NCBI GenBank assembly: GCA_028725265.1
Contig: JAQYSN010000018.1
Location: 1-36,274, forward strand
Direction: 5' to 3'
Source of the DNA: Spirochaetales bacterium
GTDB taxonomy: Bacteria > Spirochaetota > Spirochaetia > Treponematales > Treponemataceae
Length of the DNA stretch: 36,274 nucleotides
This document shows, one piece after another, positions 1 to 36,274 of this stretch. The notes under the pieces were generated by a model. The model did no database searches. It was given only the letters and a program-made list of their open reading frames with translations, and had not been told where the DNA came from. A program made the position numbers and the translations under genes. Position 1 is the stretch's first letter. Each line of letters opens with the position of its first letter.

Positions 1-2627
1 TGAATACCAACAGCACGGCTCATTGCGGCAAGTCGAGCAATAGTAGATTCAAGTTCTTTGCCTGTTGTAGCCATCAAATCCGCAAATTCATCAATTACAA
101 CGACGATATATGGCAATTTTTCTGTAGCGATATTTCGCTCAACAATCCTACGGTTATAACTTACTATGTCTCGTACGCCCATTCCATCAAGGAGAGAATA
201 ACGTCGTTCCATTTCACACAGACAATACTGTAAGGATTGGAAAGCTCGTTTCGGCTCTGTAATAACCGGTGTAAGCAAGTGTGGAATATCATTGTATAAT
301 TTAAGCTCAACAACCTTAGGGTCAATAAGGATGAGTTTTACTTCATCAGGAGAACGTTTGAACAAAATTGAAAGAATCAGAGAGTTTACGCAAACTGATT
401 TTCCGGCTCCAGTTGCACCTGCAATCAAAAGATGAGGAGTCTTTGCCAAATCAAGGAGTTGTGCTTCACCTGTGATGTCTTTTCCAAGAACTACAGGAAT
501 TGCCATTTTTTTATAAGCAGGAGTATCATTTTCGATGATTTCCTTAAAACTTACGATGGCTCTTTCCTTATTCGGGATTTCAATTCCAACGGCACTTTTT
601 CCAGGAATTGGAGCGACAATTCGAACACTAGGGGCAGCAAGACCAAGCGCAATATTATCGGAAAGTGCAACGATTTTGCTCAATTTTACGCCTGGAGCAG
701 GAACAAGCTCGAACATCGTAATTACAGGTCCCTTTTTAATACCCGTAACTTCAGCTTCAATCTTGAACTGATTAAGAATTTCCTTTAATTTTTCAGCCTT
801 TCCCTTCGTTTCTTCATCAATAATCCAATATTCGTTATCTGGATATGTCGTCAAAAGGCCTTCTGCAGGAACTTCGTATTTTCCAATCTTTTTCCTTGCA
901 GGTTTCACAACTGTTTCTGCAACAGGAACTTCAATTTCAGGTTCTGCATCGTTATCTTCTGCTTCGTCAAATTCAGATTCATCCTCATCGATATCGATTT
1001 CATCATCATTTTCGTCAAGCTCATCTTCGGCAACGTTATCGTTGTCATCGTTGTCATCCATGCCCTCGGTGTTGAAAGAAAAATCTTCGTTATCGTCTGA
1101 ATCTTCCTCATCATCAATCGTAATTGGATTTGCTATATCAGCCGTGTAAAAAGCATCCGGCTCATCGTCTTCTTCATCTTCATCCTTTTCATCCGGATTA
1201 GGCGGACAAAAAACGGTTGCAGCCGTATTATCCAAATATCGTGAAGATTTATCGCTTTCTTCGTTTTCATCGAAATTAATTGCTTCCGAGCCTACTTCAA
1301 AACCATCGTTTTCATCGAAGGTCTTTTCGACTTTTTCGCTTTCGGCCAAAAGTTCCTCGTCGCCAAGCTTGATATCCATGAGCGGAACAGCCTTGTTCAT
1401 TTTTTCTTCTTCGCTCATAAATTCAGGATAATTCTGTCGTGCAATTTCTTTCTGCCCTTCCGAGAATTTTACCTGATAGATTTCCTTTGGCTGTTCAATT
1501 TCTTCCAAAGGTTCCGTATTAAAATGAATTGAGACAGGCTCGTCGTTTTTAGCATCGTTAGAGTCGGTGGTAACTTCAGAAGCAGTGGCAGAATCATCTT
1601 CCCCGAAAGGATCAGCCAAAAATTTAGATTCTGCATCATCTTCAGCATAAAAACCTGATAAATCGACATTTTCAATCTGTTCTTTTGGAACTGAATTTCC
1701 GTCATCTTCAAATTCCGTTGCTGAAAGAAGATCTTCTACGGTCGGAATTTCGATTACAGGAGCCGAATTTTTTTCGGCAACTTTTTCAGAAAAAATATTG
1801 TTTGAAACGAGAGGTTCATTATCGACTGTATCTGAACTGTCGGCCTCATCATAGCTCTCCGCACTAGCAACAGCAACCTCAGAAGAATCTGCTTCAGAAG
1901 CGGCAACATCAAGGTTACCAGCAAGCACACTTTCATTCTCGGCAGCATCAACGTTACCAGCAAGCGCGCTTTCATTCTCGGCAACATCAACGTTACCAGC
2001 AAGCGCACTTTCATTCTCGGCAGCATCTTTCTCTGACTCTTCAATTGTCATTTCAGAAGAAGCAGTCAAATTTGGAGCTATTTTTGAAACATCACGAACA
2101 ACTTCACTTGGTGAAGAAATTTTTGAAGAACTTTTTTCATCATCTTTTTTTACATTTTTTGAATTTTTTGCATTTTCAGATGCCTTATTTGCTTTAGAAA
2201 CGATAAAATCAAAAATAATTCCGATGGCAACGTATTCAATTGCAATAATCAAAACCGTGATGAAAAGAGTCGCAATAAGTTTGAGAATAAAAACTGGCTC
2301 TGTTGAATCCGGCAAAATTTTTCGCAAAAGCCTTTCGCAGGCAACAACAGTAAAGAACGGTAAAATTGAAGTGCCAAGCAAAACTGATTTCTTGCTCGTA
2401 AAATTAGGCATAAAAAACATTATCGCAGCGGCAAAAAGAAATATCGGAATGAAAACCGATGAAAATCCATAGACATTTACAAGAATTTTTCCAAGTCCAA
2501 ACACCGTTGCAAATTTCGGGTCGATTCCAAATCCCAAGAATTGAACCATCAACGAAATAGTGAAATAGGCAGCTATGATTAAAATTAAAATACCAACAAT
2601 AATTACTGATTTTTCCGATCGTTTCAT
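1..2627 (-). CDS. ftsK: DNA translocase FtsK (C-terminus beyond window)
   Basis: FtsK/SpoIIIE pumps DNA through the closing septum and activates dimer resolution. About 875 residues are visible. Four hydrophobic segments lie near residues 8-28, 45-72, 80-97 and 106-137. A very acidic low-complexity linker covers about 150-580. The motor follows, with Walker A GATGAGKSV near 735-743 and Walker B VVVIDEFADLM near 837-847. The reading frame is still open at base 1, so the end of the motor and the DNA-reading gamma domain lie outside. I chose the ATG at 2627 because it opens directly onto the first membrane helix and because GATAAT ends 6 nt before it. There is no ribosome-binding site, so the mRNA may be leaderless. 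The linker holds a 39-bp tandem repeat at 1903-2019. The family call is certain from the motifs. Confidence 0.96.
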   Translation of the reverse strand, partial: MKRSEKSVIIVGILILIIAAYFTISLMVQFLGFGIDPKFATVFGLGKILVNVYGFSSVFIPIFLFAAAIMFFMPNFTSKKSVLLGTSILPFFTVVACERLLRKILPDSTEPVFILKLIATLFITVLIIAIEYVAIGIIFDFIVSKANKASENAKNSKNVKKDDEKSSSKISSPSEVVRDVSKIAPNLTASSEMTIEESEKDAAENESALAGNVDVAENESALAGNVDAAENESVLAGNLDVAASEADSSEVAVASAESYDEADSSDTVDNEPLVSNNIFSEKVAEKNSAPVIEIPTVEDLLSATEFEDDGNSVPKEQIENVDLSGFYAEDDAESKFLADPFGEDDSATASEVTTDSNDAKNDEPVSIHFNTEPLEEIEQPKEIYQVKFSEGQKEIARQNYPEFMSEEEKMNKAVPLMDIKLGDEELLAESEKVEKTFDENDGFEVGSEAINFDENEESDKSSRYLDNTAATVFCPPNPDEKDEDEEDDEPDAFYTADIANPITIDDEEDSDDNEDFSFNTEGMDDNDDNDNVAEDELDENDDEIDIDEDESEFDEAEDNDAEPEIEVPVAETVVKPARKKIGKYEVPAEGLLTTYPDNEYWIIDEETKGKAEKLKEILNQFKIEAEVTGIKKGPVITMFELVPAPGVKLSKIVALSDNIALGLAAPSVRIVAPIPGKSAVGIEIPNKERAIVSFKEIIENDTPAYKKMAIPVVLGKDITGEAQLLDLAKTPHLLIAGATGAGKSVCVNSLILSILFKRSPDEVKLILIDPKVVELKLYNDIPHLLTPVITEPKRAFQSLQYCLCEMERRYSLLDGMGVRDIVSYNRRIVERNIATEKLPYIVVVIDEFADLMATTGKELESTIARLAAMSRAVGI
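1903..2019. repeat. Three 39-bp tandem repeats in the ftsK linker
   Basis: Units at 1903-1941, 1942-1980 and 1981-2019 are nearly identical, with a partial fourth start at 2020-2027. Each is 13 codons, so copy-number change keeps the frame. The encoded unit is close to AENESALAGNVD plus one variable residue, adding acidic spacer between the membrane part and the motor. Confidence 0.93.
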
Positions 2628-2633
2628 ATAACA

Positions 2634-2661
2634 ATTATCGGAAAATTAAAACGAAGTTAAA
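2634..2661 (-). promoter_or_regulatory. ftsK promoter, probably leaderless
   Basis: Read on the minus strand: TTTAAC, 16-nt spacer, GATAAT, then 6 nt to the ATG at 2627. Transcription would begin at or next to the start codon. The -35 is weak; the call rests on the pattern recurring at other genes here. Confidence 0.5.
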
Positions 2662-2687
2662 CTAAAATCTTCAGTAAGTTTAGAGAA

Positions 2688-3794
2688 TTAGAAAGAAAAC
2701 TTTGCTGAAATAACTGGCGCAAAAAGGAAATTAGCATAACCTGCATAATTTTCAGGATATTTTATCTGAGCAAGACTATAAAAATCGTATTCAAAAATTA
2801 GTCCTGATGTAATCGCGATATTTCTGTTGAAATAATAGACGTAAGAAATCCTTCCCTGTAACCCAAACATCATATTGAAAAGAGTTTGCTGGACAGTTTC
2901 ATCAAAACCAACTTTGTAATTAACGATATAAAAACTCAAAGACGGCCCTACAAACCATTCAATTCCATGTGTCTTTTCAAAAATATGCCTATACTGGCAT
3001 CCGATTGAAAAATCAAAGTAAGAACCCAAAAGAGTGATGTTCGAAAGTCTAAGCGTCGTCTTTATCCCATTCTGCCAAGATCTGAACAAATAAGGAATTG
3101 CAACATCAAAATTTAGGCCAAGTCCGAAATCGGCATCGGAAGCAGGATAAAAACGATAAGACAAATCCAAATCGGCCGTAGAAATAAATGAAGAGTATTT
3201 TGAAGAATCGTAATCTGAGTTTTCGAAGACAAACATCGGACAAGCACCAACAATAAATTCGTTCTTTGAGACCTCAGAAGGATGGGCAGAAACTGACCGT
3301 TGTTTTGAACTCACAGATGATTTTTTTTTGCTTCCAGATTCTTTTGTCATTGTAACAAACTCATTAAAAACAGTATCGACACCGCCATTTTTGATGTAAA
3401 GCGAAGCCGGATTTGAATATTCAGGCGAAGTTAGCGTTAGTAATATTTGACTGCTTGCTAAATTCACAAAATCAACTGAAAGAGAAAATTTTCCATTATT
3501 GTTTCGAATCGTCGAATGAATTTCGTATGTTGCATCAAAATTTTCAAGCATCACTTTCATCTTCAATTTTGACTGGACGTTTTTCTTTATGGCATCTTTT
3601 ACATTGCCAGGAACCCAAAGTGTTTCTTCTGGCGAAAGACTTTGAACTTTAGGCTGCGCGATAAAAACAGATTTTGAAAAATCAAATTGAGATAGGGACT
3701 GATCTTGAGCAGAAAGAGGAAATGAGAACAAAAAAATCATACATCCAAATAAAAATGCGAAGGAAAAACTTCTCACAAAATTAACTTTTTTCAT
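2688..3794 (-). CDS. Secreted or outer-membrane beta-barrel-like protein, function unknown
   Basis: I do not recognise a named family. The start is placed at the ATG at 3794, preceded by GAGGG and opening a clear signal peptide: MKK, a long hydrophobic stretch, and a likely cleavage after SAQ. An in-frame ATG at 3812 would put six extra residues before it. The region after the signal reads like a periplasmic alpha/beta domain. The second half, from about residue 185, alternates polar and aromatic residues in strand-like segments and ends in ISAKFSF; a terminal Phe is typical of outer-membrane barrels. It is the only gene on its likely transcript and is divergent from pyrE. A barrel protein of the spirochaete outer membrane is the best guess, by inference only. 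Confidence 0.7.
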   Translation of the reverse strand: MKKVNFVRSFSFAFLFGCMIFLFSFPLSAQDQSLSQFDFSKSVFIAQPKVQSLSPEETLWVPGNVKDAIKKNVQSKLKMKVMLENFDATYEIHSTIRNNNGKFSLSVDFVNLASSQILLTLTSPEYSNPASLYIKNGGVDTVFNEFVTMTKESGSKKKSSVSSKQRSVSAHPSEVSKNEFIVGACPMFVFENSDYDSSKYSSFISTADLDLSYRFYPASDADFGLGLNFDVAIPYLFRSWQNGIKTTLRLSNITLLGSYFDFSIGCQYRHIFEKTHGIEWFVGPSLSFYIVNYKVGFDETVQQTLFNMMFGLQGRISYVYYFNRNIAITSGLIFEYDFYSLAQIKYPENYAGYANFLFAPVISAKFSF

Positions 3795-3826
3795 AATATC
3801 CCTCGTCTTCAAAAATTAAATGTACA

Positions 3827-3855
3827 TTGATTCAAGAACGCTAATATAGTATAAC
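3827..3855 (+). promoter_or_regulatory. pyrE promoter, leaderless type
   Basis: TTGATT (3827-3832), 17-nt spacer, TATAAC (3850-3855), then 7 nt to the ATG at 3863. No Shine-Dalgarno sequence exists in that space. Transcription is predicted to start on or beside the A of the start codon. Confidence 0.65.
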
Positions 3856-3862
3856 TTTTGCT

Positions 3863-4549
3863 ATGGAAGATTACAAGAAAGAATTCATTAATTTTATGGT
3901 TGAATGCCAGGTTTTGAAATTCGGCGACTTCACTTTAAAGAGCGGCCGAAAATCACCTTTTTTTATGAATGCTGGTGCCTACGTAACTGGAAGTCAGCTT
4001 TCTAGACTCGGAAAATTTTACGCTCAAGCCATCCACGATAACTTTGGAGATGATTTCGACGTTCTCTTTGGACCAGCATACAAAGGAATCCCACTTGCAA
4101 CCGCAACCGTAATCGCATACAGCGAACTTTACGGAAAGGAAATCAAATATTGTTCTGACCGCAAGGAAGAGAAAGACCACGGTGCCGACAAAGGAGGTCT
4201 TTTAGGATATAAAATCCAGGATGGTGACAGAGTTGTAATCATCGAAGATGTTACTACAAGTGGCAAATCAATTGAGGAAACATACCCTAAAATCAAGGCA
4301 CAAGAAACAAAAGAAGGCGCCATCAAAATCGTGGGAGAAATCGTTTCGCTCAACCGAGAAGAAAAAGCCGGTGACAGCGACAAAGCCGCACTCGACGTAA
4401 TCAGCGAAAAATATGGATTTCCTGCAAAAGCCATCGTTTCAATGAGCGAAGTCATCGACTGTCTATACACAAACGGCGACAAATCAATAATCACCGATGA
4501 CATAAAAAAACGCCTTGATGCTTACTACGCAGAATACGGCGCTAAATAA
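3863..4549 (+). CDS. pyrE: Orotate phosphoribosyltransferase
   Basis: Joins orotate to PRPP to make orotidine 5'-phosphate in de novo pyrimidine synthesis, in the cytosol. The 228-residue length fits the family. The PRPP-binding loop VVIIEDVTTSGKS is at about residues 124-136, and the basic catalytic stretch YCSDRKEEKDHG at about 97-107 matches the flexible hood loop. The start follows a TTGATT/TATAAC promoter by only 7 nt. The next two pathway neighbours in the window, pyrKD and pyrF, have separate promoters on the other strand, so the pathway is clustered but not one operon. A hairpin with a T-run at 4666-4705 probably ends the transcript. Confidence 0.96.
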   Translation: MEDYKKEFINFMVECQVLKFGDFTLKSGRKSPFFMNAGAYVTGSQLSRLGKFYAQAIHDNFGDDFDVLFGPAYKGIPLATATVIAYSELYGKEIKYCSDRKEEKDHGADKGGLLGYKIQDGDRVVIIEDVTTSGKSIEETYPKIKAQETKEGAIKIVGEIVSLNREEKAGDSDKAALDVISEKYGFPAKAIVSMSEVIDCLYTNGDKSIITDDIKKRLDAYYAEYGAK

Positions 4550-4596
4550 ATTTGCATCCAACTTTGCAGAACTCTTGTGAAACATCGTGAAACAAT

Positions 4597-4906
4597 TTAT
4601 CCACTTTTTCCACAAGTTTTCCACAATGATAAAAACAATTATTTAAATTTTGTAAAGAAACGTCCAAAAACGCTTGTCAATAGCCAATTGGGCGTTTTTT
4701 TATATATTTTTGGTTTTTAAACCACTATACAAATATCTATTTCTTTATATTACAATGATTTACAGTAAATAAAAAAATATTTTAAAATTTTCCTAAAAAT
4801 CTCCAATCATTAAATATTTAAGAAATCTCTAATTCCAAACCAGGAAATTCCACTTAATTTTATATAAATTAACGATTTTTCAACTTTTTGCACAAGTTTT
4901 CCACAA
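4597..4906. other. AT-rich gap with two clusters of DnaA-box-like 9-mers
   Basis: Compared with the DnaA box TTATCCACA, the left cluster has TTATCCACT (4597-4605), TTTTCCACA (4606-4614) and TTTTCCACA (4617-4625), each one mismatch away. The right cluster has TTTTGCACA (4886-4894, two mismatches) and TTTTCCACA (4897-4905). The 23-nt blocks 4604-4626 and 4884-4906 differ at one base. The sequence between is extremely AT-rich. The whole 4550-4938 gap lies between two convergent genes, so promoters do not explain its length. It could be an origin, a DnaA-titrating locus, or a chance effect of AT-rich DNA. Confidence 0.5.
4666..4705. terminator. Probable intrinsic terminator after pyrE
   Basis: AAAAACGC at 4666-4673 pairs with GCGTTTTT at 4692-4699, followed by more T. 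The A-run before the stem would let it also work for the MATE gene arriving on the minus strand. Confidence 0.6.
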
Positions 4907-4938
4907 GCAAAATTTTTACCATTTTTTCACTTTTTCTC

Positions 4939-6309
4939 TCAAAAACTATTGACAGACTTTTTTGCTTTTCGGTATGCAACAACAAAACAGATAACATGTA
5001 CGATAAAGGTTATGAACCAAGAAAGCGGATATGAAAAATAAATCGTTTCGATGCAATGAAATCGCTCCACTTGAAATATGGTCGCCAGCCACAAAAGACG
5101 GATTCCGCAAGCACCAAGCAATGAAACAATCATCGGGAGTACAGAATACCCGATTCCACGAAGGGCTCCTACCATAACCTCCATTAAGCCGCACAAAGCA
5201 TAGGTTGAACTGATAATCTGAAGGCGTCTTTTGCCTGCAAAAACCTGAAGGTCAGGAGGATTGTTGTGGCTATAAAGTCGGATAAAATCTTCGGCAAAAA
5301 ACGCCGTAAGATTTCCCATTACCAGGCCAACCACCGTTGTGCAGACGGCAGTAAGACATAAAACTTTTTTTATCATCTTCATGTCTTTTGCCCCATAGGC
5401 TTGGGAACAAAAGGTTATTGCCGCCTGCGAGAAAGAATTCATCGAAATGTAGATAAACCCCTCTATGCTTTGTGCGGCCGAGTTTCCGGCCACCACAATC
5501 TTGCCGAACGAGTTTACGCTGGACTGAATCACGACATTCGAAAAGGAAAACAGACACCCCTGAATTCCGGCCGGCAATCCTGTTTTAAGAATCTGAATAA
5601 ATTTAGTCTGATTAATGTGCAGTTTTTTCAAATCAAGATGAACTTCGCTCTTTTCCTTCATCAACGCGATTACAATCAAAAAAGCAGCCACGCATTGTGA
5701 AAGCGATGTTGCAAGACCGACGCCTGCAACCCCCATTTTAAAAACGATTACGAAAAGAAGGTTCAATACAACATTTATTCCGCCGCTGATAATCAAGAAA
5801 AACATCGGGCGTCGGGTGTCTCCGATGGCCCTTAAAATCGCCGCCCCGAAATTATAAATCATCGTTGCAAGAATTCCGGAAAAATAAAATCTTAGGTAAA
5901 TGGTCGCCAACGGCAATATATCCTTATCCGTGTCCATCCAGATAAGAAAAAATCTTGAACATCCAATTCCGATTATCGAAAGGACAAAGCCACTAATTAT
6001 GCTAAGCAACATCGACGTGTGGACAGATGAACTGATTTCGCGCTGTTTTTTGGAACCAAAATCTTTTGCGACAATTACATTAGCACCCACGGAAAGGCCG
6101 ACAAAAAGATTGATTATCAGGTTGATGAGCGAACTTGTCGCACCAACTGCCCCCATCGAATCAGGGCCATCAAATTTGGAAACTACAATCAAATCGGCTG
6201 CGTTGAACAATAGCTGTAGGATTCCCTGTCCCATCAACGGCAAGGAAAAAAGCAGGATATTTTTCAATGTAGAACCTTGATTTATATCAATCTGATAATT
6301 TTTAGCCAT
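4939..6309 (-). CDS. MATE-family multidrug/Na+ antiporter
   Basis: Exports organic cations, drugs or metabolites across the inner membrane in exchange for Na+ or H+. The 456 residues form about twelve membrane segments in two related halves, the usual MATE size. The N-terminus (LFSLPLMGQGILQLLFNAAD) and the GAVGATSSLINL and GLSVGANVIVAKDFG stretches are typical of the DinF/NorM-like bacterial group. The substrate cannot be told. The ATG at 6309 lies 6 nt after TATAAC with no ribosome-binding site. The gene is divergent from the EAL gene; the two promoters share a GTCGAC palindrome at 6340-6345. Confidence 0.93.
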   Translation of the reverse strand: MAKNYQIDINQGSTLKNILLFSLPLMGQGILQLLFNAADLIVVSKFDGPDSMGAVGATSSLINLIINLFVGLSVGANVIVAKDFGSKKQREISSSVHTSMLLSIISGFVLSIIGIGCSRFFLIWMDTDKDILPLATIYLRFYFSGILATMIYNFGAAILRAIGDTRRPMFFLIISGGINVVLNLLFVIVFKMGVAGVGLATSLSQCVAAFLIVIALMKEKSEVHLDLKKLHINQTKFIQILKTGLPAGIQGCLFSFSNVVIQSSVNSFGKIVVAGNSAAQSIEGFIYISMNSFSQAAITFCSQAYGAKDMKMIKKVLCLTAVCTTVVGLVMGNLTAFFAEDFIRLYSHNNPPDLQVFAGKRRLQIISSTYALCGLMEVMVGALRGIGYSVLPMIVSLLGACGIRLLWLATIFQVERFHCIETIYFSYPLSWFITFIVHVICFVVAYRKAKKSVNSF

Positions 6310-6315
6310 CAGTTC

Positions 6316-6344
6316 GTTATATCACTTTTGTTTTTTTTAGTCGA
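6316..6344 (-). promoter_or_regulatory. MATE gene promoter, leaderless type
   Basis: On the minus strand: TCGACT (6344-6339), 17-nt spacer, TATAAC (6321-6316), then 6 nt to the ATG at 6309. Its -35 overlaps that of the divergent EAL promoter. Confidence 0.5.
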
Positions 6345-6369
6345 CAAATCATATATACCATAATAAAAT
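6341..6369 (+). promoter_or_regulatory. EAL gene promoter, leaderless type
   Basis: TCGACA (6341-6346), 17-nt spacer, TAAAAT (6364-6369), then 6 nt to the ATG at 6376. Both hexamers match the sigma-70 consensus at five of six positions. No ribosome-binding site is present. Confidence 0.65.
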
Positions 6370-6375
6370 TCTAGT

Positions 6376-8343
6376 ATGCGCGTAATTTACTTTACATTGT
6401 GTGCAATCATAAATATCGCAGTTCTCATACTAGCCATATATGCGAGAAGATTTACTCAAGGAAGCCAGAATAAGTTTTTTCTGCTTATCGTCTGGGATAC
6501 CTTCCTTTCAGCAATTTGCGATTTCATTTGCACTTATCTTCAAGTTTATGCAGGTGCTTTTCCGCATAAATCTACGATTCTGTTTGTTTCAACCACCCTC
6601 TATTTCATCTTCAGAAATTTCACGATGGTTGCCCTATGTATGTACGTCTTTTTCCTCACAAACTTCATTTACGTAATTCAAGAAAAAAGCCTCAAGGGAA
6701 GGTTTTTATCAGTTCTAATCGTCGTACCATATATTTTGAATGTGATTCTGATTGTGGCAAATATTTGGACAGGCTGGATTTTTACAATTGATGAAAACAG
6801 TATCTATCACCGACAAAAATTGATTGCGTTCAACTATGTCGTAGCATTCATATATACCGTATTCGGAATAGCAGTCCTGATTGCTTTTCATAAAGCCCTT
6901 TCAAAATCCCGCATCTACGCAATTGCGTTCATGTATATTCTCTCGATTTCTTCTGTATTCATTCAGTTCTTCTACCCTCACCTTATGGTCGAAATGTTTG
7001 CTACATCAATTGCGCTTTTTGAAACGATGATTTTGATTCAGCGCCCAGAAGAACTTACGGATTCAAGCACGGGAATGTTTAACATTTCAGCCTTCCGAAA
7101 ACACGGAAAAAACCTTTTCTTGAACAAAAATCCTGCATCACTTATCTTCATCAGGATTACGAACGGAAAAACTCTTCTGAATGCCCTTGATTACGAAACC
7201 TACTCTGAATGTCTTACAAATATCAATTCATTCATCCTTTTGGCACTTAAAGAGCAAAAAACAAAAGGACAGCTTTATCATCTCCAAAAAGGCCGATTCG
7301 CAATCCTTTTCAAAGGAGAATACACGAAACGTTCATTGTTTTTCGCAAACCATCTTTTGAAGACTTTGCCTCGAACTTTTAAACTCAAAAACATAACCAT
7401 CGAAACTGATTACAAAATATGCCACACGATATACGACAATAATTCCAAAAACAGTGATTTCAACTCGTTCAAGGAACTGATGGTTCTTGCTGAAAATTTT
7501 GACAAGATTTTGAAATCGGAAAAAGATGTCATCACTTTCAAAGATGCAAAATCCAAGGAAATGCTCAAACAAAGCGTCTCAATCGATTCCATCCTCATGG
7601 AAGCCATAAGTAACAACCTTTTCGAAATGTATTATCAGCCGATTTATTCCGTGGCTGAACACAGAATCATTTCGGCAGAAGCTCTAATCAGACTCAAATA
7701 TGACGGCAAATTCATTTCTCCCGAATTTTTCATACCAGCTGCAGAAAAAAACGGCCTCATCCATCAGATTGGAGATTTCGTTTTGGAAAGCGTTTGTCAA
7801 TTTATTGCCAGTGATAAATTTAAGGAAACAGGCTTGGACTATATCGAGCTTAATCTTTCCGTTTCACAGTGCATGGAAAGCGGTCTTGCTGATAAAATCC
7901 ACAATTTAACCAAGAGATATGGAATTTCTTCTGATAAGATAAACCTTGAAATTACGGAAACTGCCATTGACAGCAGCGTAAACACAATGCTTAACAATAT
8001 CCAAAAACTTTCCAGCCTTGGATTTTCATTCTCACTTGATGATTACGGAACCGGTTATTCGAACATCAAACGTGTCGTTACGTTACCTCTAAAAATCATC
8101 AAATTCGACAAAACCTTTGTAAATGAAGTTAATAATCCTCAGATGCAGATTGTCCTCAAAAACAACATCGAAATGATGAAAGAGATGAAAAAAGAAATCG
8201 TCGTCGAAGGAATTGAAACCAACGAAATGCTCAAAGTCTTTTCAGATTACCACTGTGATTTTATCCAAGGATTTTATTTTTCTAAACCACTGCCAGTCAA
8301 TGATTTTTGTTCATGGGTGGACAATTGGAAAAAACAGGCTTAA
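6376..8343 (+). CDS. Membrane c-di-GMP phosphodiesterase (7TM-like sensor, degenerate GGDEF, EAL)
   Basis: Predicted to cleave cyclic di-GMP in response to a signal sensed in the membrane. Residues 1-225 hold about seven or eight hydrophobic helices. Residues about 230-400 resemble a GGDEF domain, but the signature loop reads QKGRFAILF near 303-312, so it cannot make c-di-GMP and may be regulatory. The EAL domain spans about 415-650 and looks catalytically complete: EALIRL (E435), ELNLS, LEITET, SLDDYGTGYSN (D555, D556), IKFDKTFV, VVEGIET and QGFYFSKP. Its promoter places the start codon at the mRNA 5' end. The arginase gene begins 9 nt after the stop and lacks a clear ribosome-binding site, so the two are probably co-transcribed. 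Confidence 0.94.
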   Translation: MRVIYFTLCAIINIAVLILAIYARRFTQGSQNKFFLLIVWDTFLSAICDFICTYLQVYAGAFPHKSTILFVSTTLYFIFRNFTMVALCMYVFFLTNFIYVIQEKSLKGRFLSVLIVVPYILNVILIVANIWTGWIFTIDENSIYHRQKLIAFNYVVAFIYTVFGIAVLIAFHKALSKSRIYAIAFMYILSISSVFIQFFYPHLMVEMFATSIALFETMILIQRPEELTDSSTGMFNISAFRKHGKNLFLNKNPASLIFIRITNGKTLLNALDYETYSECLTNINSFILLALKEQKTKGQLYHLQKGRFAILFKGEYTKRSLFFANHLLKTLPRTFKLKNITIETDYKICHTIYDNNSKNSDFNSFKELMVLAENFDKILKSEKDVITFKDAKSKEMLKQSVSIDSILMEAISNNLFEMYYQPIYSVAEHRIISAEALIRLKYDGKFISPEFFIPAAEKNGLIHQIGDFVLESVCQFIASDKFKETGLDYIELNLSVSQCMESGLADKIHNLTKRYGISSDKINLEITETAIDSSVNTMLNNIQKLSSLGFSFSLDDYGTGYSNIKRVVTLPLKIIKFDKTFVNEVNNPQMQIVLKNNIEMMKEMKKEIVVEGIETNEMLKVFSDYHCDFIQGFYFSKPLPVNDFCSWVDNWKKQA

Positions 8344-8352
8344 AATTTCAGT

Positions 8353-9270
8353 ATGAATATTCGAGTATTAGAAATGCCCCTTGATTTCGGGGGCAATCGC
8401 CATGGCTCCGATATGGGGCCTTCTGCAATCCGTCTTGCAGGACTAAAAGAAGAACTGCTTGAACTTGACCACAACACCGTTGAGTTTTTACAACCGATTT
8501 CCATTTCACGACAGGAAGCCGAAAATCCAGGAAATCCAAAAGCCCGCTACCTTCCACAAATAAAAGATGCCTGCGAAAAACTTGCATCTTCCGTAGAACA
8601 TGTTGTTCGTGACGGCAACTTTCCTATAGTGCTTGGAGGAGATCACTCTATTGCGTTAGGCACACTTGCCGGTCTTACAGCTGCTTACAAAGATAAAGAT
8701 AAAAAACCAAAAGTCGGCGTTTTATATGTTGATGCCCACGGAGATTTCAACACCTGCGACACTTCGCCTTCTGGTAATATACACGGAATGTGCATGGCCG
8801 CAAGTTGCGGTTACGGAATAAGCGAACTGACAAACCTTTACTACGATGGTGTAAAAATTGATCCAAAAAATGTTTGTTACGTTGGTCTACGTGACATAGA
8901 TTCTAAAGAAAAAATTCTGATGAAAGAAGCCGGTGTTACAGGCTTTACTATGAGCGACATCGATAGGGAAGGTTTTAGCAAGATTCTGAACAAAGTCGTT
9001 CTTTTTTTCAAAACACACGCAGATATAGTGCATGTAAGTTTCGACATGGATGTAATAGACCCAATGTTCGCACCTGGCGTGGGGATTCCACTGCCTGGCG
9101 GGCTCAACTACAGAGAAGCACTTCTGCTGATGGAAGAAATGGCCAAGACAAAACTTGTTAAATCGGTGGAAATCGTCGAAGTAAATCCTGTTTTGGATGT
9201 GAGAAACCAAACGGCAAAGATGGCGGTCGAATTGTTAGCTCGCCTTTTGGGTAAAAAAATCTGGCTGTAA
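8353..9270 (+). CDS. rocF: Arginase-family ureohydrolase, probably arginase
   Basis: Hydrolyses arginine to ornithine and urea with a binuclear manganese centre. The metal-ligand motifs are present in order: GGDHS (95-99), DAHGDFNT (127-134), SFDMDVIDP (229-237). The stretch SGNIHGM (140-146) favours arginase over agmatinase or formimidoylglutamase, though substrate choice in this family is not safe from motifs alone. The 305-residue length is typical. It sits 9 nt downstream of the EAL gene with no recognisable ribosome-binding site, suggesting translation by coupling. Its 3' end meets the convergent PHP gene with 9 nt between stops, leaving no room for a usual terminator. Confidence 0.88.
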   Translation: MNIRVLEMPLDFGGNRHGSDMGPSAIRLAGLKEELLELDHNTVEFLQPISISRQEAENPGNPKARYLPQIKDACEKLASSVEHVVRDGNFPIVLGGDHSIALGTLAGLTAAYKDKDKKPKVGVLYVDAHGDFNTCDTSPSGNIHGMCMAASCGYGISELTNLYYDGVKIDPKNVCYVGLRDIDSKEKILMKEAGVTGFTMSDIDREGFSKILNKVVLFFKTHADIVHVSFDMDVIDPMFAPGVGIPLPGGLNYREALLLMEEMAKTKLVKSVEIVEVNPVLDVRNQTAKMAVELLARLLGKKIWL

Positions 9271-9279
9271 GTATGCAAA

Positions 9280-10146
9280 TTACCCCCGCGCCAGGTGCGG
9301 CAAAAGCTGCTCGTAATAAAACCGATCGTCTATCTTAATATCCTTTGTCGTATGACCTAGATGACGGTCCTTCCTGACACGCTCGCCATGAAAATCACTT
9401 CCGGCCGTTACAAAAAAACCGTTCTTGAAAGCCAACTCTTCAAGGCGCTTTGCCTCTCCTAATTTTGTCCCAGGATGCCAGGCTTCAAGGCCTTCAATTC
9501 CGCGCTCATGCAGTTCAGGCAAAAGCTCCTGAAGCTTACCCCAAGAAAGATAAAGTGACAAAGGATGGGCTAGAACGGGAACTCCGCCCGAATCACAAAT
9601 TGCAACGATTGCTTCATCAAGATTGCACTTTTCCTTTTTTTCATAAAGAGGTCGTCCATGCGCAAGATAAAGATCAAAAGCTTTTTGCCTTGTTTTTACG
9701 ATTTTATTTTCGAATAGATAATCAGCGATATGTGGTCGTCCGATATTTTGCGTTCCGTATTTTTCCTGTAGTTCTTCAAGCGTAACTTTAAGCCCCAAAT
9801 TCTGCATCTTTTCCAACTGATTTACTTTTTCAACAATGCATCGGTTTCGATTTTCTCTGGAAAGTTTTTGATTGGAAATCAATTCCGAAAGCGATTTTGA
9901 AATATCTTTCAGCCCCAATCCTAAAAGATGAAATTCACCAGTCGGCCATTCAACACTAAGCTCGATGCCCCGTACAAATTCAATATTCTTTTTTCGAGCC
10001 TCTTTTTCTCCTTCTTCCAAACCAGAAACTGTGTCGTGGTCAGTAATTGCCATGACCTTAATTCCTTTTTCGAAAGCCAAGTCCACAAGCTCGGTCGGAG
10101 TGTAGCATCCATCTGATGCAGTACTATGCGTATGCAAATCGATCAT
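9280..10146 (-). CDS. PHP-domain phosphoesterase, RNase AM (YciV/TrpH) type
   Basis: PHP proteins of this size hydrolyse phosphodiesters or phosphomonoesters with a trinuclear metal site; the E. coli relative Rnm trims 5' ends of RNAs. The 288 residues carry the metal ligands in the expected order: DLHTHSTASDG (3-13), ITDHDT (34-39), GIELS (about 60-64), GRPHIAD, LAHPLS and GSDFHG near the C-terminus. The assignment to the RNase AM branch rests on length and overall pattern. The ATG at 10146 lies 7 nt after TACATT, which is preceded by TGC (extended -10); no ribosome-binding site is seen. It is divergent from the cyclic-nucleotide-binding gene. Confidence 0.87.
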   Translation of the reverse strand: MIDLHTHSTASDGCYTPTELVDLAFEKGIKVMAITDHDTVSGLEEGEKEARKKNIEFVRGIELSVEWPTGEFHLLGLGLKDISKSLSELISNQKLSRENRNRCIVEKVNQLEKMQNLGLKVTLEELQEKYGTQNIGRPHIADYLFENKIVKTRQKAFDLYLAHGRPLYEKKEKCNLDEAIVAICDSGGVPVLAHPLSLYLSWGKLQELLPELHERGIEGLEAWHPGTKLGEAKRLEELAFKNGFFVTAGSDFHGERVRKDRHLGHTTKDIKIDDRFYYEQLLPHLARG

Positions 10147-10153
10147 TTTAAAT

Positions 10154-10162
10154 AATGTAGCA
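10154..10162 (-). promoter_or_regulatory. PHP gene extended -10, leaderless type
   Basis: On the minus strand TGC-TACATT ends 7 nt before the ATG at 10146. I see no good -35 at normal spacing, so the TG extension would have to compensate. Confidence 0.4.
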
Positions 10163-10177
10163 TAAATTTTATTGATG

Positions 10178-10186
10178 TGGTATACT
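10178..10186 (+). promoter_or_regulatory. Extended -10 for the cyclic-nucleotide-binding gene
   Basis: TGG-TATACT at 10178-10186 gives a leader of about 30 nt containing GGAG at 10211-10214, 8 nt before the ATG at 10223. This is one of the minority of genes here with a conventional leader. Confidence 0.4.
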
Positions 10187-10222
10187 ATATATAGAATAGT
10201 CTATATTTATGGAGAAAGTATA

Positions 10223-11473
10223 ATGCCAAAAGCAATTCAATATAGAACAGGTTCTATTATCTACTTTGAAGGTGATAATGATGATCGAATCTTCATCCTT
10301 CAAAAAGGTACGGTAGTTCTAAAATCAACTGATATCGAAACAGGCGCTCCAATCAACGAAACGATTGCCATCGGAGAATTTTTCGGTGTTAAATCTGCGT
10401 TCGGGCACTTTCCTCGAGAAGAAACTGTTTCTGTTATGTCTGATGCTCAATGCGTTGCTTTGACTGTTCCTGAATTTGAACATCTTTTTGGCGGAAATAA
10501 AGCCGTCATCTTAAAAATGCTCAAAGTTTTCTCCAACCAACTCAGAAACATCCATAAAAAAATCGACTCAATTCTTGATAACAAAGTTGAAATTGACCAA
10601 ACTACAGGAATGCAATTAGTTGCACAAAGTTTTTTTCAGGAAAAAGAATACAAAACATGTTGCGATGTTTGTGCAAAATTCTTCGCGCGATTTCCTCAGG
10701 CTCCAAACGTCAACTCAATGAAGCAGCTTTATCTAAATTCAAAAAAACTTGCTGATCTTTCCGCTTCAAAAAACGTCGAAGATTCAAGTTATTCAACATC
10801 CGCTGCGACCGTAACTTCTAGTGCTTTGAAACAGTTTTCATTACCGGCATTCAGCCGATTTGCTAAAAAATTTGAGCCAGGCTCTGTAATCATTTCAGAA
10901 TTTGAACCTGGAGACTGCTTCTACCTCATCCAGTCAGGTAAAGTCCAGTTGATTAAATGTATCAACGGAACAAAAAAGAACCTTGATATCCTGATGCCTG
11001 GCGAATTCTTCGGAGAAATGGCAATCCTTGAAAATACTCCACGTTCGGCAACTTGTATTGCAACCGATAAAGTTGAAGTACTCGAATTTAACAAACAGAA
11101 TTTTGAATTGCTGATTATGGGAAATCCACAGTTGGCTATCATCCTTATCAAACTTTTCTGTAAACGAATTTACGATCAGAACCGTCGACTCAAGACTTTG
11201 GTAATAAAAGACCTTCAGGCTCGAATCGGCGATGTATTCTTAATGATTGATGAAATGAATCCGCAGTTGGATTCTTCCAGTGACTCACGAAAACTTCCTC
11301 TTACAATTCAGGATGTTTCGCATTGGGCTGGACTTCCAATTGAAGTTGCAACTGAAGAAATCAATAAATTCGTTGAAAAACGAAAGATTGAAGTATTTGA
11401 CAACTACATTATCGTAAAAAATATTGTTGATATGCGACGTTTCGTTGACCAGCACATCACCAAGAAATTTTAA
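10223..11473 (+). CDS. Crp-like regulator with two cyclic-nucleotide-binding domains
   Basis: A probable transcription factor sensing a cyclic nucleotide or acting as a constitutive scaffold. Of 416 residues, 1-110 form a first cNMP-binding fold (GEFFGVKSAFG then PREET). About 130-200 is a helical linker that could be TPR-like. About 210-335 is a second, more canonical fold with phosphate-binding cassette PGEFFGEMAILENTPRSAT including the key Arg. About 340-416 looks like a Crp-type winged helix (LTIQDVSHWAGLPIEVATEEINKF). Two binding domains in one chain with one DNA-binding domain is unlike standard dimeric Crp. The start is the ATG at 10223 with GGAG upstream; upstream in-frame codons lack homology. 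The ligand is unknown. Confidence 0.88.
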   Translation: MPKAIQYRTGSIIYFEGDNDDRIFILQKGTVVLKSTDIETGAPINETIAIGEFFGVKSAFGHFPREETVSVMSDAQCVALTVPEFEHLFGGNKAVILKMLKVFSNQLRNIHKKIDSILDNKVEIDQTTGMQLVAQSFFQEKEYKTCCDVCAKFFARFPQAPNVNSMKQLYLNSKKLADLSASKNVEDSSYSTSAATVTSSALKQFSLPAFSRFAKKFEPGSVIISEFEPGDCFYLIQSGKVQLIKCINGTKKNLDILMPGEFFGEMAILENTPRSATCIATDKVEVLEFNKQNFELLIMGNPQLAIILIKLFCKRIYDQNRRLKTLVIKDLQARIGDVFLMIDEMNPQLDSSSDSRKLPLTIQDVSHWAGLPIEVATEEINKFVEKRKIEVFDNYIIVKNIVDMRRFVDQHITKKF

Positions 11474-11508
11474 TTGAAATCTGATTCAAAGTTTATTTTG
11501 CTATGGGG

Positions 11509-11627
11509 GGGGCTGTCCAATAAGTCCTGTCATGCTGAATTTATTTCAGCATCCACACTATATATAGTGCTTAAGATTCTGAATCAGGTTCAGAATGACA
11601 GAGGCTTAATTCTTTTGGGACAGCCCC
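11509..11627. repeat. Nested inverted-repeat (MITE-like) element doubling as terminator
   Basis: Outer arms GGGGCTGTCC (11509-11518) and GGACAGCCCC (11618-11627) are perfect inverse copies, with a T-run after the right arm. Inside, TGTCATGCTGAA (11528-11539) and TTCAGAATGACA (11589-11600) pair with one mismatch. Within these are two smaller hairpins, GCTGAA/TTCAGC and ATTCTGAA/TTCAGAAT, and a central 14-nt palindrome CACTATATATAGTG (11556-11569). No protein is encoded. The TGTCATxCTGAA ends resemble small dispersed intergenic repeats I recall from many bacterial genomes. It fills most of the gap between the convergent regulator and pyrKD genes and could terminate either. Confidence 0.8.
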
Positions 11628-11678
11628 TTTTTTTTGCGAAAACTCAGCCGTTATTTTTCGCATTTTTTTTCACTGGCT

Positions 11679-13535
11679 TTACAGCATTTTCCCACAAAAA
11701 TCGCTGATTTTTGAATAGCCTTTTTTTGCCATCCATTTTTTTAAACCTTCGATTATCTCAATCATGCAATTTGGGTTTGAAAAAGTCGCCGTTCCCACCT
11801 GAATCGCGCCGGCGCCGGCCAAAATGAACTCCACGGCATCTTGCCAACATGAAATTCCACCTAGGCCGATAACAGGAATCTGCTTTTCCACAGGCAAGGT
11901 TTTTATCATGGAACAAACATCGTAAACGATTCTCAATGCAAGAGGTTTTACTGCAGGACCTGCAAGACCAGCTGTTTTATTGTCAAAAACGAATTTTTCC
12001 CTATCAATATCGATTGCCATCGCCTGGAAAGTATTGCAAATGCTGATTGCATCGGCGCCGGCGTCTATCACGGCTTTTGCAACATCTTTTATTGAAGGCG
12101 CATTTGGGGAAAGTTTCACTATAAGAGGTTTTTTGGTAGCTTCTCGAACTTTTGAAGTAACTTCGGAAGCCATGCACGGTTCAAGACCAAACCCCATGCC
12201 TCCAGCCTTTACGTTAGGGCAAGAAATGTTTAGTTCTATCATGTCGACATCACTTGAATCCAAAAGCCTTGCGCCTTCAACATACTTATCAATTGAATGA
12301 CCGCTCAAATTTGCTATTGAAACACAGTTTGATTTTTTCATCTCAGGAAGTTTTTCATCGATAAAATGTCGAATTCCAGGATTTTCAAGCCCGATGGAAT
12401 TTACAAGCCCCGAAGGAGTTTCCCAAAGACGCATCCCTGTGTTTCCAGAACGAGGATCCAATGTAAGACCTTTTGAACAGATTCCACCAAGTTTGTTTAC
12501 ATCGAATATGGTTTCGTATTCCTGGCCAAAACCGAAAGTTCCACTTGCAGCAATGACAGGATTTTGAAATTCAACGCCTGCTATCTTTACCCTAAGATCA
12601 GGCTCGCTAGCATTTCCACTGTTTTGAACGCCGACAGATTTTTTTTCGCAAACCACGTTTTGAGCGCCCGTCGCAGTGGCGGTTTTTTCAGCGGCAAGTT
12701 GAGGCTTTGCAAATAGCTTTGCGAATATTAGTTTTTCGCCTTCAAAAACAGGACCATCCTTGCAGCATCTTTTGTTTCCATCAGTGGTTTCTATAGTGCA
12801 TCCAAGACAAGCTCCGACTCCACAAGCCATCCGATTTTCCATACTCAAAAAGCATTTTATTCCGCTTTCAGAACAGATTTTTTGAACATACGCAAGCATC
12901 GGTGTCGGGCCGCATGCAAAAACCGCCTTATAGCCTGCTTTCTTAAGTTTTTCTGAATCGAGTGCATTCGGAAGCATTCCCTTTATTCCGACAGAGCCGT
13001 CATCTGTCGTAACAACAAGATTTCGTGCATGGACGTTTTCAAGACCGTAAGAGCCACTTTTAAAGCAGGCGTAAAAATCATAGCTTTGGTCAGGCAAGGT
13101 TTCAGAAAAGCCTGCGACGGGCGCCACACCGATTCCACCACCAACAACACAAACCGGCGCGTTCATATTGGTTTTCAAAGTTTCGCCATCAACATACTGG
13201 CTAAACGAATTTCCCAGAGGCCCCAATACCTGAACGCAATCACCTGGTTCAAGAGAACAAAGTTCTTTTGTTCCGTCGCCTTTGAGCAATATTAAAAATG
13301 AAACAGTGATTTTATCGTCATTAGATTTTTCGCAATGATAAACGCTGATTGGTCGCGCAAGAAGATGTTGTGATTTTACAGAGCGCAACATGAAAAACTG
13401 TCCCGAAATTGGTTTTTGATTTTCAGGAAGTTCAATTTTCAAGCAATAAACTGATTTTTCTGGCTTTGCCTCATCAACAGGTGCACAATAGGCAACCTTT
13501 CCCAAAGCAAAAACAGGGTAACTTTTTTCACACAT
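11679..13535 (-). CDS. pyrKD: Fused dihydroorotate dehydrogenase: PyrK electron-transfer and PyrD catalytic domains
   Basis: Oxidises dihydroorotate to orotate and passes electrons through FAD and an iron-sulfur cluster to NAD+. Residues 1-265 are PyrK-like: a ferredoxin-reductase fold with GGGIGVAPV for nucleotide binding and a [2Fe-2S] motif CGVGACLGC...CC near 233-255. Residues about 310-618 are a class 1B PyrD, with catalytic Cys439 in NISCPNVK, a KLSPNA segment and SICNTFQAMAID. PyrK and PyrD are usually separate subunits, so this is one polypeptide for a normally heterotetrameric enzyme. A linker of about 45 residues, rich in Ala/Thr/Val, joins them. The ATG at 13535 has a strong AAGGAG 7 nt upstream. 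Confidence 0.95.
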   Translation of the reverse strand: MCEKSYPVFALGKVAYCAPVDEAKPEKSVYCLKIELPENQKPISGQFFMLRSVKSQHLLARPISVYHCEKSNDDKITVSFLILLKGDGTKELCSLEPGDCVQVLGPLGNSFSQYVDGETLKTNMNAPVCVVGGGIGVAPVAGFSETLPDQSYDFYACFKSGSYGLENVHARNLVVTTDDGSVGIKGMLPNALDSEKLKKAGYKAVFACGPTPMLAYVQKICSESGIKCFLSMENRMACGVGACLGCTIETTDGNKRCCKDGPVFEGEKLIFAKLFAKPQLAAEKTATATGAQNVVCEKKSVGVQNSGNASEPDLRVKIAGVEFQNPVIAASGTFGFGQEYETIFDVNKLGGICSKGLTLDPRSGNTGMRLWETPSGLVNSIGLENPGIRHFIDEKLPEMKKSNCVSIANLSGHSIDKYVEGARLLDSSDVDMIELNISCPNVKAGGMGFGLEPCMASEVTSKVREATKKPLIVKLSPNAPSIKDVAKAVIDAGADAISICNTFQAMAIDIDREKFVFDNKTAGLAGPAVKPLALRIVYDVCSMIKTLPVEKQIPVIGLGGISCWQDAVEFILAGAGAIQVGTATFSNPNCMIEIIEGLKKWMAKKGYSKISDFCGKML

Positions 13536-13591
13536 AAGCTCTCTCCTTGCAATATAACGTCGCTTTAATATAGCGTTTTATCACAGATTTT

Positions 13592-13607
13592 ACTAGAGAG
13601 AGCTAGT
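13592..13607. promoter_or_regulatory. Short inverted repeat upstream of pyrKD
   Basis: ACTAG, six bases, CTAGT forms a symmetric site in the gap between the TSCPD gene and pyrKD. It could be an operator or a weak attenuator stem. No T-run follows, so a terminator is unlikely. Confidence 0.3.
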
Positions 13608-13614
13608 TAAAGAC

Positions 13615-13857
13615 CTATACGCTCAAAACGGCTTTTGCAAGCTGATCGGCACATGAGGTTTTTCTAGCTCCGCATGTGTTTCCTGCAAGAATCTTTGCGA
13701 TTTCTTCAGCTTTCATGCCATCAACGAGTTTTCCGATAGCCTTTAGATTCCCATTGCAACCGCCGGTAAAAGAAACATTCGTTACGACATCATTTTCATC
13801 TTTATCAAATGTTATTTTTGAAGAACAAGTCCCTGTAGTTTTGTACGTATAAGTCAT
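13615..13857 (-). CDS. Small TSCPD-domain protein (TIGR03905 type)
   Basis: An 80-residue protein matching the stand-alone TSCPD family, which resembles the C-terminal domain of some vitamin-B12-dependent ribonucleotide reductases. It shows the family pattern: TGTCSSKITF near the N-terminus, FTGGCNGNL in the middle, and NTCGARKTSCADQLA near the end, with spaced cysteines that may bind metal. Its biochemical role is unknown. The start ATG lies 7 nt after the stop of the glutathione peroxidase remnant. It may once have been the second gene of that transcript; only a weak AGGTAG precedes it. No new promoter is obvious. Confidence 0.85.
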   Translation of the reverse strand: MTYTYKTTGTCSSKITFDKDENDVVTNVSFTGGCNGNLKAIGKLVDGMKAEEIAKILAGNTCGARKTSCADQLAKAVLSV

Positions 13858-13864
13858 ATTCTAC

Positions 13865-14008
13865 CTATTTTTCCACGACTTTTTTAACCGCATCTTCGAA
13901 TTTTTCAGGAGCATCTGCTGGTCCAAATCGTCCTTTACAGAACGTATGGAGTTTTTCATCATTTCCTGGAGCCTGATTCATAAACTGGTTACAAGGAAAC
14001 TCAAGGAT
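13865..14008 (-). pseudogene. Glutathione peroxidase remnant
   Basis: The minus-strand frame reads ILEFPCNQFMNQAPGN then EKLHTFCK, the well-known block after the active site of glutathione peroxidases. It then jumps directly to RFGPADAPEKFEDAVKKV, which matches the very C-terminus of the family. Roughly 75-80 residues between them are missing without a frame break, and the N-terminal part carrying the catalytic Cys/Sec is gone. Upstream of 14008 the frame runs into antisense of a MarR gene and has no homology. The fragment cannot be a working peroxidase. The gpx identification is by motif memory. Confidence 0.8.
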
Positions 14009-14199
14009 TGATAAAACAAGAACGAAGCAAGCAGGATGAACGAACTGTTTACATCTATTTGACAGACGAAGGTCGCCAGATGAAATCAAAATGCATGTAT
14101 ATTCCACAGCAGATGTCCTGCACCAACATTCTTGAGATGAATGAAGCGGGCCAACTTAACGGAATACTTCACAATATGATGGCCCACATACAAGAATAA
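14008..14199 (+). pseudogene. MarR-family regulator remnant (C-terminal half)
   Basis: The plus-strand frame starting near 14008 reads IKQERSKQDERTVYIYLTDEG, the wing and following strand of MarR regulators. It continues through an alpha-helical dimerisation tail to a stop at 14197-14199. The recognition helix and everything before it are missing. The first residue of homology falls exactly where the glutathione peroxidase homology of the opposite strand ends. A TTG at 14008 could start translation, but a product without the DNA-recognition helix would not be a repressor. Confidence 0.78.
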
Positions 14200-14200
14200 C

Positions 14201-15139
14201 TTATTTATATTTCTTTTCGACCTTAGCTTTTGCTTTGGTCAAATCTTTTTTAGAAAACTTTGCGGCTTTTGCAGCGGCTCTTACGATATCAGCCATCGTT
14301 AGAGTTCCGCTTTCGCGTTTTTCAGCCAATGATTCGTCCTTTTTCCAGGCACACAAAATTCCGCGACTTGAATTCACGACACCGCCTGCTTCCATAAGTA
14401 GAGTTCCTGCAATTTCTGCAGCTCCTCCTTGGGCACCATATCCAGGAATCAAAAACAAGATGTTAGGATATTTTTTTCTAAGATAAAGCGCATCTTCCGT
14501 CTGGGTTGCTCCGACGACTGCTCCGATTGGACCGCATGTCTGTTCAGGGTACTCAGCTTTGTATTCCTGCTCGATTCTTTCAAGTTCATTTCCGACTCTT
14601 TCCAAAAGAAGAGAACCGTCTTCAAGTTTCTGATGTTCGATATCAACCATTCCCGGATTTGAAGTGCAAAGCAAAACGAAAGCTCCCTTTCCGCCCTTCT
14701 CTTTCGTAGCCCATTCAGTAAATGGCTTGAGTGTGTCAAAGCCCATGTATGGATTTACGGTAATGATATCTGTTTCGAAATCACCTGAAAAATGAGCTCG
14801 TGCATAAGCCTTGGCCGTATCTGCAATATCACCACGTTTGATATCAGAAATCACTGGAATATCAGCTTCTTTCAAAGCCTTGAGCGTTTCTACATAAGTC
14901 TTGAGTCCTTCAATTCCCATCGCCTCGTAATACGCAATCTGAACTTTGGCACAACACATAAAAGGCTTGCATTTCTTTATCAGAGCCTTGTTGTAAGCCA
15001 AAACTGCTTTCATAGGAGTCTTGTACTTGCTCAAAATATTTTCTGGAATATAACTTGGATCTGTATCCAATCCTACACACAATGGACCGTTTGTTTTTGC
15101 AGCTTCCTGTAAGCGCTGCATCTGATGGATGTTGTTCAT
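14201..15139 (-). CDS. pyrF: Orotidine 5'-phosphate decarboxylase, type 2
   Basis: Decarboxylates OMP to UMP, the last step of de novo UMP synthesis. At 312 residues it belongs to the longer type 2 branch. LCVGLDTDPS is at 20-29 and the catalytic tetrad region DIKRGDIADTAKAYA is at 99-113 (D99, K101, D104). A Lys-rich tail ends the protein. The ATG at 15139 lies 6 nt after TAGAAT, with TTTAAA 17 nt further upstream and no ribosome-binding site. It is convergent with the MarR remnant with 1 nt between the stops. Confidence 0.95.
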   Translation of the reverse strand: MNNIHQMQRLQEAAKTNGPLCVGLDTDPSYIPENILSKYKTPMKAVLAYNKALIKKCKPFMCCAKVQIAYYEAMGIEGLKTYVETLKALKEADIPVISDIKRGDIADTAKAYARAHFSGDFETDIITVNPYMGFDTLKPFTEWATKEKGGKGAFVLLCTSNPGMVDIEHQKLEDGSLLLERVGNELERIEQEYKAEYPEQTCGPIGAVVGATQTEDALYLRKKYPNILFLIPGYGAQGGAAEIAGTLLMEAGGVVNSSRGILCAWKKDESLAEKRESGTLTMADIVRAAAKAAKFSKKDLTKAKAKVEKKYK

Positions 15140-15145
15140 AAATTC

Positions 15146-15174
15146 ATTCTACAAAATATTTTACAATATTTAAA
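15146..15174 (-). promoter_or_regulatory. pyrF promoter, leaderless type
   Basis: On the minus strand: TTTAAA (15174-15169), 17-nt spacer, TAGAAT (15151-15146), then 6 nt to the ATG at 15139. Confidence 0.5.
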
Positions 15175-15230
15175 TGGGTAAATCCATTTTTATAACTTAT
15201 ACTGAAAGTACAAAAGTCAAAGGAAGTTAT

Positions 15231-17699
15231 ATGAAGTTAGAAGATTACGAAATCGCAAACAACAAATTGCTGAGGGAAAATGGAGCTGAATGTACTGTAC
15301 TTTTACGAAAAAACGGAGATTTTCCACTTGATAAACCTGGAAAAATTGCATTGTATGGAAGTGGTGCACGAAACACCATTAAAGGAGGAACCGGTTCAGG
15401 CGAAGTAAATTCTCGCTTTTCCGTCACGATTGAGCAGGGACTTGAAAATGCCGGCTTTGAAATCACGACGAAATCCTGGCTGGATTCATACGATCAAATC
15501 AAAATTGATGCAAAAAAACAGTTTATAAAAGACATCCATGCTGAAGCTAGAAAAAAACTGACCTTTGCACTTTTCCTTGCTATGGGACGAGTTGTCCCTG
15601 AACCTGAGTATAATCTTCCTCTGGATGGCGAAGGTGATACGGCTGTTTACGTATTGTCAAGAATTTCTGGAGAAGGCAGCGACCGAATGACCGATGAAGG
15701 AGATGTTACTCTTTCACAAACAGAAAAGAGAGATATCCTTGAATGTTGCCAAAAATACAAAAAATTCATCCTCGTGCTTAACGTAGGCGGTGTGATTGAT
15801 TTAAGTGGCATCGAGCAAGTTCAGAACATCCTTCTTTTTTCACAGCTCGGCGTTGAAGGCGGAGATATTTTTGCAGACATTCTTTTGGGAAAAAGCAATC
15901 CTAGTGGAAAACTAGCGACGACCTGGAGCAAAATCAGCGACTATTCAAGTCTCGGAGATTTTGAAAAACTCAACGACAATCGATACAAAGAAGGCATCTA
16001 TGTAGGCTACCGATATTTTGATTCAATCGGGAAAAAAGCTTTGTTTCCATTTGGATTCGGACTTTCCTATTCGGACTTTGAATTAGGCTGCGTCGAAACA
16101 AGCCTTGAAGGACAAAAAGTCATCGTTCAATGTGATGTCAAAAATATTGGCAAATTCGAAGGAAAAGAAGTTCTCCAAGTTTACGTTTCAAAACCTCAGG
16201 GCAAATTAGATCAGCCTTATCAGGTTTTAGCAGCTTTTTCAAAATCTGACCGTATAAAACCTGGAAGCACTGCAAAACTTGAAGCAAGTTTTAACTTGTC
16301 CGATATTGCAAGTTACGATGTCCAAAGTGCAAGTTTTGTTTTGGAAAAAGGTTCGTATATTATCCGTGTTGGTAATTCAAGTGTTGATACAAAAGTGTCA
16401 GCTTTTATAAATGTTGACAATGATGTCATAGTTGAAAAATGCAAAAATGTATTCGGAAAAGTTGACTTCGAAGACTTTAAACCAGACAATTATGACAAAT
16501 TAGACAAAAATATGACAGAATTGTCAGAGTTAATTATGTCGGGAAAAGCGTGGGAAAACGCTAAAAACCTGACACTAGAAAAAGATGTCATAATTACAAA
16601 AGTCAACAAATATGACATGCCGGAAGAAATCGACGATTTTATTTCGACATTGGCTGATGAAGAACTTGCACTTATGAATATCGGTGCGTTTGATCCACGC
16701 GGCGGTATCGCAGGGCTTATCGGAAATTCAAGTCTAACCGTAGCAGGTGCGGCCGGAGAAACAACAGTCCAGCTCAGTAACAAAGGAATCGGTTCCATCG
16801 TTATGGCTGATGGTCCTGCCGGAATGAGGCTGAGCAAAGATTACTACACGGATGAAAAGGGCGTGCATTCCTTGGGAGAATCACTTCCTGAATCAATCCT
16901 TGAGTTTATGCCAAAAATTGCAAAGCCTTTCATGTCAAAAGGTGGCGGGAAAGCCCCGGAAGGAAAAGAAGTTCTTCATCATTGGGCCACTGCAATTCCA
17001 ATCGGAACAGCAATCGCACAAACCTGGAATATCGATTTTGCACAGCAATGTGGAAAAATGGTCGGCGAAGATATGGATCGTTTTGGCGTTCATCTTTGGC
17101 TTGCACCGGCTCTCAATATCCATCGTGATATCAGATGCGGACGCAACTTCGAATATTTTAGCGAAGACCCGCTTATCAGTGGAAAAATGGCAGCAGCAAT
17201 TACAAATGGCGTTCAGGCAAAGAAAAACTGCGGAACTACCATCAAGCACTTTGCGGCAAACAATCAAGAACTGAACCGATATAACAACAACAGTATCGTT
17301 TCAGAAAGAGCAATGCGCGAAATCTACCTGAAAGGATTTGAAATTGCAGTAAAAGAAAGCCAAGCTTGTGCAGTTATGACTTCATACAATCTTTTGAACG
17401 GAATACACACATCGGAAAGCAAGGAACTTATTCAGGACGTTCTTAGAAGCGAGTGGGGATTCAAGGGAATCGTCATGACCGACTGGGTCGTTTCGGATAT
17501 GATGGCCTCGAAAGGTTCAATCCATCCGAATGCAAAGGCTCCAAAAGTTGCAAAAGCGGGCGGTGATTTGTTCATGCCTGGAAGCAAATCGAACGTAAAA
17601 CAAGTACTCAAGGCTCTTAAAAAAGGTTTGATTTCAAGAAAACAGCTCGAAATCAATGCGACTAGAGTATATAGGATGATATCAAAATTCAAAATTTGA
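15231..17699 (+). CDS. GH3 beta-glucosidase with inverted domain order
   Basis: Cytosolic glycoside hydrolase family 3 enzyme (no signal peptide), probably releasing glucose from cellodextrins or other beta-glucosides. The usual order is TIM barrel, alpha/beta sandwich, FnIII; here it is reversed. Residues about 20-290 are the sandwich (IALYGSGARNTIKGGTGSGEVN). About 300-400 is the FnIII-like domain (GKEVLQVYVSKP). About 440-822 is the barrel, with GPAGMR, GRNFEYFSEDP, KHFAANNQE (about 672-680) and the nucleophile Asp751 in VMTDW. This permuted form is known from rumen Butyrivibrio and Ruminococcus. The start is the ATG at 15231 with AGGAAG just before it; an ATG at 15174 adds 19 residues without homology. 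Exact substrate unknown. Confidence 0.93.
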   Translation: MKLEDYEIANNKLLRENGAECTVLLRKNGDFPLDKPGKIALYGSGARNTIKGGTGSGEVNSRFSVTIEQGLENAGFEITTKSWLDSYDQIKIDAKKQFIKDIHAEARKKLTFALFLAMGRVVPEPEYNLPLDGEGDTAVYVLSRISGEGSDRMTDEGDVTLSQTEKRDILECCQKYKKFILVLNVGGVIDLSGIEQVQNILLFSQLGVEGGDIFADILLGKSNPSGKLATTWSKISDYSSLGDFEKLNDNRYKEGIYVGYRYFDSIGKKALFPFGFGLSYSDFELGCVETSLEGQKVIVQCDVKNIGKFEGKEVLQVYVSKPQGKLDQPYQVLAAFSKSDRIKPGSTAKLEASFNLSDIASYDVQSASFVLEKGSYIIRVGNSSVDTKVSAFINVDNDVIVEKCKNVFGKVDFEDFKPDNYDKLDKNMTELSELIMSGKAWENAKNLTLEKDVIITKVNKYDMPEEIDDFISTLADEELALMNIGAFDPRGGIAGLIGNSSLTVAGAAGETTVQLSNKGIGSIVMADGPAGMRLSKDYYTDEKGVHSLGESLPESILEFMPKIAKPFMSKGGGKAPEGKEVLHHWATAIPIGTAIAQTWNIDFAQQCGKMVGEDMDRFGVHLWLAPALNIHRDIRCGRNFEYFSEDPLISGKMAAAITNGVQAKKNCGTTIKHFAANNQELNRYNNNSIVSERAMREIYLKGFEIAVKESQACAVMTSYNLLNGIHTSESKELIQDVLRSEWGFKGIVMTDWVVSDMMASKGSIHPNAKAPKVAKAGGDLFMPGSKSNVKQVLKALKKGLISRKQLEINATRVYRMISKFKI

Positions 17700-17724
17700 C
17701 ATCAAAGATTTTATAAATTAGAAT
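17696..17724 (+). promoter_or_regulatory. Lipid kinase promoter, leaderless type, overlapping the glucosidase stop
   Basis: TTGACA (17696-17701, perfect consensus), 17-nt spacer, TAGAAT (17719-17724), then 7 nt to the ATG at 17732. The -35 contains the TGA stop codon of the glucosidase gene. This is the clearest leaderless promoter in the window. Confidence 0.75.
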
Positions 17725-17731
17725 TGAAATT

Positions 17732-18922
17732 ATGATAGAAATATTTACAAGTTCAACATTGGCTCAAAATTTACAACCGATTATAGCATCCTCTTCTTTG
17801 TGGAAGGACAAAGACCTGCATGTTATCATTATTGCAAATCCACATTCGGGAGGTTTTACTCAGCCAAAGACGGCTATGAGCAACCTCAAAATTCTTCAAG
17901 AAGAAAGCGCTAAGATAAAAGATGAGCAGCCCCAGGTTAAAACCATTGAAATGCGAACCTACGACACAAAATATCCAAGTCATAGCATGGAATTTGTTGA
18001 ATCAACTTTCATGGATATGCTTCCGCTTCTTAAAGACACAGAAAAAACTAACCACCGTGTACTTTTCGTAACAGCAGGCGGTGACGGAACAAGTCTCGAA
18101 GTTCAGACAAAACTTCTCGAACTTTCCAGAACATCAGATGACTATAGAAAAATCATCCAGAAATGTTACTGCGTTCTTCGCCTTCCTTTTGGAACTGGAA
18201 ATGACGGTTCGGACGGAAGAACAATCGAAGAAACGTTGCTTAGACTTTCAAAGCCACGTGGAATTGAACTTCAAAAAGCGGTCGAAGTTGTAGTTGAAGG
18301 CGAAAAGAAAGGTACCTACGGAAAATGGCAAAAAAGCAAAAAAGAAAATGTTTTCCCACCGTGGTATTCATTCAACATCGCGTCAATTGGAATCGATGCT
18401 TTCATCACTCACATGACGAACAAAATGAAAGACAAGTTTCCGGGAGACTTCTATCAGATTTGGGTTGATTTGGCCTGCTTGTTTTATAACTTAAGCTATA
18501 AACCAGGACACGCTAAAATCGAAATGTTTAAAAATGGTGAAAAAGTCGGATATTACGAAGGCGGCATTGAATTCGCACTTTTGGGAGCTTCAGGGCACAG
18601 AACCTACGGAAGCAACCATAAAATTCTTCCGAGCGACAACGATTCTGTCTGTATAACGCCGCGAATGAGCCTTTTCAAAAAGCTCTCTACAAAGTCGTCA
18701 TTCAATGATGGCTCGCATTACGGAAAGGCATATTCGAAGTTTTTCGATGCTGATAAAATGGTAATCAATTATGATGAGAATATACTCGTTCAGGTTGATG
18801 GAGAAGCTCATCTTTTGCAAAAAGAAAACTTCCCTATCGTGATTAAGCACACAGAGCCTGTCATTCCGGTTATCACCGTGCAGGATGATCCGATCAACCA
18901 CGGAACTGTCAAAATAGACTGA
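17732..18922 (+). CDS. Diacylglycerol/sphingosine kinase-like lipid kinase
   Basis: Predicted to phosphorylate a lipid such as diacylglycerol using ATP, at the inner face of the membrane. The 396 residues show the DAGK catalytic signature: IIIANPHSGG at 32-41, the nucleotide loop VTAGGDGTS at 113-121, and LPFGTGNDGS at 151-160. A second beta-rich domain follows, ending with VQVDGEAHLL near 350, the typical late family motif. It is longer than many bacterial DgkB/YegS proteins (about 300), with extra residues before the first motif and a loop near 190-205. It has its own promoter despite lying 32 nt behind the glucosidase gene. The lipid substrate cannot be read from sequence. Confidence 0.88.
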   Translation: MIEIFTSSTLAQNLQPIIASSSLWKDKDLHVIIIANPHSGGFTQPKTAMSNLKILQEESAKIKDEQPQVKTIEMRTYDTKYPSHSMEFVESTFMDMLPLLKDTEKTNHRVLFVTAGGDGTSLEVQTKLLELSRTSDDYRKIIQKCYCVLRLPFGTGNDGSDGRTIEETLLRLSKPRGIELQKAVEVVVEGEKKGTYGKWQKSKKENVFPPWYSFNIASIGIDAFITHMTNKMKDKFPGDFYQIWVDLACLFYNLSYKPGHAKIEMFKNGEKVGYYEGGIEFALLGASGHRTYGSNHKILPSDNDSVCITPRMSLFKKLSTKSSFNDGSHYGKAYSKFFDADKMVINYDENILVQVDGEAHLLQKENFPIVIKHTEPVIPVITVQDDPINHGTVKID

Positions 18923-18944
18923 TTAAGCTAAAATCGGTTTTTTG

Positions 18945-19538
18945 TCACAAACTGATTCGACCACGGAAACTTCGTGCAAGGGTCAGTTTATCAGCATATT
19001 CCAAATCGCCGCCGACTGGCAGACCTGATGCTAGTCGGCTTACTTTTATCCCTGCAAACTTACTGTGCAAAACTTGCTGAAGATAAAGGGCAGTCGTGTC
19101 ACCTTCCACAGTTGGATTCGTCGCAATTATAACTTCACTGATACTTTCAGAATTGATTCTTTCCAAAAGCCTTGATATTGAAAGCTGATCCGGTCCAATT
19201 CCGTCAAGTGGCGAAATCAATCCTCCAAGAACATGAAAAAGCCCCTTGTATTCGCCTGAATTTTCAATCGTATTTACGTCCTGAGGCTGCTCCACGATGC
19301 AAATCAAATGGCGCTCCCTCATCATATCCGAACAGATTGGGCAAGGATCGTTTTCTGTATATGCGCCACAAACGGAACAAGGCTTGATTCGTCCATGCAA
19401 TTCAACAAGCTGCTTAGCAAAACGTTCCAAAAAATACTGGTCGGTTTTGAGCATTGAATTTGCAATTCGCATTGCACTTTTTTTACCAATTCCTGGCAAG
19501 CGCGAAAAACTTTCGGCCAATTCTTCAAGAGCGTTCAT
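18945..19538 (-). CDS. recR: Recombination protein RecR
   Basis: Partners RecO/RecF to load RecA at gaps. The 197-residue protein has a helix-hairpin-helix (LPGIGKKSAMRIA, about 14-26), a zinc-finger with Cys54, Cys57, Cys66 and Cys69 (CSVCG...CPIC), and a Toprim domain (CIVEQPQDV, then ATNPTVEGD). The start is the ATG at 19538 because it gives the family N-terminus and overlaps the ybaB stop as TAATG, implying coupling. An upstream in-frame codon at 19583 would add 15 unrelated residues. It is last in the dnaX-ybaB-recR operon. Confidence 0.96.
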   Translation of the reverse strand: MNALEELAESFSRLPGIGKKSAMRIANSMLKTDQYFLERFAKQLVELHGRIKPCSVCGAYTENDPCPICSDMMRERHLICIVEQPQDVNTIENSGEYKGLFHVLGGLISPLDGIGPDQLSISRLLERINSESISEVIIATNPTVEGDTTALYLQQVLHSKFAGIKVSRLASGLPVGGDLEYADKLTLARSFRGRISL

Positions 19539-19867
19539 TAAATACCTGCAAAATTTCCAAACTGACCTAGCATCGAACCGCAAGAATTCTTTATTTCTTC
19601 CTGAACATTTTCATTTGCCTGATGAAGAGCTGCTACAATTATATCTTCCAGCATTTTTACATCATTAGGATCAACAATGGCAGGATCAATATGAATTTCT
19701 TTTACCTCAAATTTTCCGTTTACAGTAACTTTCACAAGCCCGCCACCTGCAGAACCTGTTGCAGAAATCTCGTTGAGTTTTTCTTGTGCATTAGCCAATT
19801 CCTGCTTGATTTGTCCTGCATTTTTCAGGATATCCATCGGATTAAAATTAAAACCGTCAAATTTCAT
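19538..19867 (-). CDS. ybaB: Nucleoid-associated protein YbaB/EbfC
   Basis: Small dimeric DNA-binding protein; the Borrelia homologue EbfC binds DNA and condenses the nucleoid. The 109 residues show the family pattern: MDILKNAGQIKQELANAQEK helix, GGGLVKVTVNGKFEVKEIHID strands, then the C-terminal helix (VKMLEDIIVAALHQANENVQEE). Its ATG abuts the dnaX TAA with no gap, and its stop overlaps recR by one base, so all three are translationally coupled. The gene order dnaX-ybaB-recR is widely conserved. Confidence 0.95.
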   Translation of the reverse strand: MKFDGFNFNPMDILKNAGQIKQELANAQEKLNEISATGSAGGGLVKVTVNGKFEVKEIHIDPAIVDPNDVKMLEDIIVAALHQANENVQEEIKNSCGSMLGQFGNFAGI

Positions 19868-21667
19868 TTATTCACCATCCTCTAAATTTTCTTCCGTTTC
19901 TTCACTGTTTGAATCATCGTTATCGGAATCCGCGCTGGCTGCTACGACCGGAGCCTTTTTAACCTCTGGCTCGCCGCTAGCCATAACACTTACGATTTCA
20001 CCGCGAACAGACTCGCATATCCCCTTTATCACGTCTGGAATATTTTCAGGGACCTTTTCAGTATGAGTTTCCACGATTCGAGCGACAAACTTTACGTTTT
20101 TTCCCCAAATTTCTGATAAAAGCTTTGAATATTGTCTTTCTCGGCTTTCCACCTGATTTTTCGCATAAAGCGAAAGTACATCAGCCGTTATCACACCGTT
20201 TTCAAAATACCATCCCTTCGTCTGATATAAAATCGATGCTGCAAGTTTATCAGTAGAATTCAATTCCTTAATAATTTCCTTCTTCAACTCTTCGATTGAA
20301 AGCGAAGGATTATTGCGGACGATTTCTGTATCGTAAAAACTGTTGAACTTTGAACTCTGCTCTTCTTCAAGTATAGCGGTTACCGGAGCAGAATTCTCTT
20401 TTTTTTGATAGCCGCTAGATTGAAAAGGGCGTTCTGAGCCCTCCTTTCCTTCATCCCTTGGAATCGGTGGAAAATGAAGTTCCTTTTTAGGAGGAGCATC
20501 ATTCTTTACCGTAGTTCCTGTATTCTGCATCAAAAGATTTTTTGCCTGATCAATCGCAGCTTTGATTTCAGGAGCACTTACGTATTTCGTAAGCCAGCAA
20601 AGTCTAGAAACTGCAAGTTCGCATTCATAACGCGGACTTAATGAATATCTGATGTCGCGATAAAGATTCAAAAACAAGGATAGCGCTCGTTCAAGCATTA
20701 CACGGTTCCAACTGGACAGAACCTTCTTAGAAAAGCGCTCTACGTTTTGACCGAGCAAGGCTTCTTTTTGGATTCCGCTTTCGATAAGTAACAAACTTCT
20801 AATATAATCAGCATAGTTTGAAACAAATTGCTCGATTGAAACTCCGCTCGACAAAAGATCATCGATTTTTTCAAGCGCAGATTTTGCATTTCCATCAACG
20901 CAATATTCTGAAATCTCGTTTAGCGCTTCTACACCGACAAGACCGAGTTTATCACGTATTTTTTCGTAAGTGATGTGTCCATCCGAAAATGCAACAACTT
21001 GGTCAAAAAGCGTATAGGCATCTCGGAAACTTCCTGTTGATTCTCTGGCAATCCAATAAAGAGCCTCATCCTCTGCCTGCACTCCGATTTCCTGAGCAGC
21101 TTTTTCAAGGATGCCTTTTATCTGTTCAACAGATCCCAATCTAAAATGGAATTGCTGGCATCGGCTTTTAATTGTAGCAGGAACCTTGTGAAGTTCCGTC
21201 GTTGCAAAAATGAAAATGGCATATTCAGGTGGCTCTTCAATTGTCTTCAAAAGCGCATTGAAGGCTGGCGTTGAAAGCATATGAACTTCGTCAATGATAT
21301 AGATTTTATAGCGTGATGAATTAGGTGGGAACATAATTTCATCTTTAATTTGCCGAACATCATTTATACCAGTGTTGGAAGCACCGTCAATTTCAATTAC
21401 ATCTAGGCTCGAACCCTTGGTTATTTCTTTGCATGAGGTACATTCTTCACACGGAGTTGCACTCGGACCATGCGCACAGTTTAAAGCCTTAGCGAGGATT
21501 CGTGCTGATGATGTTTTTCCACATCCACGTGGACCTGAAAATAAATAAGCGTGAGCAATTTTACCTGATTGAATTGCATTTTTTAATGTTGCAACTACAA
21601 ATTCCTGCCCGACCAAATCTTCGAAACGCTGCGGGCGGCGTCTGGTTGCTGTAACTTCGTATGCCAT
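19868..21667 (-). CDS. dnaX: DNA polymerase III subunit gamma/tau
   Basis: Clamp-loader ATPase and replisome organiser. The start is the ATG at 21667 (MAYEVTATRRRPQRFEDLVG), which lies 6 nt after TATTCT; an in-frame codon 18 nt upstream lies inside this promoter. The protein has 599 residues. Walker A SGPRGCGKTSSARILA is near 43-58, then a zinc site with four Cys (LNC, TPCEECTSC), IIDEVHML near 119-126, and the arginine finger in KSRCQQFHF near 160-168. Domain III ends near 360, then a polar linker and a C-terminal tau-like domain. The linker contains eight consecutive A in the mRNA (20399-20406; codons 421-423) where slippage would produce a shorter protein. Confidence 0.96.
   Translation of the reverse strand: MAYEVTATRRRPQRFEDLVGQEFVVATLKNAIQSGKIAHAYLFSGPRGCGKTSSARILAKALNCAHGPSATPCEECTSCKEITKGSSLDVIEIDGASNTGINDVRQIKDEIMFPPNSSRYKIYIIDEVHMLSTPAFNALLKTIEEPPEYAIFIFATTELHKVPATIKSRCQQFHFRLGSVEQIKGILEKAAQEIGVQAEDEALYWIARESTGSFRDAYTLFDQVVAFSDGHITYEKIRDKLGLVGVEALNEISEYCVDGNAKSALEKIDDLLSSGVSIEQFVSNYADYIRSLLLIESGIQKEALLGQNVERFSKKVLSSWNRVMLERALSLFLNLYRDIRYSLSPRYECELAVSRLCWLTKYVSAPEIKAAIDQAKNLLMQNTGTTVKNDAPPKKELHFPPIPRDEGKEGSERPFQSSGYQKKENSAPVTAILEEEQSSKFNSFYDTEIVRNNPSLSIEELKKEIIKELNSTDKLAASILYQTKGWYFENGVITADVLSLYAKNQVESRERQYSKLLSEIWGKNVKFVARIVETHTEKVPENIPDVIKGICESVRGEIVSVMASGEPEVKKAPVVAASADSDNDDSNSEETEENLEDGE
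20399..20406 (-). other. A8 slippage-prone run in dnaX
   Basis: The minus strand reads C, eight A, G across CAA AAA AAA GAG (codons 421-424). A -1 shift meets TGA after ten codons and a +1 shift meets TAA after five, so any slip gives a gamma-like product of about 430 residues. An AGGAGG lies 33 nt upstream, farther than the stimulator in E. coli dnaX. Confidence 0.5.
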
Positions 21668-21673
21668 GTAATT

Positions 21674-21702
21674 AGAATAACGCAAAAAGCGTAAAAAGGC
21701 AA
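21674..21702 (-). promoter_or_regulatory. dnaX operon promoter, leaderless type
   Basis: On the minus strand: TTGCCT (21702-21697), 17-nt spacer, TATTCT (21679-21674), then 6 nt to the ATG at 21667. No ribosome-binding site fits between. Confidence 0.6.
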
Positions 21703-21740
21703 TTAAAGGCCAGTCAAACCTATAGCCTTTGAATCCGCCT

Positions 21741-21969
21741 CGATTGACTTATCATCCTACACTCTTCCAGAGACTTCGCGACCAACTGTGAAACGAGGCA
21801 TATTCGATACTGCGGGAAAAATACGAAGCGGAGGCAAAAAACGTAACCTCTGGAGTTAGACTCGCGAACTTAACACAAGTGTTGTATTGTGCTAGAAAAA
21901 AACAACATCCGGAGCCGATTGACTTATCATCCTACACTCTTCCAGAGACTTCGCGACCAACTGTGAAAC
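21741..21969. repeat. 54-bp exact direct repeat pair in the dnaX-symporter gap
   Basis: Positions 21741-21794 and 21916-21969 are identical over 54 bp, offset by 175 bp. Between them are an inverted repeat AACAC-AA-GTGTT (about 21871-21882) and GC-richer sequence unlike the neighbours. Shorter TTCGCRACC-like motifs recur at about 21974 and 22010. I see no gene here. The gap 21703-22070 is otherwise only the symporter promoter and leader. Confidence 0.85.
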
Positions 21970-22009
21970 AAAGTTCGCAACCGACTTGTGCGCTCCAATT
22001 TATACACAC

Positions 22010-22039
22010 TTGCGACCATAGGTCGAAAAATGCTAATAT
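22010..22039 (+). promoter_or_regulatory. Symporter gene promoter
   Basis: TTGCGA (22010-22015), 18-nt spacer, TAATAT (22034-22039). The expected start gives a leader of about 25 nt containing AAGGA at 22059-22063. Confidence 0.45.
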
Positions 22040-22070
22040 TTTACAAATAAAAAACAACAAGGAAAAAAAC

Positions 22071-23471
22071 GTGGATAACAATAATTCTCAAAGAAACACT
22101 TTTTCAAATTCATTAGGATTCATCCTTGCTGCAGCAGGAAGTGCAGTAGGATTGGGAAACATCTGGCGATTTCCGTACCTGGCCGCAAAAGACGGAGGCG
22201 GAATCTTTCTTTTGGTCTACATCATTCTTGCTTTGACATTTGGTTTTGCTCTTCTTATTTCTGAAATTGCAATCGGACGAAAAACAAAGGAAAGTCCTCT
22301 TACTGCCTACAAAAAAATCAATAAGCACTGGGCCTTCATCGGAATTTTTTCATATGCTGTTCCACTCATCATATATCCTTATTACTGTGTAATTGGTGGA
22401 TGGGTTTTGAAATATGCAGCATGCTACTTCGCTTTTCAAGCAGATTCTGCCACCGAAGCAGGATTTTTCACTTCATTTATCACAAATCCATATCAGGCAA
22501 TTTTATACTGTGCAATATTTGCAATCTTGTGCTTCATAATCGTTTACAAAGGTGTTGAAAAAGGTATCGAAAAATACTCCCGAATTCTCATGCCGGCGTT
22601 GGCAGTTATGGTCGTTCTTATCGCAATCTATTCGCTTTTCATCAAGCACACTGATGCAAACGGTGTTACAAGAACTGGACTTCAGGGAGCAGCAATCTAT
22701 TTCATTCCTAATTTCAAAGGTTTGACTTTCGTAAAGTTCCTTACAGTTTGTCTTGATGCAATGGGCCAGCTTTTTTACTCATTGAGTATCGCAATGGGAA
22801 TTATGGTTGCCTATGGTTCTTATATGAAAGATGATGTCAACCTAGGAAAGTCCGTTAATCGAATCGAGATTTTCGATACAGGAATTGCACTTCTTGCAGG
22901 TCTCATGATTATCCCAGCCGTTTATGTTTTCAACGGAGTCGAAGGGATGAGCGCTGGTCCAAGCCTTATGTTCATTTCAATGCCTAACATCTTTGCTTCT
23001 CTTGGAAAACCAGGCGCAGTTTTAGGAATGATTTTCTTCTTAATGGTACTTTTCGCTGCACTCACAAGTTCCGTTTCAATTCTTGAAGCAATCGTTTCTA
23101 GCATGATCGATAAATTCAAGTGGTCTAGAAAAAAGGCTTCTATGATTATGGCGGGAATCGAATTCATCGTTTCGATTATTGTTTGTCTTGGATACAACAT
23201 TTTCTATTTCGAGTTGAAATTGCCAAACGGTTCCGTAGGACAAATTCTTGACTTGTTCGACTACGCAAGTAACAACATTTTGATGCCTCTGGTTGCGTTG
23301 TTTACCTGTATCCTTATTGGATGGGTTGCAAAACCAAAGACAATCACCGATGAAATCTGTAAAAACGGAGAAGTTTTCAGACGAAAGCTTTTGTACACAA
23401 TAATGATTAAGTTTGTCGCTCCAATTTTGCTTTTCATCCTTCTGTTGTTCAGCATAGGTGTTTTTAACTGA
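22071..23471 (+). CDS. Sodium:neurotransmitter symporter (SNF) family transporter
   Basis: Na+-driven uptake of an amino acid or similar small solute, like LeuT and MhsT. Of 466 residues, the first helix carries the family signature GFILAAAGSAVGLGNIWRFPYLAAKDGGG. About eleven hydrophobic segments follow, including EKYSRILMPALAV and the unwound helix region near LFYSLSIAMGI. The start is the GTG at 22071 because AAGGA lies 7 nt upstream and because upstream in-frame sequence is part of a 54-bp non-coding repeat. A frame open from 21879 would add 64 implausible residues. The solute is unknown. A strong bidirectional terminator follows. Confidence 0.93.
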   Translation: MDNNNSQRNTFSNSLGFILAAAGSAVGLGNIWRFPYLAAKDGGGIFLLVYIILALTFGFALLISEIAIGRKTKESPLTAYKKINKHWAFIGIFSYAVPLIIYPYYCVIGGWVLKYAACYFAFQADSATEAGFFTSFITNPYQAILYCAIFAILCFIIVYKGVEKGIEKYSRILMPALAVMVVLIAIYSLFIKHTDANGVTRTGLQGAAIYFIPNFKGLTFVKFLTVCLDAMGQLFYSLSIAMGIMVAYGSYMKDDVNLGKSVNRIEIFDTGIALLAGLMIIPAVYVFNGVEGMSAGPSLMFISMPNIFASLGKPGAVLGMIFFLMVLFAALTSSVSILEAIVSSMIDKFKWSRKKASMIMAGIEFIVSIIVCLGYNIFYFELKLPNGSVGQILDLFDYASNNILMPLVALFTCILIGWVAKPKTITDEICKNGEVFRRKLLYTIMIKFVAPILLFILLLFSIGVFN

Positions 23472-23489
23472 TAAAAAACGCCACAAAAA

Positions 23490-23550
23490 AAAGGCTGTTC
23501 GGTAGAGAACTTCAATTTCAAAGTTTCTGCCAGACAGCCTTTATTTTTTC
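23490..23550. terminator. Bidirectional intrinsic terminator
   Basis: AAGGCTGT (23491-23498) pairs with ACAGCCTT (23534-23541) as the base of a long imperfect stem, with A-rich sequence before and a T-run after. It lies between the convergent symporter and phosphatase-like genes and can serve both. Confidence 0.85.
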
Positions 23551-23563
23551 CAGCTCGTAACGT

Positions 23564-24646
23564 TTATTCCGTTAAATTTGCCTTGATTTTATTTACTTGA
23601 TCTTGAGTTAAACCAAGCGTAAAAAGTAGGTATCGTTCAGTATATTTTTGAAGATTTTTGTCCGTTACCTTTGCACCACTAGACAAAGTTTCAAAAATAA
23701 AAGGGACTCCCTTTAAGATTTCTTCGTACTGTCTTGACCCCTTCTCTACTTTGTAAAGATCTTCAAAACTCTTCATGTATTCATCATTCATTTCCTGAAT
23801 TGAAGCTCCACAAATTGAGCCTAAAACAGAAATAACAAATCCCGTTCGATTTTTTCCATCTTTTCCGTGGATGTAATAAGTGCATCCAGGATGTTCTGCA
23901 ATAAAAATCAATCCTTCTCGAAATTTTTCGCTAAAAGCGGCATCCGTAAAAGTCGTGCCCATATCAAGAAATACAACTTTTTTTTCTTTTGCAAGGCGCT
24001 CGTAGTAAGGAGCTGCACTCATTTTCTGCTCAGCTTCTTCTTTCGAGTCTGCAAGGTTCAAAACGATGTTTACGGAAGCATCTTCCATCAATTTTGCTGC
24101 ATAACTAGCATTCGCTTCACCACTGATTGGGCTTGCAGAACGATATAATCTTCCAGGAACGATATTTCCAATCGTAACATTTCGGAAATTTGAAAAAGCC
24201 TGGTCCGAAGCAAAGTTTTCGCGGTTATCATCTTTTTTCAAAAGACGCACATGATATGCCGTAAGATAACCATATTTTGATTTCATCGTGATTGTTACTT
24301 TGTCACCAACTTTTACGCCAGAAACCTGACTGAAATTTTTCATATTTATGGCAATCGAAGCTTCTTCATTATTAAGACGAACCAAAAACTCTCCGACATT
24401 AACATCTGAATAATCCTTAACGATTGGAGCCGTAAACTTAAAATTACCAGCCTTAACATTTACGATGTCACTTGCGCTAAAACCTCGCGATGCAAAAGAC
24501 GTTCCTTTTATGGCAAGATTTGCATTTCCATGTTTATCAATTGAAGCAACTTCTGTCTGAATGATTTCTTTTGGCGCTGCAAAAACAGAGCAAATCAAAA
24601 GACCTGCAAATAAAAATGATATAATTAATTTATACGTGTTCTTCAT
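23564..24646 (-). CDS. Secreted tyrosine-phosphatase-like protein lacking the catalytic cysteine
   Basis: The N-terminus has a signal peptide (hydrophobic stretch ending SVFAA). Residues about 28-135 form a beta-rich domain resembling the C-terminal part of SAM hydroxide adenosyltransferases. About 150-330 is a dual-specificity/tyrosine phosphatase fold: LYRSASPI, then NIVLNLADSKEEAE, then the P-loop. In related two-domain proteins the loop reads HCxxGKDRxG; here it is HGKDGKNRTG, with Gly261 (codon GGA, 23864-23866) in place of the Cys and Arg267 kept. It should bind phosphate-like ligands but not hydrolyse phosphotyrosine by the normal mechanism. The ATG at 24646 lies 7 nt after an extended -10 (TGG-TATACT). 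Confidence 0.85.
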   Translation of the reverse strand: MKNTYKLIISFLFAGLLICSVFAAPKEIIQTEVASIDKHGNANLAIKGTSFASRGFSASDIVNVKAGNFKFTAPIVKDYSDVNVGEFLVRLNNEEASIAINMKNFSQVSGVKVGDKVTITMKSKYGYLTAYHVRLLKKDDNRENFASDQAFSNFRNVTIGNIVPGRLYRSASPISGEANASYAAKLMEDASVNIVLNLADSKEEAEQKMSAAPYYERLAKEKKVVFLDMGTTFTDAAFSEKFREGLIFIAEHPGCTYYIHGKDGKNRTGFVISVLGSICGASIQEMNDEYMKSFEDLYKVEKGSRQYEEILKGVPFIFETLSSGAKVTDKNLQKYTERYLLFTLGLTQDQVNKIKANLTE

Positions 24647-24653
24647 ATAAGTG

Positions 24654-24662
24654 AGTATACCA
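24654..24662 (-). promoter_or_regulatory. Phosphatase-like gene extended -10, leaderless type
   Basis: On the minus strand TGG-TATACT ends 7 nt before the ATG at 24646. No convincing -35 is seen at normal spacing; the TG extension would compensate. Confidence 0.5.
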
Positions 24663-24699
24663 CGAATTATCGAAAAAGTGATATATTAATTATCTTTAA

Positions 24700-26196
24700 T
24701 TATCTCATCGGGCGAGCATAAGCTTCCGAAGAAGGCTCTCCGATTATGTCTGGAAAATCAAGAAGATAGGCTGCAACAGTAAAATAATAAATCTGTGCAT
24801 TTTGAAGTCCAGTCAAAGTTATGGATGTATTCGTTCCGCAGTCGATTGGAGAATCGCCCTGGTCTATATCAACTCCGATAAATTCTCCGCTTTTCGTTCC
24901 ATAATACAAAAGATATCCGTACTTGCCATCAAAATTATTGTTGCTCCAAGATACTTCAACCTTAGAATCTGAAGGAATTGCAACGATTTTTACAGGCGGA
25001 ATCGGAAGATCTGCCTCTTCGTAATAGATATCCACCTGGCTCAAGACTGGAGAACTTTCGGGCTTTCCTGCATCAAAAAAATGAGCCGCAATCTGAAAAT
25101 ATCGACCAGTAATTTCCTTTTGGGGAACACCATTTTTTATTTCAACCCATTCGATTTCCGATTGGTCGTAATCATAAAGTTCATAAGGATATTCTGCTGC
25201 CCGTGCAAAAAACAAAACATAGGCCGGAAATTCAGCGTCTATAATAGCGTCAACTCGTCCAATTTTACTGCCATTTCGCTTTGTGTCGAGAGGTTTGCTT
25301 ACAAAATGAGGCGAAAGAGTCGTAGTTTCCACTGTATCAAGATAGTGACGTACCGAATGCGAAATAACGATTTCATCAATTGCGCCCACATAATTCTTGC
25401 AGATTTCTATCTTAGATGGACTTCCAAGATTCGGCGTCAAAAACTGGCCGTAAGCGTTTCCGTTATCGCTCGTAAAAACAAGATCCTCAAGATGACTGTT
25501 TATATAATATTCCAGAGTTCCTTCCTGACTGTCATAGCAGATATAATGATGTGACCACTTTTCCGGCATTATATTCGAATGGCTCGTAAGTACAAAATCT
25601 TTTGTATTTTCATCAACATCGTGAAAAAGATTTGTGAATTTCCAGACAAGTTTTCCATTCATGAAGCTTGCATCAATTACCTGATAGGCTGAATATTGCT
25701 TAAAGTTTCTTGACGAACGCCAGAAAATAATATTTTCGCCACTGATACAAACTGAAGGACAAAGCCAAAATTCAATACTGAAAGAACCAATCGGCCCAAA
25801 CTCTCCGAAAATGCTACCTTTTTCTCCCTGAACAGAAAGCATTGTGTCGTTTTCGCGACTGATTCCGGCATATTTTCCGGCAGCCTCATTTTCCGTAAAG
25901 TAGACTCGATTTTCCAAAACTTTGTAATGATTCGATTCGTCTTGAACCTTGCAATCTTCAAATGAGATATAAAGATCAGTATTTTCGTTCATATGATGGG
26001 TTTTTGCTGCAATTCCAAGCGCATCGTAACCACGATAACCTTCCGTGTAATTAAGTCGATCAACGACTCCTGTAACATCTTCCCATCCACTTTCTCCACC
26101 TAAAGTAATGACTTTTTCTGTTGCAGAAAGTTGAAAAGTGTTTAAAAATAAAGTCAGTACAAGAAATAGGAAATTAATTTTTTTTATAAAATTCAT
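24700..26196 (-). CDS. Secreted protein with concanavalin/LamG-like and fibronectin type III domains
   Basis: A 498-residue exported protein of unknown role, perhaps carbohydrate- or surface-binding. A signal peptide (MNFIKKINF, hydrophobic core, cleavage near LSA-TEK) is followed by a region about 85-270 with the rhythm of LamG/concanavalin-like folds: FGPIGSFSIEFWLCPS, MPEKWSHHYICYD and GAIDEIVISHSVRH. A beta-rich stretch follows to about 390. The C-terminal 100 residues are an FnIII domain (VEVSWSNNNFDGKYGYLLYYG then LQNAQIYYFTVAAY). The ATG at 26196 overlaps the uvrC ATG on the other strand by two bases; a TTG at 26217 is less likely because it would extend the signal peptide oddly. Confidence 0.82.
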   Translation of the reverse strand: MNFIKKINFLFLVLTLFLNTFQLSATEKVITLGGESGWEDVTGVVDRLNYTEGYRGYDALGIAAKTHHMNENTDLYISFEDCKVQDESNHYKVLENRVYFTENEAAGKYAGISRENDTMLSVQGEKGSIFGEFGPIGSFSIEFWLCPSVCISGENIIFWRSSRNFKQYSAYQVIDASFMNGKLVWKFTNLFHDVDENTKDFVLTSHSNIMPEKWSHHYICYDSQEGTLEYYINSHLEDLVFTSDNGNAYGQFLTPNLGSPSKIEICKNYVGAIDEIVISHSVRHYLDTVETTTLSPHFVSKPLDTKRNGSKIGRVDAIIDAEFPAYVLFFARAAEYPYELYDYDQSEIEWVEIKNGVPQKEITGRYFQIAAHFFDAGKPESSPVLSQVDIYYEEADLPIPPVKIVAIPSDSKVEVSWSNNNFDGKYGYLLYYGTKSGEFIGVDIDQGDSPIDCGTNTSITLTGLQNAQIYYFTVAAYLLDFPDIIGEPSSEAYARPMR

Positions 26197-28084
26197 GAAC
26201 GACAATCCTTTATACAATAAATTACACGAAACTGCTCTTAATGCCCCAAAACTACCTGGCGTTTATCTTTGGAGAGATGAAAACCAGACAGTCATCTATG
26301 TTGGAAAAGCAAAAGTCTTGAAAAATCGACTTTCAAGCTACTTTTCCGGCAAAAAAGATATAAAAACCCGAACATTAATTTCAAGGGCAGTTTCCATAGA
26401 ATATATCACAACTGATAATGAATACGAAGCGCTTATCTTGGAGAACAACCTGATAAAAAAATATTCTCCACGATACAACATCGACCTAAAGGACGACAAA
26501 TCGTATCCGATGCTACGCATCACAAATGAAGATTTTCCTCGAATTTTCAGTACCCGCCGATTGATTGAAGACGGCTCTCTTTATTTCGGGCCATATCCAA
26601 ATGCCGGAAGTCTTGCAACCTTCATTGAAGATCTGCACAAAAACTATAAATTGCGACACTGCAAAAAATTCAGAACCAGAAATTCTCCATGCATGTATTA
26701 TCACATAGGCCGATGCGATGCTCCTTGCTGCAAGAAAATCGACAAACAGTCCTACAATGAAATTATCGATGAAATAAAATCGTTTCTTGAGGGAAATCCT
26801 GAAGAAACCGTCGAAAAATTGCGCGCTCAGATGAAAGAAGAAGCTAAAAAATTGAATTTTGAAAAAGCAGCCCGCCTCAGGGATGGAATTGATGCGATTC
26901 TTTCGTTACATTCAAAAAATACCGTGATGGACTTCAACACGGATAGCCGAGACTACATCGCTTTTGCCTCGGAAGGCACGATGGTCAGTTTTTCTGTTTT
27001 GAAAATGCGTGATGGAAAACTTGTTATGCGCGACCTTCACAGAACAAAAAGCCTTAATGAGGACAAAGACTTGATGATGGAATTTTTGATGGCCTATTAT
27101 GCAAATTCCGATAGTCTGCCACAAAAGATTTTCATCCCAGTTGATATCGATAAAAAACTATTCTTGAAATACATTTCGACGAACTTCAAGATTACGCCGG
27201 AAGTAACGGTAATCGCAGTGGGCAACACGAGCCGTAAACCCGAAGCCGCGGGAGGCGACACAGCCGACACGACAGACGTGAAAAATCGGCCGGACGCGCT
27301 GCACATAAGCGCAATGAATATGGCAAAACAGAACGCCATCGAAGACATCGTGCGCCGCGAACGAGAAAGAACTGACGTCCCAGCGCTAACCGAACTGAAA
27401 AACCTACTCGGACTTGACCATCTTCCGGCAAGAATCGAAGGATTCGATATTGCACATATCGGCGGAAAAATGCCGGTTGCCAGCCTCATAAGTTTTTACA
27501 ACGGGAACCCGGACAAGAAAAACTACCGTTACTTCCGGCTCAAAACTACGGAAGGAATCATCGACGATTTTGCCTCAATGCGCGAAGCCAGTAGCCGCCG
27601 TTACACGAGGCTTTTAAACGACAATAAGCCACTCCCCGACCTGATTCTTATAGACGGTGGTATCGGACAGGTAAATGCAGTTCAAGGGGTGCTGGAGTCG
27701 CTAGATTTGGACATCCCAATTATAGGTCTTGCTAAACGTGACGAAGAAATATATTTGCCGCATAACAGCACACCTATCACCCTGCCAAAACGAAGTGATG
27801 CCTTACGCCTTTTGCAACGAGTCCGCGACGAGACGCACCGTTTTGCCACAAGTCGGAACCAGAACCTCAGGACAAAGTCAAACACTGTCGGAGATTTTCC
27901 GAAACTGCCTCATATCGGAGCAAAACGGGCGGCGCTTTTGATGGCAAATTACGGTTCAATCGAAGGACTCGTATCGGGCGTGCAGAATGACGGAATTTTA
28001 AAACTATCACAAATTGCCTGTATCAGCGAAAATCAGGCGGCGGAAGTTTATCAGGCCGCTCAAATCATGCTCAAGAACGATTAA
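26195..28084 (+). CDS. uvrC: Excinuclease ABC subunit C
   Basis: Makes both incisions beside DNA lesions in nucleotide excision repair with UvrA and UvrB. The 629 residues comprise a GIY-YIG nuclease (PGVYLWRDENQTVIYVGKAK, about 21-40), a Cys cluster (HCKKF...PCMYYH...CDAPCC), a UVR helix pair for UvrB contact (about 205-240), an RNase H-like nuclease (GFDIAHIGGK and ILIDGGIGQ), and C-terminal HhH motifs (LPHIGAKRAALLMANYGS). The protein is somewhat longer than usual because of a GC-rich segment (27200-27310) in the middle. The start at 26195 gives the expected N-terminus. The last 14 nt overlap the RND gene on the opposite strand. Confidence 0.96.
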   Translation: MNDNPLYNKLHETALNAPKLPGVYLWRDENQTVIYVGKAKVLKNRLSSYFSGKKDIKTRTLISRAVSIEYITTDNEYEALILENNLIKKYSPRYNIDLKDDKSYPMLRITNEDFPRIFSTRRLIEDGSLYFGPYPNAGSLATFIEDLHKNYKLRHCKKFRTRNSPCMYYHIGRCDAPCCKKIDKQSYNEIIDEIKSFLEGNPEETVEKLRAQMKEEAKKLNFEKAARLRDGIDAILSLHSKNTVMDFNTDSRDYIAFASEGTMVSFSVLKMRDGKLVMRDLHRTKSLNEDKDLMMEFLMAYYANSDSLPQKIFIPVDIDKKLFLKYISTNFKITPEVTVIAVGNTSRKPEAAGGDTADTTDVKNRPDALHISAMNMAKQNAIEDIVRRERERTDVPALTELKNLLGLDHLPARIEGFDIAHIGGKMPVASLISFYNGNPDKKNYRYFRLKTTEGIIDDFASMREASSRRYTRLLNDNKPLPDLILIDGGIGQVNAVQGVLESLDLDIPIIGLAKRDEEIYLPHNSTPITLPKRSDALRLLQRVRDETHRFATSRNQNLRTKSNTVGDFPKLPHIGAKRAALLMANYGSIEGLVSGVQNDGILKLSQIACISENQAAEVYQAAQIMLKND

Positions 28085-31000
28085 TAGAACGATTAGCAAT
28101 TTTTCTTATCTTGCATTCGCCAGGATTACGATTTTTTAGTTTTCGACCTTTCAGTTTTTCTTTCGCTCTTCGCTCAGTTGTGTAATACAGAACAGGAATT
28201 AAAATCAGCGTGATAAGGGTCGAAGTAATAAGACCTCCGACGATTGCCTGTCCCATCGGGGCGTAAATTTCTGCACCTTCTCCATGGGCAAGAGCCATCG
28301 GAATGTCACCCAAAAGTGTCGTGAGAGTTGTAATTAAAATAGGCTGGATTCGGCTTGATGAACCATCGGCAACACAATCTACCAAAAGTTTCTCTTCTTC
28401 TTCATCGCTCAATTCAACTTCCCATTCGCCATCACGATTTTGATTTCCTTTTTCTTTTGCGATTTCTTCACGACGTTGCTTTCTAAGAGTGTTTACGTAA
28501 TCGACAAGAATGATACCGTTGTTAACGACGACACCCGAAAGTGAAATAAGCCCCAAAAGTGCAAGCAAGTTCAATGTTGAGCCAAAAAGTAAAAGTCCCA
28601 GGACAACACCGATAAAACAGAATGGAATCGTCATCAAAATTAAAAGAGGCTGTCTGAAACGCTCAAACTGCAAAACCATTACCGTATATACCAAAAAGAT
28701 AGCGATTATCATCGCAGTAATCATCGGAGCAACCATATCTCCAATAAGCGACATGATACCACCAGCCTTACTCTTTACGCCGTTCGGAAGCGGATTTTGT
28801 ACAAGATAGTCGCGCACGCGTTGGCTTACCCCTGCAGTATTTTCACTGACAAGTGTCGCACTTACCGTAATCGTTTTGGCGCGGTCCGAATGGTTTATCT
28901 GCGAAATTGATTTTTCAACTTTGATGTCCGAAAGATTTGCAAATGAAACTTTTCGGCCTTCCTGCGTTACAATATTGATATTCGAAATTGAATCAGGGCT
29001 CAAATTTCCTTTGTTGATATTCGAACTCAAATGGACATTGTAACGTTTGCCAGTTCTATCATCTTTAAATCGGCCTGCATCCATTCCCTGAAACAAAATT
29101 GCACTCGTAACTCCGGCTTCATAACTAGTAATTCCAAGCGAACTTAGGTACTCCTGGCTCATATCGATGACCATTGTAGTCGTATCGAAATCCGTGTCGA
29201 GCTTTGCTGTAACTACATCAGGGTCTGTTTCCAAAAAAGCCTTGAGGTTGCTTGCCGTTTCGTAAAGCGTGTCCAAATCCTCGGAAATCAACGTAAGTCC
29301 GTATCCACCACCACCAGAAACGTAACCGACAAGTTTATCAAAACCTCCGTTTTGTACCGAAACTTTTGCATCAGGAATTACAGAAGCCCAAACCTGCTGA
29401 ATCTGAAGCATGATATCATGAACATCCCGTTTTCGCTCGTTTACAGGCGTAAGAATGACTCGTGCATAGGCACTCTCTGGCAAGGCCTGACTTGCAATTC
29501 CCTTCGTGTTGCTCTGGCCTACATAAAAAACTACAGACTGGATTTCTGGAATGTACTTGTAAGTAAGTTCTTCGGCAATTTCCATCTTGGCTTTTGTCTG
29601 TTCAAGACGAGTTCCAATCGGAAGTTCAAGGGAAATGTAGAATTCGCCGTTATCAGTTGATGGGATGAAGGCAACTCCAAGACGAAAAGCCGTAAAAGCT
29701 GAAAAAATCAGAAGGAAAATAGAGGCACAAATTACGATGATACGATTTTTGATTGCCCACAAAAGAGCTTTCCGATAAAAGTTTTCGAGTTTTTTCATGC
29801 CTCGATCAAAATATCGCTCTTTTTTTCGGATTTTTGGTCCGTCTTCACTCAGAACAAGTTTCAAAATATAAGGAACGACGATTAAAGCAACAAGGAAAGA
29901 TGCAAAAACGGCCATTATGATGGTAATCGCTACAGGGCGCAGAATTTTTCCGATAAGCCCCGAAAGAAGTGCGATTGGCAAAAATACGACGATTGTCGTT
30001 GCACTGCTGGCAAAAATAGATGAGGCAACCTCATCCCAGCCACGGAAAATAGCCTGATTTACGGTGTACTCGGTAAGACCTGTCTGAGGATTGCGCCTTT
30101 TGTAGTAGCGGTAAATCTGGTCAATCATAACCGTCGAGCCGTCGACAACCATACCCAACGAAATAACAAGACCCGAAAGGCTCATCAAGTTGAGGCTGAT
30201 GCCAAAAAGCTTAAGTCCGATAAGGCTGAAAAGAATACAAAGCGGAATTGAAAGGGAAATCGTCAAAGTGGCACGCCAATCTGCCATAAAAAGCAAGATG
30301 ATTAGGACGGCGAAAATTACACCCATGATACCGCTTGTAACGACGGTCTTCTGAGAAGCTTTTACCTGGCGGCTATCGTCCGAAATTATGTTGAAGTGAA
30401 TTGCCCCACCTGAATTTTTTTCACATTCTTTTAATGTCTTTTTTACTTTCTTGCAGATTTTTACGGTGTCACCGTCGTTTCGTTTTGTAACACCAACGAT
30501 GATGAGCGGATTGTAGCCGTCCGTAACCTCGTATTTTTCTTCAGGATAGTCCAACGAAACTTTTGCAACATCCCCAAGCCTGATGATGTTTACTTTGTCT
30601 GCAACACCAACTGGCAAATTTTTTATATCATCGAGACTTGAAAAGCCACCTGAATAGCGCAACTGAATCGAGCGGTTTTCGTAAGAACCATTTCCCAAAG
30701 GCAAGGTAACGTTTCCATAATTCAAAACCTGATAAATACTTGCAACTGAAATGCCTTTTGAAGTGAGTTCGTCCACATCGATTTCGACTTCAACTTGCAA
30801 TTCTTTTCCGCCTTCAATTTCGATTGATGAAATTCCATCAATTTGGGTAAGCATCGGAGTAAGCTCGTCCTTGATGAACGACGTTGTCCTTGCAGAGTCT
30901 AGGCCCGCTTCAACCGTAAACGAAATGATAGGAAGCATCGACATACCGCCGACAACGGCCCACGGATCGCCAAGAATTCCATCCGGCAACTGATCGCGCA

Positions 31001-31343
31001 AAAGGTTGATTCGGTTTCGCAGTTCTTCAAGCTGGTCGTAGGCATCGTAGCCATCTGCATAGGTGATAGTTATCCAGCTAAGCGAGTTAAACGACTGGCT
31101 TTCAATCATCTTAAAATGAGGAAGAGTTACAAAATTGTCCTCAAGAATTTTCGTAACATCCTGCTCAACATCTTCGGCACTTGCACCAGGATAAGTCGTT
31201 ACAACAATTGCCTGTGGCATGGTGATATCGGCCATGAACTCGCTCGGCATCTTCGAAAACGAAAAAATTCCGAATGCGACAAGCACAATCAGAATCATAG
31301 AGATGATGATCGGGTGTTTTACGGAAAATTCGGATATTTTCAA
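28071..31343 (-). CDS. RND-family efflux pump inner-membrane subunit
   Basis: Proton-driven exporter of the AcrB/HAE class, working with the adaptor gene immediately upstream and an outer-membrane channel not seen here. The 1090 residues show the expected plan: a first helix (PIIISMILIVLVAFGIFSFS), a large periplasmic loop with TYPGASAEDVEQDVT, helices 2-6, a second loop, and helices 8-12. The proton-relay helix reads VVDGSTVMIDQ, keeping one Asp where AcrB has two. The start codon is TTG, overlapping the adaptor TGA stop as TTGA, so the proteins are made in a coupled way. A charged insert (about 995-1020) precedes the last helices. Substrate unknown. Confidence 0.94.
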   Translation of the reverse strand: MKISEFSVKHPIIISMILIVLVAFGIFSFSKMPSEFMADITMPQAIVVTTYPGASAEDVEQDVTKILEDNFVTLPHFKMIESQSFNSLSWITITYADGYDAYDQLEELRNRINLLRDQLPDGILGDPWAVVGGMSMLPIISFTVEAGLDSARTTSFIKDELTPMLTQIDGISSIEIEGGKELQVEVEIDVDELTSKGISVASIYQVLNYGNVTLPLGNGSYENRSIQLRYSGGFSSLDDIKNLPVGVADKVNIIRLGDVAKVSLDYPEEKYEVTDGYNPLIIVGVTKRNDGDTVKICKKVKKTLKECEKNSGGAIHFNIISDDSRQVKASQKTVVTSGIMGVIFAVLIILLFMADWRATLTISLSIPLCILFSLIGLKLFGISLNLMSLSGLVISLGMVVDGSTVMIDQIYRYYKRRNPQTGLTEYTVNQAIFRGWDEVASSIFASSATTIVVFLPIALLSGLIGKILRPVAITIIMAVFASFLVALIVVPYILKLVLSEDGPKIRKKERYFDRGMKKLENFYRKALLWAIKNRIIVICASIFLLIFSAFTAFRLGVAFIPSTDNGEFYISLELPIGTRLEQTKAKMEIAEELTYKYIPEIQSVVFYVGQSNTKGIASQALPESAYARVILTPVNERKRDVHDIMLQIQQVWASVIPDAKVSVQNGGFDKLVGYVSGGGGYGLTLISEDLDTLYETASNLKAFLETDPDVVTAKLDTDFDTTTMVIDMSQEYLSSLGITSYEAGVTSAILFQGMDAGRFKDDRTGKRYNVHLSSNINKGNLSPDSISNINIVTQEGRKVSFANLSDIKVEKSISQINHSDRAKTITVSATLVSENTAGVSQRVRDYLVQNPLPNGVKSKAGGIMSLIGDMVAPMITAMIIAIFLVYTVMVLQFERFRQPLLILMTIPFCFIGVVLGLLLFGSTLNLLALLGLISLSGVVVNNGIILVDYVNTLRKQRREEIAKEKGNQNRDGEWEVELSDEEEEKLLVDCVADGSSSRIQPILITTLTTLLGDIPMALAHGEGAEIYAPMGQAIVGGLITSTLITLILIPVLYYTTERRAKEKLKGRKLKNRNPGECKIRKIANRSINRS

Positions 31344-32581
31344 TCGCGAGCCTCGGTTGTGATAACATCTGGATCTGCAGTCTCACCATCGGCGACTGTA
31401 CTCTCATCACCTGCAAGTGCAGTATCGCCATCGGCAAGTGTACTCTCGCCACCTGCGCCTTCGAGAGCCTCTTTTAGTGCCTGCTCGAATAACTTAACTT
31501 TCTGCCCGTCATAGACAAAATTCTGGCCATCAGTTACGAAATATGAATCAGCGTATTCTTCAGGCACCTGAAAAAATTCGCCGTCATTTGGCGCAAAAAA
31601 TGGTTTTACAAAAGAAACTGTTTGTGTTTCAGGATTGTAGGTATAGCATGAGCCGTCCATTTTCTTAGTCTGCATCGGCAAGGTCGGGACATTTTCGTGA
31701 AGTTTGTAGATAACTTTTACCTTTACATACATTCCCGGTCGAAATCGAAGCCCCGGATTATCAAGCTGACAAACCACCTGAAAGTTTTTGCTTTCTGGCG
31801 AAACATAAGGAGCAATATTTTTTATCGTAGCAGTCGTAACTGCATCTTCGTAAAGAACACTTTCGTTCGCACTTTTATCAGCTGGGCGAGTAACGACAAC
31901 TGAAAGAGAACTTCTCTGCATTGTGAACAAGTCAAAATATTTTTCTGGAACCTTGAGCCGAACGACCAGATTTGAAAGGTCTGCCAAAATTGCTACTGGC
32001 TGCTGCTGATTTCCGATTGATCCGACTGCCATATCGGCAATAAGGACAGTTCCATCAACTGGCGCCTTTACTTCGGTATAATTGAGCTGAAGCTGAGCAA
32101 GATCATACTGAGCCTTGCTCGCATCGTACTGAGCTTTCGTAGTATCGTAATTTTGCTGAGTCGTGGCTCCCGCTTTGTAGAGAGCCTCAACTCGTTTGAA
32201 CGTACTTTCTGTAGCAAGATAAGCAGCACGAGCCTGAATCGCCTGCTGCCGAAAAGGGGCATCATCAATTTTAGCAAGAAGCGTGTCTTTTTTAACAAAA
32301 TCGCCAGCCACAACTGGATAGTCTGTAATTGTTCCGGCAACAAATGGAACAACTGGAATCATGGCATTTGCTTCAACATAGCCGTTGATTAAAACGGCTT
32401 CTTCAAGATTCTGATAAACAGGTTTCTGAATTACAACCGATGGAAGCAAGTCTTCTTTGGACTCTACCTTTTTTTTAGTCGTAACAAGAAAAGTTAAGGC
32501 CACAAATACAGCGGCAACAAGGATGATTATTAAAATCGTTATAGTCTTTTTGGAAACTATCTTTTTTGTCTTGTTTTTCAC
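31340..32581 (-). CDS. RND efflux periplasmic adaptor (membrane fusion protein)
   Basis: Bridges the RND pump to an outer-membrane channel. The start is taken as GTG at 32581 (VKNKTKKIVSKK, then a membrane anchor), because TATATT ends 6 nt before it; a TTG at 32602 lies upstream of that hexamer. The 413-residue protein has a lipoyl-like half (GTITDYPVVAGDFVKKDTLL), a coiled-coil hairpin of Ala/Gln-rich helices (about 120-170), the second lipoyl half (VKAPVDGTVLIADMAVG) and a beta-barrel domain. The tail is acidic and repetitive (42-bp duplication, 31386-31469) and is not needed for the fold. It is first in the two-gene pump operon. Confidence 0.93.
   Translation of the reverse strand: MKNKTKKIVSKKTITILIIILVAAVFVALTFLVTTKKKVESKEDLLPSVVIQKPVYQNLEEAVLINGYVEANAMIPVVPFVAGTITDYPVVAGDFVKKDTLLAKIDDAPFRQQAIQARAAYLATESTFKRVEALYKAGATTQQNYDTTKAQYDASKAQYDLAQLQLNYTEVKAPVDGTVLIADMAVGSIGNQQQPVAILADLSNLVVRLKVPEKYFDLFTMQRSSLSVVVTRPADKSANESVLYEDAVTTATIKNIAPYVSPESKNFQVVCQLDNPGLRFRPGMYVKVKVIYKLHENVPTLPMQTKKMDGSCYTYNPETQTVSFVKPFFAPNDGEFFQVPEEYADSYFVTDGQNFVYDGQKVKLFEQALKEALEGAGGESTLADGDTALAGDESTVADGETADPDVITTEARD
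31386..31469. repeat. 42-bp imperfect tandem duplication at the adaptor C-terminus
   Basis: Units 31386-31427 and 31428-31469 share most positions in their first 30 bp. They encode the acidic tail segments around DESTVADGETA and GESTLADGDTA. As in ftsK, the unit length is a multiple of three. Confidence 0.7.
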
Positions 32582-32587
32582 ACTGTT

Positions 32588-32616
32588 AATATAGTAAAAC
32601 AATGCAAAATCTACAA
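32588..32616 (-). promoter_or_regulatory. Efflux operon promoter, leaderless type with GTG start
   Basis: On the minus strand: TTGTAG (32616-32611), 17-nt spacer, TATATT (32593-32588), then 6 nt to GTG at 32581. Confidence 0.5.
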
Positions 32617-32651
32617 GTGCAAAATCCGAAAGTCAAAATCAAGGCTTATTT

Positions 32652-33161
32652 TTAAACCCATTCTATAATTTCATCAGCAAGTTTAAGGTAAGAATTGCGG
32701 CGTCGGACGTAGAATTCGTGAAAAATTGCACGAGCCTCATCTTCATTCTTTGGATTTTTATTTGAAATATACGCTGGCAGAGAACCAGTTTTCTTTGAAT
32801 TTTCAAGGATTCGCCTAAAACAAACAGTTTCGCTAGCATCGAGAAAGACCTTCGTTCCTTCCAAAACTGAAAGAGCCTGGACATTGTCACAGATACCGCC
32901 TCCGGTTGCAACGACAAAACATCCGTCATTGGCATTAAAAATTTCTTTGCAAGCTTCATATTCAGCTTTTTTAAAGGCTTCTTCCCCGTAAGTCTGAAAA
33001 TATTGGCGTACACCCATATTTACGTCTTTTTCGATTTGCTCATCAACATCAAAAAAAGGAATATTCAAGATTTTTGAAAAATAGTTTCCAAGAGTAGTTT
33101 TCCCGCTGTGTTTGATTCCTAAAATTATCAAGGCTTTTTTATCAGTCACAAAATCCCCCAT
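32652..33161 (-). CDS. aroK: Shikimate kinase
   Basis: Phosphorylates shikimate at the 3-hydroxyl in the aromatic amino acid pathway. The protein has about 169 residues. Walker A is GIKHSGKTTLG near 16-26, the shikimate-binding DVDEQIE and YGEEAFKKAEYEA follow, then VVATGGGI and the LID region with RRRNSYLKLADEII at the end. Two starts compete: the ATG at 33161 used here, and a GTG at 33149 preceded by GGGGG at a good distance, which would give a more standard N-terminus. The flavodoxin gene nearby also has GGGGG as its likely ribosome-binding site, which supports the GTG. The gene stands alone, divergent from the PrsW-type gene. Confidence 0.92.
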   Translation of the reverse strand: MGDFVTDKKALIILGIKHSGKTTLGNYFSKILNIPFFDVDEQIEKDVNMGVRQYFQTYGEEAFKKAEYEACKEIFNANDGCFVVATGGGICDNVQALSVLEGTKVFLDASETVCFRRILENSKKTGSLPAYISNKNPKNEDEARAIFHEFYVRRRNSYLKLADEIIEWV

Positions 33162-33168
33162 GCCCAAC

Positions 33169-33197
33169 TTGAAACTGTAAATTGAATAAGTTATTCT
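33169..33197 (+). promoter_or_regulatory. PrsW-type gene promoter, leaderless type
   Basis: TTGAAA (33169-33174), 17-nt spacer, TATTCT (33192-33197), then 6 nt to the ATG at 33204. No ribosome-binding site fits in the 6 nt. Confidence 0.65.
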
Positions 33198-33203
33198 TTC
33201 ATT

Positions 33204-33878
33204 ATGAATCTTTATTTGAAGATAATCTTGTTTTACCTTCCGCTTCTGATAACCACATTGATTTTAGGTTTTATCAATAAAAAAATCAAATGGTATTTTT
33301 GGATTTTAGCGATTTTCACAGGAATGCTTGCCATCATCCCGACAGTCGCAATCCAGTTTTTGTTCAATCTGCCGAAAAGCGACTCGCTTTTTATGATACT
33401 GCTAACCTGCCTCTTGATGAACGGCATTACCGAAGAATTTTGCAAAGGTGCCTGCTCAATGCTGATGTTGCCAAAAAAGCATGATTTCATGCAGTTTTTC
33501 TTTCTCTGCCTGATTTCAGGTCTTTCATTCGGGACTTTTGAAAACGTAATTTATCTGATTTCCGGAACAAAGAACGTAGAACTAAGGATGGTCACTGCCA
33601 TGCTGATTCACGTAATTTGCGCAGGCCTTGACGGAATGTTCGTTTGGGCACTTTTCCAAAAAAAATTCCGTATCAGGCCGCTGATTTCATCGATTTTTGT
33701 ACATGGTTTGTACAATTTTTTTGCAAATCTTCCTGGCTACTTCAAACTGCTTTTGATTGTCATCCTTCTGTACGGAATTTTCGACCTTATCCTTCTTGTC
33801 CAGATTTACGCACGAGACAAGTCAGAATCCAAAACAGATTCAAGTTCAGAAGAAGCTTCTTCAAAAGACGTAAAATGA
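33204..33878 (+). CDS. PrsW-family intramembrane metalloprotease
   Basis: PrsW proteases cleave membrane substrates, for example anti-sigma factors. The 224 residues contain about seven hydrophobic segments. Three conserved family motifs are visible: ITEEFCK near 75-81 (EExxK), GLSFGTFENVIYL near 105-117 (FxxxEN), and HVICAGLDGM plus SSIFVHGLYNFF with histidines that would bind zinc. The last 27 residues are a charged Ser/Lys/Glu tail outside the membrane. The tail is encoded opposite the end of the HAD gene, sharing 73 bp. The target protein is unknown; no sigma/anti-sigma pair lies nearby. Confidence 0.85.
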   Translation: MNLYLKIILFYLPLLITTLILGFINKKIKWYFWILAIFTGMLAIIPTVAIQFLFNLPKSDSLFMILLTCLLMNGITEEFCKGACSMLMLPKKHDFMQFFFLCLISGLSFGTFENVIYLISGTKNVELRMVTAMLIHVICAGLDGMFVWALFQKKFRIRPLISSIFVHGLYNFFANLPGYFKLLLIVILLYGIFDLILLVQIYARDKSESKTDSSSEEASSKDVK

Positions 33879-34441
33879 ATCGCGTTTATGCCGTTTCGTT
33901 TTGCACCTTCAACATTTTCTACCCTGTCATCGAGAAAAACACATTCTGAAGGAGTCAGGTCAAATCGCTTCAAAATCCCCTGGTAGATTGCATCATCAGG
34001 CTTGATAACTTTTTCCTTGCCCGAAACAAAAGCGCCTTTCACAGATGCCGTAAACGAAAAAGTATGCTCCCAATGATAGTCAAAAAGCCAACCTGGATAG
34101 TTCGTCAAAAGATAGATTTCATACCCACGTTTCTTGAGGTCACTCAGCCAGTTTTTAGAATAATCAAACGAAGTTACGGTTTTAACGATTTCTTCATTCA
34201 AGAATTTCTCTGCTATTGGGATGGCATCAGGCATTTCTTTTGAAAGGTCGCCGAGCATCTTGGCAAAAACCTCTTCTTTGCTCATTACGCCACGATCAAG
34301 TTCTATCCACCAAGGCCCAAGCAACGTATTTTTGGCAATAACCTGAACCTGTTTTTCGGAAAGTCCCATATCATGCAGAACTCGAATAGGATCAAAGTTT
34401 GCAATAACACCACCGATATCAAAAATAATGTTCTTAATCAA
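33806..34441 (-). CDS. HAD-family hydrolase (YihX-like)
   Basis: A haloacid dehalogenase-like phosphatase. The 211 residues show motif I IIFDIGGVI with nucleophile Asp8, motif II LLTNY, motif III Lys in KVIKPDDAIY, and motif IV CVFLDDRVENVEGAK. The general layout resembles E. coli YihX, a sugar-1-phosphatase, but the substrate is unknown. The second motif I Asp is replaced by Gly, as is common in this subgroup. The start is TTG at 34441, 1 nt after the flavodoxin stop, with AGGTGA inside the end of that gene. The 3' end overlaps the PrsW-type gene by 73 bp on the opposite strand. Confidence 0.88.
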   Translation of the reverse strand: MIKNIIFDIGGVIANFDPIRVLHDMGLSEKQVQVIAKNTLLGPWWIELDRGVMSKEEVFAKMLGDLSKEMPDAIPIAEKFLNEEIVKTVTSFDYSKNWLSDLKKRGYEIYLLTNYPGWLFDYHWEHTFSFTASVKGAFVSGKEKVIKPDDAIYQGILKRFDLTPSECVFLDDRVENVEGAKRNGINAIHFTSFEEASSELESVLDSDLSRA

Positions 34442-34442
34442 A

Positions 34443-34931
34443 TCAATTCACCTTTGAAACAAATTCGTCTATTCCAGATTTAACTTTATCCTGCTGTTTG
34501 AGAAGATTCACAAAAGATACCGAAGCAACAACAGTCGCGCCTTTTTTAGTAACTTCATTATTGATTGCTTCAATCGTGCTTTCGGCACTTCCACCTGCAC
34601 TTGATGCAATGATGAAAACCTTTTTGCCAGTAAAATCACACTTTTCGATGAAACTGCTGATTGGAGCTGATGGTCGTGAAGCCCAAACAGGAGTTGCTAT
34701 TACGATGTTATCAAATTTGGAAAGATCAGGAAGTTCAGTTTTTAGCTCAGGCTTGAATCCCTTTATCGCATCTTTTCCGCCATGCAAAAATTTAAAAAGA
34801 CCCTTGGTCGGATAAGCCTTTACTGTTTCGAGCCGAACGACGTTGCTGCAGGAAATTTTCTCAGCAAGAGTTTTTGCAACAAAATCGATGTTGCCTTCAA
34901 GCGAATAATAAACGATGATAGTTTGTGACAT
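34443..34931 (-). CDS. Flavodoxin-family protein
   Basis: Small FMN-binding electron carrier or NAD(P)H:quinone-type reductase. The phosphate loop YYSLEGNIDFVAKTLAE sits at about 8-24, then DNIVIATPVWASRPSAPISSF and KKVFIIASSAGGSAEST supply the rest of the flavin pocket, as in the flavodoxin_4-like group. The 162-residue length fits. The start is the ATG at 34931 because GGGGG lies 4 nt upstream; an in-frame codon at 34949 falls before it. The gene is followed after 1 nt by the HAD gene, forming a two-gene unit. Partner and electron acceptor unknown. Confidence 0.88.
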   Translation of the reverse strand: MSQTIIVYYSLEGNIDFVAKTLAEKISCSNVVRLETVKAYPTKGLFKFLHGGKDAIKGFKPELKTELPDLSKFDNIVIATPVWASRPSAPISSFIEKCDFTGKKVFIIASSAGGSAESTIEAINNEVTKKGATVVASVSFVNLLKQQDKVKSGIDEFVSKVN

Positions 34932-34941
34932 TTTTCCCCCT

Positions 34942-34970
34942 AGTATCAACTTAAGTTAAATATACTACAA
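34942..34970 (-). promoter_or_regulatory. Flavodoxin-HAD promoter
   Basis: On the minus strand: TTGTAG (34970-34965), 17-nt spacer, GATACT (34947-34942), 10 nt to the ATG at 34931. The -35 is the same hexamer as at the efflux operon. The leader would be only a few nucleotides, cutting into the GGGGG site. Confidence 0.45.
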
Positions 34971-34994
34971 TTTCCTGGTAATTATCCATCAGTT

Positions 34995-35186
34995 TCAACA
35001 ATTTACATTCAAGAAGGACGATTGAAATGTAGCCAATGGACCCACGAAAACACGCTTGCCATGCCAAAATCGTGGATAAGGTACTCGGTCAGTAAAAATC
35101 GATTCAGTAAAAATTGATATGGAAGTTTCCAACTCCTTGTGCCAACTTCCAAAGCCCGAAACCCAATGCAAAAATTGCACCTTCAA
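34995..35186. other. Structured non-coding gap, possible repeat element
   Basis: The gap 34971-35430 holds no gene I can defend. Within 34995-35186 are a 15-bp tandem pair (35089-35103 and 35104-35118, 14/15 identical) and three small inverted repeats: CCACGA/TCGTGG (35042-35047, 35070-35075), GGAAGTT/AACTTCC (35121-35127, 35144-35150) and TGCAA/TTGCA near 35165-35177. A 63-codon minus-strand frame also spans it, but it has no recognisable domain and no ribosome-binding site. From 35190 to 35430 I see only AT-rich sequence. Confidence 0.4.
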
Positions 35187-35448
35187 ACTATATTTATAAT
35201 ATAAGGCATTTTAACGAAAAGTGTAAAACAAACTGTAAAAAATTTTATTTCAGCCTTTTTCTATGCCGCAAAATTTTGCACTAAAACGCATTAGTTGCAA
35301 ATTTTTCGTATCTTTGATAAATTATTCTAAAATCAAGCAAAATCAAGATTGAATCTTTTAAGCATTCCTGCTTTTAAGCCTCATGCGACCAATCTTCTGG
35401 GCGTAGTTTAACAATCTTTGCAATTCTTTATGGCAAAAGGAGTTAAAC

Positions 35449-35925
35449 ATGCCAAGAACACTTTTTCAAGAAATCGTATTTACAGTCATTATGGTCTTTT
35501 TTATGGTCTATGCCATGATTTGTTACAACATGAGCTTAGCCATGGGAAATCTTTCCAACGCAGTCTTTTTAGGCGCCTTCAAGGAACTTTTGATTATGGG
35601 CCCGATTGCAATTCTTCTAGACATGCTGATTGCCGGTCCTCTCGCAAAAAAATGTACTTTCAAAATCTTCAATCCTGATGAAACAAATCCTATTTTCATT
35701 ATTCTTTCGATTTCAGTTTTTTCCGTAATTTTCATGTGTCCGCTGATAAGCCTTGTAGCAACAATTCTTTTCAAGGGCGGAATTTTACAGCGAGAAATCG
35801 TAGCCATTTGGATAAAGACGACAATTCTGAACTTTCCGATAGCTTTTTTCTGGCAACTGTGCTTCGCAGATCCTGTTGTAAGAAGGATTTTCGGGCTGCT
35901 TTTTAGAAAACAGCTGGCTGATTAA
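35449..35925 (+). CDS. DUF2798-type four-helix membrane protein
   Basis: A 158-residue protein with about four membrane helices arranged as two similar halves, each like the DUF2798 domain: MPRTLFQEIVFTVIMVFFMVY (1-21) with the following GPIAILLDMLIAGPLAKK, and later IFIILSISVFSVIFMCPLISL with FPIAFFWQLCFADPVVRRIF. The function of the family is unknown. The ATG at 35449 has a good AAGGAG 6 nt upstream. An overlapping frame starting at 35418 uses a different phase and lacks this pattern. Confidence 0.82.
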   Translation: MPRTLFQEIVFTVIMVFFMVYAMICYNMSLAMGNLSNAVFLGAFKELLIMGPIAILLDMLIAGPLAKKCTFKIFNPDETNPIFIILSISVFSVIFMCPLISLVATILFKGGILQREIVAIWIKTTILNFPIAFFWQLCFADPVVRRIFGLLFRKQLAD

Positions 35926-35954
35926 AATTTATTTTACTTGTAGCCTTTGGGGAC

Positions 35955-35960
35955 TAGAAT
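35955..35960 (+). promoter_or_regulatory. Possible -10 for the tRNA-Ala-like locus
   Basis: TTTACT (35933-35938), 16-nt spacer, TAGAAT (35955-35960), about 33 nt before the tRNA-like 5' end. It may be a leftover of the intact gene. Confidence 0.35.
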
Positions 35961-35992
35961 GAACTCCTCGGAATTGCCATAATGCAGACATC

Positions 35993-36060
35993 GGGGCTGT
36001 AGCTCACCTGGCTAGAGCGTTTGAATGGCATTCAAAAGGTAGTGAGTTCGAGTCCTGCCC
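35993..36060 (+). pseudogene. tRNA-Ala(GGC) fragment with replaced 3' end
   Basis: Normal from the 5' end through the anticodon arm: acceptor GGGGCTG (35993-35999), D-arm GCTC/GAGC, anticodon stem TTTGA/TCAAA with loop ATGGCAT, giving anticodon GGC. The T-loop TTCGAGT is followed by CCTGCCC and then ATAAATA. The T-stem does not pair properly and no CAGCCCC strand exists to close the acceptor. From GTTCGAGTCCTGCCC onward (36046-36060) the sequence equals the T-arm end of the tRNA-fMet lying inverted 50 nt away. It cannot fold as a functional tRNA. Confidence 0.75.
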
Positions 36061-36070
36061 ATAAATAAAA

Positions 36071-36099
36071 AAAGATGCTCGCAAAAAGCAAGCATCTTT
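36071..36099 (-). terminator. Terminator after tRNA-fMet
   Basis: On the minus strand GATGCTTGC (36096-36088) pairs with GCGAGCATC (36082-36074) across a T5 loop, followed by a T-run. A hallmark intrinsic terminator just past the tRNA-fMet 3' end. Confidence 0.85.
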
Positions 36100-36105
36100 C
36101 TTCTA

Positions 36106-36178
36106 TAGCGGGGGCAGGACTCGAACCTGCGGCCTCCGGGTTATGAGCCCGACGAGCTGCCAACTGCTCTACCCCGCG
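36106..36178 (-). tRNA. Initiator tRNA-fMet (CAT)
   Basis: Folds as a 73-nt tRNA: acceptor CGCGGGG/CCCCGCT, D-arm GAGC/GCTC, anticodon arm TCGGG-CTCATAA-CCCGG, T-arm GCAGG-TTCGAGT-CCTGC, discriminator A. Three G-C pairs (GGG/CCC) next to the CAT anticodon loop and a mismatched first acceptor pair (C1 with U72) mark it as the initiator rather than elongator Met. CCA is not encoded. Confidence 0.93.
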
Positions 36179-36193
36179 TCGTATTGTTGTGGT

Positions 36194-36222
36194 ATATTAC
36201 CGCAGAAAAAGGATGTTGTCAA
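36194..36222 (-). promoter_or_regulatory. tRNA-fMet promoter
   Basis: On the minus strand: TTGACA (36222-36217, perfect), 17-nt spacer, TAATAT (36199-36194), then 15 nt to the tRNA 5' end. Strong sigma-70-type promoter and a useful reference for promoter shape in this genome. Confidence 0.8.
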
Positions 36223-36274
36223 GTGATTTGGAAAAAAAAAAAAGAGTTTTGCAAAAAAAACGGAATGAATGCAA

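Follow-up and report, generated by a model that had tools for sequence, protein, structure and literature searches.

Evidence for a −1 ribosomal frameshift signal in the dnaX gene of a Treponema-family spirochaete, and for its probable exchange with other devices in related genomes

The window, meaning the whole 36,274-nucleotide stretch of DNA analysed here (GCA_028725265.1, contig JAQYSN010000018.1), makes up one contig in a draft genome of 2.25 Mb from a spirochaete whose family includes Treponema. Its minus strand carries dnaX, the product of which matches NCBIfam PRK06647 (8e-207) and TIGR02397, with domain III ending at residue 361. The order dnaX-ybaB/ebfC-recR, with ybaB/ebfC and recR at 18945–19867 on the minus strand, is common in bacteria.

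19868–21667, minus strand: dnaX coding sequence with an ATG start, full-length tau of 599 aa (66.9 kDa).
19538–19867, minus strand: ybaB/ebfC, encoding a nucleoid-associated protein, the next gene after dnaX (context only).

For comparison, 170 distinct dnaX genes were gathered from the order, 92 of them from the window's family. DnaX of the nearest relative (G001) is 97% identical to that of the window genome (G000) across the first 385 residues, and G002 is a third species of the genus. Named relatives in the family are T. bryantii and two Treponema MAGs; some others are presumed here to be T. denticola, T. primitia, T. pallidum and T. brennaborense.

Known routes for dnaX include ribosomal frameshifting in E. 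coli, transcriptional slippage in Thermus, an inverted arrangement in, for example, Chlorobium, and proteolysis in Caulobacter (PMC3711429, PMC5009743). An earlier note on this DNA had singled out a run of eight As (A8) in dnaX as the source of a gamma-like short subunit. The run is indeed present at 20399–20406, where codons 421–423 read CAA AAA AAA with GAG next. The −1 frame stops 10 codons after it and the +1 frame 5 codons after it, and an AGGAGG (20445–20440) ends 33 nt ahead of it, all as described. The AGGAGG had been dismissed as too distant for a stimulator of the E. coli type; it sits instead 10 nt from an in-frame slippery heptamer, C_CCU_UUU. This heptamer emerged from a listing of every in-frame X_XXY_YYZ that has a −1 stop close by; C_CCT_TTT turned up at a comparable position in almost every genus of the family. 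A complete, conserved −1 cassette lies about 17 nt upstream of A8, the signal spanning 17–60 nt upstream of and around the run.

20440–20445, minus strand: Shine-Dalgarno-like (SD) AGGAGG, with a 10-nt gap to the heptamer, at the same place in G001 and G002.
20423–20429, minus strand: slippery heptamer C_CCU_UUU in the zero frame (P414 F415), in the linker after domain III.
20415–20417, minus strand: UAG, ending the −1 frame two codons past the slip (−1 reading UCA AUC UAG).
20415–21667, minus strand: predicted gamma-encoding stretch, 415 zero-frame codons followed by Ser-Ile and UAG in the −1 frame, from which gamma would be synthesised.

The predicted gamma has 417 aa (46.6 kDa). As domain III ends well within it, domains I–III, and hence the clamp-loader part, would be retained. 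The gamma-like product of about 430 residues expected by the earlier note is therefore supported as an outcome, but neither A8 as its site nor the proposed mechanism held.

The position of AGGAGG 10 nt from C_CCU_UUU points to ribosomal frameshifting of the E. coli kind. The E. coli dnaX signal consists of an SD, a heptamer and a structure (PMC6787027), and the window shares with it the gene and the outcome, with gamma ending just past the slip in the linker after domain III. The layout is also the same: an upstream SD-like element, an in-frame X_XXY_YYZ and an RNA structure a few nucleotides downstream. The two differ in the heptamer, which is A_AAA_AAG in E. coli and C_CCU_UUU here (or ending CUUA or CUUC, with G_GGU_UUU in one clade), so that the tRNAs for Pro and Phe, rather than tRNA-Lys, would slip. 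They differ also in the structure, a simple stem-loop in E. coli and a predicted H-type pseudoknot of unrelated sequence in the window and several genera. The window heptamer is not of the strict E. coli type (A_AAA_AAG read by one tRNA-Lys), but a dnaX −1 signal of the general kind is present, with an in-frame heptamer in the linker, an immediate stop, an SD and a conserved downstream structure. C_CCU_UUU belongs with the H_HH.U_UU.Y heptamers, a class that ranks with the most efficient ones in E. coli (PMC4066793). Between G000 and G001, synonymous codons 408–434 were more conserved than the rest of the gene (20/23 vs 326/516, p 0.013), a modest signal.

Downstream of the heptamer, an H-type pseudoknot was predicted, with an 11-bp stem 2, one nucleotide between the stems and a third loop of 11 nt.

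20407–20417, minus strand: stem 1, 5′ arm UAGCGGCUAUC, with a 5-nt spacer from the heptamer (predicted).
20397–20406, minus strand: loop 1 AAAAAAAAGA, mostly the A8 run at 20399–20406 (predicted).
20386–20396, minus strand: stem 2, 5′ arm GAAUUCUGCUC (predicted).
20374–20384, minus strand: stem 1, 3′ arm GGUAACCGCUA, with one C-A mismatch to the 5′ arm (predicted).
20352–20362, minus strand: stem 2, 3′ arm GAGCAGAGUUC (predicted).

Because the loop of stem 1 would pair with downstream sequence in this fold, the A8 run would form loop 1. Among 2000 synonymous shuffles of the window gene, none equalled stem 2 and 16 equalled stem 1. Counting against the pseudoknot are the C-A mismatch of stem 1 and the fact that folding with pseudoknots disallowed favours stem 2 by itself in the window. 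The ten positions of loop 1 read AGAAAATAGA in G001, A-rich with no run. In the 55-gene comparison stem 2 was not evident in G002, nor in many genera whose hairpins are GC-rich or have long loops. The 11-bp stem next to A8, considered separately as a stimulator, proved to be stem 2 of the pseudoknot and by itself was not conserved outside G000 and G001. A search of Rfam with the window and six relatives gave chance matches only, nothing near gathering scores.

Family-wide statistics were obtained against synonymous shuffles that kept the protein and codon usage. An in-frame C_CCT_TT occurred in the linker of 63 of the 92 family genes, vs 10.2 ± 2.7 in shuffles. The combination of C_CCT_TTN and a −1 stop at most 2 codons on was found in 54 of the 92, vs 4.1 ± 1.9 and a maximum of 11 in 200 shuffles. 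The same combination occurred in 1 of 73 unrelated bacteria (null 0.4) and in 1 of 62 other genomes of the phylum set. Sorted by phase, CCCTTT in the family linkers stood 70 times in the slippery phase and 5 and 4 times in the others. A close −1 stop followed 54 of the 70 heptamers (null 45%); on its own the stop is weaker evidence than heptamer and stop together, since the protein makes a close stop fairly likely. The stop is TGA, TAA or TAG, built from many different neighbouring codons, and the residue ahead of Pro varies widely, which argues against the protein as the cause. In seven family genes the heptamer is C_CCU_UUA, less favourable if judged by E. coli rules.

The flanking elements exceeded expectation as well. 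Across the family, upstream anti-SD pairing was −7.7 vs −5.6 ± 0.26 kcal/mol in synonymous shuffles, and the downstream hairpin −13.0 vs −10.0 ± 0.40 kcal/mol, each excess amounting to about 7–8 standard deviations of the mean over shuffles. The spacer from heptamer to stem was 5–7 nt in 49 of 59 genes. The arms of stem 1 differ by genus and pair within each gene (GCGGUUAUC/GAUAACCGC, GCGGUGACU/AGUUACCGC, GCGGAUCGUG/CACGGUCCGC, UGCCGGCUC/GAGUCGGCA and GCGACUGUUGG/UCAGCAGUCGC). With one gene per genus from 14 genera, own arms scored −14.1 vs −10.5 (sd 0.79) when arms were permuted between genera, the best of 2000 permutations reaching −13.6. For stem 2, an unselected test of 55 genes gave 12.1 for pairing of each loop with its own downstream sequence, vs 10.7 when permuted (sd 0.34, maximum of 5000, 11.9). 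Its arms are GUUCCU/AGGAAC in genus g8, and GCUGAA/UUCAGC, GCUGUA/UACAGC, CCACUG/CAGUGG and UUCGCUG/CAGCGAA in genus g4. Across 11 g4 genes and T. bryantii, 5 of 6 pairs change on both sides and none is broken. The g4 covariation score was 0.453, vs 0.118 ± 0.038 when shuffled and at most 0.103 when slid, in an alignment whose rows were picked for an evident stem 2 and in which one unpaired loop base was dropped from seven rows for register.

Two variants of the arrangement were found within the family. In five g20 species (L100, L104, L112, L113 and L115) the zero frame of dnaX stops at codon 416, and domains IV–V lie in the −1 frame behind CCCTTTTTTAAG (codons 405–416) and a stable 9–11-bp stem. 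The slip stretch reads CC CCT TTT TTA AG, with U_UUU_UUA overlapping C_CCU_UUU, and the sequence that continues in the −1 frame is related to the C-terminus of tau in a single-frame congener (E ~1e-17). Judged from these reading frames, gamma is the predicted zero-frame product, and tau, its specific part sitting in the −1 frame past the zero-frame stop, would need a −1 shift in the short interval containing the heptamer. A standard gene call would show a truncated dnaX here, while annotation of a window-type dnaX gives only tau. The reversed arrangement is that of the two-ORF dnaX genes from GeneTack, in which tau needs the shift (PMC3711429); those are mostly poly-A, whereas the g20 genes use C_CCU_UUU_UUA and a stem, and the window follows E. 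coli in its arrangement. In the second variant, a g4 clade (L066, L067, L068, L069 and L086; codons 398–415), G_GGU_UUU replaces C_CCU_UUU, with an immediate −1 stop and an upstream SD. The arms in this clade resemble GGCGCG..CGCGCC.

These data bear on the view that there is no recoding, the PF..GG motif of the linker being kept for protein reasons and gamma being absent or made by proteolysis as in Caulobacter. The dnaX of Borrelia has been reported to have no frameshift cis element (PMC9879097), and about one fifth of the family genes lack the cassette and show no evident substitute for it, so that some may manage without gamma. However, shuffles that preserve the protein destroy the heptamer and weaken the SD and hairpin, many different codon pairs spell the −1 stop, and the five g20 species could not make tau without a shift. 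We therefore regard this explanation as very improbable.

The earlier note had favoured transcriptional slippage at A8. On this reading RNA polymerase would insert or skip an A, and reading in the shifted frames would yield products of about 428–433 aa. The run exists, both shifted frames close within 10 codons, slipping on eight As has been suggested for some IS elements (PMC1088944), and in relatives an A9 or A10 of the same phase is followed at once by out-of-frame stops. A8 has no such immediate stop, unlike those sites. The shifted-frame stops lie 10 and 5 codons on, no closer than loosely expected by chance. The run is also short for a bacterial RNA polymerase. Baranov et al. 2005 (PMC1088944) saw selection at nine As, one more than in this run, in a large proportion of genomes, and slippage by E. 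coli RNA polymerase was undetectable with fewer than 7 Ts or 8 As (PMC6260861). The equivalent place reads CAG AAA ATA GAG in G001, and G002 has no A run there; the earlier note had looked to conservation in relatives, and the loss of the run that it named as telling against slippage is what these relatives show.

Nor is the run unusual in its own genome. In 176 kb of coding sequence drawn from 21 contigs or parts, 39 runs of at least eight As were found in 34 of 146 genes, in all three phases, against 56 ± 5 expected from synonymous shuffles. Such runs are thus somewhat rarer in coding sequence than in shuffles, as would be expected were slippage avoided. QKK tripeptides were spelled CAAAAAAAA in 3 of 14 cases in the own-genome sample, and the whole window has 18 A8/T8 matches, fewer than the 33.7 in dinucleotide shuffles. 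A terminator-like hairpin (GGGC/GCCC) upstream of A8, considered as a slippage stimulator, was ordinary (z 0.14 vs shuffles) and too far away. The A8 observation is real but ordinary by itself, and A8 as a conserved slippage site is rejected by the relatives and the genome base rate. Since the run also occupies the predicted loop of another, conserved signal, slippage at A8 can be given very little credence.

Equally hard to credit is a −1 ribosomal frameshift at A_AAA_AAA within the run, stimulated by the 11-bp GAAUUCUGCUC/GAGCAGAGUUC stem: that heptamer is in frame, of the efficient V_VV.A_AA.R class (PMC4066793) and 2 nt upstream of a strong fold (−16.3 vs −9.6 kcal/mol in shuffles), but it is lost in G001 and G002, its spacer is short, its −1 stop is as much as 10 codons away, no SD lies at the proper distance, and the conserved upstream cassette accounts for the same elements. 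A minor secondary slip may occur there.

We consider it highly probable that dnaX of the window carries a programmed −1 ribosomal frameshift signal, composed of C_CCU_UUU, the SD and a pseudoknot with A8 as loop 1, which makes a gamma-type DnaX. The in-frame heptamer, SD spacing, immediate −1 stop, complementary stems, and their conservation and covariation can be read directly from the compared genes. In the proposed mechanism, the elongating ribosome would pair with AGGAGG 10 nt upstream of the slip site, and the pseudoknot 5 nt downstream would hold it with tRNA-Pro and tRNA-Phe on C_CCU_UUU. A fraction of ribosomes would re-pair one base back, on CCC UUU, and terminate at UAG once Ser-Ile had been added; their product would be the 417-aa protein with clamp-loader domains I–III. 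Unshifted ribosomes would read on to the 599-aa tau. The occurrence of the shift in cells, the efficiency of that shift and a place for gamma in the clamp loader and holoenzyme are inferred.

The idea of slippage on an A run, which failed for the window, fared better among relatives, both in further genera and in other families within the order. In two sister families (f4 and f3 sets), 9 of 20 and 9 of 26 genes have an A9 or A10 in phase 1 whose out-of-frame stop comes within 2 codons; such sites also occur in several genera belonging to the window's own family, among them the T. denticola group. In the sister families (L039–L041, L044–L047, L136–L140, L152, L153 and others, some of them GC-rich), A10 in phase 1 is followed 0–1 codons later by TGA in the −1 frame; these are probably transcriptional slippage sites of the Thermus type. 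The Thermus thermophilus dnaX, which slips on A9, serves the same purpose as the window's signal, and such A9/A10 runs are shared with the window's relatives (the T. denticola group and the two sister families). The window differs from it: the Thermus type has about nine or more As and a run kept in close relatives, whereas the run in the window has eight, is neither conserved nor followed at once by stops, and lies among conserved elements that would act on the ribosome.

Both devices meet in some genomes. In L107, which we take to be T. denticola (ATCC 35405), and in L026 and L102, the SD, C_CCT_TTT and immediate −1 stop remain, with a weak hairpin only, and A10 with TGA lies 26 codons past C_CCT_TTT. 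Thus T. denticola seems to carry parts of both the ribosomal and the A-run device, and these three genes possibly record a change from ribosomal to transcriptional recoding. In other families of the phylum set (L192, L194, L197, L201, L243 and L254), A10–A11 occurs in the dnaX linker with close stops in both shifted frames. At codon 391 of L049 (A11), 401 of L234 (A10) and 384 of L239 (A9), a zero-frame stop lies directly past the A run and the remainder of tau is in a different frame; these would be either two-ORF dnaX genes or homopolymer errors in drafts. The dnaX of L101, presumably T. pedis-like, has a zero-frame stop at codon 419 and a second frame break beyond, with no evident slip site, suggesting either decay or sequence errors.

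Within the window's family, 50 genes have the cassette, 4 have both cassette and A run, 8 an A run, 5 the inverted arrangement and 25 none, five of the last being the G_GGU_UUU clade. On a DnaX tree, with low support at many forks, the cassette is found throughout the family, broken here and there by A-run sites. Taken together, it is probable, with less assurance than for the window's own signal, that dnaX in this one order has repeatedly swapped its short-product device. The devices would be a −1 cassette of C_CCU_UUU or G_GGU_UUU with a hairpin or pseudoknot, A9/A10 slippage with an out-of-frame TGA, and the inverted arrangement with tau made by a shift.

In a literature search of open-licence papers, no account of dnaX recoding in Treponema or spirochaetes was found. 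The cassette would add a dnaX shift site that does not rely on tRNA-Lys and a compact, predicted bacterial cellular pseudoknot for mechanistic work, and the related genomes offer a set in which ribosomal and transcriptional recoding appear to replace one another. The importance of gamma beyond a few model bacteria was for long in dispute. A signal kept by compensatory change across the family, and replaced where lost, suggests that two DnaX forms are worth keeping here. If the repeated exchange is real, there would have been lasting selection for two DnaX forms in spirochaetes, and slipping by the ribosome and by the polymerase would be interchangeable over short times.
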